Part shown: positions 1 to 43,221 of the stretch, in pieces | How positions within the stretch are numbered: position 1 is the stretch's first letter | How the letters are laid out: every line of letters begins with the position of its first letter | Virus record (IMG/VR): IMGVR_UViG_3300020061_000067 | Span: 1-43,221 of that record | DNA length: 43,221 bases | Reading direction: 5' to 3' (one strand) | Source of the DNA: a virus | Program-made: the position numbers and the translations under genes | Notes under the pieces: model-generated | The model's database searches: none | Told to the model about the DNA's origin: nothing | The model's input: the letters and a program-made list of their open reading frames with translations, nothing else

Positions 1-55
1 CCCTTCTGCGAAGTTCCGACAGTTTTAAACTTTTCCACAATTCCACCGACGCAAA

Positions 56-703
56 ATGGAAGTATCCCTTTGGTCTATTGACAAGCCGATTCCGTATGAG
101 AAGAACGCACGGAAGTGGAGTCCCGCGGCTATTGAGAAGGTCGCGATGTCGATCAAGACCTATGGCTTTCGCCAGCCGATCGTCTGTGATGCGAAGAACG
201 TTATCGTAATCGGCCACCTCCGGCTAGAAGCAGCGAAGCACCTCGGGCTGGAGAAAGTTCCGGTCCACGTGGCGAAGGATCTGTCACCGGCGCAGATCAA
301 GGGCTTGCGCTTGGCAGATAACCGCACGAGTCAGGAGTCGAGCTGGGACTTCGAGATGCTTGGCGAGGAGTTCGAGGAGCTGAAGGATCTGGACTTCGAC
401 CTCGCCTGGACCGGGTTCGACCCATTCGAGATCGATCCGATTATGGCGGCTGAGTGGACACCTGGAGCAGCGACCGGAGACCTCGGCGAAGAGCATCACC
501 GGAGGGTCGATCCTTCGGTCAGCTTCACCGCAGAGGAGAAGGCTGTCATCGACTCAGCGATCAGTGCCATGCGGGACCGTGAGAGCGACCCGGAGCTAAC
601 GGAGGGCCGCGCGCTTATGTTGATCTGCGGTGAGTTCCTCGGCGACGAAGGGGAATGGCAGGCAACGACGGATGCAGAGTCTACGGTTGGCCTACCATCC
701 TGA
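56..703 (+). CDS. ParB-like nuclease/sulfiredoxin-fold protein
   Basis: A 215-residue protein with a ParB/Srx-type N-terminal domain (about residues 5-95). Visible motifs are the NARKWS-like start, the IVIGHLRLEAA segment (the GHxR motif of the family, about residues 51-61) and the ADNRTS segment about 20 residues later. Such domains bind DNA or CTP, or act as nucleases, and often sit beside phage DNA-modification genes. The C-terminal half is acidic and unrecognised. It is the first gene of the window and lies just upstream of the dpdA/queC cluster, so a role in DNA modification or its regulation is plausible but inferred. The 55 bases before it hold nothing recognisable. Confidence 0.8.
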   Translation: MEVSLWSIDKPIPYEKNARKWSPAAIEKVAMSIKTYGFRQPIVCDAKNVIVIGHLRLEAAKHLGLEKVPVHVAKDLSPAQIKGLRLADNRTSQESSWDFEMLGEEFEELKDLDFDLAWTGFDPFEIDPIMAAEWTPGAATGDLGEEHHRRVDPSVSFTAEEKAVIDSAISAMRDRESDPELTEGRALMLICGEFLGDEGEWQATTDAESTVGLPS

Positions 704-716
704 AGGTGATAGGACA

Positions 717-1486
717 TTGAAGGATCTTCGCTTGGCATACAACCCAGGACCGATAGACGCATACGGAGCACCGGCCTTGCTGGTCTCCTATGTCTACCTG
801 GAGCCCTTCCTCAAGAACAGGACCCGGTATCACTATCGCGATTGGGTAATGGATTCAGGGGCGTTCTCTGCACATGCCAGCGGGCGAGCGGTGGATCTTC
901 AGGCATACATCGACACGTGCAAGCGGCTGATGGAATCCGATCCGTTCCCGCAATCCCCTGCTATCACGTCGGATCGCCTGAGGACCTACTGAAGTCACTG
1001 GCGAGGGACTACCCGAAGATCGCCCTCGGTGGAGCGGTGGGCTACCGCAAGAAGGATGACTGGGCCAAGCAATGCTTCGCGCGAGTCTGGCCATGTAAGA
1101 TTCACGGCTTCGGCTTCGGTGGCGAGAAGTCGATCATGGCGCTTCCCTGGCATTCGGTCGACGCGACGAACTGGGAGATCGGGCCTTGCAAGTTCGGGAG
1201 ATGGAACTCCTTCGGGCACATGAGCGTCCGCGGTAGCCAGCAGGATCTACGGGCCGAGGTCCAGTGGTATCTCCGGCTGGAAGATCGCGCGAGGACCAAA
1301 TGGAAGAAGCAAATGATGGAGCTGGACAGTATTGCCCCGACCGTGCGCCTCGCATTAGATGCGGGTGCGGCGAGTGGTCAGCACGCGGCGATCGCCTTTG
1401 GATCATCGGTCCCCCCCACGCTTCGATTAGCCACTCAAGCAAAAGAGGTGAAAAGGTTCAATGCCCTCAACCATCCTGATTTATAG
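717..1486 (+). pseudogene. dpdA: DpdA-type 7-deazaguanine DNA transglycosylase, frame-disrupted
   Basis: Two reading frames together spell one TGT-like (DpdA) enzyme, which exchanges guanine in DNA for preQ0. Frame 717-992 gives the first part with the VMDSGAFSAHASG active-site segment. Frame 842-1486 gives the second part, with AIPCYHVGSPEDLL, KIALGGAVGYR, KIHGFGFGGEK and SVDATNWEIGP, whose Asp matches the catalytic region. The frames switch (-1) near 925-945. The family's middle segment around 'ALDVIG', roughly 25-30 residues, is missing at that point, which suggests a deletion that is not a multiple of three. The TTG at 717 behind AAGGTGAT is the best start. The 3' end overlaps queC. It is either a dead gene, a sequence or assembly error, or an unusual recoding case. 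Confidence 0.75.
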
Positions 1487-2120
1487 CGGCGGTCTCGATT
1501 CGACCGTGCTGCTCTACCGGCTACTGGCATCAGGCCGAACAGTGAAAGCGCTGTCGATCGATTACGGCCAACGGCACCGCAAGGAACTGATCAGCGCCGC
1601 GAGGTTCTGTGAGCGACTCGGGATCGAGCAACGGATCGCCGACCTCAGTTCGATCGCCCCACTGCTGGCGGGAAGCTCTCAGACCAGCGAGATCGATGTT
1701 CCCGATGGTCACTACGCCGAAGAGTCGATGAAGGTCACCGTCGTTCCGAATCGCAATATGATCATGCTATCGCTGGCGATCGGCTGGGCGGTCAGCCTGA
1801 AATACGATTCGGTCGCTTACGCAGCACACGCCGGTGATCATGCCATCTATCCGGACTGTCGCCCCGAGTTCGTCGACGCGATGATTGCCGCGGCAGCGGT
1901 GGCGAACTGGCATCCCGTTGCGATCGACCGGCCATTCATGGATCTGTCGAAAGCGGATATCGTTCAGGCCGGACACCGGCTAAGGGTTCCGCTGGAAGAG
2001 ACCTGGAGCTGCTACAAGGGTCACGACGTCCACTGCGGACGCTGCGGTACCTGTGTCGAACGGCGGGAAGCTTTCGAGCTGGCTGGCGTTCCGGATGCGA
2101 CCCAATATGTTTCGGCTTGA
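1461..2120 (+). CDS. queC: 7-cyano-7-deazaguanine (preQ0) synthase QueC
   Basis: QueC converts 7-carboxy-7-deazaguanine to preQ0 using ATP and ammonia. The protein (219 residues, normal length) has the PP-loop SGGLDST at residues 9-15, the [10 protein letters not shown] segment that follows it in the family, a central [13 protein letters not shown] motif, and a C-terminal zinc site made of the Cys in WSCYKG plus HCGRCGTC. The start is ATG with GAGGTGA about 10 bases upstream. It overlaps the end of the dpdA remnant by 26 bases and the queD start by 14 bases, so it is co-transcribed with its pathway partners. No glutamine amidotransferase fusion is seen, so the product should be preQ0 rather than an archaeosine-type base. 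Confidence 0.97.
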
Positions 2121-2472
2121 GAAGCAATTCCGATTCGAGGCTTCGCATCAGCTACCGAACCATGACGGCAAGTGCGCCCGTTTGCATGGCCATTCCTGGA
2201 TCGGTCGCGCTGTAGTCGAGGGCGTCGAGCTTCACACGACCGGTCCGAAGGTCGGCATGTTGATTGATTATGCCGACATAAACGAGCCGGTTAAACGGCT
2301 GGTCGAAGCGTACCTGGATCACTACCACCTGAACGAATCGACTGGGCTGGTGAATCCGACAAGCGAGGAGCTGGCGCTCTGGATCTTCAACCGACTGAAG
2401 CCGCTAATCACCGGGCTATCCGCCATCGTGATCGAGGAGACCTGCACTAGTCGTTGCGAATACCGCCCATGA
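2107..2472 (+). CDS. queD: 6-carboxy-5,6,7,8-tetrahydropterin synthase QueD
   Basis: QueD makes 6-carboxytetrahydropterin from dihydroneopterin triphosphate, the step after FolE. The protein is about 121 residues, normal for the family. It has [22 protein letters not shown], interpreted as the zinc His and catalytic Cys region (one His in ASH, two in LHGH), a DYADINEPV segment, DHYHLNE, a PTSEELALW segment and a C-terminal EETCTS. The ATG at 2107 is chosen because family proteins begin just before [12 protein letters not shown]; an ATG at 2095 is also in frame. It overlaps queC by 14 bases and queE by the ATGA at 2469. Confidence 0.96.
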
Positions 2473-3083
2473 ACGCGTACACGGTCAATGAAATCTTTTA
2501 CTCGCTCCAGGGAGAAGGAGCCAGGGCAGGCACCGCGAACGTCTTCGTCCGGTTCACTGGCTGTAATATGCAATGCGACCTGGAGCCGGGTCCGCTGTCT
2601 CCTGGAGGCTTCGCCTGTGATACGGAGTTCACCAGCGGGCGGAAACTAACCGCGGTGGAGATCCTGGCAGCGATCAAGGAAGAGTCCGCGGTCTGCCGCT
2701 GGGTGATCCTGACGGGCGGCGAACCGGCGTTACAGGTCGACGCGGAGCTGGTCGCCGCATTGAAAGCCGCGGGCTACTCCATCGCCATTGAGACGAACGG
2801 ATCGATCGATGTCAGCGACCTCGGGCTGGACTGGATCGCCTGCTCTCCGAAGGTGGCCGAGCACGCCGTCAAGCTGAAACGTGCTGACGAGCTTCGGTAT
2901 GTTCGCGCGCACGGCCAGGGGATACCGAGACCGGCGATCCAAGCGGAGTGCCGTCTGATCTCACCGGCATTCGATGGACCGACCCTGAACCCGAGACACC
3001 TCGCATGGTGCATCCAACTCATAAAAGACAACCCGGAATGGCAACTGTCAACGCAACTCCACAAAGCGTGGTTGGTCCGATAA
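2469..3083 (+). CDS. queE: 7-carboxy-7-deazaguanine synthase QueE (radical SAM)
   Basis: QueE is a radical SAM enzyme that contracts the pterin ring to 7-carboxy-7-deazaguanine. The N-terminus has the substrate-binding EIFYSLQGEGARAG, then the [4Fe-4S] cysteines at about residues 32, 36 and 50. The last of these is in CDTEF, which follows a 13-residue loop rich in Pro and Gly, so the spacing is C-x3-C-x13-C rather than the compact C-x3-C-x2-C. Downstream are ILTGGEPALQ (SAM binding) and IETNGS. It starts at ATG 2469 in an ATGA overlap with queD. The C-terminus ends in STQLHKAWLVR, close to the family's QxHK pattern. Confidence 0.95.
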   Translation: MNAYTVNEIFYSLQGEGARAGTANVFVRFTGCNMQCDLEPGPLSPGGFACDTEFTSGRKLTAVEILAAIKEESAVCRWVILTGGEPALQVDAELVAALKAAGYSIAIETNGSIDVSDLGLDWIACSPKVAEHAVKLKRADELRYVRAHGQGIPRPAIQAECRLISPAFDGPTLNPRHLAWCIQLIKDNPEWQLSTQLHKAWLVR

Positions 3084-3649
3084 CCGGGATCGATCACCAT
3101 ACCGCCGTGTTCGCGGTCCGGACGCTCCTGGAGCACCTCGGCGAGAGCCCCGACCGTGAGGGCCTCCTGCGGACCCCGGAGCGTGTGGTGGCTTCCCTGC
3201 GCGAAATGACGGTCGGTTACAGCATGGATCCGGCTGAGATCCTGACGACGACGTTCAGCGATGAGTGCGACGAGATGATCGTGGTCGGCGGAATCGACTT
3301 CTACTCGCTATGTGAGCACCATATGCTCCCATTCGTTGGGACGGCGACGGTCGGTTATATCCCGAATGGCAAGGTGCTCGGTCTATCGAAGATCCCGCGG
3401 CTGGTCGAATGCTTCGCCCGGCGATTACAGATTCAGGAGCGCCTGACAAACCAGATCGCTAGCGCGTTACAGGCGCACCTCCAGCCGCTAGGCACCGGCG
3501 TGATCATCCACGCAATGCACTTCTGTGTCGCTTGCCGAGGCGTCCAGAAAGCGAACACGCGAATGACGACCTCTAGCCTGCTGGGGAAGATGAGAGACTC
3601 CGCCCCGGCGAGGTCGGAATTCCTCGGCTTCACTGAGTCCAGGCACTAA
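3038..3649 (+). CDS. folE: GTP cyclohydrolase I FolE
   Basis: FolE opens GTP to dihydroneopterin triphosphate, the first step to preQ0 (and folate). Visible features are EHLGESPDREGLLRTPERV near the N-terminus, the zinc-binding SLCEHHMLPF with Cys and His, GKVLGLSKIPRLVE, and the C-terminal HFCVACRGVQK containing the third zinc ligand. The length (about 203 residues from the ATG at 3038) fits bacterial type IA enzymes. An in-frame ATG at 3005 is an alternative; the 3038 start overlaps queE by 46 bases and has only a weak ribosome site. It completes a phage-encoded GTP-to-preQ0 route together with queD, queE and queC. Confidence 0.96.
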   Translation: MATVNATPQSVVGPITGIDHHTAVFAVRTLLEHLGESPDREGLLRTPERVVASLREMTVGYSMDPAEILTTTFSDECDEMIVVGGIDFYSLCEHHMLPFVGTATVGYIPNGKVLGLSKIPRLVECFARRLQIQERLTNQIASALQAHLQPLGTGVIIHAMHFCVACRGVQKANTRMTTSSLLGKMRDSAPARSEFLGFTESRH

Positions 3650-3654
3650 AGATT

Positions 3655-4167
3655 ATGGGATTACGAGGACCAGCTCCGAAGCCGACCGATCTCCGCAAGT
3701 TCGAGGGGAACCTCGAGAAGAAGCCGCTTCCGAAGCACGAGCCGCAGTATCCGCCAGGGCTTCCGACGCACCCGGAGAAGATCTCCGAGGCAGCTCAGGA
3801 TATCTGGGACACGCTCGTCGACGAGATGGCTGGCAAGGCGGTTCTTAGACGCGTAGACAAGCGCGCGCTCTGGCAGCTATGTGAGGACGAGGCGATCATC
3901 ACCGAGGCGTACGCCGGGCTCTGGCAGATGGTCACGATGATCGACGAGAAGGCGCGCAAGGAAGGCAAGTCTCTACCTGGCGGACCGATGATCGCTCTCC
4001 TGTCGACGACTAAGGGGCGACTAACGATGGCCGCGATCAGAGATCTCGCGAATCGCGTCATTATCGAGCGTCGCGAGTTCGGCCTGACTCCGTCGTCGCG
4101 GTCTCGAATCGAAGCGACTGCAGAAGGCGGAGCGCTCGACTCGCTGGAGATGAAGCTGTGTGGCTGA
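3655..4167 (+). CDS. terS: Terminase small subunit, P27 family
   Basis: The small terminase recognises phage DNA and regulates the packaging motor. The protein (170 residues) starts MGLRGPAPKPTDLRKFEGN, typical of P27-family small terminases (rGRPPKPtxLkxLeGN). It continues with a helical core containing AQDIWDTLVDEM, VDKRALWQLCEDEAIITEAY and a C-terminal FGLTPSSRSRI segment that is common in the family. It overlaps the large terminase start by 8 bases, the usual arrangement. The gene begins the morphogenesis region six bases after folE, with no visible promoter or terminator between, so the modification and packaging genes may share a transcript. Confidence 0.93.
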   Translation: MGLRGPAPKPTDLRKFEGNLEKKPLPKHEPQYPPGLPTHPEKISEAAQDIWDTLVDEMAGKAVLRRVDKRALWQLCEDEAIITEAYAGLWQMVTMIDEKARKEGKSLPGGPMIALLSTTKGRLTMAAIRDLANRVIIERREFGLTPSSRSRIEATAEGGALDSLEMKLCG

Positions 4168-6889
4168 ATATCGCCCGGCGACCTGCGCGTACTGCTTCGC
4201 TGACTCGTGGTGTGAGACGCGAGCGAACGGTAAGCCGCAGTGTCGGGCTTGCAAAATAGAGCGATTTTACTCTGAAATTCTGTACCCTCCGCTCGGTTAT
4301 AGCCTGATGGGCTGGCAGCGGAAAGTCCTTCGCGACATCTACGGGAAGATCGATCTCGACACCGGCGAGCGTCAGTATCGATCGGCCTACATCTCGGTCG
4401 GCAAGAAGAACGGCAAAGCATTGAGTCTGTCCACTCCGATCCCAACACCTACGGGCTGGACCAGCATGGGCGATATCCGCACAGGAGATTCCGTATTTGA
4501 TGAACGCGGAGCGATCTGCAAGGTCATCGCTACAGGCGAAGTCCAGACCGGAAGGCCATGCTTCGAAGTCACATTTTCAGACGGCTGCAAGATTGTCGCC
4601 GACGCAGAACACGAATGGTTAACGCACACTCGCAAGCCAAAGAACAAAATCCTGATTCACACTACGGCGGAGATCGGCGCAAGCCTCAGGATTGAAAGTC
4701 CCGGCAGCGCAGGCGCTAATCACGCCGTAGCGGTTTCAGGCGCGATTCAGTGTCCGATTGCTGATCTGCCGGTTCCGCCCTATGTCCTGGGCGCGTGGTT
4801 AGGTGATGGCACTTCCTTAAATGCAACCTTCACAGTCTCTGTTAGCGATGCGCATATTTTGAATGAATTTGAACGTGAAGGTGTTTGCTGGCATCGATTC
4901 AAATCTAGCGGAGGATCGAACTCCGCACTGACGGTCCGCCTAGGAGGGAAGCAGGGTCACCACAACACGCGAACTCGTCCTAATCTACAGCGCACCCTTC
5001 GGATTTCGGGACTTCTTGGAAAGAAGCACATCCCCGCTGCTTATCTCCGCTCATCTATCGATCAGCGATTCGCTCTCCTTCAAGGATTGATGGATACCGA
5101 CGGCTACTGCTCTCCGGTAGGCCAGTGCGAATTCACCGCGACCAACCCGCGATTGGCCGCCGGTGTCCTGGAGCTGCTGCGCACACTAGGCTTCAAGCCC
5201 ACTTTTTACATACACAACGCCACGTTAAACGGACGCATAATTGGACCGAAAATCAGGATTCAGTTCTGGCCATCGAAGGAGCCTGTATTTCGGCTCCCGC
5301 GAAAAACCGAGCGCACCCGAAGTTTGAAGTGTGACAGAACCAAGAGGCGGCACATTATTTCGGTTACTCCGACTGAGAGCGTGCCAGTTCGTTGTATCCA
5401 GGTAGATTCTCCGTCGCACATGTTCCTCGCTGGCGAGAGCATGATCCCGACTCATAACAGCTTTCTTATCGGCGGTCTACCGCTGTATCACCTGCTAATG
5501 GAAAACGAACACAACCCGGAAGCATACGGAGCCGCGGCGGCGAAGGACCAAGCCGCGATCGTATTCCGCGCAGCGTCTCAGCTCGTCCAGGCAAACCCCG
5601 AGCTGAATGCCTTGCTGCGGGTGCTGCCGTCGACTAAGCGCATCGTACGGCGTGACGGTGGCGGGTTCTATACCGTTCTCAGCGCGGACGGCGACGTGCA
5701 GGACGGCGTCGAGCCGAGCCTACTGATCCGAGATGAGATCCATCGCTGGAAGTCGGCGAGAGCGGAGACCTTAAAGGATGTCCTTACCAAGGGTCAGATC
5801 TCGCGCTCGCAGCCTCTCGATATCGCGATCACGACAGCCGGAGCAGAGTACGAGTCGCTTCTCTGGTGGCAGGAATACCAGCACGCGAAGCGAGTTCTCG
5901 AAGGTTCCGTCAAGAACAGCAAGCTCTATGCCGCGATCTGGGAAGCTGACCGGAAGCGAATCGATACAGACCCGGATTACTGGAAGTCACGAGAAGCTCG
6001 CGTGGCCGGTAACCCGAGCCATGAAGACTTCGAAGGCGGCTTCTTGCGAGACTCTGCTCTCGTCGGAGAGCTGGATAAGGCGCTCGACGAACCCTCGGAG
6101 CGCTCGAAGTATCTCCGGTATCACCTCAATGTTCCGATCAGTCAGCAGGAAGAGCCGATCATCGACATGGAGGCGTGGAAGCTCTGCGGCGGCGGCGAGG
6201 ACCTGCGCGAGTGGCCGATCTACGATGTCGATCTACTCATTCGGAAGTGGGGCCTTCTCGATCGTCCTTGCTGGGCTGGCGTCGATGCGTCCTGGACGAC
6301 AGATTTAACCGCGGTGGTGTTCGTCTTCCCGCCCTTCGAAGGCGTCGAAGAGTGGACCCTGCTCCCGTTCTTTTGGATGCCGGAGGGTAGAGTCCCGACG
6401 CTGGAGCGCATCTGCCGAGTACCCTATGCGAGTTGGATCGATACCGGCTTCATTGAGACGACCGCGGGTAACGGAATCGATATGCGCGCGGTCAAGGATC
6501 GGATCAAGTGGGGCCGCGAGATGTTCGAGTTGATCGAGGTCGACTTCGACAGAGTCAACTTCCGGACCCAGGCGATGGAACTGCTCGACGATGGGATCGA
6601 CACGATCGAAGTAACGCAGACGTTCCTGCTCCTCAGTCACCCGACGAAGTTCCTCCTAAGCTCGTATGTCGATCAGAAGATCAGACACGGGAATAACCCG
6701 GTTCTGAACTGGATGGCGAGCTGTATGCAGCTCCAGTACGACCGGAAAGATAACTGCCAGCCGACGAAGCCGGAACGCATGAAGTCGGCGAAACGGATCG
6801 ACGGTCTCGCCGCAACCGTGACGGCGCTTAGCCGGTCGCTCGTAGCTGAGGATACCGGCGTAACGGCTACAGTCAGGAGCGTCCGTTAG
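4160..6889 (+). CDS. terL: Terminase large subunit with in-frame intein
   Basis: This is the packaging ATPase and nuclease that cuts and pumps DNA into the prohead. The ORF encodes 909 residues, of which residues 87-433 are an intein, leaving a 562-residue mature protein, normal for the family. Before the intein are a CxxC...CxxC zinc-ribbon-like N-terminus (C9, C12, C28, C31) and GYSLMGWQRKVLRDI. Splicing restores the Walker A motif GKKNGKS. Further on are LLIRDEIHRW (Walker B), ITTAG (motif III-like), and the nuclease domain beginning AGVDASWTTDLTAVV with its acidic residue. The start is GTG at 4160 inside terS, and the stop overlaps the portal GTG start by one base (TAGTG). Without splicing the ATP-binding loop is interrupted, so the intein controls packaging competence. 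Confidence 0.95.
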   Translation: MAEYRPATCAYCFADSWCETRANGKPQCRACKIERFYSEILYPPLGYSLMGWQRKVLRDIYGKIDLDTGERQYRSAYISVGKKNGKALSLSTPIPTPTGWTSMGDIRTGDSVFDERGAICKVIATGEVQTGRPCFEVTFSDGCKIVADAEHEWLTHTRKPKNKILIHTTAEIGASLRIESPGSAGANHAVAVSGAIQCPIADLPVPPYVLGAWLGDGTSLNATFTVSVSDAHILNEFEREGVCWHRFKSSGGSNSALTVRLGGKQGHHNTRTRPNLQRTLRISGLLGKKHIPAAYLRSSIDQRFALLQGLMDTDGYCSPVGQCEFTATNPRLAAGVLELLRTLGFKPTFYIHNATLNGRIIGPKIRIQFWPSKEPVFRLPRKTERTRSLKCDRTKRRHIISVTPTESVPVRCIQVDSPSHMFLAGESMIPTHNSFLIGGLPLYHLLMENEHNPEAYGAAAAKDQAAIVFRAASQLVQANPELNALLRVLPSTKRIVRRDGGGFYTVLSADGDVQDGVEPSLLIRDEIHRWKSARAETLKDVLTKGQISRSQPLDIAITTAGAEYESLLWWQEYQHAKRVLEGSVKNSKLYAAIWEADRKRIDTDPDYWKSREARVAGNPSHEDFEGGFLRDSALVGELDKALDEPSERSKYLRYHLNVPISQQEEPIIDMEAWKLCGGGEDLREWPIYDVDLLIRKWGLLDRPCWAGVDASWTTDLTAVVFVFPPFEGVEEWTLLPFFWMPEGRVPTLERICRVPYASWIDTGFIETTAGNGIDMRAVKDRIKWGREMFELIEVDFDRVNFRTQAMELLDDGIDTIEVTQTFLLLSHPTKFLLSSYVDQKIRHGNNPVLNWMASCMQLQYDRKDNCQPTKPERMKSAKRIDGLAATVTALSRSLVAEDTGVTATVRSVR
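4418..5458 (+). mobile_element. Class 3-type intein with LAGLIDADG homing endonuclease in terL
   Basis: This is a 347-residue in-frame insertion between the Lys and Ser of the Walker A motif GKKNGK|S. It begins with Ala instead of Cys or Ser, followed by block A-like STPIPTPTGW and DIRTGDSVFD. Block B is DAEHEWL with His151 and Trp153. Block F is VRCIQVDSPSHMFLAG with Cys412, and block G is MIPTHN followed by Ser434 of the extein, with Thr431. The Trp-Cys-Thr set at B:12, F:4 and G:5 plus a non-nucleophilic first residue is the signature of class 3 inteins. The middle holds two LAGLIDADG-type motifs, LGAWLGDGT (Asp216) and LLQGLMDTDG (Asp314), so the homing endonuclease looks intact. Base use (more A/T-rich codons) differs a little from the flanks. 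Confidence 0.93.
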
Positions 6890-8220
6890 TGTTTTCCGAA
6901 ATGGTTGCGCGCGTCAAAGGCTTGTTGGATGGCTTCTCTTCCGGCCCGATTCAACTGTTCGAGAAGGGAGCCACATTCGAGCAGGCGGAATGGTATGCGC
7001 GCAACGGTTTTCCTGGGATCGCGGCGAATCTCTCTGGCGGATCACCGGCATGGTCCGGCGAGTCAGTCACCGTCGATATCGCACTGAATCATTCGGTCGT
7101 CTGGTCTTGCAATCGGATCATCAGCGAATCCACAGCGTTCTTGCCGCTGGTCCTCATGCAGCGCCTGAAGAACAAGGACAAGCGCGTCGCTTACGAGCAT
7201 CCGATGTATACGGCGCTTCACGATTCGCCGAACGACGAAATGACGGCGATGGGCTTTCGTGAGACGCGGACAAGCGACTGCGTATTGCAGGGCGGCGGCT
7301 TCGCTCAGATCTACCGTCGTAGCGGGACGGGGACCGCGATCGAGCTTGGCGCGCTGTTACCTTCGCAGGTCACTCCGGACCGCGAGAAGACCGGCTTTAA
7401 GCGTCTGGTCTACGTAGTCAAAGAGGGCAACAGTCCAGGCAAGACCTACACCGTCGAGAAGGGCAAGCCGCAGGACATCCTACATATTCGCGGTCTCGGA
7501 TCGGATGGAATCCGCGGTTACTCAGTCATCTCGATCGCGAGACAGTCGATCGGTACGGCGATCGCCGCGGAGAAGAACGTCGCGAAATTCTATGCGGCAG
7601 GCGGGCGTGTTCCGTATCTGCTAGAACATCCGACCAAATTCAAGAATGATCAGGACTTCGACCGCTTCCGGAAGCAATGGGCCGAGACCTACTCGGAGCC
7701 CCACACGGTTCCGATTCTTGAGAACGCGATCAAGTATAAGCAGACCGGTCTCAGTAACGCCGACGCGCAGCTTCTCGAATCTCGCCAGTTCTCGATTCCG
7801 GAGATTTGCCGGTGGTTCTCTGTCTCGCCGCATCTCGTCGGCGATCTCTCGCGAGCGACCTTCTCGAACATTGAACAGCTCGCTCTAGAGTTCGTGACGA
7901 AGACGCTCTCCGCATGGATTACGCGATGGGAGCAGGAGCTATGGCGCTGTGTCCTGACGGCGGAAGAGCGCGCCGAGGGTTACTACTTCAAGCACAACCT
8001 AAACGCGCTACTCCGCGGTGACTTCCAAAGCCGGATGGCCGGTTATTCGACGATGCTCCAGAACGGCATCGCTTCCGTGAACGAAGTGCGAGACCTCGAA
8101 GACTGGAATCCGATCGACGGCGGCGACGATCACCACATCCAGCTCAACATGCAGACGCTACCGGGCGGGGGCGCACAGGTCCCGACGTTAGTCCGGCTGG
8201 GCCAGCCCGCGAATTCCTAG
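6889..8220 (+). CDS. Portal protein, HK97 family
   Basis: The portal forms the ring at the capsid vertex through which DNA is packaged and to which the tail joins. The protein is 443 residues, typical of HK97-type portals. Recognisable features are the NHSVVWSCNRIISESTAFLPL segment early on, the HPMYTALHDSPN motif, an HIRGLGSDGIRGYSVI region, and the C-terminal ESRQFSIPEICRWFSVSPHLVGD with NIEQLALEFVTKTL. It starts at GTG 6889, overlapping the terL stop. Order terS-terL-portal-protease-capsid is the standard one for this head type. Confidence 0.96.
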   Translation: MFSEMVARVKGLLDGFSSGPIQLFEKGATFEQAEWYARNGFPGIAANLSGGSPAWSGESVTVDIALNHSVVWSCNRIISESTAFLPLVLMQRLKNKDKRVAYEHPMYTALHDSPNDEMTAMGFRETRTSDCVLQGGGFAQIYRRSGTGTAIELGALLPSQVTPDREKTGFKRLVYVVKEGNSPGKTYTVEKGKPQDILHIRGLGSDGIRGYSVISIARQSIGTAIAAEKNVAKFYAAGGRVPYLLEHPTKFKNDQDFDRFRKQWAETYSEPHTVPILENAIKYKQTGLSNADAQLLESRQFSIPEICRWFSVSPHLVGDLSRATFSNIEQLALEFVTKTLSAWITRWEQELWRCVLTAEERAEGYYFKHNLNALLRGDFQSRMAGYSTMLQNGIASVNEVRDLEDWNPIDGGDDHHIQLNMQTLPGGGAQVPTLVRLGQPANS

Positions 8221-8237
8221 ATCGAAAGGCAGATCGT

Positions 8238-9203
8238 ATGACTACAAAACATCACCTCCGCATCGAGGTCAAGGAGCTATCGCCCACGGGCACGTTCGAA
8301 GGCGCGCTGTCCGTCTATAACAAGATCGACCTCGGCGGCGATCTTATCGAGCCGGGCGCGTTTGCGAAGACGATCAAAGAGCACGGCAACGAAGTGCCGC
8401 TTCTCTGGCAGCACAAGACAGATAAGCCCATCGGAATGCTGACGCTCGTCGACGGGCCCGAAGCTCTCAAGGTCAGTGGCCGGATCGAGATGGAGACCAT
8501 CGCCGGGCGCGAAGCTTACATCCTGATCAAAGCTCGGATCGTCAAGGGTCTATCGATCGGCTACGACACCGTGAAGGAAGTAGTCGAAGGCGGCGTCCGC
8601 AGGCTAAAGGAGATCCGTCTATGGGAGGGAAGTATCGTCACCTTCCCGATGAACGAAGCAGCGATTATCAGCGCAGTGAAAGCTAGCCGCGGACGCTTCG
8701 CTACGAAAGCTGACTTTACGACTGAGTACGCCGAGATCCAACTCCAGGAAGCTGCGTACCAGATGTGGATCGCGCTCCGGTCGTCGCTCTGCTCGATCCC
8801 CTGGGCTAGCGATCTGACGCGCGAGGAGAAGATCACCGCCTCGCAGGCGTGCATTGATGAATTCGGCGCAACTTACATGGAATTCATTCCGGCGTACCTC
8901 GACTGGTTAGAGCGCGAGTACGGAAGCATGGAAACGATGCAGCGCTCGCCGGTCGAAGAGAAGGCCGGGCGCAAGCTTAGCGCCGCTACGACCGGAACAA
9001 TCCGGACAGCACACGAGAAAGTGAAGTCCGCCACCGATCTTTTGTTTGCACTTCTGGACGACGAAGCCGCCGACGATAGCGCCGACACTTCGGAAGCAGA
9101 AGCCGCGAAACAAGCAGTCAAACCCGAGCCGGTTCCAGACCACTCGGCACTCTTTACTCAACTCAAAGGAGCCCTGGTATGGAACCCCTTGACCAGAAAC
9201 TAA
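8238..9203 (+). CDS. Prohead protease, HK97 family (U35)
   Basis: This serine protease trims scaffold and capsid proteins during head maturation. The first 160 residues match the family: TGTFEGALSVYNKIDLGGD, LIEPGAFAKTI, then LLWQHKTDKPIG with the catalytic His (residue 59) and KGLSIGY with the catalytic Ser (residue 106), and the LWEGSIVTFPMN segment. The C-terminal half (about residues 155-321) is a long acidic and alanine-rich extension that could act as scaffold or be cleaved off; this is inferred. A ribosome site (GAAAGGCAG) lies upstream of the ATG at 8238. The 3' end overlaps the capsid gene by 25 bases. Confidence 0.93.
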   Translation: MTTKHHLRIEVKELSPTGTFEGALSVYNKIDLGGDLIEPGAFAKTIKEHGNEVPLLWQHKTDKPIGMLTLVDGPEALKVSGRIEMETIAGREAYILIKARIVKGLSIGYDTVKEVVEGGVRRLKEIRLWEGSIVTFPMNEAAIISAVKASRGRFATKADFTTEYAEIQLQEAAYQMWIALRSSLCSIPWASDLTREEKITASQACIDEFGATYMEFIPAYLDWLEREYGSMETMQRSPVEEKAGRKLSAATTGTIRTAHEKVKSATDLLFALLDDEAADDSADTSEAEAAKQAVKPEPVPDHSALFTQLKGALVWNPLTRN

Positions 9204-10408
9204 CCGAACTGACCACCGACATCACGACCTTTCAGGCAAAAGCGAAGGAAGATCTGAAGAACTTCGGCACGGTCCAAACCGAAACCAAAAACGCGCTCGA
9301 TACAGCCGTATCGCAGCTCGGCAAACTCCAGACTCAGGTAGATGCAATCGATCTGAAGATGGCCACTCGCCACGTAGAGAGTGCGACGCAGCAGAAGAGC
9401 CTCGGCGACCTAGTCGGCGAGAACGAGAAGTTCCTCGAAGCGAAGGAGCACGGCTTCGCAGGCAAGCGGCCTGTAACGATCCACCTGAAGTCGAGCGCCT
9501 TCGAGCGCAAGGCGAACATCACAGAGGGCGCGCTGGGTAGCGGCACGGGCGGTGTAGTTTCTCGTGTCATGCTTAGCGGCCCGATCCCCCTGTCAATGCA
9601 GGGCTTTCGTATCCGGGACCTGATCGCAGTCCGTCCGCTGACGACCGGCAACGCTTTTGACTGGATCCGTCAGACGGTCCGGACGAACCTCGCATCGCCG
9701 CAGGTAGAGGCGTTGGCGAAGTCGGAATCCACGTACTCATGGGACGTCCAGAGCGGCACCGTGAAGACCATTGCGCACTTCGTCAATGTGTCTCGTCAGG
9801 CGCTCGACGATGTGCCGTGGCTGCGTGAGACGATCGACGGCGAGCTGAAGTACGGCTTGCTGCTGAAGGAAGAAACCGAGATTCTGTCGGGCGACGGTAC
9901 AGGTGAGCACCTGAACGGCATCATTACCCAGGCGACCGCTTACTCGACCGCTTACGACAACGTTTCGTCCTATACGCGCCTGGATCAGCTTCGTCACGCG
10001 AAGCTACAAGCGCGGCTGGCTGGCCTCGCGACCTATTCGCCGGACGCCTTCGTGCTCCATCCGACCGACATGGCCGAGATCGAACTGATCAAGGATGAGT
10101 CGGGCGGAGTAGCGCACAAGGGCCGGTATATCATCGGCGATCCGAAGACCGGAACCGAGCTGAAGTTTGTCTGGGGCCTTCCGGTTGTCGAGAGCGATTC
10201 GATCACGCCGGGCACGTTCCTAACCGGCTCGTTTGCGCGAGCGGCGGAACTGGTCGACCGTATGGCGGCGACAGTCGAGATCTCGTTCGAGCACGCCTCG
10301 AACTTCACCAGCAACTTGGCGACGGTGCTCTGCGAAGAGCGCGTCGGCCTGGCAGTCAAAAAGCCGGGCGCATTCATCAAGGGGACGTTCGCTTCGAGCC
10401 CTGCCTAA
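9179..10408 (+). CDS. Major capsid protein, HK97 fold
   Basis: The main shell protein. The 409-residue product starts with a helical, charged N-terminal segment (about residues 1-100) like the HK97 delta (scaffold) domain that the prohead protease removes. The body has features of HK97-type capsids: GALGSGTGGVVSRVMLSGPI, SMQGFRIRDLIAVRPLTTGNA, LKEETEILSGDGTGEHLNGI and a C-terminal VEISFEHASNFTSNLATVLCEERVGLAV. AAAGGAG eight bases before the ATG at 9179 gives a strong ribosome site inside the protease gene, as expected for the most abundant virion protein. A terminator-like hairpin follows at 10448. Confidence 0.95.
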   Translation: MEPLDQKLTELTTDITTFQAKAKEDLKNFGTVQTETKNALDTAVSQLGKLQTQVDAIDLKMATRHVESATQQKSLGDLVGENEKFLEAKEHGFAGKRPVTIHLKSSAFERKANITEGALGSGTGGVVSRVMLSGPIPLSMQGFRIRDLIAVRPLTTGNAFDWIRQTVRTNLASPQVEALAKSESTYSWDVQSGTVKTIAHFVNVSRQALDDVPWLRETIDGELKYGLLLKEETEILSGDGTGEHLNGIITQATAYSTAYDNVSSYTRLDQLRHAKLQARLAGLATYSPDAFVLHPTDMAEIELIKDESGGVAHKGRYIIGDPKTGTELKFVWGLPVVESDSITPGTFLTGSFARAAELVDRMAATVEISFEHASNFTSNLATVLCEERVGLAVKKPGAFIKGTFASSPA

Positions 10409-10447
10409 GTTTTAACGGCGCTTCCATGCCTAGATAAGCTTTCTCGG

Positions 10448-10480
10448 CGGGGTGCAGGGCATGGCCTGTATCCCCGTTTT
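10448..10480 (+). terminator. Rho-independent terminator-like hairpin after the capsid gene
   Basis: The arms CGGGG-TG-CAGG (10448-10458) and CCTG-TAT-CCCCG (10465-10476) pair with one G-T pair and one bulged T around a 6-base loop, followed by TTTT. It lies 40 bases after the capsid stop. A partial terminator here would raise capsid transcripts relative to the downstream accessory block. The stem is imperfect, so strength is uncertain. Confidence 0.6.
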
Positions 10481-10495
10481 ACCCAACTTTCAAAC

Positions 10496-10588
10496 ATGCC
10501 GAAGAAAACGAAAACGAAAGCGGTCACAATTCGAAAGCCTAGACCATCTCGAAGACGGTCGGAACGTACTTTGCAAATATGCGATTGA
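10496..10588 (+). CDS. Possible 30-residue basic peptide
   Basis: A short open frame starting MPKKTKTKAVTIRKPRP, very rich in Lys and Arg, directly after the capsid terminator and overlapping the next ORF start at 10579 by 10 bases. No ribosome site is evident. The basic start looks like a small DNA-binding or capsid-associated peptide, but no family is recognised. It could instead be the displaced N-terminus of the next protein. Weak call. Confidence 0.3.
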   Translation: MPKKTKTKAVTIRKPRPSRRRSERTLQICD

Positions 10589-10914
10589 TAGCAAATTCTC
10601 AGCTCTGCGGCGACTACGGAATGGTAGACGGCGGTCACGAGTTCACTTGCGAGGATGACGTCGGCGAGCAGCTCCTCCGGATGAATAAAGCACGCCGACC
10701 AGAATCGCCTTCGATCCGATACGAGACGAAAGTGATCACTCCGGAAGCTCCCGAGGTGAGCGCGCGGACACCGTTTCGTCACGTGTCTGTGTCTGACCCG
10801 GAACAGGCGAGAGTGGCTGCCGAAGGCGATCGAGCAGTTTCAGAGGCAGACCTATCCGACTTGCGAGCTGTTGATTCTCGCAGACGGGGCGAGCGTTCGC
10901 GATCTGGTTCCTGA
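10579..10914 (+). CDS. Small conserved domain, frame-coupled to the downstream glycosyltransferase
   Basis: The first 66 residues look like a real protein: MRLIANSQLCGDYGMV, DGGHEFTCEDDVGEQLL, then YETKVITPEAP. After residue 66 (near 10776) the same frame reads through DNA whose +1 frame encodes a glycosyltransferase, and the sequence becomes Arg/Ser-rich and shadow-like until the stop at 10914. So either the domain is fused to the glycosyltransferase through a +1 frameshift at TTT-C (10774-10777), or a one-base error splits one gene. The short domain resembles small proteins coded just after capsid genes, but no named family is recognised. Confidence 0.5.
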   Translation: MRLIANSQLCGDYGMVDGGHEFTCEDDVGEQLLRMNKARRPESPSIRYETKVITPEAPEVSARTPFRHVSVSDPEQARVAAEGDRAVSEADLSDLRAVDSRRRGERSRSGS

Positions 10915-11377
10915 TAGCGGTAACGTCCGCCTGATCGAACTTAGCGGGGCCGCGGAGATCGGCGAGAAGCGGAACTTCGGATGCGATCGCGCAGCCGGAG
11001 AAGTGATCGCACACTGGGATGATGACGATTATTCAGCTCCAGGACGGCTGGCAGATCAGCTCCAGCGGCTCCAGGAAAGCGGCAAGAGTGTCACCGGCTA
11101 CCACTCAATGCGGTTCACGGATGGCGTCCGCTGGTGGAAATATAACGGCGAGAAACACTACTCGCTCGGGACGTCGCTCTGTTACCGGCGCGATTACTGG
11201 GAGCAGCACCGGTTCCCCTATCTCCAGGTCGGCGAGGATAACCAATTCGTCGCCGCGGCGTTCTCGAATCGAATGCTCGTTACAGCCGACGCAGGCGACC
11301 TGATGCACGCCACGATTCACCCGGGTAATACGAGCCCGCGGCAGATGGGGGATAACTGGAAGCTTCTCGATGCCTGA
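10760..11377 (+). CDS. Glycosyltransferase family 2 (GT-A), 5' end in another frame
   Basis: This frame encodes a GT-A fold enzyme that would transfer a sugar from a nucleotide-sugar donor. It reads VTCLCLTRNRREWLPKAIEQF, QTYPTCELLILADG, GEKRNFGCDRAAGEVIAHW and the metal-binding DDDDY, then CYRRDYWEQHRFPY and VGEDNQF. The conserved N-terminal beta strand (VTCLCLTRNR) begins at 10778, but this frame has no ATG, GTG or TTG before it, only a stop at 10757-10759. The first in-frame ATG (10871) would cut off the nucleotide-binding start. The missing start lies in the frame of the upstream ORF, where ARTPF joins naturally to VTCLCL after a +1 shift. It is the first gene of the glycosylation block. 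Confidence 0.75.
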   Translation, partial: ARGHRFVTCLCLTRNRREWLPKAIEQFQRQTYPTCELLILADGASVRDLVPDSGNVRLIELSGAAEIGEKRNFGCDRAAGEVIAHWDDDDYSAPGRLADQLQRLQESGKSVTGYHSMRFTDGVRWWKYNGEKHYSLGTSLCYRRDYWEQHRFPYLQVGEDNQFVAAAFSNRMLVTADAGDLMHATIHPGNTSPRQMGDNWKLLDA

Positions 11378-11682
11378 GCCGTGGGGGCAGGATAGTCGGC
11401 TACTATCCGGAGCCTCAGCAGAAGCCAGTGGCTTATTTACCATCAGCGGTGCGTGTGGTGGGTTCAGGCGCTATGTAAGCTGGGGCTCATTCGCGGGGTC
11501 CCGAGATTCTGCCTAATCAGTTACTCACCGGAAACGGCTGGTGCGACATACCGCTGCACTCGTTGCCGGACGGTGCTGCATTGCGATCTGGACTGTCAGC
11601 CATTCACCGGCGGTCAATTACGTTAAGGCAAAGAGCCTTTTCCTTTACTCAAGCCCAGAAGCGTAAAGAAGACTTTACACAA
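11378..11682. other. Spacer with only weak coding signals
   Basis: About 305 bases between the glycosyltransferase and the next methyltransferase. It contains a 48-residue frame from ATG 11370 (overlapping the previous stop) and a Cys-rich frame (listed separately at 11453). Several short frames look half-credible and none is complete, which may mean a degraded small gene. No promoter, tRNA or strong hairpin was seen. Confidence 0.4.
11453..11626 (+). CDS. Possible small zinc-ribbon protein
   Basis: From a GTG at 11453 the frame gives 57 residues with WVQALCKLGLIRG and then YRCTRCRTVLHCDLDC, a cluster of cysteines (C-x2-C-x5-C-x3-C) that would suit a zinc ribbon. The coding-like stretch extends upstream of the GTG (QWLIYHQRC) to a stop at 11393 without another usual start codon, and there is no clear ribosome site. 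It may be a truncated or frameshifted small gene. Confidence 0.3.
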   Translation: MWWVQALCKLGLIRGVPRFCLISYSPETAGATYRCTRCRTVLHCDLDCQPFTGGQLR

Positions 11683-12141
11683 ATGAATCTGAATCTCGGC
11701 GCTTGCGACCGCGCGTTTCCTGGCTTCCTGTCAGTCGACATCGTTCCGCCTGCCGACGTGATCGCAGACCTGTCGCAGCCCTGGCCGTGGGAGGATTCGA
11801 GCGTCGATGAGGTTCGCGCGCACGATATTTTCGAGCACCTTCCATCCCGCATCCTAACGATGAACGAGCTTCACCGAGTCCTGAAGCCGGGAGCCCGGGC
11901 CACGGTCGAAGTGCCGAGCGCTACGAAAGGCGCCGGCTGGGCTCAGGACCCGACGCACCTATCGCCTTGGTCTATGAATTCGTTCCAATATTTCGAGGCT
12001 GGGTCATTCGCGCATCAACGATTAGCGAAGTCCTACGGGATCACCGCGGCCTTCCGCCTGGTCTCCCTGCTCGAGCGGATGTACAAGGACGTCCACGAGG
12101 ATGTCTTTAAGATCACCGCAGTACTCGAGGCGGTCAAGTGA
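11683..12141 (+). CDS. Class I SAM-dependent methyltransferase
   Basis: A 152-residue methyltransferase of the short type found in glycan and O-antigen clusters. It begins MNLNLGACDRAFPGFLSVD (the short form of the SAM-binding loop), then VIADLSQPWPWEDSSVDEV, HDIFEHL (the EHL after strand 4) and MNELHRVLKPGARATVEVP, typical of Methyltransf_11-type proteins. The ATG at 11683 fits the family start; in-frame sequence upstream to 11563 is unlikely coding. Its stop overlaps the next GTG start (GTGA at 12138). It probably methylates a sugar or an acceptor handled by the neighbouring glycosyltransferases. Confidence 0.85.
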   Translation: MNLNLGACDRAFPGFLSVDIVPPADVIADLSQPWPWEDSSVDEVRAHDIFEHLPSRILTMNELHRVLKPGARATVEVPSATKGAGWAQDPTHLSPWSMNSFQYFEAGSFAHQRLAKSYGITAAFRLVSLLERMYKDVHEDVFKITAVLEAVK

Positions 12142-12602
12142 CTGCGATCGCCGGGTTCTGCGACCAAGGGAAGGTGTGGATCGGTGCCGACAGCGCTGCC
12201 GTGGCGGGTCTCGATCTAATGGTCCGGGCAGACTCCAAGGTTTTTAGGAACGGGGAATTCCTGTTCGGCTTCACCTCCTCGTTCCGGATGGGTCAGCTCC
12301 TTCGGTATAAGTTGCAGCCGCCGAAACAGCACGACCTCGATACCTACGCTTTCATGGTCACCGTATTCGTGGACGCCGTACGCGAGTGCCTGAAGGCCGG
12401 GCTTTTCTACGTAGGCGCTGACTACCAGGTGGCAGAATCGATGGACGGCTACGATGCTTGCGGCTGCGGCCAGGCGATCATCCTGGGCGCGCTCTTTGCG
12501 ACGAAAGGCATGGAACCTCACGCGCGCATGAAAGTAGCGCTTGAAGCCGCAGAGCGACATAGCGCGGGCGTTCGCGGCCCCTTCCCTATTGAAGCCATAT
12601 GA
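12138..12602 (+). CDS. Proteasome beta/HslV-like Ntn hydrolase
   Basis: The 154-residue protein matches the pattern of N-terminal nucleophile hydrolases. After removal of the initiator Met, Thr becomes residue 1 (MTAIAGF). VWIGADSAA then places Asp at 17, and RADSKVFR places Lys at 33, the same catalytic numbering as proteasome beta subunits and HslV. A GEFLFGFTSSFRMGQLL segment follows, like the G-F/S-G turn and helix 1 of HslV, and GCGQAIILGAL resembles the later GSG segment. Function could be peptide hydrolysis or capsid-related processing; this is inferred. It starts with GTG at 12138 overlapping the methyltransferase stop and ends in an ATGA overlap with a glycosyltransferase. Confidence 0.75.
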   Translation: MTAIAGFCDQGKVWIGADSAAVAGLDLMVRADSKVFRNGEFLFGFTSSFRMGQLLRYKLQPPKQHDLDTYAFMVTVFVDAVRECLKAGLFYVGADYQVAESMDGYDACGCGQAIILGALFATKGMEPHARMKVALEAAERHSAGVRGPFPIEAI

Positions 12603-13288
12603 GCCTCTCCGTAATCATTCCGAGTAAGACATTCTCGAACCTAAGAGCATGCGTCACGGCGCTTCATGCCAACGAACCTGCCTTGCGCCTCATCGTGGTC
12701 GATGACGGACTGGAGGCTTCTTTCGGCTACCAGCCGAGGAGCTTCGAATATTCGGAGGGATCCTGCCTCGATGGAAGCACGATCATTCCGGGCATCAAGC
12801 CGTTTGTATTCGCGCGGAACTGCAATCTCGGGATCAAAGCTGCGGATGATGACGACGTGATCCTGCTCAACGATGACGCCATGCTGAAAACGACGCTAGG
12901 CTTCACTCAGTTGCTAGAAGTCGCGGAAGACAACCCCACGTTCGGAGTCATCTCGGCGACCACTAACGTGGCTGGCAACAGAGCGCAATATCATCGCGGG
13001 ATCGGTCTGCGAGAAGAGGCGCGCACCGTGGCTTTCATCTGCGTACTCATTCCTCGCGTCGTGATCGACAAGGTCGGTCTGCTCGACGAACGGTATACGG
13101 CGTATGGATGGGACGATAACGACTATTGCCGTCGCGTACGGGAGCATGGGCTAAAGATCGGAATCTTCGACGGCTGTTTTGTCGATCACGAGTCCCTTCG
13201 AAGTACGTTCCGCGGCCATCCTCACACCGCGGGCGATATCAGCGCAGGAGCCGAGATCTACCTACGGAAATGGGGGAGCCTCGAATGA
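12599..13288 (+). CDS. Glycosyltransferase family 2 (rhamnosyltransferase-like)
   Basis: A 229-residue GT-A fold enzyme. It starts MSLSVIIPSKTFSNLRACV, continues with LRLIVVDDGL, then FARNCNLGIKAADDDDVILLNDDA (donor and metal site), and has the acceptor-side IDKVGLLDERYTAYGWDDNDYCRRV, whose Asp and Tyr/Trp pattern is typical of GT2 rhamnosyl- or glucosyltransferases. There is no membrane segment, so it acts in the cytoplasm. It overlaps neighbours on both sides by 4 bases (ATGA), showing tight translational coupling within the block. Confidence 0.9.
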   Translation: MSLSVIIPSKTFSNLRACVTALHANEPALRLIVVDDGLEASFGYQPRSFEYSEGSCLDGSTIIPGIKPFVFARNCNLGIKAADDDDVILLNDDAMLKTTLGFTQLLEVAEDNPTFGVISATTNVAGNRAQYHRGIGLREEARTVAFICVLIPRVVIDKVGLLDERYTAYGWDDNDYCRRVREHGLKIGIFDGCFVDHESLRSTFRGHPHTAGDISAGAEIYLRKWGSLE

Positions 13289-13506
13289 GCGTACTAATCA
13301 CCGCCAGGGGATCGCTTCTAACCCCGGGCTCTCTGGCAGACCGGTCTCCGGAAACCGCGACGATGGTCGACGGTCTATTTGCAATCGCCAAGGCGCTATT
13401 CGCTATAGCTGAGGCGATCCGAGATTCAGGGAGCCCGAAACACGAGACGTACCACGTCGCCGCTATCACGCATGAAACTGTTTTTGTCCCCCCACAACGA
13501 CGATGA
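13285..13506 (+). CDS. Hypothetical small protein
   Basis: A 73-residue frame from an ATGA overlap with the preceding glycosyltransferase, starting MSVLITARGSLLTPGSLADR. It contains a hydrophobic helix-like stretch (DGLFAIAKALFAIAEAIRD, about residues 28-46) with a heptad look, then ends by running 35 bases into the PIG-L gene. No family recognised. The position and the start overlap support a real gene; function unknown. Confidence 0.6.
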   Translation: MSVLITARGSLLTPGSLADRSPETATMVDGLFAIAKALFAIAEAIRDSGSPKHETYHVAAITHETVFVPPQRR

Positions 13507-13996
13507 AACCCTGTTCGGATCGTGGACAATCCTTCGCGAGACGCCGACCGTCGTGGTCGTCACGGATTCGTACGCTCAGGAGAACCGAGGATACGGAGTA
13601 ACAGCGGATCAGCGGCGAAAGGAATCGCTAGCCGCAATGGAGATACTCGGCGCGCCTCTCCAGTTCCTCGGATTCCGCGACGATCAGCCACTAACCGGGT
13701 TGGTCGAGCGCTTACGAGAGTATGGCGAGCCGGAAATGGTCTATGCACCGGCGAACGAACTGGGCGGACACGTCCACCACAATCTGATCGGCGATTTCGC
13801 ACGGCGAATCTTCCCGCGAGTGACTTCGTATATGACGTACACCACACAGGGCAAGTCGACGGGCAAGCCGGTATCATTTGATGCTTCCTGGCCGGAGCTG
13901 AAGCTAAGAGCACTGGCCTGTTACGGATCGCAACTGCGGCTGGCTAGCACGCGCGATCACTTCTTGCGACCGCAGTATGAGTATTACCTGGAATAA
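13472..13996 (+). CDS. PIG-L/LmbE-family deacetylase-like protein
   Basis: The 174-residue protein shows the zinc-hydrolase signature of the PIG-L (LmbE-like) family: SPHNDDETLFG at residues 6-16 (PHxDDE) and GGHVHHN at about residue 98 (the HxxH element). It also has VVVVTDSYA, the second beta strand, and RRKESLAAMEILG, the helix common in the family. Members deacetylate N-acetylglucosaminyl compounds. In this block it could trim an N-acetyl group from a glycan. The ATG at 13472 lies inside the end of the previous small gene. Confidence 0.9.
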   Translation: MKLFLSPHNDDETLFGSWTILRETPTVVVVTDSYAQENRGYGVTADQRRKESLAAMEILGAPLQFLGFRDDQPLTGLVERLREYGEPEMVYAPANELGGHVHHNLIGDFARRIFPRVTSYMTYTTQGKSTGKPVSFDASWPELKLRALACYGSQLRLASTRDHFLRPQYEYYLE

Positions 13997-14477
13997 CGAC
14001 ACGATCCGCGAGCACGAGCGCCAGTCGATACGCGCCTTCATGGAGAACCACAGCGGTTATCTTCGCGGACGCGTCATGGACTTCGGAGCAGGCAAGCTCG
14101 GCACTTGTCGCGAGCCGGAGCCGTATCGAGATCTGGTCGACGGCGAGTATGTGCCATACGACAAGGGCGATCAGTGGCCAGACGGACAGTTTGACTGCGT
14201 GATCTGTAATCAGGTCCTCCAGTACGTTCACGATCCTCGGTACGAGCTGGAGCGCTTGCGAGAGAAGCTTCAGTTCGGCGGGCATCTCGTGTTGACGTAC
14301 GCGACTTGCTGGGACGAGGTCGAGCAGGATGATCTCTGGCGATTTACGAAGGCTGGGATGAGTCGATTGCTGCGATACGCCGGGTTCGACGTCCTATTAC
14401 ACGAGCGCCGCGCGGGAATCAATCTCGGCGGCTTCACGTTCGCTCTTGGCTATGGCGTGCTGGCGAGACCTTCTTGA
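13977..14477 (+). CDS. SAM-dependent methyltransferase
   Basis: A 166-residue class I methyltransferase: LRGRVMDFGAGKLG is the SAM-binding motif I, YVPYDKGDQWPDGQFDCVICNQVLQYV covers motifs II-IV, and LREKLQFGGHLVLTYA matches the post-core strand 5 region. The later part (LWRFTKAGMSRLLRYAGFDV) resembles Methyltransf_11/23 enzymes acting on sugars or lipids. It begins 20 bases before the deacetylase stop and is joined to the next gene by a TTGA overlap. Confidence 0.85.
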   Translation: MSITWNNDTIREHERQSIRAFMENHSGYLRGRVMDFGAGKLGTCREPEPYRDLVDGEYVPYDKGDQWPDGQFDCVICNQVLQYVHDPRYELERLREKLQFGGHLVLTYATCWDEVEQDDLWRFTKAGMSRLLRYAGFDVLLHERRAGINLGGFTFALGYGVLARPS

Positions 14478-15004
14478 TCTCCGCGGTTATTCCAACTCGT
14501 GGCGATGTCGATCTATCGGCGATCCGGAAGCATCTCGAAGGATATCTGGAAATCGATGACATCGAGTTCATTCACGGAACGTCGCCGTTCAACCGCTACG
14601 TAGCCGCGGCGAGAGCGAAGCATACCTGGATCTATACGCAGGACGATGACTGTATCACCGACATCCAGCCGCTAATCGACGCCTATGAGCCCGGCATCGT
14701 CGTGAACGCAATGACCGAGGAGCACGGAGCGCAGTATCCGGGCCGGATCACGCTGGTCGGATTCGGCGCGCTCTTCCACCGGCGGCTGATTCAGGTTCTC
14801 GAGGGCTGGGAGCAGGACTCGCTCTTCTTTCGCGAGGCGGATCGAGTGTTCACCGCTCTGACGCAACACAAGACGGTATTTCCAAGGATTCAGATTTTGC
14901 CTTGCGCGATGAACGACAACCGGATGTATCGCCACGTGCAGCATAACGACGCTCGGGTCGCGATCACTCGGCGAATCTTCGAGCGTACGGGTATCGTCGC
15001 ATGA
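14474..15004 (+). CDS. Glycosyltransferase-like protein (GT-A)
   Basis: A 176-residue protein with a short GT-A core. It starts at TTG 14474 (MISAVIPTRGDVDLSAIRK), followed by SPFNRYVAAARAKHTWIYTQ and DDDCITDI, the metal-binding Asp cluster. It then has LVGFGALFHRRLIQVLEGWE, the region that positions the acceptor in this class. It lacks a clear donor-specific motif. It overlaps both neighbours by 4 bases. Probably part of the same glycan pathway as the other transferases. Confidence 0.8.
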   Translation: MISAVIPTRGDVDLSAIRKHLEGYLEIDDIEFIHGTSPFNRYVAAARAKHTWIYTQDDDCITDIQPLIDAYEPGIVVNAMTEEHGAQYPGRITLVGFGALFHRRLIQVLEGWEQDSLFFREADRVFTALTQHKTVFPRIQILPCAMNDNRMYRHVQHNDARVAITRRIFERTGIVA

Positions 15005-15681
15005 TCGAGCTTCTCTATCTCGCGCACAACCGGCTAGCGTTCACGCAAGCCACCTTTGCAGCCATGTTGCTCAACACGAACTGGGCCAGCGTCTCTCACG
15101 TCTCGCTATACGACGAGCACTCGGTCGACGGAACCTTCGAGTACCTGGACCGCGCGACGGCTTCGATCCCGGTCCCTTGCGAGTTATGGCGAAGCGAATT
15201 CCTTTCGCCGGTCGCCGTGCTGAACGATTTCGTTACTCGTCGTCGCCCTGATCTTTTCTGCAAGATCGATAACGACACGATGCTTCCGCCCGGCTGGCTG
15301 GATGACTGTCTCGATGTGATGTCGGCGAATCCTGAGATAGACCTGCTGGGGATCGAGGCGATGTACGAGCCCGCACCCGCCCCCAGCGTGAGAGGCGTTT
15401 CCGTAGCTTCTCACATTGGCGGCATCGGCCTGATGCGAGGACGAGCATTCACCACTTTGCCGGAGCCGCAGGGTCGCTTCGGCTTTACGGCTTGGCAGGC
15501 CGCGGAGCCGGTCAGTAAGGCTTGGCTGACGCCTTCTCTTCCTGTATTCCTGCTGGACCGCATGACCCTAGAACCGTGGCGGACGCTCAGCGAGACCTAC
15601 GTGGAGCGTGGCTGGCAGCGTCTCTGGCCGCCGTATATGGATAGCGAGTCGGCGCTCTGGGATTGGAGTCTCGCGGCGTGA
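15001..15681 (+). CDS. Glycosyltransferase family 2-like protein
   Basis: A 226-residue GT-A enzyme: MIELLYLAHNRLAFTQATF, then VSLYDEHSVDGTFEYLDRA, and FCKIDNDTMLPPGWLDDCLDV, where the DNDT holds the metal-binding acids. The later ASHIGGIGLMRGRAF looks like the acceptor-site loop. Close relatives are common in phage and Caudoviricetes metagenome glycosylation loci. It starts at the ATGA overlap at 15001 and its stop overlaps the next gene's GTG at 15678. Confidence 0.85.
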   Translation: MIELLYLAHNRLAFTQATFAAMLLNTNWASVSHVSLYDEHSVDGTFEYLDRATASIPVPCELWRSEFLSPVAVLNDFVTRRRPDLFCKIDNDTMLPPGWLDDCLDVMSANPEIDLLGIEAMYEPAPAPSVRGVSVASHIGGIGLMRGRAFTTLPEPQGRFGFTAWQAAEPVSKAWLTPSLPVFLLDRMTLEPWRTLSETYVERGWQRLWPPYMDSESALWDWSLAA

Positions 15682-16382
15682 CCGGATTACTTCGGATACG
15701 AAATGAGGCGCGCTGGATCGAGCGCTGCATCTCCTCGATCCTGCCGGTCTGCGATCAGGTCCTCGTCATGGACGATCACTCGACCGATGGCACGCCGGAC
15801 CTATGTACGCCGCTTCCTGGTGTGACTGTCTATCAATCTCCGTTCGCCAACTTAGACGAGGCGCGCGACAAAAACTGGCTTCTCCAAAAAGCGGCCGGAG
15901 CGGAATGGGTTCTGATGATCGATGGCGACGAGCTGCTGGAACCTGGGGCTATTGAAACGGTTAGCGCAGTTTCCCGGCATCGTGCGGCGCTCGTTTATAG
16001 CTTTCGCGTGCTCTATCTCTGGGACAGCGAAACACAGGTCCGAACCGATGGCGTCTACGGACGCTTTCGACGACCGAGTATGTTCCGGCCAGACGGCGCT
16101 ACATTCCAGGCCACGCACGCAGGCGGTAATTTTCACTGCGGGAACGTGCCCCGCGACTTGCAGCCTTACGCGCGACCGATCGACGCAGCGCTTCTGCACT
16201 TCGGTTACCTCCACCGCGAGGACCGTCTTCGAAAGTACGCGTGGTATAACCTTCGCGATCCGCACAACAGGAACGAGGACGGCTACCGGCATATCGTCCA
16301 GGGCGATCTCCCTGAGGTTCCCGGTCAGGCGAAGCTACTTCACGCCGGGCCGCTAACGCTGGAGGATCTATGTTCTCGGTAG
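15678..16382 (+). CDS. Glycosyltransferase family 2
   Basis: About 234 residues from the GTG at 15678 (in frame with a TTG at 15663; the GTGA overlap and the GGAG eight bases upstream favour 15678). It reads TGLLRIRNEARWIERCISSIL, VLVMDDHSTDGTPDLC, DEARDKNWLLQKAAGAEWVLMID and GDELLEP, a standard GT2 donor-binding core similar to bactoprenol- and LPS-type sugar transferases, and then a C-terminal domain with HFGYLHREDRLRKYAWYN, common in glycosyltransferases of this subgroup. It is the last enzyme of the block before the connector gene, which it overlaps by 13 bases. Confidence 0.9.
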   Translation: MTGLLRIRNEARWIERCISSILPVCDQVLVMDDHSTDGTPDLCTPLPGVTVYQSPFANLDEARDKNWLLQKAAGAEWVLMIDGDELLEPGAIETVSAVSRHRAALVYSFRVLYLWDSETQVRTDGVYGRFRRPSMFRPDGATFQATHAGGNFHCGNVPRDLQPYARPIDAALLHFGYLHREDRLRKYAWYNLRDPHNRNEDGYRHIVQGDLPEVPGQAKLLHAGPLTLEDLCSR

Positions 16383-17023
16383 GGTCTACGTACGGCGTTC
16401 TGGCCGGATACGGTTCGCTCAATCTCACGGACGCGTCGCCGCCTCAGTCATTCACGGAACCGCTAACGCTTGAGGAAGTTCAAAGCTACTTGAAGATCCC
16501 GACCCGGGCCGTTCAGGACGATGAAGAGAAGAGTCTACTCGGGTCGATGATCTCCGCGGCGCGCGAGCTTGCCGAGATCCTACAGAATCGCGATCTGATC
16601 CGGAAGCAGTGGGATCTCTCGCTCGACTATTGGCCATCGACAGCGATCAAGTTACGAGCCCCGCTCGTCTCTGTAGATTCGGTGCAGTACCGAACCTCAG
16701 ACGGAGCGTATGTATCGCTCGCGCAAGATACCGACTTCGTCGTTGACTCGGCGAAAGTCCCGGGCGTGGTGATGCCGCTTTATAACCAGATATGGACGTC
16801 GTTCACTCCGTGGCCATCCTCCGCGATCGTCGTCAGATTCACAAGCGGCTACTCTCCGGACTCTATTTTTTGGCAGGACGCAGGCGCTCGTATCCGAATC
16901 GGTATGCGCTTGCTGATCTCCGCGTGGTTCCATACACGGCTACCCTTTGACGTGCCGCTAGAGGAGATCCCTTACGCGATTACAGCGTGCCTCTCCTACG
17001 GGGCGAACGAGCGCGCTCGATAG
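16370..17023 (+). CDS. Head-tail connector protein (gp6-like)
   Basis: A 217-residue protein with the head-tail connector pattern of HK97 gp6-type adaptors: LTLEEVQSYLKIP, DDEEKSLLGSMISAARELAEILQNRDLI, then RAPLVSVDSVQYRTSDG and IVVRFTSGY, ending in EIPYAITACLSYGANER. The adaptor binds the portal ring and accepts the head-closure protein. The N-terminal 25 residues are extra compared with the core family. It starts inside the last glycosyltransferase gene, showing that the accessory block was inserted between capsid and connector genes. Confidence 0.88.
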   Translation: MFSVGSTYGVLAGYGSLNLTDASPPQSFTEPLTLEEVQSYLKIPTRAVQDDEEKSLLGSMISAARELAEILQNRDLIRKQWDLSLDYWPSTAIKLRAPLVSVDSVQYRTSDGAYVSLAQDTDFVVDSAKVPGVVMPLYNQIWTSFTPWPSSAIVVRFTSGYSPDSIFWQDAGARIRIGMRLLISAWFHTRLPFDVPLEEIPYAITACLSYGANERAR

Positions 17024-17037
17024 AGGCTTCTCCATAA

Positions 17038-18636
<1,599 letters not shown>

Positions 18637-18646
18637 CGAACACCTA

Positions 18647-18988
18647 ATGAAAAAATGGCCGCGCATCGATCCCGGCGCGATGATTCACCGGGTCACGATT
18701 CAGAAGCAAACCCCTTCTTCGGATGAGTCCGGACCAACGGTGGAATATACGGACCTTTACTCCGTCTATGCTGCGATCGAAGTCGCGAGCGCTTCTGAAG
18801 TTATCCGTTCGGGCCAGATCGTCTCACAGGTTCCTATCTTAGTGAAGATCTATTACCAGCCAGAGATCCTGGCGAACATGCGCGTCGTCGCGAATAACGG
18901 AACCTATCTCATCCAAGGTACGCAGAACATCGACGAAATGAATATCGTTCTCGTGCTCTTCTGTGTGGCGCTCGGCGCGAACGACTAA
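18647..18988 (+). CDS. Head closure/head-tail adaptor protein
   Basis: A 113-residue protein with the SPP1 gp16/HK97 head-closure pattern: GAMIHRVTIQKQT at the N-terminus, ESGPTVEYTDLYSVYAAIEVAS, and IYYQPEILANMRVVANNGTYLIQGTQNID. These proteins cap the connector after packaging. The ATG at 18647 lies 10 bases after the previous stop. It follows the connector in the usual order, apart from the collagen-like gene between them. Confidence 0.88.
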   Translation: MKKWPRIDPGAMIHRVTIQKQTPSSDESGPTVEYTDLYSVYAAIEVASASEVIRSGQIVSQVPILVKIYYQPEILANMRVVANNGTYLIQGTQNIDEMNIVLVLFCVALGAND

Positions 18989-19010
18989 GTTTCAAAGCGG
19001 ACATCACTGT

Positions 19011-19056
19011 TTGAAAATTTACGGCCCGGAAATTATTTACACAGGGGTAAATTTTC
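19011..19056 (+). promoter_or_regulatory. A/T-rich inverted repeat with promoter-like boxes before the tail genes
   Basis: The gap between head closure and the gp10-like gene contains a perfect 10-base inverted repeat, GAAAATTTAC (19013-19022) and GTAAATTTTC (19047-19056). TTGAAA (19011) and TATTTA (19034) are spaced 17 bases apart like -35 and -10 boxes, though the -10 is poor. The block is much richer in A/T than its surroundings. It could be a promoter with an operator, or an mRNA stem-loop. Confidence 0.4.
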
Positions 19057-19077
19057 GAGCACCAAAGTCGGCAAGCT

Positions 19078-19488
19078 ATGGACATCAAGGTGGAAATACA
19101 TGGCCTCAAGGGGGTCGAGGAAGCGCTGTCTCAAGCGGGGCCGAAGCTCGCGAAGGCGGCTCTCCGCAAGGCTCTTCGCGCTGGCGGTAAGCACTTCGTG
19201 AATGCAGCGAAGTCGCGCGCTCCAGTCAAGACGGGCGGGCTCCGAGACGCGATCGCGATGACCGTCAAGATGTCACCGAAGCAGCAGTCTGGATCAGTCA
19301 AGATCGGCCCGAAGAGAGACAAGGAGAAGGGCAATGAGTCGCCGGGCGTTTACGGCATGTATTCCGAATTCGGCACTAAGAATATGCCTGCCCGTCCCTG
19401 GCTGCGGCCTGCCTTCGATGCGACCGCGGCTAGCGCGCAGGACGCCTTCACCTCAGAGATCCGAGCCGGTATAGAAACGCTGAAGTAA
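19078..19488 (+). CDS. HK97 gp10-like tail completion/head-tail joining protein
   Basis: A 136-residue protein typical of the HK97-gp10 family: MDIKVEIHGLKGVEEALSQAG, AALRKALRAGGKHFVNAAKSRAPVKTGGLRDAI, and EFGTKNMPARPWLRPAFD. Members sit at the head-tail interface and help join the tail. The ATG at 19078 is followed by one long frame; it lies 22 bases after the inverted repeat. The stop overlaps the next start (TAATG). Confidence 0.93.
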   Translation: MDIKVEIHGLKGVEEALSQAGPKLAKAALRKALRAGGKHFVNAAKSRAPVKTGGLRDAIAMTVKMSPKQQSGSVKIGPKRDKEKGNESPGVYGMYSEFGTKNMPARPWLRPAFDATAASAQDAFTSEIRAGIETLK

Positions 19489-19898
19489 TGATCGAAAAGG
19501 GCTTGGTCGATCTCGTGCAGGGGACCGCGGCTGTCTCCGCGATCGCTGCGACTGGCGGCTTCCTGCTGACGCTGCCGAAAGCCGCGTTGCTCCCGAACTG
19601 GACCTACTTCATCGTTTCGGACGTTCCGAACTATACGCTGATCGGTCCGGTCGAGCTGACCTTCCGGCGAATTCAGATCGATTGCTACGGCAACACCGGC
19701 CAGGAGGTCATTCGATTAGCGAATGCGATCAATACCGTCCTGAGTGGGTTTTCAGGAACCCTGACCGTGAACAGCTCGCCGGTCGATACGACCTATGTTC
19801 ACGCGATCTTTCGATCTAACACGATTGATTTTTTTGACGACGCTGGCCGGACCTACCGGCGAATGATCGAGTTCGAAATCTGGTTCGACCAGACGTAA
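19488..19898 (+). CDS. Tail completion protein (DUF3168-like)
   Basis: A 136-residue protein in the position of the tail terminator or completion gene between gp10-like and tail tube genes. It reads MIEKGLVDLVQGTAAVSAIAATGGFL, with central VELTFRRIQIDCYGNTGQEVIRLANAINTVLSG and C-terminal RRMIEFEIWFDQT. This fits the DUF3168 type, with its AIR...VQVDVYG pattern. It starts at ATG 19488 overlapping the upstream stop by one base. Confidence 0.8.
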   Translation: MIEKGLVDLVQGTAAVSAIAATGGFLLTLPKAALLPNWTYFIVSDVPNYTLIGPVELTFRRIQIDCYGNTGQEVIRLANAINTVLSGFSGTLTVNSSPVDTTYVHAIFRSNTIDFFDDAGRTYRRMIEFEIWFDQT

Positions 19899-19921
19899 AA
19901 GGCAAAAGGAGAAACAAACAA

Positions 19922-20365
19922 ATGGCAGCAACGAAAGCAACGATCGGATACCTCGCGAAGTTCTTCGTGGGAGACTCCGCCAGTCCCACCGGTTACACAG
20001 CCGTGGCCGAAGTGAAGTCGATCAAGCCTTCACTGATGACGATCCCGGCAATCGACGCTACGCACCTCCAGAGCCCTGATGCTACAGAAGAGAAGCTGCC
20101 TGGACTGATCAAGCCCGGCACTGTAGAGATCATGGGCAACTTCATCGGCGATGCCAGCCAGCTACAGATCAAGACTCTGGCCCAGGCGCGCACGGTCTTC
20201 CCTTTCAAGATCACGGCTCCGATCAACTCCAGCACGCAGACCTATACGGTTACCGGGCTCGGATTCATCAACAAGTACGAGACCGGACCGCTAGAGCCGA
20301 GCAAGCTGAATGAGTTCTCGATGGGCGTCGAGATCACCGGCTCGATCGTCGAGGGTGTTGCCTAA
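19922..20365 (+). CDS. Major tail protein (tail tube)
   Basis: A 147-residue tail tube protein: AEVKSIKPSLMTIPAIDATHLQSPD, GTVEIMGNFIGDASQL, FPFKITAPINSSTQTYTVTGLGF and ENEFSMGVEITG-like end. This is the layout of siphovirus tube proteins with long beta strands and a central GNF. A very good ribosome site (AAAGGAGAAA) precedes the ATG at 19922, as expected for an abundant protein. Confidence 0.9.
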   Translation: MAATKATIGYLAKFFVGDSASPTGYTAVAEVKSIKPSLMTIPAIDATHLQSPDATEEKLPGLIKPGTVEIMGNFIGDASQLQIKTLAQARTVFPFKITAPINSSTQTYTVTGLGFINKYETGPLEPSKLNEFSMGVEITGSIVEGVA

Positions 20366-20373
20366 GGGGCTGT

Positions 20374-20733
20374 ATGCCGAAGCCGAAACTGATCGTAGAG
20401 AAGCTGGTCACGAAGGTCGAGCTGAAACTCGACGGGAAGACCTGGCCGATCGTCGTCACGCATAACGTGTTGATCGAAGTCGAGGCGTTAACCGGTCTGA
20501 ATGTTCTCCGCGGCGAAGCGAACATTCTCAACCCGAACGCTACGTTGATTCGCGCGCTGCTGTTTGCCGTGTTGCAGCGCGCGAAAGCACCCTTCACGAT
20601 CGAGGAGGTCGGAGATCTGATCACTCCTCAGAACCTCGCCCTGGTACAGGAAGCTCTGGTGAAAGGCTGGGCGGCCTCGATGCCGGAAGTGGAGGCTGAA
20701 GAAGAGCGCCCTACGAAAGCGGTCGGCGAGTAA
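20374..20733 (+). CDS. Tail assembly chaperone, N-terminal ORF
   Basis: A 119-residue protein between tail tube and tape measure, the place of tail assembly chaperone G. It has the alpha/beta start KPKLIVEKLVTKVELKLDGKTWPIVVTHNVLIEVEALTG, then helices and an acidic tail EAEEERPTKAVGE. In many siphoviruses this ORF continues into the next (frame -1) by a programmed frameshift. Here frame -1 is open only after 20699, leaving a slip window of about 33 bases, with no canonical XXXYYYZ heptamer. Confidence 0.8.
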   Translation: MPKPKLIVEKLVTKVELKLDGKTWPIVVTHNVLIEVEALTGLNVLRGEANILNPNATLIRALLFAVLQRAKAPFTIEEVGDLITPQNLALVQEALVKGWAASMPEVEAEEERPTKAVGE

Positions 20734-20750
20734 GCCAGCCGCTTACGTGG

Positions 20751-21044
20751 ATGGAGGCATGGTCGACCGCCCGTATCGAGCTTGGCCTGACGGATTCGGA
20801 GTGGCTCGATATGACGCCTTCAATGGTCTACGAGCTTCGCAAGCGTCTATTGAAAGAGCATCAGCGGCAAGAACTCCTGATTGGAATCATTGCGTCGACT
20901 ACAGCGAACTTCGGTTTTTGTCGACCAGACACGCCGCTATCTGCTGAGGCATTTATGGTTCACCCAATGAAGCGAGAGCCGCTCCTTCCAGTGACTGGCG
21001 AGGACGTTCGCGCAGCGTTCGCCGGATTCAAAAAGGCAAGTTAA
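20751..21044 (+). CDS. Tail assembly chaperone, C-terminal ORF (gpT-like)
   Basis: A 97-residue frame starting MEAWSTARIELGLTDSEWLDMTP, which resembles the C-terminal half of tail chaperone fusions (ARxELGLsxxEFwxlTP). It then has YELRKRLLKEHQ and a basic end. The ATG at 20751 lacks a ribosome site and lies 17 bases after the upstream stop; in the -1 frame relative to the previous gene the coding frame is open from 20699. Both facts suggest translation as part of a frameshift product (G-T fusion), as in lambda, although reinitiation is possible. Confidence 0.7.
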   Translation: MEAWSTARIELGLTDSEWLDMTPSMVYELRKRLLKEHQRQELLIGIIASTTANFGFCRPDTPLSAEAFMVHPMKREPLLPVTGEDVRAAFAGFKKAS

Positions 21045-21053
21045 AGAGAACCC

Positions 21054-24000
21054 ATGGCTGTCGTAGTCGGCACACTTACGATCGATCTCAAAGCCTCAAC
21101 CGCTTCCTTCTCGCAGTCGATGGACAAAATGAGCCATCTGTCCGCCCGTACCGCTACGGACATCAAGCGCTCGTTAGAAAGGATTTCCGCGATCGGTCTC
21201 GCAATGGGAGCTGCGATCGCGACCGGGACAGCCGCGGTGATCATGCGATCGCTCAATGCCGCGGATGCGCTGAACGATCTCGCGCAGGCGACCGGCTCCA
21301 CCACGGAGACGCTTAGCAAGCTCAAGGCCGGGATGAACAATCTCTCTACCAGTGAGCTTGGCGCGATGCTCGCCAACTTAAATAAAGCTCAGTTCGAAGC
21401 GATGACTGGGAACAAGGAGCTGGCGAAGGCTTTCGACGCTCTGGGCATAAAGACGGACGACGGCAAAGGTCATCTCCGGGACTCCGGGATCGTGATGACG
21501 GAGATCGCCGTCAAAATGGCCTCGATGGCGGATAGCGGAAATAAGGCAGCGCTGGCGAAGCAAACGATGGGGAAGGCCGCAGAGTCGGCGATCCCGTACC
21601 TCAATCAGTTCGGAGAGAATCAGGCGAAGGTCAACGAAGAGACAGAGCGATTCGGCCTCGTGCTGAGTACGGCTACGGGTGCTCTGTCCGGCGAAGCAAA
21701 AGACAACATCGATCGGTTCCACGGGCTTCTCGATGGGATCGGAAACACTCTTCTCGGTGCAACGCTTCCGGCGATCAATCAGTTAATCGTTCGCCTACTA
21801 GACCTGACGAAGCAGGCCGACATACCGGCGCTCGCGAAAACATTCGGCGCTGGCATAACGAAGGCCGTCATCGCTACGGGAGACGCGCTAGAGTTCGCCG
21901 TCAAACACGCACGAGAGTTGAAGATCGCGCTCGAAGCGCTCGCGGCGATCAAACTGACAACGATCGCCATTCCTCTGATCGCTCAGCTCTCTGCCGGAGG
22001 TGTGGGGAACGTCGGCAAAGCGCTAAATACGATGACGCTCGGGTTCCTGGGGCTGGACAAGGTCGTTCCGGTTCTCGCGAAGGTCTGGGGACAACTAGCG
22101 GTCGGGACAGCCTCTATGATGGCGCTGGCCACGTCGGAAGGAATCGCGAGCGCAGGAGCCTTCGTGCTCCGCGGAGCATTAGCCGCGGTCGGCGGGCCGG
22201 TTGGAATAGCGATCGCCGCGATCGTCGGGCTAAGTATCGCGCTATATAAGTTCCGGGATTCGACCTTCAGCATCAAAGGAACGACTTACCAGCTTCGAGA
22301 CTGGTGGGGCGCTTCCTGGATCGTCATGGGTAATGTGCTTACCTGGATCGGCGACAAGTTCGGCAAGTTGGTGGCCTTCCTGAAAACAGCCTGGACTAGC
22401 TTCACGAAGCTCATATCGAATGACGTCATTCTGCAGGGCTTGACGAAAACGTTTAGCGCGATCGCGGACCTGATGAGGAAGGTATCGGGCAATCTCGTAC
22501 CTCAATTCACGATCGACGCACTCAATGAAGCGAAGCGCCAGCGCGAAGCGGCAGCAGCAAAGGAGAAGAGCGACGCAGCCGCAGCGACGAACGCTGACAA
22601 TAAACCCGGAGGCGGCGGAAGGGGCGGGAACCCACCGCCAGATCTTCGCGGTCTAGCGAAGCGAGAAAAAGATCCGTACCTGGAAGAGATCGAGAAGCTA
22701 AAGCTCGCTATCGAGACGCAGAAGGCATTCCTCGCCGTGGTCGGCGATACGCCGGACGCGATCGCGGCGGTCACCGCGGCAGAGAAGGCCGAAGCGATCA
22801 TCCTGGACCTGAATACGAAGCTGAAGAATGCCGACCGGAAGGAACTCACGTTAGGGCAGAAGGAGGAGCTTCGCTACCGGGTCGCACTCGAAGCGTCGAC
22901 GACCGCGCTGGTCGCTTACAGCACAGGACTAGTCAGTCAATTCGACGCGGCTTCTCTCGCTTCAGAGCAGGCGCGCGTGATGGCCGCGGCGATCCTCGAA
23001 GGCGATGACGCTGTTCGAGCAGCGACGATCTCAAATACGCTCCTCGCAGCCAGCTACCGGAAAACGAATGCCGAGCTGGCAAAATTCAATGAGCTGAAGG
23101 GGGCTCTTGAATCCGCACTCGCGACGCAGGCGATCAACGAGCTGAACGCGGCAACCAATAAAACGGTTGTCTCTCTCCAGGACGAGCTAGCCGCTCGTAA
23201 GCTGATCAATGCCGCAATCGGCCAAGGAGCGACTGCTGAGCGTCAAGCAGCACTCGCGGCGAGGCTCCTGCCGCTCAATCAGCAGATTGCGAAAGCATCG
23301 CCCGACAATAAAAAGGCACTGGAGAATCAGCGCGACGCCGTCAAAGCGCTCACGGAGGCAGAGTGGGCGGAGGCAGACAAGCGCAACCTCGACGGGATGC
23401 AGGAGGAGCTGGCGACGCGCAAGCTGATCCTGAACGCGATCGGTCTGTCGACGCAAGCGCAGCGGGAAGCAGCGCTTCAGGCAAAACTCTATTCACTCAA
23501 TCAGGCTATCGATAAAACTCCGAACGATCAGAACCTGCTAAAGCAGCGCGACGCGATCACCGCGCTGGAACACGCTCAATGGGCGCAGGTTGACGCACAG
23601 GACGCGCTGGCCTTGCGTTCACCGGCTGACCAGCACAGGGCGACCACCGTCGAGATCGAGCGCCTGCGCGGCGCAATGAAGCCAGCGACGAGCGAATGGG
23701 ATCAGTACATGCAATCTCTGATCCTGGCGACCAAGGCTCAGGACGCATTCAACACGGAGACAGACGAGACGATCAGTCTGCTGCTCCGCTCCGGGAAAGC
23801 AAAGGACGGCGTTACAGCGTTCTTCCTGGATATGCAGAAGCAGGCGAAAGACACCGGCAGGATCATCTATGAGGCGTTACACTCCGCCTTCGACAAGGTA
23901 GCTGCGAACCTGACCGAGCTGATCACCGGAGGCAAGGCGGACTTCGGCGCGATGCTGAAAGACATCGGCAAACAAATGATCAACGCGAGTATCAAGCAGG

Positions 24001-24776
24001 CACTCGCGAAGGGGATCGGCGCGATCGGCAAGGCGCTAGGAATCAAGATGCCCGGCGTTCCAGACGGCACGAAAGAGAACCCGTGGTATGTGAAGCTGAG
24101 CGACGGGCTCGAAGACAAGGGCGGCAAGGGGCCGCTTGGCGCTATCTTCGACGGGCTAAAAAACAAGCTGAAAAAGATACTCGGCCTTGGCGGCGATGAA
24201 GACAAGGGACCGACCGGCGACGATAAGGGTCCCGGGGGCGTCCTCGCCGATGAGGCGGTAGGAGTCGCAGGAGATGCACTCGGCGTTGACTTCAAAAACT
24301 TCTTCGGAACCACCGCCAAGCGAGATGGCCAGACAGAAGCGACCGCTTACTGGGTCAAGGTCACAGAAAAGAAGACTGGGAAGGAGGCTATAACCGGCGC
24401 ACTCATGGGCCTGCTGGGAGGCGGCGGTGAAGGCGGCGGCGGAGGCGAGGCGGCCGGAGCCGCAACGAGCACAATCTCCTACATGGCGAAAGGCGGCTTC
24501 GTCTCTCCCGACAAAGCTTATATCGTCGGCGAGAGCGGCCCTGAGATTCTCCGCGGCGCGTCGGGCCGAATCTCCAGCAACGCGCAGTCGAAGCGCATGT
24601 TAGGCGGATCGGCGTCGAGTCATCACTATGTGATCGATGCGCGAGGAACCGATCCTGTACTCACGGAGCAGCGCACGAAAGCAGCGATTATTGCGGCGCA
24701 TAACTCAGCGATCGGAACCGGGTTCCAGGTCGGGCAGGAACACCTGAAGCGCACACCGCAGACGGCGAGGAGATGA
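21054..24776 (+). CDS. Tape measure protein
   Basis: The longest gene of the window (1240 residues) and the typical tape measure: mostly helical, Ala/Lys-rich, with hydrophobic patches near residues 290-320 and 365-400 (GPVGIAIAAIVGLSIALYKF). It starts with GTLTIDLKASTASFSQSMDK, a pattern seen in siphovirus tape measures, and has long heptad-like helices after 500 and a low-complexity Gly-rich end (GGGGEGGGGGEA). Since tape measure length sets tail length (about 0.15 nm per residue), a tail of roughly 190 nm is predicted. Near the end, YMAKGGFVSPDKAYIVGESGPEI is a frequent C-terminal motif in these proteins. Confidence 0.96.
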   Translation: MAVVVGTLTIDLKASTASFSQSMDKMSHLSARTATDIKRSLERISAIGLAMGAAIATGTAAVIMRSLNAADALNDLAQATGSTTETLSKLKAGMNNLSTSELGAMLANLNKAQFEAMTGNKELAKAFDALGIKTDDGKGHLRDSGIVMTEIAVKMASMADSGNKAALAKQTMGKAAESAIPYLNQFGENQAKVNEETERFGLVLSTATGALSGEAKDNIDRFHGLLDGIGNTLLGATLPAINQLIVRLLDLTKQADIPALAKTFGAGITKAVIATGDALEFAVKHARELKIALEALAAIKLTTIAIPLIAQLSAGGVGNVGKALNTMTLGFLGLDKVVPVLAKVWGQLAVGTASMMALATSEGIASAGAFVLRGALAAVGGPVGIAIAAIVGLSIALYKFRDSTFSIKGTTYQLRDWWGASWIVMGNVLTWIGDKFGKLVAFLKTAWTSFTKLISNDVILQGLTKTFSAIADLMRKVSGNLVPQFTIDALNEAKRQREAAAAKEKSDAAAATNADNKPGGGGRGGNPPPDLRGLAKREKDPYLEEIEKLKLAIETQKAFLAVVGDTPDAIAAVTAAEKAEAIILDLNTKLKNADRKELTLGQKEELRYRVALEASTTALVAYSTGLVSQFDAASLASEQARVMAAAILEGDDAVRAATISNTLLAASYRKTNAELAKFNELKGALESALATQAINELNAATNKTVVSLQDELAARKLINAAIGQGATAERQAALAARLLPLNQQIAKASPDNKKALENQRDAVKALTEAEWAEADKRNLDGMQEELATRKLILNAIGLSTQAQREAALQAKLYSLNQAIDKTPNDQNLLKQRDAITALEHAQWAQVDAQDALALRSPADQHRATTVEIERLRGAMKPATSEWDQYMQSLILATKAQDAFNTETDETISLLLRSGKAKDGVTAFFLDMQKQAKDTGRIIYEALHSAFDKVAANLTELITGGKADFGAMLKDIGKQMINASIKQALAKGIGAIGKALGIKMPGVPDGTKENPWYVKLSDGLEDKGGKGPLGAIFDGLKNKLKKILGLGGDEDKGPTGDDKGPGGVLADEAVGVAGDALGVDFKNFFGTTAKRDGQTEATAYWVKVTEKKTGKEAITGALMGLLGGGGEGGGGGEAAGAATSTISYMAKGGFVSPDKAYIVGESGPEILRGASGRISSNAQSKRMLGGSASSHHYVIDARGTDPVLTEQRTKAAIIAAHNSAIGTGFQVGQEHLKRTPQTARR

Positions 24777-24777
24777 G

Positions 24778-25398
24778 ATGGCAACCTTCAACGGCTGGGA
24801 CATCGTCGTCATGCCGACAGAACCCTCAGCTCCGGCTACCGTAGAGTACTCAGCCATCGATACGGTCGCCGTGAGCGTCTCGCCGTTCACCGGTCAGCAG
24901 CAGACGCAAGACTGGCAGGCGTCGTTCATGGAAGCGTCCGTATCTATGCCAACGCTGACTCATTCGCAGGCGCAGGAGTGGATCGCATTTCTGATGAGTC
25001 TGCGAGGTCAGGCGAAGATCTTCCAGCTCGGAGACCCGCTTGCCGTTTCGCCCCGCGGGAGCGGTCTCGGTACGCCGTTAGTCGATGGAGCCGGACAGAA
25101 GGGTTACTCGATCGCGCTCAAGGGCTGGACGCCTGGAGCGGTCGGCGTTCTTCTTCCTGGTGATTGGATTCAGATCGGCTATCGGATTTACCGGTCGCTC
25201 GCGATCGCTACCGCGGACGGAGCAGGTAAACTCGTCCTGAGTATCTGGCCGCAGCTTCGCGAGCCTCCCGCGGATGGAGATGCCGTCACGCTGAACAACA
25301 CGAAGGGCCTGTGGCGGTTAAAAACTAACGAGCGCAAATGGTCGCTTACAGAGTCTCGGTATTACGGGATGCAGTTCGAGATTCGCGAGGCTAGATAA
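24778..25398 (+). CDS. Minor tail/distal tail protein
   Basis: A 206-residue protein immediately after the tape measure, so likely at the distal tail end. It reads WDIVVMPTEPSAPATVEYSAIDTVAVSVSPF, then ASVSMPTLTHSQAQEWIAFLMSLRGQAKIFQLGDP, beta-rich throughout. Several phages have such a protein in place of the distal tail protein, but no specific domain is certain. Its last part (RLKTNERKWSLTESRYYGMQFEIREAR) is a typical tail-hub beta segment. Confidence 0.75.
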   Translation: MATFNGWDIVVMPTEPSAPATVEYSAIDTVAVSVSPFTGQQQTQDWQASFMEASVSMPTLTHSQAQEWIAFLMSLRGQAKIFQLGDPLAVSPRGSGLGTPLVDGAGQKGYSIALKGWTPGAVGVLLPGDWIQIGYRIYRSLAIATADGAGKLVLSIWPQLREPPADGDAVTLNNTKGLWRLKTNERKWSLTESRYYGMQFEIREAR

Positions 25399-25980
25399 GT
25401 GCCGCGCGAGATGACCGCGGCGTATCTTGCCGCCATCCGAAGCGCGGAACTGAAACCAGCGATCTTCGTCGAAGCGTGGTTTACGAGCGGCCCGATCTAC
25501 GTTTGGAACGGCACCGGCACGATTGCATGGGGCGGTCACGACTGGCTCGGACTCGGTTCACTGAGTAGTATCTCGACGATCGAGGAAGGAAGCTCAGTAG
25601 AGGCTAAGGGGATCACGCTGACGCTGAGCGGGATCGACTCTTCGCTGCTGACCGGCATCCTTCGCGAGTTCCAAGTGGCGTTACCGGTCCGGGTCTTCCT
25701 CGGCGTCTTCGACGACGACATCGAAATGATCGGCGATCCGGTCTGTTGCTTCGCCGGAATGATGGACCAGCCGACGCTCGACGTCGACGGAAAGACCTCG
25801 ACGATCTCGATCGCCTGTGAGAACAAGCTGATAGAGATGAATGTTGCCGTCGATCGGCGGTATACGAACGAAGACCAGCAGAGAGACTATCCTGGCGACC
25901 GCGGCTTCGAATTTGTTAACTCGATTCAGGAAGTCGGAATCTACTGGGGCCGGACGCCATCGGGAAAAAACAACCTGTGA
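25399..25980 (+). CDS. DUF2163-like tail hub protein (BR0599 type)
   Basis: A 193-residue protein starting with GTG 25399 immediately after the previous stop. It contains the family-like sequence AIFVEAWFTSGPIYVWNGTG, then GGHDWLGLGSLSSISTIEEG, FQVALPVRVFLGVFDDD and CENKLIEMN. Proteins of this type form part of the baseplate hub in GTA-like and Rhodobacter-type phages and precede an NlpC/P60-type peptidase, exactly as here. An alternative ATG at 25411 is in frame. Confidence 0.85.
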   Translation: MPREMTAAYLAAIRSAELKPAIFVEAWFTSGPIYVWNGTGTIAWGGHDWLGLGSLSSISTIEEGSSVEAKGITLTLSGIDSSLLTGILREFQVALPVRVFLGVFDDDIEMIGDPVCCFAGMMDQPTLDVDGKTSTISIACENKLIEMNVAVDRRYTNEDQQRDYPGDRGFEFVNSIQEVGIYWGRTPSGKNNL

Positions 25981-26402
25981 CGCGAAAGCCTGACTGGCAG
26001 AGCCTGCTTCACGCGTTCCTGCTGGAGCATCAGTCCGAGCCGTTTCGTTATGGGCGATGGGACTGCTGTTTATTCGTCTGTAGCGCCATCTACACGATGA
26101 CCGGCGTGGATCCGGCTAGTTCCTTCCGTGGCGCCTACTCGTCGCTTAGAACGGCTCGTCTCGCCATTGCGGCCTACGGATCTGGCTCAGTCGCGGAACT
26201 CGTCGAGACAATTACTGCTAAGCACGGAATACAGGCGATTCCGGTCGTTTGCGCGCAGCGTGGAGATATCGCGCTAGTCCCGAACCGATCCGACATTTCC
26301 CTCGGTCTGATCGGACTGAACGGTCGCGAGATCATCCTCGCCTCCGCTCGCGGTCTGTGGAAGGTTCCCACGTCGGTAGCGATCCGGACTTGGCATGTCT
26401 AA
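25977..26402 (+). CDS. NlpC/P60-like tail tip cell-wall peptidase (DUF6950 type)
   Basis: A 141-residue protein of the kind that lies between the BR0599-type hub gene and the tip gene in many siphoviruses. It reads HAFLLEHQSEPFRYGRWDCCLFVCSAIYTMTG, with the Cys in WDCC as the likely catalytic nucleophile. The family (DUF6950/NlpC-P60-related) has this WDCC; a downstream His is not obvious. It should cut peptidoglycan at infection, probably in the tail tip. It starts at a GTGA overlap and ends 8 bases inside the next gene. Confidence 0.8.
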   Translation: MTRKPDWQSLLHAFLLEHQSEPFRYGRWDCCLFVCSAIYTMTGVDPASSFRGAYSSLRTARLAIAAYGSGSVAELVETITAKHGIQAIPVVCAQRGDIALVPNRSDISLGLIGLNGREIILASARGLWKVPTSVAIRTWHV

Positions 26403-29310
26403 ATACGTCACGCTCATTATCGGCGTCGGGCTGATCATCGCCGGGATTCTCCTCGCTCCGTTCACTGGCGGGCTGTCGCTGTTCCTGGTCAAGATCGGGA
26501 TCGGCATGGTCATCACCGGGATCGGCACGCTTCTCTCGAAGGGGCCGGTAACCGGAATCGGCACCGCGGCGCGGAATCCGATCGCGCCTTGGAACGTGAT
26601 CTACGGAAGAGCTAGGGTCGGCGGCACGATCGTTCATATCAGCCAGTTCGACGACCAAAACAAGTACCTCGACATGGTCCTCGTTCTGGCGTGCCATCCA
26701 TGTAAGAGCGTCGACTCGTTACTCCTCGACGGTCACCGGATCACAATCGATCCCGCCAGCGGATCGAGCTACACACCCCTCCAGCAGCACATCGACATCG
26801 TCCACATTGAGCGACTGAACGATCAAGTCACGGTCGTGCTCAATGACAATATTCCATCGCTCGAAGACGGCGACGCTCTTACGGTCGAGGACGTCGAGAC
26901 CGACGCCTCCCTGAACGGACGGTTTCCCGTACGCATCATCAGTCGTATCGAGCCTGGCAGTCTGATTTTCTCGTATACCTGTGGCGGCGATGCTGTCGCG
27001 ATCGACGGCGAAGGATCGGTCCGAACAACGTGGGCGAACTACCGCTCAAAAGTTCATATGGAAGTGCTGCTCGGAGATCATACCGAGACCTTTCCAGGAA
27101 TGATCTTAGGAACGCCGGACGATGGAGATATCGACTCGCTGACGCATAACAACCACAACCAGTGGGGCGAGGATCACAGGCTACTCGGAAAGTGCGCCGT
27201 GTTTTTGCGTCTGCACTACAACGACGAAGTCTTTGTCGGCGGCGTGCCCGCGGTCAGCTTTCACGTAAGCGGCAAAAAAGACATCTATGATCCGCGGGTC
27301 GGACCTTATCCAATCGTTGTCAGTCGCGCGACAACGCTGCTCAACGGCTGGGGCAACAATGAACACGTCGGACCGTACGAGCTGGGCGAAGACCAAGCAA
27401 CCAACTGGGGACTGAACGACGACATCACTTACTCGTATCTGGATCCGGATGCGGCGGTCAGCGGGGAACCGGGCCGCGGTGCGACCGTAGCATTCCAGCA
27501 CACGCACAAATACGCAGGCTGTATCTGGTCGTTCGCCAGCATCCCGCCGCAGACGCTCTGGCTAAATGTGAACTCGTCGGTTCCGGCCAGCTCAGGCGCA
27601 GCGCGTGTCCTACTCCGCAGCGCTGGCATCTGGTATACGCTCGACGGCGGCACGACATGGCTGCTGCTCTATAACTCCGCCTCTCATCCTGGCGGCTGGG
27701 ACTCGGTCGCGCTCGAACCGGATCAGGACTATAGCCTGATCCAAGTCATGGCCTTTCTCGATGCGCACGACAACATGGTCCAGTTCGTCATGGACATCAA
27801 TCTGGCCACCGGACCGTTCAGCAGCATCGGATATACGACGAACGCGGCGCTCTGTGTCGCCGACTACCTGAGCAATCCTACTTGGGGATTCCGCGCGATC
27901 TACGGCACCGAGATACCGGACGATCGACTGATCGCGGCGGCGAATCTCTGTGATGAAACAGTGCCTCTGGCCGCGGGCGGCACGGAGAATCGCTACACGT
28001 GCAACGGAACGTTTCCGCTCTCGATGAAGCGCGGCGAAGTGCTTCAGAATCTTCTGACGTCCTGCGCGGGAAGGCTGACCTATAGCGGCGGCCAGTTCGT
28101 GATTCATCCGGCAGGCTGGCCCGGCGTCTCGATCTTCCTCGGCTATCCACCTATCGCGAGCGCGACGCTCTCCGTGCTCTCCTCGTTTACAAACGGTCCG
28201 ACTCACGTAGCGGCTGCTGCATTCTATGTGGGGCCGATTGGGCTATTCGAAGGAGTATCCGCTTGGTTATTTGACGACTCCGACTGGACGACGCGAGTCG
28301 ATTCGACCCCACTCGACGAGGACTCGCTCGCCGGTCTCGTTGCGGGAACGGTCCATGCTCAATTCGATATCGAGGACTCGATCTTCGGCGACAACGATCC
28401 ACCAAGCAGGCTGCTGATCTACGACACCTGGATCGACGTGACGTTCGAGGACGGCTCGACGGGTCGCCTGATTCCGACTACAGTTCGAGCGATTCCGAAC
28501 ATCTCGACCGGAGACATTATCGATCCGGAAAACGCAAGTGACCGGAATCCCTTGACGTACGCCACGATCGAGCGCCATCACTTCTCAGCGCTCGGCTTCT
28601 CGCCGATTCTTCAGCTCGGCGGCTACGCTCTCGAATGGTTCGAGGGTCCTCCGGATACAAGTCCGATCGCGATGGCCGAGTCCAGCCGCGTGCTCGCGCA
28701 AGCAGCCGGACCGTTCCGCTGGCGATCAAAGCTGTCGATCCGCGAACTGTTCAACGGCGTCAAGGGGACCTATATCTCGCCCGTCAACAGCTGGCAGTCT
28801 AGCGACATTCCGCCTTACGCGCAAGACACGAAACACGGCTATGCCAGCGGCTCGCCGCTATATCCGGAAGGCGACGCGAACATGGCCGCGGACGGAGGCG
28901 ACCGGCGCTGGCTGGATATCCAGCTTCCGTTTACGATCTCGACCGCTGCATCGCAGAGAATCGCAAAGATCGAACTAATGCGAAGGCGGCAGCAAGGCGT
29001 CGGGACGTTCGCGTTCAACATGGCGCTCTATCAGGCGACCGCGCTCGATGTCATTCAGATGTCTCTGCCGCTTCTCGGCTGGACGAACAAACTCCTGGAG
29101 GTCAGCGCGCATCGGTTCAACCTCGACAAGACCGAGGGCGAAGGCGGCGCGACGCTGCTCGGCACCGAGATCGATGTGCAGGAAACAGACCCATCGATCT
29201 ATGACTGGGACATCTCGGAAGAACTGTCTGCAAAGGGTTACCAGCAATCCGACCTGCATCCGACCGGCGAAGGCACGCTCGATGATATGTGGACCGTCAA
29301 CGGAACATAA
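26395..29310 (+). CDS. Tail tip/host specificity protein (J-like)
   Basis: A 971-residue protein in the position of lambda gpJ. The first 50 residues hold two hydrophobic helices (SKYVTLIIGVGLIIAGILLAP and LSLFLVKIGIGMVITGIGTLL), then NPIAPWNVIYGRARVGGTIVHI, a motif of tip proteins, then a long mix of beta domains. A later part (residues about 480-950) has the hub-like VADYLSNPTWGFRA and GYPPIASATLSVLSSFT. No collagen or repeat region is present. Variable segments here probably set host range. It is the last large virion gene before the fibre genes. Confidence 0.9.
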   Translation: MSKYVTLIIGVGLIIAGILLAPFTGGLSLFLVKIGIGMVITGIGTLLSKGPVTGIGTAARNPIAPWNVIYGRARVGGTIVHISQFDDQNKYLDMVLVLACHPCKSVDSLLLDGHRITIDPASGSSYTPLQQHIDIVHIERLNDQVTVVLNDNIPSLEDGDALTVEDVETDASLNGRFPVRIISRIEPGSLIFSYTCGGDAVAIDGEGSVRTTWANYRSKVHMEVLLGDHTETFPGMILGTPDDGDIDSLTHNNHNQWGEDHRLLGKCAVFLRLHYNDEVFVGGVPAVSFHVSGKKDIYDPRVGPYPIVVSRATTLLNGWGNNEHVGPYELGEDQATNWGLNDDITYSYLDPDAAVSGEPGRGATVAFQHTHKYAGCIWSFASIPPQTLWLNVNSSVPASSGAARVLLRSAGIWYTLDGGTTWLLLYNSASHPGGWDSVALEPDQDYSLIQVMAFLDAHDNMVQFVMDINLATGPFSSIGYTTNAALCVADYLSNPTWGFRAIYGTEIPDDRLIAAANLCDETVPLAAGGTENRYTCNGTFPLSMKRGEVLQNLLTSCAGRLTYSGGQFVIHPAGWPGVSIFLGYPPIASATLSVLSSFTNGPTHVAAAAFYVGPIGLFEGVSAWLFDDSDWTTRVDSTPLDEDSLAGLVAGTVHAQFDIEDSIFGDNDPPSRLLIYDTWIDVTFEDGSTGRLIPTTVRAIPNISTGDIIDPENASDRNPLTYATIERHHFSALGFSPILQLGGYALEWFEGPPDTSPIAMAESSRVLAQAAGPFRWRSKLSIRELFNGVKGTYISPVNSWQSSDIPPYAQDTKHGYASGSPLYPEGDANMAADGGDRRWLDIQLPFTISTAASQRIAKIELMRRRQQGVGTFAFNMALYQATALDVIQMSLPLLGWTNKLLEVSAHRFNLDKTEGEGGATLLGTEIDVQETDPSIYDWDISEELSAKGYQQSDLHPTGEGTLDDMWTVNGT

Positions 29311-29631
29311 ATGGCGCTAATCAATCTAGACGACGCCACTCCGGCGCCACCGGCCAATCAAGCGAATGTCCGCTGGCAGGCTGACGAGAATACAGCTCCG
29401 CGGAATATCTCCGCTTACGTGCTCCTCGTCCGCGAGATACCGACCGGAGCGATCGACGGATCGAACGCTACATTCACGCTTGCCAACGCGCCCGCGATCT
29501 ACTCTCTCCACCTGTCGCTAAACGGCGTCGACCTCCTGAAGGATACGGATTTCACCATCGCTGCGGACACGATCACCTTCGTGATTCCGCCGCAGGATGG
29601 CGACTGGCTCCTGGCTTCGTACACGTACTGA
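29311..29631 (+). CDS. Small fibre-like protein with module shared with next gene
   Basis: A 106-residue protein. After a short N-terminal part its residues about 42-106 (EIPTGAIDGSNATFTLANAP ... LLASYTY) match the C-terminal 62 residues of the gene at 29637 (EVPTGTLDGSNATFTLSNPP ... HTASYTH) in order and spacing. This looks like a duplicated beta-sandwich module used for trimerisation or attachment in fibre proteins. The role is inferred from position after the tip gene. It starts directly after the tip gene's stop. Confidence 0.7.
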   Translation: MALINLDDATPAPPANQANVRWQADENTAPRNISAYVLLVREIPTGAIDGSNATFTLANAPAIYSLHLSLNGVDLLKDTDFTIAADTITFVIPPQDGDWLLASYTY

Positions 29632-29636
29632 AATCA

Positions 29637-30605
29637 ATGCCGACGACCGTCATCTATAACCCGAGCGACCCGATCCCGTTCGACCTGTATAACGCGGTCC
29701 CCACGTTCTCCGGCGACTTCCTGGAGAACGTGTACGGCTCATGGGCATACGTAGCGCAGGGTGACGATTACCCGACGTTCGGCGTGATCGTCGAGGTATC
29801 ACACGCATCGACCTATGCCGTCCCTGGCTGGCGCGTGCAGGGCGTTCCGATCACCGTCACTTACACACCGTTCGATGGGGACGTGACTCTCGACGTTCTA
29901 CCAGCGACCAGCGCCGAGACTGATTCGAACGGCGAGGGTGTCATTGCCTTCGGTCTGACTGGCGCGGGCGGTTCCGGCAGTATCAAGATCCTCGTCGGCG
30001 TCTACTTCATTTACTTCACCGTTCACTTGCTCGAGGTCGGCGAAGACCCGCCTACCGTTCCGCCGCCGGCTCCGCCTCCGCCAGTTACTCCGGATCCGGA
30101 TGCGCCGGGCGGCAGCAGCCCGCTCGTCTCTCGTGGCAACATCGCCTATGATCAGCTCCGAGCCAGCTCGCGGAAGGGGACCGGCCCCAAGGTTCAGATG
30201 GCCGCGGCTGAGTACGTTCCCGGCCACGTGCTTGTCTATGACGCGGACGGAAACGCTGTAGACGGCGGCTCCGGAAGCGGCACCGGCGGCGGGATCGGCG
30301 GCGGGGGCGTTCCAGCTACTCGCCGGATCAATACGACGTCACCGCTAACCGGCGGCGGCGATCTCTCCGGCGACCTGACTCTCGGGATCACCGCTGGCGA
30401 GGTTTCGGTCGTTGAAGTGCCAACCGGAACGCTCGACGGATCGAACGCAACATTCACCCTCAGTAATCCTCCGACCTCGCTCCTGCTCTTCCTGAATGGC
30501 GTTCACCAGACGTTAGCCATCGACTACGCGATCAGTGGAGCAACGATCACATACACCGTCGCGCCGAAAGCGAGCGACGTTCACACAGCCTCATATACGC
30601 ACTGA
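29637..30605 (+). CDS. Tail fibre-like protein
   Basis: A 322-residue protein with an N-terminal beta domain (to about residue 140), a proline-rich hinge (PPTVPPPAPPPPVTPDPDAP), then a segment beginning RGNIAYDQLRASSRKGTG, a Gly-rich linker (GSGSGTGGGIGGGG) and a C-terminal module EVPTGTLDGSNATFTL that repeats the previous gene. The RGNIxYDQxRASxRxGxGP segment also occurs in the next gene (RGNIDYDQIRASARTGNGP). Probable fibre or receptor-binding component; the shared module could be swapped between fibres. Confidence 0.75.
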   Translation: MPTTVIYNPSDPIPFDLYNAVPTFSGDFLENVYGSWAYVAQGDDYPTFGVIVEVSHASTYAVPGWRVQGVPITVTYTPFDGDVTLDVLPATSAETDSNGEGVIAFGLTGAGGSGSIKILVGVYFIYFTVHLLEVGEDPPTVPPPAPPPPVTPDPDAPGGSSPLVSRGNIAYDQLRASSRKGTGPKVQMAAAEYVPGHVLVYDADGNAVDGGSGSGTGGGIGGGGVPATRRINTTSPLTGGGDLSGDLTLGITAGEVSVVEVPTGTLDGSNATFTLSNPPTSLLLFLNGVHQTLAIDYAISGATITYTVAPKASDVHTASYTH

Positions 30606-30621
30606 TTAGGAGAATTCCCAA

Positions 30622-31587
30622 ATGCCAGCAGAATTTGCACCCCATGACCTTACGGGCTATACCAGCCACTCGCCCTTTGTAGTTACTGTTTCCTCGGAAG
30701 TTTCGGTCTACCTTGGATTTCGTGTCTTCGACCTGACCGCTACCGGGAATAACGCATGGATTGGATCTGGCGGTGGAGTTGACTGGGTAGCACTGGACAC
30801 CGGAAGCGGAAATGCCTATTTGCTTGCCTCGTACCAAATCACCGCGGGAGGCGGCACCGACAACAGCGCTAGGGCGGTCCGAGACTGGACGATGGAAGGC
30901 AGTAATGACGGCAGTTCTTGGACTGTTCTCGATACTCGTTCCGGCGAAACAGGATGGGGCGGAGAGACCAGAACGTATACGTGCTCCGGCGTCGTTACCG
31001 CCTATCGTCACTTTAGGTTAAACGTCACGGCGAACAATGGCGACGCGCTTACTGGGATGGCCGAGCTGTATCTGATCGGCGACCTGGACACCGGCCTTCC
31101 GGCAGCGATAGGAATCTCTCCCAGCAATGGACAGCAGGCGCAAGTCCTCACCGTCACGGTTACCGGAACAGACACAAGCTTCGACGGAAGTTCCGCGGTC
31201 AGCATCGACGGGACCGGCATCACGGTCGGAGCTGTCACTGTCGCCTCAGGCACTTCGCTCGACGTCGAACTCCTGATCGCGAACGATGCGACGATCTCTG
31301 CCCGCACGCTGACGGTAGCGACCGGCAGTCCGGCAGAGACTGCTACGGCGACCTTCTCCGTAATCGCGGCTCGCGGCAATATCGACTACGACCAGATCCG
31401 CGCGTCAGCTCGTACGGGAAACGGTCCGCAGCTTCTCACCTATACGTTCCCGCCACCGGCCACATCAAGCGACGCCGGGACGCCTGGGCAGATATCGTTT
31501 GATGCCGCAGGCAACTGGTATTGGTGCTACGACACGGATCTCTGGGCGCGAATCGGCCCGGGTGGCTACAGCGACTCCTGGAGCTAA
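30622..31587 (+). CDS. Fibre/receptor-binding-like protein
   Basis: A 321-residue protein, with a good ribosome site (TTAGGAG) before the ATG at 30622. Residues 1-155 look like a discoidin (F5/8 type C)-type sugar-binding fold: FRVFDLTATGNNAWIG, TDNSARAVRDWTMEGSNDGSSWTVLD, TAYRHFRLNV. Then comes an Ig/IPT-like part (AIGISPSNGQQAQVLTVTVTG), the shared RGNIDYDQIRAS segment and a C-terminal GTPGQISFDAAGNWYWCYDTD, a motif of fibre ends. A role in host recognition is likely but inferred. Confidence 0.75.
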   Translation: MPAEFAPHDLTGYTSHSPFVVTVSSEVSVYLGFRVFDLTATGNNAWIGSGGGVDWVALDTGSGNAYLLASYQITAGGGTDNSARAVRDWTMEGSNDGSSWTVLDTRSGETGWGGETRTYTCSGVVTAYRHFRLNVTANNGDALTGMAELYLIGDLDTGLPAAIGISPSNGQQAQVLTVTVTGTDTSFDGSSAVSIDGTGITVGAVTVASGTSLDVELLIANDATISARTLTVATGSPAETATATFSVIAARGNIDYDQIRASARTGNGPQLLTYTFPPPATSSDAGTPGQISFDAAGNWYWCYDTDLWARIGPGGYSDSWS

Positions 31588-31630
31588 AGGCACCGGCAAT
31601 CCATCAACAGAACAGAAAGGAAACGACATT

Positions 31631-31981
31631 ATGGGACCAGTATTCTGGCCGACTTCTTCCAGCGATTGGACGATCACAATCGATCTCGATCAAAGCCCGA
31701 ACCCCAAGTTCAAACTCCATCAGCCGGGAGAGATCCAGCTCCGTGGTTCTTGGATGGGCGGCAATCACCCTGAGCAGCCCTACGTGCGGAACGTACCTGT
31801 CAGGCTACTCACTATCAACGGGGCTCCCGTCTCCGGTCAGCCGTTCTTCTTTACGGATGACAAAGGGGAGGTTCACGTGCAAATTCCCGCCTTCCACTCG
31901 CCAGGAAACTACATGGTCTATTTCTTTGCGGGGCTGGACAATTGGGGATGGCGTCCTGGAATCGTCATCACCGTCGCCTGA
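31631..31981 (+). CDS. Hypothetical beta-rich protein
   Basis: A 116-residue protein with an AGAAAGGAA ribosome site before ATG 31631, which decides the start within a longer open frame. It contains LRGSWMGGNHPEQPYVRNVPVRLLTINGAP and PGNYMVYFFAGLDNWGWRPGIVITV, an Ig-like pattern that repeats 'G..VSGQPFFF'. No family is named. It may be a small fibre or adhesin accessory, or a cargo gene. Confidence 0.65.
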   Translation: MGPVFWPTSSSDWTITIDLDQSPNPKFKLHQPGEIQLRGSWMGGNHPEQPYVRNVPVRLLTINGAPVSGQPFFFTDDKGEVHVQIPAFHSPGNYMVYFFAGLDNWGWRPGIVITVA

Positions 31982-32000
31982 AAGCAAGAGGAGAAAAATT

Positions 32001-32444
32001 ATGAACGTATTCGAAAAGATCGTGCATTGGTCGGGGATCGTAATCCACGCTGTATTGGGCGGGTTTCAGAAAGCCGACGAGTTCCTAGATAAGCAGCTAC
32101 CAACTCTTGAAAACGCGCTCCACACTGGCGTAACGATTGCCCAGTTGTTTCCCGGCAAAATCTCTAAGCCTGTGGAAGCCGGGCTGAATCTCGGCATTGA
32201 ACTTCTTGGATCCGCCGACAAGGTCCTGAACTACACAGATGAGACGTTCCAGGCGCTCGTGTCGACGGTGCAGTCTCATCTACCGGCTGACTCCGGTTAC
32301 TCCGTCTTGCTGATCCCCGCTGAGCTGAAGGCGCGCGCCGAGGAGTATCTCAGAACCATCAAAGCTGAAGCAGACAAAATCAAAGACGCTGCGAATGCAA
32401 TCACCGGCGATGCGGGCGCACCGGCAGCTACGAAGCCGGTCTGA
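32001..32444 (+). CDS. Hypothetical protein
   Basis: A 147-residue protein with an excellent ribosome site (AAGAGGAGAAA) before ATG 32001. It starts MNVFEKIVHWSGIVIHAVLGG, amphipathic with a short hydrophobic stretch, then LENALHTGVTIAQLFPG and helices with ELKARAEEYLRTIKAEADKI near the end. No transmembrane helix is clear. Position between the fibre genes and a membrane protein is where lysis genes often lie, but nothing in it identifies a holin or endolysin. Confidence 0.6.
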   Translation: MNVFEKIVHWSGIVIHAVLGGFQKADEFLDKQLPTLENALHTGVTIAQLFPGKISKPVEAGLNLGIELLGSADKVLNYTDETFQALVSTVQSHLPADSGYSVLLIPAELKARAEEYLRTIKAEADKIKDAANAITGDAGAPAATKPV

Positions 32445-32449
32445 TTCCC

Positions 32450-33388
32450 ATGACTACTAAACTTGCCGCGCTTCTTCTCCTAACGGTGCTCTGCTGCCAG
32501 GGCGCATCTAAGGCGGAGAAGGCGGCGGAGAAGGCGGCGGCAACTCAGGCGGCTCGCGCGGAAGCTGCGGTCGCTGCCGCTAAGAAGGCGCTCGCCGATC
32601 AGCTAGCGGCAGGGCAGGCGAAGACGATTGAGCAAGTGCAGGCGGCCAGCGCTGAATCACAAGCGGCTGTTGCTGCTACGAAGAAAGCGCTGGCCGATCA
32701 GCTTGCTTCTACCCAGGCGCAGCTTCAGGCGGCCCGAGCGGAGTCGCAAGCGGCTGTTGCTGCGGCCAGGAAAGATCGAGAGGCATTAGAGCGCGCGATC
32801 GCCGCGGTCGGTACGAATGCCAAAATACAGGCACGCGCGGCGACCGTCCAACGCTCAGAGTCAGTGGGTTTAGCTCTTGAGAAGACGGCGGAGGCCGATG
32901 CGCAAGCTGACTCAAATGCGGCCATCGCTCAGCGCGCGGTGGATGTGGCCGAGCAAGCAGATGCGCGAGCCGTGATCGCAGCGATGTCTGCTAAGGCGCA
33001 GGCCGACCAATTGATGAAGGTCAGCGACCACAATAATTCTGCACTCTACATGCTCGTGTTCACTACCGTCTTCGGTTTCCTAGCGCTGTTGTACAAGGAC
33101 GTGATACTCCTCCTGAAAGACAACAGGACGCGGAAATGGGACATTGAAGACAGGGTGCGAATAGATAAGGAAACGAAGGAGCACCGCGCCTACGAGTTGG
33201 ATGAAATCGCTAAGGTCGGAAAAGCGGCGGCCGCAGCGTATAGCGAGGCGAACACCGTCAACCAGAAAATTGAGAGCATCGGCTTGAAAATGCAGGATAA
33301 TCGACCGCTAGCGCCAGCGGAAGCTAAGCCAGAGGCAGCCAAAGCGCTCAAGGCAAAACGGAGCGGCGCTACCGAGGGCGGCGGCTAA
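32450..33388 (+). CDS. Alanine-rich coiled-coil membrane protein
   Basis: A 312-residue protein with a hydrophobic N-terminus (LAALLLLTVLCC), a long Ala/Lys/Gln-rich coiled coil (residues about 20-190), a transmembrane helix (about residues 198-222, ALYMLVFTTVFGFLALLY) and a charged C-terminal half. The coil contains a 38-residue tandem repeat: the AAKKALADQLAAGQAK and AATKKALADQLASTQAQ copies match also at the DNA level. A coiled coil anchored at a membrane between fibre and regulator genes is compatible with a spanin-like or lysis role, but no family is recognised. It follows the previous gene within 6 bases. Confidence 0.65.
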   Translation: MTTKLAALLLLTVLCCQGASKAEKAAEKAAATQAARAEAAVAAAKKALADQLAAGQAKTIEQVQAASAESQAAVAATKKALADQLASTQAQLQAARAESQAAVAAARKDREALERAIAAVGTNAKIQARAATVQRSESVGLALEKTAEADAQADSNAAIAQRAVDVAEQADARAVIAAMSAKAQADQLMKVSDHNNSALYMLVFTTVFGFLALLYKDVILLLKDNRTRKWDIEDRVRIDKETKEHRAYELDEIAKVGKAAAAAYSEANTVNQKIESIGLKMQDNRPLAPAEAKPEAAKALKAKRSGATEGGG

Positions 33389-33394
33389 CTTGCT

Positions 33395-34072
33395 GTGACA
33401 CCCACAGAGATCGTGCGCGGCATCCTGCGCGGCGATCCTGAGGCTGAGGAAGCGCTCTACTCCCTGATGGCCGACCGAGTCGCGAGATTCATCACGACTC
33501 AGACCGGTCCTCAGAATCGCGACGACATTCTACACGACGCCTTCCTGGTAACGCTCGACGCGATCCGTCACGGCAAGGTAAAGGAACCAGAGCATCTGCT
33601 CCTATTCGCTCGGCGGATTGCGCGCTGGGGAATCTCGCGAGTCGTGCGCGATCGCATTGAGGCTCGTGAACGCTATGTCTCTTTGGCTACGGCTACTCGG
33701 CGAATGCCTGATGCCGCGGCAAGCTCGCTGGAGATCGTCTCACGAGAGCAACTGCTTGATCTCGTCACTCACGTAATGAGTAACATGCACCAACACGACC
33801 GGGAGGTACTGATGCGGGAATTCATAGACGGCGATTCACTCGAACAAATCCGGAAGGACCTGGGACTCAAGGGCTCCGTGCTGAGTCACCTGCGGGCGCG
33901 CTCGATTAAGATCCTTCGAGACCGAGTGAAGGATATCCTTCGGTCGCCGCGGCTGCTCCGGATCGGAATTGCCGCGCTCTTACTCGCGGGCTATTCGGCG
34001 ATGCTGCCACCGCCTGTCTGCGGGATGAGACCGTGCAAAGAGATTGCGATCAGCAGTTCCGTGGGGTGGTAA
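33395..34072 (+). CDS. ECF-type sigma factor with membrane-anchor-like tail
   Basis: A 225-residue RNA polymerase sigma factor. Region 2 is seen in QNRDDILHDAFLVTLDAIRHG and EPEHLLLFARRIARWGISRVVRD (residues about 40-90), and region 4 in DREVLMREFIDGDSLEQIRKDLGLKGSVLSHLRARSIKILRD (residues about 135-178). After region 4 comes a hydrophobic helix (LLRIGIAALLLAGYSAML, residues 187-204) and a Cys-containing end. A membrane tail is unusual for sigma factors and could tether it. It starts with GTG 33395. It is followed by a strong terminator and a secreted protein gene. Its target promoters are unknown. Confidence 0.8.
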   Translation: MTPTEIVRGILRGDPEAEEALYSLMADRVARFITTQTGPQNRDDILHDAFLVTLDAIRHGKVKEPEHLLLFARRIARWGISRVVRDRIEARERYVSLATATRRMPDAAASSLEIVSREQLLDLVTHVMSNMHQHDREVLMREFIDGDSLEQIRKDLGLKGSVLSHLRARSIKILRDRVKDILRSPRLLRIGIAALLLAGYSAMLPPPVCGMRPCKEIAISSSVGW

Positions 34073-34111
34073 CCTGAGAGCAGTTTTACGCAAAGTCGCT
34101 GTCGTCCTTAG

Positions 34112-34141
34112 GGGCCGCCTTCGTTGGAGGTGGCCCTTTTT
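34112..34141 (+). terminator. Rho-independent terminator after the sigma factor
   Basis: GGGCCGCC (34112-34119) pairs with GGTGGCCC (34129-34136), with one G-T pair, around a 9-base loop, followed by five T's. It lies 40 bases past the sigma factor stop and ends the long late transcript. The secreted protein gene starts 110 bases further on. Confidence 0.88.
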
Positions 34142-34249
34142 CTTATTCCAACCCTAGACCTTTCTTCTCTGTCTTTCTCACCATTTACAGGCACGGCACC
34201 GATTCGCGGTCTCCTCGTGGATGGAGCCGTGCAGGGAGCAACTAACGCA

Positions 34250-35287
34250 ATGACAACGACCAAGGCGATCCTCGCCGCATTCCTACTCGCCGGTGTCTCC
34301 TACTCCGCGGGACCACTTCGACCGACGATCGAACGCGCTGACAAGTTCGGAGGTCGGCTGTCGATATCGGCTGACGGGAAATACCTGTTCTATGACTCGA
34401 TAGAGAGCGGACGCTGGAACGTCTACCGCGGCCTGATCGGCGACAGCGCTAAGCCGAAATGCCTGACCTGCGCGAACAATAAAAATCAATTCGCCGGTAA
34501 TCCGGACGTTCACCCGGACGGCATTCACTTCGTTTTTCAGATGTCGCCTCCCGGCGAGACGGGCTTCCTGGCGGAGCCCGGTCACGGCTGGCGCAACAGC
34601 CTGTATACGTCTGACCTCGACGGTCACATCGTGCAGATCACGTCTTCGCCCGGCACGCTTCATCCGCGGATCAGCCGGGATGGAAAGATGCTGAGCTGGG
34701 CCGAGATGCCGGGCTGGCCGAACAAGTGCAACGGGAGCGCGGCTGAGTGTCGATTCGGCCTCTGGTCGCTCAAGCTCGCGGATCTATATATCGACGAATC
34801 CGATCATCTTTTAATCCGGAATACCCGCACATTTAATCCAGGCGATCGACCGGCGTTCTACGAGAGCCACGGCTTCTCATGCGATGGAAAGAATCTGATT
34901 TTCTCCGGCAATCCCACGCGAGGCCAGCCCGGTGAAAATCTCGGTATCTATACGATGGCGATCGACGGAACCGGCTTTCGCGCGATCTACGTTAAGCCCG
35001 GGGAATGGAACGAGCACGCTGCCGACGACTGCAAGGGCGGAGTGATCTTCATGGGTACGGGCGGCCATGTGCTTGATGGGACAAACCCGCAGCTCCGGCC
35101 ACGTAGGGTGAAATGGGACGGATCGAGTGCAGAGTCCCTTACGTCTGAAGACTTCATGCAGAGCGCGGTGACTTACGTTAATCGGACGCTCGCAGACTTC
35201 GCGCTCGCGAACGGGCGCATCTATGCCGACGCGAAGAACTACGCTCAGGGCGGCGACGCGATCTGGAGTTTTCCGGCTGAAAAGTAG
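34250..35287 (+). CDS. Secreted beta-propeller protein (TolB/PD40-like)
   Basis: About 345 residues from ATG 34250; a longer open frame begins at 34124 but overlaps the terminator, and a signal peptide (TTTKAILAAFLLAGVSYSAG) starts at 34250. The body repeats the PD40/TolB blade pattern: GGRLSISADGKYLFYDS, NPDVHPDGIHFVFQ, HPRISRDGKMLSWAE, FSCDGKNLIFSGN. Such secreted propellers are common in Acidobacteria and others as cell-surface or periplasmic proteins. It has its own transcriptional position after the terminator, so it looks like a cargo (moron) gene expressed from the prophage or phage; function unknown. Confidence 0.82.
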   Translation: MTTTKAILAAFLLAGVSYSAGPLRPTIERADKFGGRLSISADGKYLFYDSIESGRWNVYRGLIGDSAKPKCLTCANNKNQFAGNPDVHPDGIHFVFQMSPPGETGFLAEPGHGWRNSLYTSDLDGHIVQITSSPGTLHPRISRDGKMLSWAEMPGWPNKCNGSAAECRFGLWSLKLADLYIDESDHLLIRNTRTFNPGDRPAFYESHGFSCDGKNLIFSGNPTRGQPGENLGIYTMAIDGTGFRAIYVKPGEWNEHAADDCKGGVIFMGTGGHVLDGTNPQLRPRRVKWDGSSAESLTSEDFMQSAVTYVNRTLADFALANGRIYADAKNYAQGGDAIWSFPAEK

Positions 35288-35299
35288 CGTTTGTCCCGG

Positions 35300-35569
35300 T
35301 CACGCGCTAATAGTATTACTTTTCTGATGTTTACACTGCATTGCTTCGCGCTTTGGTGGAAATCGCGCTTCGTACGCTCGCAAATCTTCCTCTAACTCTT
35401 TTTCAAGCCGGTCCGCCTCCCCGCTTAGCTCGTTTGCTTTTTGCAGGAACTCTGCGACCCTTCTCCGAAACACGATCAAGCCTTGCTGCCTCTTGGTCAA
35501 GTTCTTTAACGAGTTCATTTCCGCGCGTAAGCGGGTCCGCTTGCCGGGGAAGACTAGCACGTCTTTCAT
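35300..35569 (-). CDS. Coiled-coil ORF overlapping the regulator's 3' end
   Basis: An 89-residue minus-strand frame, +1 relative to the gene at 35403-35993 and overlapping its 3' end by 167 bases. It reads AEMNSLKNLTKRQQGLIVFRRRV and then EADRLEKELEEDLRAYEARFP, a strong coiled-coil pattern, whereas the overlapping frame is Arg/Pro/Gly-rich. So this frame may be the true C-terminus of the regulator after a frameshift, or a separate small gene. No start other than ATG 35569 (or ATG 35518) is evident. Confidence 0.45.
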   Translation of the reverse strand: MKDVLVFPGKRTRLRAEMNSLKNLTKRQQGLIVFRRRVAEFLQKANELSGEADRLEKELEEDLRAYEARFPPKREAMQCKHQKSNTISA

Positions 35570-35993
35570 TGGCCTCGATCCTCTGTCGATCTAGCTCTAC
35601 AATGCGCGCGAACTGCCCTAAGCACTGACCGACAGCAGCGAGCACTTCAGAGTCTTGTGAGTCCATCAGGTAGATGAGTGTTCGCGCTAACTCCCAGTTA
35701 TCCGGGCCCTTTGATCGGAAATACGCTTCCACCTGTGAAAAAAGATCTGACACAGATGCTACACCATGTTCATTTTCCGACTCAATAAAAAACGACGCAT
35801 TTTTAGACGCAGATGTAACAGCTAACCCAGCTAGCCGTACGTCGACAACCGGAGGCGGGCGATTCTCGATAAAGTTCAACCACGCTTCCTCAAGAATTTT
35901 TTCCATCGACTTGTTTTCTGCCGCGGCGCGTATCTTTAGCTGCGCCTTTAATTTAGCGGGGAAGTTGACCGGCGTCGGCTGCTCGTAGGGCAC
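35403..35993 (-). CDS. Ribbon-helix-helix-like regulator
   Basis: A 196-residue minus-strand gene starting with GTG at 35993 behind GAGGAA. Its N-terminus (VNFPAKLKAQLKIRAAAENKSMEKILEEAWLNFIENR-like region, residues about 9-45) looks like an Arc/MetJ-type ribbon-helix-helix: a short strand then two helices. A middle part (residues about 75-140) with NWELARTLIYLMDSQDSEVLAAVGQCLGQF is unrecognised. It points away from the promoter at 36024 and the helix-turn-helix gene, the classic regulator layout, so it may repress the early promoter. The last third looks less protein-like than the overlapping +1 frame (see the coiled-coil ORF). Confidence 0.65.
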   Translation of the reverse strand: MPYEQPTPVNFPAKLKAQLKIRAAAENKSMEKILEEAWLNFIENRPPPVVDVRLAGLAVTSASKNASFFIESENEHGVASVSDLFSQVEAYFRSKGPDNWELARTLIYLMDSQDSEVLAAVGQCLGQFARIVELDRQRIEANERRASLPRQADPLTRGNELVKELDQEAARLDRVSEKGRRVPAKSKRAKRGGGPA

Positions 35994-36023
35994 AAGTTCG
36001 TTCCTCGTTTATGCAGAAATCAG

Positions 36024-36052
36024 TTGACATAGAAATCTATAGCGAATAGATT
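36024..36052 (+). promoter_or_regulatory. Sigma-70-type promoter with palindromic operator
   Basis: TTGACA (36024-36029) is a perfect -35 box, and TAGATT (36047-36052) follows after 17 bases as a fair -10 box. The inverted repeat AATCTAT-AGCGA-ATAGATT (36034-36052) covers the -10, as a repressor site would. The promoter drives the early genes from 36079. The regulator on the other strand and the helix-turn-helix protein are both candidates to bind it. Confidence 0.75.
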
Positions 36053-36078
36053 CTTATTCGTACGTAAGGACCTGCTTA

Positions 36079-36312
36079 ATGGCGAATAATATACCAGTCC
36101 TGACGCGCGAGGAAGTTGCTAAGATCCTCCGTGCTCGGCCGGGCTCGATTACACGATGTGCGAAGGCGCTGAACATCACGGCACCTGCGATTTCTCAATG
36201 GCTCGCTAACCGTGGTCGCGATGGGAATCCCGTCTCGGTCACACGGCTAGATCGTGAGCTTCCGGCCTTCGCGCTGGGTCTAATTCACGGCGAGGAGCGA
36301 TCCGCGCTCTAA
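36079..36312 (+). CDS. Small helix-turn-helix (Cro-like) DNA-binding protein
   Basis: A 77-residue protein with a helix-turn-helix at about residues 18-48 (GSITRCAKALNITAPAISQWLANRG). It is the first gene of the early operon, behind TAAGGA and the TTGACA promoter, and opposite the minus-strand regulator. This matches a Cro-type or YdaS-like repressor in a lysis-lysogeny type switch, but the cI partner is not recognised unless it is the ribbon-helix-helix gene. Confidence 0.8.
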   Translation: MANNIPVLTREEVAKILRARPGSITRCAKALNITAPAISQWLANRGRDGNPVSVTRLDRELPAFALGLIHGEERSAL

Positions 36313-36324
36313 CCGGGGGCCCAC

Positions 36325-36510
36325 TTGTTTGTTCTGGGCGTCCTCCTTGTTTTTCTAGCGATCTGCGGCGTCGTCCTGCTGATCGTAGCCGTGGTCGACC
36401 GACCACAAATCCCTGATTGCTGGCGCTGCGGTCTTCGCATGACTCGTCTTCATGCTGAGGGTGTCTACGTCTGCCGTGCCTGCTTTCCGAAAGGGGCGAC
36501 GCGTGTCTGA
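36325..36510 (+). CDS. Small membrane protein with zinc-ribbon tail
   Basis: A 61-residue protein from TTG 36325: an N-terminal transmembrane helix (MFVLGVLLVFLAICGVVLLIVAVV), then IPDCWRCGLRM and VYVCRACF, four cysteines for a zinc ribbon. No family recognised. It starts 13 bases after the helix-turn-helix gene and overlaps the next gene. Confidence 0.6.
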   Translation: MFVLGVLLVFLAICGVVLLIVAVVDRPQIPDCWRCGLRMTRLHAEGVYVCRACFPKGATRV

Positions 36511-36823
36511 TCTGTTGCTCGACAACGAAGTGGCGAACCTGATTCGCTGGCAGGAGTTCGAGGCGGAGAACCCCGTTCTTCACTGCACGATTGATACCCG
36601 AGAAACTGACGACTGGAAGGACTTCTATTTTCACGAGCGGCAGTTATCGGGCCGGTTGAAAGAGCAGCTTGCGGAAGAGCAGGCACGCACCCGGCAGCTT
36701 GAGTATGCAGTGCAGGCGCGGGATCGAGAGCGAGAGCGAGCTTTCCGTAACCGAACGCCGCTCTGGGTGTATCTCGTTGGAGTTTCCGGATATGCGCTGG
36801 GACTCGCCGGGTGGCTGCGATGA
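36503..36823 (+). CDS. Small coiled-coil membrane protein
   Basis: A 106-residue protein from GTG 36503, chosen because AAGGGG lies upstream and the stop of the previous gene overlaps it. It has an acidic N-terminal part, a coiled coil (SGRLKEQLAEEQARTRQLEYAVQARDRERER) and a C-terminal membrane helix (WVYLVGVSGYALGLAGW). No family recognised. The stop overlaps the next gene's ATG at 36820. Confidence 0.6.
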   Translation: MSDLLLDNEVANLIRWQEFEAENPVLHCTIDTRETDDWKDFYFHERQLSGRLKEQLAEEQARTRQLEYAVQARDRERERAFRNRTPLWVYLVGVSGYALGLAGWLR

Positions 36824-37815
36824 TGACGGGCGCGATCTCACCCGCGGAGAGCGCGACACCGGTAGACGGTTACTTCGAAGTCGCTGCTCTCTCTCAGTCC
36901 GGCATGAAGGATCTGGAAGTCTCGCCGCTGCGTTACTGGCACCTGCATATCAATCCGAATCGGCCAGCCGAAGAGTCGACGCCGGAGATGAATCTCGGCG
37001 GAGCGCTTCACTGCGCGGTGCTCGAATCCGAGGAAGCTTTCGATCAGCGCTTCGCTCGCGAGATTACGCCCGAAGATTACCCCGGTTGTCTCGTAACCAT
37101 CGAGGATATGCGTCAGTGGCTCAGGGATCGCGCTGTAGCGCCGAAGGGCTCTCGGAAAGATGAAGTAGTCGCCCAAGTTCTCGCCGTCGATCCTGAGGCT
37201 CCTGTGTTCCAAGTCCTGGAGCGCCAGCATTACGCGCAGACCAAGGGGAAGACGATGCTGAAGCCGGACCAGTGGACCCGGCTGGCGGCGATGGCTCACA
37301 GCTTGAATCACGAGCCGCGGCTTCAGAAGATCTTCGCCGAAGGCGGACAGGCGGAGGTCGAGCTATTCGCGAAGGATCCAGGGACCGGCGTCTCGCTGAA
37401 AGCGAAGCTCGACTGGGTCTCGCCGAAGCGGATCGTCGACCTGAAAACATTTGTACAAAAGCGCGGTAAGTCAATCGATCGCTCAGTAGCCGATGCGATC
37501 TATTACGAGCACTATTACCGGCAGGCGTATCTCTACGACATGATTCGCCGTCTCGCGACCGGCGACGGTCATCAGCAGTTCGAGTTCATCATGGCTTTCG
37601 TGGAGAGCGAGCCGCCTCACGAGGTCCGGTTGAAAGCCCTATACCCGAAGTCAGGCGGGAGCGTAAACCTCTACTGGGAGCGCGCTCGCCTGGAGTGTCG
37701 CGATCTGATCTACCTCTATGCGGATTGTTTGAAGAAGTACGGCGACAAGCCCTGGCGATCCGATCAGGAGATAGTAACGCTCGTCGACGAAGACATACCG
37801 CAGCTAGCGTACTGA
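36820..37815 (+). CDS. RecE/Cas4-like PD-(D/E)XK exonuclease (DUF3799-type)
   Basis: About 331 residues. The N-terminus (SQSGMKDLEVSPLRYWHLHINP) and the NLGGALHCAVLE segment (His) are typical of RecE/exonuclease VIII-type proteins, and the core has SLKAKLDWVSPKRIVDLKTF, with the active-site Asp and the DLKT. Then come YRQAYLYDMIRRL and a C-terminal EVRLKALYPKSGG. It should degrade one strand of linear DNA to feed recombination with the neighbouring Sak4-like ATPase. ATG 36820 is in an ATGA overlap; a GTG at 36811 is in frame. Confidence 0.88.
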   Translation: MMTGAISPAESATPVDGYFEVAALSQSGMKDLEVSPLRYWHLHINPNRPAEESTPEMNLGGALHCAVLESEEAFDQRFAREITPEDYPGCLVTIEDMRQWLRDRAVAPKGSRKDEVVAQVLAVDPEAPVFQVLERQHYAQTKGKTMLKPDQWTRLAAMAHSLNHEPRLQKIFAEGGQAEVELFAKDPGTGVSLKAKLDWVSPKRIVDLKTFVQKRGKSIDRSVADAIYYEHYYRQAYLYDMIRRLATGDGHQQFEFIMAFVESEPPHEVRLKALYPKSGGSVNLYWERARLECRDLIYLYADCLKKYGDKPWRSDQEIVTLVDEDIPQLAY

Positions 37816-37823
37816 GGCGACCC

Positions 37824-38912
37824 ATGTCAGCCAAGCTGGAGATCAAGAAAGCAATCCGTCGCGCGGTCGCTCTTCAGGTCGGCTTCTACGGTCCGACCGG
37901 CTCAGGGAAAACGTTCAGTGCTTTGCGCTTCGCCGCGGGTCTCGCCGGGCCGGATGGGAAGGTCGCAGTGATTGATACCGAGAAGGGACGCGCGAGTCTC
38001 TACGCCGACAACAAGCGCCTACTCGCGGAGCTGCCGCAGGGATACAGCGTCGTCGACCTGGACGATCCATATCATCCGGAGCGATTTATCGAAGCGCTAG
38101 AACTGTGCGAGTCCGCAGGTAACAAGGTCTGTCTGATTGATTCCGAGTCTGACTCCTGGGACGGTCCAGGCGGCTGCCACGACATCACCGCGAACAATAA
38201 GGGCCGGTGGAATAAGGCGAAGCTCGCCAACAAGAAGATGAAAACCTGGATCAACCTCTCGGACATGCACGTAATTTCGCTATTCAAGGCTCAGGAGAAA
38301 TCGAAGATCATCGAGGGCCCGGTCAAGAACGGGAAGAAGACGGAAGAAGTAATCAGTCTCGGCGTGCTGCCGATCTCAGAACGGAATGCTTTCTACCCGA
38401 TGCTACTTGGCTTCTCGGTCGATCCGAAGACGCATCTCTCGGAAGCGATCAAGTGCCACGACGATCTCACGGCCTTGTTTCAGGTGCCGAAGATGATCAC
38501 AAAAGAAGACGGCGACCGAGTCCGCATCTGGAACGAGAGCGGTCAGGCGGTCGACTACATCGAGCAGCTATTCAAGCGCTCGCGCTTCGCAGCAGGCCGC
38601 GGCACCGAAGCCTATAAAGCGTACTTCTCTGGCCTGTCCGCCAAGCAGCGGAAGGACCTCGCTGCGGTGCATGAAGAGAACAAGCAGCTCGCAGCGCAGG
38701 CAGATAGAGAAGCGATCGCTGAAGCTACCGCTGACGACGCTACGGAGCTGGTAGACGAGCCCGCGGCGGTCAGCGGCGATATCCCCTCGTTCGGCTCTCC
38801 GGACCAGCCTGTGCCGTTCCCTGATACGTTTGACGGCCCGGTGTGCCTCTGGAACGGCGAGCGGTATGAGCTAGACCTCGATTCGAGCGGTTACAGAAAG
38901 GTCGCGGCGTGA
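37824..38912 (+). CDS. Sak4-like AAA ATPase (recombinase)
   Basis: A 362-residue protein with Walker A GPTGSGKTFSALRFAAG (residues about 23-39), AVIDTEKGRASLYAD, KVCLIDSESDSWDG (Walker B) and VISLFKAQEKS, a pattern of the phage AAA_24/Sak4 RecA-like family. The C-terminal part has a heptad-rich segment with AVHEENKQLAAQADREA and a Trp/Tyr-containing end. It pairs with the upstream exonuclease as a two-gene recombination module. The ATG at 37824 fits the family; upstream in-frame sequence belongs to the previous gene in another frame. Confidence 0.88.
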   Translation: MSAKLEIKKAIRRAVALQVGFYGPTGSGKTFSALRFAAGLAGPDGKVAVIDTEKGRASLYADNKRLLAELPQGYSVVDLDDPYHPERFIEALELCESAGNKVCLIDSESDSWDGPGGCHDITANNKGRWNKAKLANKKMKTWINLSDMHVISLFKAQEKSKIIEGPVKNGKKTEEVISLGVLPISERNAFYPMLLGFSVDPKTHLSEAIKCHDDLTALFQVPKMITKEDGDRVRIWNESGQAVDYIEQLFKRSRFAAGRGTEAYKAYFSGLSAKQRKDLAAVHEENKQLAAQADREAIAEATADDATELVDEPAAVSGDIPSFGSPDQPVPFPDTFDGPVCLWNGERYELDLDSSGYRKVAA

Positions 38913-39076
38913 TGGGAAAACAGACAGACCAGACGATCGAAACACTCTTCTTTCAGCGCTTCATGCAGATGGCTAAAGGCAAGCGCGAAGGTCTCCTGAT
39001 CGCACTCAGACTCATTCACGATCATGTAGATCAATCGCCGCAGCAGATACCTACCAACGAAGGAGACGACCTATGA
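38912..39076 (+). CDS. Small hypothetical protein
   Basis: A 54-residue gene from the TGATG overlap at 38912, reading MGKQTDQTIETLFFQRFMQMAKG and then a helical LLIALRLIHDHVDQ. It ends in the overlapping start (ATGATG) of the next gene. Tight overlap on both sides and codon use like the neighbours support a real gene of unknown function. Confidence 0.65.
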   Translation: MGKQTDQTIETLFFQRFMQMAKGKREGLLIALRLIHDHVDQSPQQIPTNEGDDL

Positions 39077-39447
39077 TGATGCCCGCGAGAGCGCTACGCG
39101 GAGAAACCGAAGGAGCGGCGAAGCACCTGCTGAATCTGCCGCCCGTCAAAATTGCCGACGACGATCCCCGTCTCGCGACCCAGGAAACCGCCTGCGCGGC
39201 CTATCACTCGCTACGCTCGCGCTGGTGGGCCGCTTACAAGACGCTCGGAATGATCGACGAAGCGCGACAGTTACACGCCGAAGTACAGGGGCTGAAGCTT
39301 GCCGCGATCGCGCGATTCGGTAGCAACGCTGAGCACCCTGATTGCGACTACTGCCTGGAGGTGTCTGTGTTCGGCGGACCGTCTCACGATGGGAGCCAGT
39401 TCTGCCGCAAGGGAGAAAGTCATTGTACCTGTCGACTCTGTCACTAG
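39073..39447 (+). CDS. Hypothetical protein with Cys cluster
   Basis: A 124-residue protein starting MMMPARALRGETEG behind AAGGAG. Middle part: AYHSLRSRWWAAYKTLGMIDEARQLHAE. The C-terminus has several Cys and His (CDYCLEVSVFGG, QFCRKGESHCTCRLCH), a likely metal site. No family recognised. It overlaps the preceding small gene by 4 bases. Confidence 0.65.
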   Translation: MMMPARALRGETEGAAKHLLNLPPVKIADDDPRLATQETACAAYHSLRSRWWAAYKTLGMIDEARQLHAEVQGLKLAAIARFGSNAEHPDCDYCLEVSVFGGPSHDGSQFCRKGESHCTCRLCH

Positions 39448-39456
39448 AGGAGCTAA

Positions 39457-39987
39457 ATGCCACACTCACACTACAGCTCTGATATGACTAAAAAGCTATG
39501 CCATGTCTGTCAGCAATGGCGGAACCGTGATGACTTCTACACGCACTGGAAGGCTAGCAAGCGGTCTGACGGGCGATCGAATACGTGCAAGACCTGCTCT
39601 GCTCGACGAGCTATCGAGTGGCGAGCAGTAAACCGGAAGCGCTGGAATAAATCCAGAACCTTTAAGAGTCTAGAGAAGACTCTGGGGATATCGCAGAACC
39701 AATATGATGCGCTGATCAGCCTCTACCCTGAGTGCCCCGCATGTGGTCGAACCGAAGGTGTTCGCGGGCATTCTTTGGCTGTTGATCATTGCCACACGAC
39801 AGGCGTGATTCGCGGCATGTTATGTCCAGAGTGCAACCTTGCGCTGGGAAATATCCGCGACAGTGTAGAGACCCTTTACCGGTTGATTTTCTACCTCGAA
39901 ACAGTCGACACACGACACGGCGTGCTTCTTCAGGCCGTCCGCGAGCGAAACGAACTGAGTCGGCGACAAAGGATGTTCACGTTTTGA
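39457..39987 (+). CDS. Endonuclease VII-like (His-Me finger) protein
   Basis: A 176-residue protein with an N-terminal zinc finger (KLCHVCQQW ... CKTCSARRA) and a recombination endonuclease VII-type core: ECPACGRTEG, LAVDHCHTTGVIRGMLCPECNLALG, with DHCHxTGxIRGxLCxxCN typical of T4 gp49-like enzymes and of many free-standing homing HNH enzymes. It could resolve branched DNA during packaging or be a mobile endonuclease; context alone does not decide. It starts at ATG 39457 with GAGGAG upstream. Confidence 0.88.
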   Translation: MPHSHYSSDMTKKLCHVCQQWRNRDDFYTHWKASKRSDGRSNTCKTCSARRAIEWRAVNRKRWNKSRTFKSLEKTLGISQNQYDALISLYPECPACGRTEGVRGHSLAVDHCHTTGVIRGMLCPECNLALGNIRDSVETLYRLIFYLETVDTRHGVLLQAVRERNELSRRQRMFTF

Positions 39988-40238
39988 ACGCTATGCCCGG
40001 ACACCGCTGGAGCTTCGCTTATTTCCCTGGCTGGTGGCTGCTGCGTCACAAGTTCCGGCAGACGATCGCTCGCGTGATCGGTCGGGTCGAGGGATACGGG
40101 AAACCTTCCGAGGGTCGCTGCCCACTATGCGGAATGACTACACGAGAGTTCGCATACGCCCTGATAGATCCGGCTGCTCTTCCAGCGGGTTCGCGTACCT
40201 GCCGGAACCCGCTGTGCTACACGTTCGATCCGTTCTGA
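39984..40238 (+). CDS. Small zinc-binding-like protein
   Basis: An 84-residue protein from TTG 39984 (AAAGGAT 10 bases upstream; ATG 39993 is the alternative). It starts with an aromatic, basic part (MPGHRWSFAYFPGWWLLRHKFRQ) and has two cysteine pairs (GRCPLCGMTT and RTCRNPLCY), a likely zinc ribbon. No family recognised. Confidence 0.55.
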   Translation: MNAMPGHRWSFAYFPGWWLLRHKFRQTIARVIGRVEGYGKPSEGRCPLCGMTTREFAYALIDPAALPAGSRTCRNPLCYTFDPF

Positions 40239-40242
40239 ATCT

Positions 40243-40551
40243 ATGCCCGCCGACCTCCAACGCGAACTATTCGAGCCCGGTATCGAAGCTCGCTTCGAGC
40301 AGTTCGTTATCGAGGCTCCGGAGCTATACGACTTCCTGGTCGCTAGGGCGCGCGAAATGCGAGCGAGGGGCTTTAGTCGATACGGAATCAAGTCGCTGTA
40401 TGAGGTCGCGCGGTTCCACTTCTCAATGACCCGCAAGCCCGGCGAAGAGTACAAATTGAACAACGATTACACCGCGCTGTTCGCCAGGAAGATCATGCGC
40501 GATCATCCGGACCTGGACGGATTCTTCGAGACACGGAGGTTACGAAGCTGA
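40243..40551 (+). CDS. Conserved phage protein of unknown function
   Basis: A 102-residue protein: FEQFVIEAPELYDFLVARAREMRARG, then RYGIKSLYEVARFHFSM and YKLNNDYTALFARKIMRDHPDLDGFFETR. This LNND...YARKxMRDHPxxxGFF pattern recurs in many phages' early regions, but the function is unknown to me. It starts 4 bases after the previous gene. Confidence 0.7.
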   Translation: MPADLQRELFEPGIEARFEQFVIEAPELYDFLVARAREMRARGFSRYGIKSLYEVARFHFSMTRKPGEEYKLNNDYTALFARKIMRDHPDLDGFFETRRLRS

Positions 40552-40764
40552 ATGTTTAACGAAGACGGCACGGATAGAGTTTTTCGAGTCTCGTACTCGT
40601 CGCCCAGTAGGAGCAAATGGGGCAACACTACGCACGTCATCGCCAAGGATGGACAGAGCGCGGTCGAAGCGGTCCTTGCGATCATACCGGATGCTGCGAT
40701 CGTAGCGATTCATCACCTCGGCGATCTATTGCGTCCAGTCGAGAAGGCACCCGATGGCGACTAA
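40552..40764 (+). CDS. Small hypothetical protein
   Basis: A 70-residue protein directly following the previous stop, starting MFNEDGTDRVFRVSYSSPSRSKWG, with THVIAKDGQSAVEAVLAIIPDAAIVAIHHLG. The fold looks like a small alpha/beta domain. It overlaps the next gene by 11 bases. No family recognised. Confidence 0.6.
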   Translation: MFNEDGTDRVFRVSYSSPSRSKWGNTTHVIAKDGQSAVEAVLAIIPDAAIVAIHHLGDLLRPVEKAPDGD

Positions 40765-41215
40765 GAAGCAGCTCTTCATGGAGACGACCGAGGTCCCGCC
40801 GAGTAAGACGGCGCTGGAGATCATGAACGCGCTCACGCAAAACGGCGCGAAGTCGATTGCCAGTGACTATAAGGACGGCACCGTTACCGGCCTTCGTTGG
40901 GTGATGCAGATCGGCGGCAGCGACTTCGTCTTCGAGATGCCGGTCCGCGTCGAGCCGATTTTTAAGATCCTGTGGAATCGATCATCGAATAGCGGCTGGA
41001 AGGACGCCGCTAAGATCCGCGAGAAGGCTGAGCGCGTCGCGTGGCGTCAGCTCCTTCGCTGGACCCTGGCTCAGCTCGCGCTGATCGAGACCGGCATGGT
41101 GCAGCACCGGGAAGTATTTCTCCCTTACATGATCGGTCCTAGCGGAATGACCGTTTACCAACACTTCGCCGATCAAGGCTTTAAGCAGCTACCCGCTCCA
41201 CAAAAGAGTAACTAG
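40754..41215 (+). CDS. Conserved phage early protein
   Basis: A 153-residue protein: TEVPPSKTALEIMNALTQNGAKSIASDYKDG, SDFVFEMPVRVEPIFKIL and RVAWRQLLRWTLAQLALIETGMV. This sequence pattern occurs near the recombination and replication genes of many siphophages; its function is unknown to me. It starts at ATG 40754. Confidence 0.65.
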   Translation: MATKKQLFMETTEVPPSKTALEIMNALTQNGAKSIASDYKDGTVTGLRWVMQIGGSDFVFEMPVRVEPIFKILWNRSSNSGWKDAAKIREKAERVAWRQLLRWTLAQLALIETGMVQHREVFLPYMIGPSGMTVYQHFADQGFKQLPAPQKSN

Positions 41216-41231
41216 AAAGCAAGGTGATCAT

Positions 41232-41903
41232 TTGAGCCTACGAGAGCAGCTACCACTTACCGACGCCAAGATCGTATCAATCACTTGGTATCCCACGCAG
41301 GAGGGCGACAGCAACGTCCTACTGGTCAAAGCACCACTTACTCCGGATCTCGCGCAACGGCTACAGTGCGACGCGATGGTCTTCGACCTCGACTGGAATG
41401 CTCGCCAGTTCGAAGGCGCCATCGGTCTCACGAAGCAGATGTCTGACTGCGAGATCAGCGTTCCAGGCGTCCCTGTACTGCGGCCTGACCTCGTCTGGAA
41501 GATCAAAGTCAGTCACTCGAAGACGAAGAAGCCGAACGAAGACGGCTCGGAACCGCCTGCTCTCGACGTCCTAATCCGAGCGAAATTCAAGGGCGAAGAC
41601 GCGAGCTTGCAGAAGCTGAAGCATCACGTCAAGTCATCTAAGTTCGATATGTCGCTCAGCTCGCTACAGGAGGAGCTTCCCTTCGACGGAGACGCTGGCG
41701 GGACGCGCGTCGAGATGAGCGGCGACCCTACGATCGATCGTCTGCGCGAGATACAGGAAGCGACGCCGGAGCTGGACGCCGACGAAGACTCGACCGACGA
41801 GCCGCCTGCGTCCGCAACGCTTCCCAGTTCGCTCCATATGGTCGGCGGCACGACCGACGCAGCGAAGAAGGAACGCAAACGTAGGCACGCCGTAACAGCC
41901 TAG
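41232..41903 (+). CDS. Hypothetical early protein with acidic tail
   Basis: A 223-residue protein from TTG 41232 behind AAGGTGAT. The N-terminal part (SLREQLPLTDAKIVSITWYPTQEG) continues with a beta-rich domain and DVLIRAKFKGEDASLQKLKHHV. The last third is acidic and probably disordered (PELDADEDSTDEP), ending with basic residues. No family named. Could be a single-strand-binding-like or nucleotide-binding accessory by style only; not claimed. Confidence 0.55.
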   Translation: MSLREQLPLTDAKIVSITWYPTQEGDSNVLLVKAPLTPDLAQRLQCDAMVFDLDWNARQFEGAIGLTKQMSDCEISVPGVPVLRPDLVWKIKVSHSKTKKPNEDGSEPPALDVLIRAKFKGEDASLQKLKHHVKSSKFDMSLSSLQEELPFDGDAGGTRVEMSGDPTIDRLREIQEATPELDADEDSTDEPPASATLPSSLHMVGGTTDAAKKERKRRHAVTA

Positions 41904-41916
41904 GGGAGAGGGTGAA

Positions 41917-42180
41917 GTGAGAGCAATCTGGAAGTTCGTGCTTGATCCAGACGGCGAGGTATTTATGCCGAAGGGTGCCGAAGTGTTGTCGGTCGGCGTA
42001 CAGGGCCAAGATGTTTGCCTCTGGGCGATCGTCGAAACAGAGCCGTCAATAGCTCGCGAGACGCGCAAATTCCTGCCGATTATGACGGGAGGAATGTTGG
42101 AGCGAGGCAGTCTTGGGAAATTCGTAGGGACGACGGTCCTTGGCGGTTTAGTGATCCACGTATTCGAGGTTGCCCGCTAG
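41917..42180 (+). CDS. DUF7352-like small phage protein
   Basis: An 87-residue protein from GTG 41917 with a strong AGGGGAGAGGG upstream. MRAIWKFVLDPDGEVFMPKGAEVLSVGVQGQDVCLWAIV and HVFEVAR are the features of the DUF7352 family, small phage proteins of unknown function. It overlaps the next GTG start at 42180. Confidence 0.75.
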   Translation: MRAIWKFVLDPDGEVFMPKGAEVLSVGVQGQDVCLWAIVETEPSIARETRKFLPIMTGGMLERGSLGKFVGTTVLGGLVIHVFEVAR

Positions 42181-42656
42181 TGATACGTGCTTCCGAGCAG
42201 CAGCTCAAGCTACTCCAGTCCAACGCCGCGGGTCGGCCTGCGCGCGCCGCTGTAGCACCGCGAGAGAAGAAGAACCGCGAAGACCTGCCGGAGAACATCG
42301 TCACCGGTCAGATCGTCGGCTTTCTTCAATCGCGGGGCTGGGTAGTCACTCGGCAGCACGTCGGCGTATTCCGCCGCATGATCGGCGATGAGGTATCTGA
42401 GAATCGCATCAGTGTTGGCGAGCGCGGTATGACGGACTGGCGCGCAGAGCGACCCGTGATCCCAGAAGGCACGCGTCTTTCTCGCGGACTGTTCCAGATG
42501 CAGATGTTCTATGTCGAAATCAAGGCGCCGGGCAAGAGGCCGAGCGATCGGCAGCTAACTTGGATGCGCAATCGAAATGCGGTCGGCTTCACCGCGGTCT
42601 GGTTCGACTCTCTGAGTGACTTTTTGCAATGGTACGCACCAAGATTTGGAAGGTAG
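42180..42656 (+). CDS. VRR-NUC domain nuclease
   Basis: A 158-residue protein from GTG 42180. It has the VRR-NUC (PD-(D/E)XK) features NIVTGQIVGFLQSRGWVVTRQHVG, RGMTDWRAER (GxxD), and MFYVEIKAPGKRPSDRQLTWM (ExK), a standard phage nuclease that often sits in early regions. Probably cuts branched or 5'-flap DNA. The N-terminus before residue 35 is basic and variable. Confidence 0.88.
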   Translation: MIRASEQQLKLLQSNAAGRPARAAVAPREKKNREDLPENIVTGQIVGFLQSRGWVVTRQHVGVFRRMIGDEVSENRISVGERGMTDWRAERPVIPEGTRLSRGLFQMQMFYVEIKAPGKRPSDRQLTWMRNRNAVGFTAVWFDSLSDFLQWYAPRFGR

Positions 42657-42674
42657 AAAGCTGGCGGAAGTTAA

Positions 42675-43221
<547 letters not shown>

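Follow-up and report, generated by a model that had tools for sequence, protein, structure and literature searches.

In the DNA of phage Rosebush dPreQ0 stands in for about 28% of G, and phage CAjan, once its dpdA is mutated, has no modification that can be detected and becomes sensitive to restriction (PMC6884629). As regards the ParB-like gene, ORF1 of phage CRB2 has already been proposed as a homologue of DpdB (PMC6392294), and a 2026 BREX paper describes the bacterial DpdB as an ATPase of ParB-like type that serves insertion (PMC12839542). The locus studied here lies in a window, i.e. the whole stretch of 43,221 bases that was analysed, where positions 56-6889 hold, all on the + strand, genes in the order ParB-like, dpdA (in two frames), queC, queD, queE, folE, terS and terL, the last two being the terminase genes.

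The preQ0 genes and their neighbours

Window genes were assigned to families through Pfam, NCBIfam and PHROG profile matches. The gene queC (7-cyano-7-deazaguanine synthase, 1461-2120) matches PF06508 (1.5e-62) and TIGR00364, with 198.9 bits above the cut-off of 150.3. It is followed by queD (6-carboxytetrahydropterin synthase, 2107-2472), which matches PF01242 (5.7e-30), retains CxxxHGH and D70-H71, and with 88.1 bits falls just under the TIGR03367 cut-off of 89.25. The product of queE (7-carboxy-7-deazaguanine synthase, 2469-3083) is of the radical SAM type, with cysteines C32, C36 and C50, and matches phrog_2076 (2.6e-31) and TIGR04508 (5.6e-42; 143.9 bits, under the model cut-off of 240). 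Finally, folE (GTP cyclohydrolase I, 3038-3649, with a start at 3005 or 3038) matches PF01227 (2.9e-68) and, above cut-off, NF006825. The four preQ0 genes of a Rosebush-type cassette, FolE, QueD, QueE and QueC, are all present, and they retain every conserved column, defined as at least 95% identical across 38-121 relatives: 27/27 in QueC, 10/10 in QueD, 21/21 in QueE and 19/19 in FolE. Overlaps are found at each junction, i.e. dpdA/queC at 1461-1486, queC/queD at about 2107-2120, queD/queE at 2469-2472 and queE/folE from 3005 or 3038, depending on the folE start, to 3083. The preliminary description, which took these genes to be intact and overlapping, is borne out by the profiles, the residues and the overlaps, and the region it gave, 717-3649, takes in the preQ0 genes; dpdA spans about 672-1486, starting upstream of 717.

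Upstream, positions 56-703 encode a ParB-like domain protein (PF02195, 8.4e-07; phrog_620, 9.3e-45), a candidate DpdB counterpart on the grounds of the PF02195 match and of its conserved position, as a ParB-superfamily protein coupled to dpdA. Against PADLOC and NCBIfam it matches general ParB and type II methyltransferase models only, with no DpdB match. Because the gene stands directly 5' of dpdA in 54 of the 59 testable clade members, gene neighbourhood supports, short of proof, a common task of the two.

Downstream lie the terminase small subunit (3655-4167; PF05119, 2.4e-09; phrog_83, 1.3e-16) and the terminase large subunit (4160-6889; TerL_ATPase, TerL_nuclease and LAGLIDADG_3), which, as seen from its domains and junctions, is interrupted by an intein. 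The latter, at about 4418-5458, comprises 347 residues with a LAGLIDADG domain, is inserted in the ATPase motif (SVGKKNGK / SFLIGG), begins with Ala and ends with HN, followed by Ser. Further along the window, an island between the capsid gene and later structural genes (10871-16382) contains three glycosyltransferase-2 genes, two methyltransferases and a PIG-L deacetylase, possibly for decoration of the virion or of surface glycans; a long collagen-like Gly-X-Y protein is encoded among the structural genes (17038-18636), and a WD40-like beta-propeller (PD40) protein with a signal-like start (34124-35287) adjoins a sigma-factor-like gene (33395-34072).

An internal deletion in dpdA

The dpdA gene is found in two pieces, which match separate stretches of phrog_887, a queuine tRNA-ribosyltransferase profile. 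The 5' fragment (672-943), placed by profile positions 29-90, by positions 1-58 of the family HMM and by alignment, contains two RLA motifs and DSGAF, and its frame continues to a stop at 992. The 3' fragment (944-1486; profile positions 128-214, family HMM 85-196) contains IALGG, HGFG, SVDATNW and two C-terminal RLA motifs. That dpdA is split into two frames, as had been noted earlier, holds, since the pieces match one family HMM in different frames. The nature of the lesion needs correction: alignment with 19 relatives, at both protein and DNA level, places at 943/944 not a slip of the reading frame but an internal deletion in which about 85 nt are gone, costing 28 residues and shifting the frame. 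In the window '...RLMESDP' joins 'VPAIPCYH...' directly, whereas 28 residues intervene in each of the 19 aligned intact relatives. A simple frameshift or sequencing slip is ruled out by these missing residues. No copy of the lost block was found elsewhere in the contig by a six-frame motif search, and the family HMM scores in the window only the two dpdA fragments, although it would miss a DpdA2-type protein.

Of the motifs expected of a phage DpdA, DSGAF and SVD(A/S)xxW are retained in the fragments; an LDxI motif with an invariant Asp, and an Asn about 11 residues further, are deleted. The window therefore lacks the intact DpdA of a Rosebush-type cassette.

It should be mentioned that short motifs recur in the tails of DpdAs, mostly (A/G)PTVRLA and, in actinophages, GPHLHLA, with 1-5 per protein. 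In the window they occur at 672-780 and 1370-1435, and they are also seen in L016, L123, L128, L107, L108 and L114. The 60 C-terminal tails hold 44 copies and the N-terminal tails 75; shuffling gives a mean of 1.8 in each case, with a maximum of 5 for the C-terminal tails. In the L016 model (see below) the copy at the N-terminus folds as a strand with a pLDDT of about 90, which aligns with the point where the TGT barrel begins; the other copies are disordered. The idea that, in DpdAs lacking the N-terminal copy, C-terminal VRLA copies provide barrel strand 1 was unsupported, the L021 tail being disordered in its model.

Structural role of the lost block

A set of 27 DpdAs, which includes those of phage 9g, actinophages and Rosebushvirus Ares, shares 20 invariant columns; the lost block contains four of these, L108, D109, I111 and N120 (L016 numbering). 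The numbering is that of an intact relative, L016, modelled with AlphaFold. Its model shows a confident barrel, with pLDDT above 90 through most of it and 183 residues at 90 or more. In structural comparison it comes closest to tRNA-guanine transglycosylases (TGT), headed by the Z. mobilis enzyme (Z 16.8, rmsd 2.9, 224 residues). The lost residues 101-128 correspond to a strand (102-106), the LDVI turn and a helix (114-126), i.e. one strand-helix unit of the barrel, and the window copy accordingly falls short of the complete TGT-type fold by that unit. The Asp residues of DSGAF, LDVI and SVD are presumably the counterparts of D102, D156 and D280 in Z. mobilis TGT. Because the deletion takes this unit out of the TGT barrel, an invariant Asp included, and puts what follows out of frame, the DpdA as sequenced would, judging from alignment and model, be inactive as a transglycosylase.

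Intact and damaged relatives

Survey loci were recruited by DpdA, by QueC and by the family alignment. They yielded, at HMM E below 1e-70, 60 distinct DpdAs of the clade that are full-length, so intact copies, for which a search in related contigs had been proposed, are plentiful, and the possibility raised beforehand that relatives might lack dpdA homology did not hold, as clade relatives carry dpdA in place. One of the intact cassettes lies in a prophage-like region of an acidobacterial MAG (L113). Among the other surveyed clade members none shows a split of the window type. Eight loci (L121, L140, L146, L173, L177, L187, L022 and L075) carry two or three dpdA copies per cassette, often in tandem. 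A capsid-based search for phage neighbours gave two distant contigs only, one without a cassette upstream of the terminase genes and the other beginning near terL.

Two uncultured viruses, L179 and L185, resemble the window in that a deletion destroys dpdA beside an intact ParB-like gene. In L185 (3863-4618) the front half of dpdA continues in frame into the end of folE, giving a fusion ORF, and in L179 (3905-4644) dpdA terminates and is followed by the folE tail. Unlike the window, which retains four intact preQ0 genes, both have lost queC, queD and queE and keep a truncated folE. These large deletions, which join dpdA to folE, are separate from that of the window, and loss of DpdA would therefore recur in the group, if those contigs are correctly assembled.

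Probable loss of DNA modification and its alternatives

In the proposed mechanism FolE, QueD, QueE and QueC would convert GTP to preQ0. DpdA, possibly aided by the adjacent ParB-like protein, would swap guanine in phage DNA for this base, hiding restriction sites. In the window copy the internal deletion of about 85 nt would kill DpdA; preQ0 would still be produced, and the DNA would go unmodified if neither a host enzyme nor another phage provided DpdA activity. We consider it probable that the window holds a tailed-phage cassette for preQ0 DNA modification, of the Rosebush type, in which such a deletion has killed DpdA and the DNA is unmodified, a recent natural loss of modification being the likeliest reading. 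The loss would be recent because the rest of dpdA and the preQ0 genes are undecayed. Of the outcomes envisaged in the preliminary description, modification lost while the precursor genes stay probably applies to the window copy, with its deletion in dpdA and its intact preQ0 genes.

The age of the lesion was assessed from residues at least 90% conserved in 19 other sequences. The fragments, with the deletion excluded, retain 51 of 52 such residues, on a par with intact copies, which rules out a long-decayed pseudogene, and the third-position GC of dpdA is near the value of neighbouring genes. Because of this retention, the deletion fits either a very recent event or an assembly fault. The latter is the main rival: the deletion would have arisen in assembly or consensus calling, or the assembler would have chosen a minority variant, and the natural virus would have an intact dpdA and dPreQ0-modified DNA. 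The undecayed remainder of dpdA is what such a fault would leave, clade relatives combine full-length dpdA with intact que genes, and the lesion lies less than 1 kb from the end of what is a single contig, from an uncultured virus, that has no terminal repeats. On the other side, about 85 nt far exceeds a base-call slip, the short repeats near 943/944 are imperfect and wrongly spaced to account for assembly collapse, and relatives carry independent dpdA-destroying deletions. Exact-pattern scans, in a collection that may lack close records, found no near-identical contig that might hold the other form of dpdA. Taken together, we regard a fault of this kind as a real but clearly lesser possibility than natural loss.

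A bolder proposal is that the group sheds DpdA repeatedly under selection, for example by host defence against 7-deazaguanine-modified DNA, the window being a fresh escape variant that still makes preQ0 and L179 and L185 representing later stages; we give this a slim chance. If the deletion is real, the window is a natural counterpart of a laboratory dpdA knock-out, and it shows that a phage can lose DNA modification with its whole precursor pathway in place. In combination with L179 and L185, this suggests frequent gain and loss of the cassette; therefore, gene presence alone would not predict modified DNA, and dpdA needs to be read residue by residue.

It is very unlikely, in our view, that the DNA is modified all the same, with phage-made preQ0 inserted in trans by a DpdA of the host or of a co-infecting phage, or through a DpdA-independent dNTP route. 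Precedents exist for each, since HVTV-1 has dPreQ1 without a DpdA of its own and its host encodes one, and a modified-dGTP route was proposed for Campylobacter phages with dADG (PMC6884629). However, the window has no second DpdA of this family by the family HMM, and DpdA-like matches occur in only 3 of 297 sampled genomes of the phylum of the related acidobacterial prophage, a phylum that may or may not include the host of this phage, one of the three being that prophage. As for the dNTP route, no suitable nucleotide kinase or polymerase was noted among the ORFs scanned, a part of all ORFs. The earlier suggestion that another enzyme takes over thus finds no positive support in the window, even though preQ0 could be a substrate for a TGT or DpdA of the host.

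Use of the preQ0 genes for host tRNA queuosine, with dpdA no longer required, appears extremely unlikely. Hutinet et al. proposed this role for preQ0-gene phages without DpdA (PMC6884629), and the acidobacterial genome with the related prophage has a TGT and a QueF match. Still, the phage gave no TGT or QueF match, its cassette adjoins ParB and dpdA, an arrangement seen in phages whose DNA is modified, and a long-standing role of this sort predicts greater dpdA decay than observed. With no tRNA genes in the 43,221-base window and no second DpdA or TGT found, this suggestion, also made beforehand, gains no positive support there. That the two dpdA pieces cooperate as a split enzyme has a negligible chance: both have open frames and conserved motifs, but the lost block contains an invariant Asp together with a barrel unit, and its motifs are missing from dpdA, with no matching copy seen elsewhere in the six frames.

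Comparison with known systems

The preferred reading, natural loss of DpdA from a modification cassette, has an experimental parallel in Escherichia phage CAjan delta-dpdA, which likewise has preQ0 genes and an inactive dpdA (PMC6884629); it differs in being another phage, with an engineered lesion instead of a natural or assembly-born one. The phages that Hutinet 2019 placed in the last group, which have preQ0 genes but lack DpdA (PMC6884629), share with the window, as sequenced, a complete preQ0 pathway and no working DpdA, whereas the window still holds dpdA remnants.

The Rosebush-type comparison was made with Ares (L107, genus Rosebushvirus) and Quesadilla (L108). Mycobacteriophage Quesadilla has the identical order from the ParB-like gene through terS-terL, and Ares the same order up to its terminase. 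The Bclasvirinae cassette in general (Rosebush, Ares, Quesadilla and, as described in PMC6392294, CRB2) agrees with the window in gene order and strand, but its dpdA is unbroken, its proteins are far diverged (QueC 46-50% identical), and the phage backbone is different, with probably another host phylum. The cassette of the window is hence of a known kind, the Rosebush type, here with a damaged copy of dpdA.

Follow-up and report, generated by a model that had tools for sequence, protein, structure and literature searches.

A class 3 intein with a predicted homing endonuclease, inserted into the Walker A loop of a viral large terminase

The large terminase gene (terL) of the virus record IMGVR_UViG_3300020061_000067 (positions 1 to 43,221; this whole stretch of 43,221 bases is hereafter the window) is interrupted, inside the codons of the Walker A loop, by an insert that we read, with a probability of roughly 0.93, as a class 3 intein carrying a LAGLIDADG homing endonuclease (Table 1). 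The sequence, the exact ends of the insert, its catalytic residues, its predicted fold and the empty sites of near relatives are direct observations.

Table 1. Features of the terL region, in window coordinates.
Feature	Position	Strand	Basis
Small terminase subunit, before terL	3655..4167	+	Pfam Terminase_4, E 2.4e-09
terL (large terminase subunit), intein in frame	4160..6889	+	ORF, GTG start, 909 aa, Pfam
Intein, 347 aa, Ala1 to Asn347	4418..5458	+	Translation, phmmer, empty site in L083/L084
N-terminal half of the splicing domain, with blocks A and B (Ala1, Cys48, Asp62, His65, Trp67)	4418..4693, end approximate	+	DnaB intein alignment, A1, model
Cys48 codon	4559..4561	+	Aligned with redox-switch Cys48 of M. 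smegmatis DnaBi1 (PMC6195587, available text)
His65 (B:10), Glu66, Trp67 (B:12)	4610..4618	+	Alignments
LAGLIDADG homing endonuclease domain, about residues 119-309	4772..5344	+	Pfam, PI-SceI alignment, motifs, fold
Cys326 (F:4), expected first nucleophile	5393..5395	+	53/53 aligned rows
Thr345 (G:5), His346 (G:6), Asn347 (G:7)	5450..5458	+	Alignments
Ser434, +1 nucleophile and, after splicing, Walker A serine of the ATPase	5459..5461	+	ORF, L083 comparison
Portal protein, after terL	6889..8220	+	Pfam Phage_portal, E 3e-96

The interrupted terL gene and its insertion point

The gene encodes an N-extein of 86 aa and a C-extein of 476 aa and matches the Pfam families TerL_ATPase (PF03354, E 3.6e-25) and TerL_nuclease (PF20441, E 1.8e-19), the first of these matches being split around the insert, with profile positions 2-39 at 4313-4432 and 37-177 at 5465-5890. 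The insert lies in frame between Lys86 and Ser434 (VGKKNGK/SFLIGG), its 347 codons contain no stop, and its protein begins ALSLSTPIPTP (start ALSLSTPIPTPTGW, end MFLAGESMIPTHN). The insert thus separates the Walker A Lys from the next Ser/Thr of a PF03354 terminase, as do TerL P-loop inteins of the site a type. Across the same site, the intein-free gene of the relative L083 reads AAGAAGAACGGCAAA on the left and AGCTTTCT on the right and matches the window bases on both sides, and this identity on each flank confirms the exact ends of the intein. The earlier note had placed an intein at 4418-5458, splitting the loop between Lys and Ser, and had proposed a comparison with intein-free terL genes of relatives: stop-free translation, split TerL_ATPase match and empty L083 site now fix the insert to the base, the split match and the L083 junction agree with the Lys-Ser position, and the comparison found both L083 and L084 empty, with a clean junction in L083.

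Upstream of the terminase genes, queC, queD, queE and folE, which we take to be a set of 7-deazaguanine DNA modification genes, are clustered at 1461-3649 (+ strand). They adjoin a DpdA-like (queuine tRNA-ribosyltransferase) gene at 630-1486 (+ strand) that looks broken: positions 29-90 of PHROG 887 match in one frame (ORF 630-992) and positions 128-214 in another (ORF 842-1486), with about 37 profile positions absent and about 17 bases between the two matches.

The endonuclease domain and the empty terL alleles

Two motifs, LGAWLGDG at intein residues 124-131 (with D130) and LLQGLMDTDG at 220-229 (with D226 and D228), together with Lys203, characterize the central domain. In the alignment to PI-SceI, the yeast VMA1 intein, D130, Lys203 and D228 correspond to D218, Lys301 and D326, presumably the catalytic residues of that enzyme. 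An AlphaFold2 model computed on alignment A1 reached a pLDDT of 91.7 and a pTM of 0.91, only residues 179-185 falling under 50, and matched PI-SceI (1ef0) over its whole length, including both LAGLIDADG repeats (Z 27.5, rmsd 3.5, 326 residues), at an identity of just 19%; PI-SceI is a class 1 intein without the Trp-Cys-Thr (WCT) set. Two motifs, acidic residues and a PI-SceI-like predicted fold are thus all present, as expected of a LAGLIDADG intein endonuclease, and the domain looks intact, in agreement with the claim of the earlier note that both motifs are there. Conservation was assessed in a 53-row alignment (the window, 23 IMG/VR loci, 14 phage records and 15 GTDB contigs) from which six exact duplicates were removed, L014, L020 and L064 were dropped for frame breaks and 13 GTDB loci (L067, L069, L071-L081) were left out; the three Asp residues are kept in 39/53 (D130), 49/53 (D226) and 42/53 (D228) rows.

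At the DNA level, the endonuclease would be expected to cut intein-free terL at the conserved GKKNGK-SF codons, after which repair would copy the intein into the cut allele. We infer such cutting and homing, as well as a recent gain, in part from the relatives of the terminase itself. A search with a profile of C-exteins gave at least 600 stretches, of which the best 80 loci were kept; three of these end before the site, and the 77 readable ones comprise 76 empty sites and one filled site (L148), a tally that is neither a census nor an occupancy rate because loci already in the data set, such as L004 and L033, stand outside this capped list of 80. L095, one of the empty loci, matches an intein weakly at another position (E 7e-04). 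Among the matches listed, the closest terL relatives are L083 (C-extein 74% identical) and L084 (64%), both intact and empty. In the extein tree the window and L083 are sisters (91/88) and L084 joins the pair (98/98), while a single clade of the intein-bearing terL genes of the window, L004 and L033 was rejected by the extein data (p-AU 0.0064). Since the nearest relatives are empty and the intein-bearing terL genes do not form one clade, the intein was probably gained recently by the window lineage and has probably been mobile in the past; a clean loss in both L083 and L084 is the alternative, and gain is the simpler reading. The suggestion of the earlier note that the element may still be mobile is strengthened accordingly, the nearest terL relatives among the matches listed having an empty site.

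It is rather unlikely, in our estimate, that the intein still splices while its endonuclease is already dead, the insert being kept by vertical descent since its loss must be precise. The Pfam matches of the domain are indeed weak (LAGLIDADG_3 E 9.8e-06, Hom_end below its cut-off), and the relatives L021, L066, L068 and L070 have lost the endonuclease domain; in the window, however, both motifs are complete and the aligned acidic residues preserved, the endonuclease part of the model is confident except for residues 179-185, and the closest terL genes among the matches listed, L083 and L084, are empty. The window and the matched empty alleles L083/L084 provide a cleanly bounded case in which homing into terL is testable outside mycobacteriophages.

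Independent gains in the window and L033 lineages are likely, judging mainly from the identity of 34% between the two inteins and from the empty relatives, because the intein tree leaves the two as possible sisters. Extein data reject the window and L033 as sisters (p-AU 0.0009), whereas intein data do not (p-AU 0.164) and the L033 branch is long, and independent gain was for these last two reasons dropped as a firm claim. Extein trees built without L083 and L084 grouped the window with L033; the intein tree favors L003/L004 as the sister of the window intein (97/90 in one tree, 93/83 in another). As regards the 20 bases flanking the site on each side, the window shares 18 + 18 with the empty L083, as compared to 14 + 12 with the intein-bearing L004 and 13 + 16 with L033. 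These flanks are thus closer to the empty L083, and within them no co-conversion tract from L004 or L033 donors was seen.

Splicing residues and class assignment

Class 3 inteins are recognized by a B:12 Trp, an F:4 Cys and a G:5 Thr together with the absence of an N-terminal nucleophile (PMC3196547, available text). The window intein has Ala1, His65, Trp67, Cys326, Thr345, His346, Asn347 and a +1 Ser, besides Asp62: its first residue, with the ends set by L083, is not Cys, Ser or Thr, alignment to solved class 3 inteins puts W67 at B:12, C326 at F:4 and T345 at G:5, and H65 falls at B:10, H346 is penultimate, N347 terminal and S434 at +1. His65, Trp67, Cys326, Thr345 and Asn347 are invariant in the 29 rows of alignment A1, and in the 53-row alignment His65 and Cys326 are kept in 53/53 rows and Trp67 and Thr345 in 52/53, the exceptions being an Asn instead of Trp67 in L052 and a Val instead of Thr345 in L019. 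The closest solved relatives found by phmmer are the class 3 DnaB inteins 6rix, 6riy and 6bs8 (E 2.1e-31 to 4.4e-30), and 768 of 50,697 phage records match the intein at E 0.01 or better; E values down to 2e-31 against a class 3 structure and the number of matching phage records exclude chance. The match to the NCBIfam model intein_Cterm scores below its cut-off. Class placement comes from residues and similarity ranks and not from trees with class 1 and class 2 inteins. The earlier note had recognized the initial Ala and the WCT set as Trp153, Cys412 and Thr431 of the ORF, which are intein residues 67, 326 and 345 at B:12, F:4 and G:5, and its class 3 assignment holds up, with class 3 DnaB inteins as the closest relatives and with the conservation seen in A1 and in the 53 rows.

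That the insert instead belongs to class 2, with Ala1 and a direct attack by the +1 Ser, or is a decayed class 1 intein, is very improbable: Ala1 by itself is compatible with class 2, but the complete Trp-Cys-Thr set occupies the aligned positions, and phmmer gives 108-112 bits to class 3 chains as compared to 23.7 for the WCT-engineered gp41-1 (6riz) and 18.2 for gp41-1 itself (6qaz), a class 1 intein (PMC7664689, available text). We also find it hardly credible that the intein has died, or that the insert arose from a join in the assembly, so that this gene would yield the phage no working terminase: although decayed class 3 inteins such as Arth_1007 exist (PMC3196547, available text) and a relic adjoins terL in L033, the window insert has no frame breaks or stops and all catalytic residues, its junction is base-clean against L083, and a 59% identical intein sits at the same point in L003/L004.

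The splicing chemistry of the favored class 3 intein we infer as follows. After translation, Cys326, aided by His65 and Thr345, would attack the Lys86-Ala1 peptide bond, and the acyl chain would then be transferred to Ser434. Cyclization of Asn347 would release the intein, and the exteins would join as VGKKNGKSFLIGG, restoring the ATP loop. Before splicing, the packaging ATPase is expected to be inactive.

Cys48 of the window intein aligns with Cys48 of M. smegmatis DnaBi1, a protein with two cysteines according to PMC6195587: oxidants link this Cys48 to the catalytic Cys118 in a disulfide and so block splicing; all Cys48 mutants tried there lost splicing, and the residue is called non-conserved. 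In our alignment it is present in 40/53 rows, and in 24 of 37 representatives under 60% identity, for which reason a redox switch, if it exists here, might be widespread among the P-loop inteins of phages. Its column nevertheless ranks 46th among 129 splicing-domain columns, and 13 rows do not have it, so the class does not require Cys48 and its conservation is not strong; the window intein also has seven further cysteines that DnaBi1 does not. By analogy the window intein might act as a redox switch on DNA packaging, an idea to which we give little credence; if true, a Cys48-Cys326 disulfide would make head filling pause in an oxidized host cell.

Relatives in other P-loop genes and known systems

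The kind of intein found here is already known, as P-loop and class 3 TerL inteins, and the splicing and cutting of TerL inteins, were published in 2016 (Kelley et al., PMC5050341). There, terminase inteins of mycobacteriophages are the commonest, with seven insertion sites and classes 1 and 3; site TerL1-a separates the invariant Walker A Lys from the Thr, site b is shifted by one residue, five of the seven terminase intein kinds were assayed and all spliced, and the two assayed for cutting both cut intein-free terL. Like the window intein, those at TerL1-a and TerL1-b lie in the Walker A loop of TerL. Mycobacterium phage JeTaime has a WCT intein, equated with site a on position, at NGK/T of its TerL, that is at the same Lys/Thr point and in a TerL of the same Pfam family (PF03354); it is 41.5% identical to the window intein, while its +1 residue is Thr in place of Ser and the two C-exteins are far apart (26.9% identity). 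The novelty implied by the earlier note thus does not stand in view of these precedents, and the window case and the spread of the family leave existing knowledge of inteins unchanged. What is new, on the sequence comparisons made here, is that the nearest terL relatives among the matches listed are empty and that the three intein-bearing terL genes of this branch are not one clade.

Outside terminases, the class 3 DnaB inteins M. smegmatis DnaBi1 (6bs8) and M. chimaera DnaB1 (6rix, 6riy) share with the window intein Ala1, the DxxH motif, Trp67, the F:4 Cys, the G:5 Thr, the THN end and Cys48, and they superpose on its model with Z 21.5-21.8 and rmsd 1.2-1.9 (for the splicing part against 6bs8, Z 21.8, rmsd 1.2 A, 125 residues, 48% identity). 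They are small and lie in a bacterial helicase, whereas the window intein has a full endonuclease and lies in a phage terminase. DnaBi1, according to the available text of PMC6195587, is a class 3 intein (Asp62, His65, Trp67, Cys118, Thr137, His138, Asn139) in the P-loop of DnaB, with a +1 Ser as in the window and, unlike the window intein, without endonuclease. Terminases with a Hint domain and a LAGLIDADG endonuclease are described for phages RaK2 and K64-1 (PMC5259590, available text). The nearest inteins found, those of the IMG/VR metagenome contigs L003/L004 (59% identity), lie at the same Lys/Ser point of a related TerL (C-extein 48.6% identical).

As we read the junctions, the intein immediately follows the Lys of a GK[S/T] P-loop in 29 of 31 IMG/VR loci, a count that includes L016, where the contig starts at the Lys and only this residue is seen; the two others are L019 and L020. 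The same holds for 9 of 14 phage records, one reading AK/T; of the other five inteins, three occupy different positions in TerL, one lies in a Cas4-family exonuclease and one in TerL a single residue beyond this point. When 20 C-exteins were scanned with Pfam, eight matched TerL_ATPase (L004, L005, L008, L021, L028, L033, L042, L053), two Terminase_3 types (L007, just below cut-off, and L009), two Terminase_6 types (L013, L015), one DnaB (L055), two AAA types (L018, below cut-off, and L063) and one DUF5906 (L011, below cut-off), with no match for four (L010, L012, L017, L039). One class 3 family thus occupies the GK/S or GK/T codons of several terminase families, DnaB and other ATPases. In the intein tree, with group labels assigned here in part from product names, a minimum of 6 label changes accounts for the TerL1 P-loop rows, compared with 8.5 under shuffled labels, and L005 (TerL1) clusters with L012, L013 and L015 (97/86), two of which are Terminase_6 types. 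The varied host families and this mixing in the tree suggest that the intein family has passed from one P-loop gene to another.

Several relatives depart from the common pattern. Directly upstream of the intein-bearing terL of L033, a separate ORF (2833-3318, + strand) encodes a 142-residue class 3 intein relic, 47.5% identical to the terL intein of the same locus and 37.3% to the window intein, in which the block B His is replaced and the last residue is Asp, followed by a nine-residue stump, SFLVGGLPV, resembling the terL C-extein. The TerL intein of L033 itself (3612-4616) has Leu as first residue instead of Ala and keeps His, Trp, Cys, Thr and Asn. In terL of Vibrio phage VCO139 (L052, 1801-2814), the intein has Cys at F:4 and Thr at G:5 and an Asn aligned at B:12, which reflects either a misalignment or a true deviation from the WCT set. 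Finally, L023-L027 and L029-L032 form a tight group on a deep branch of its own, with shorter inteins (301 residues after extension) that follow a GPGK P-loop and have Arg in place of Lys203.
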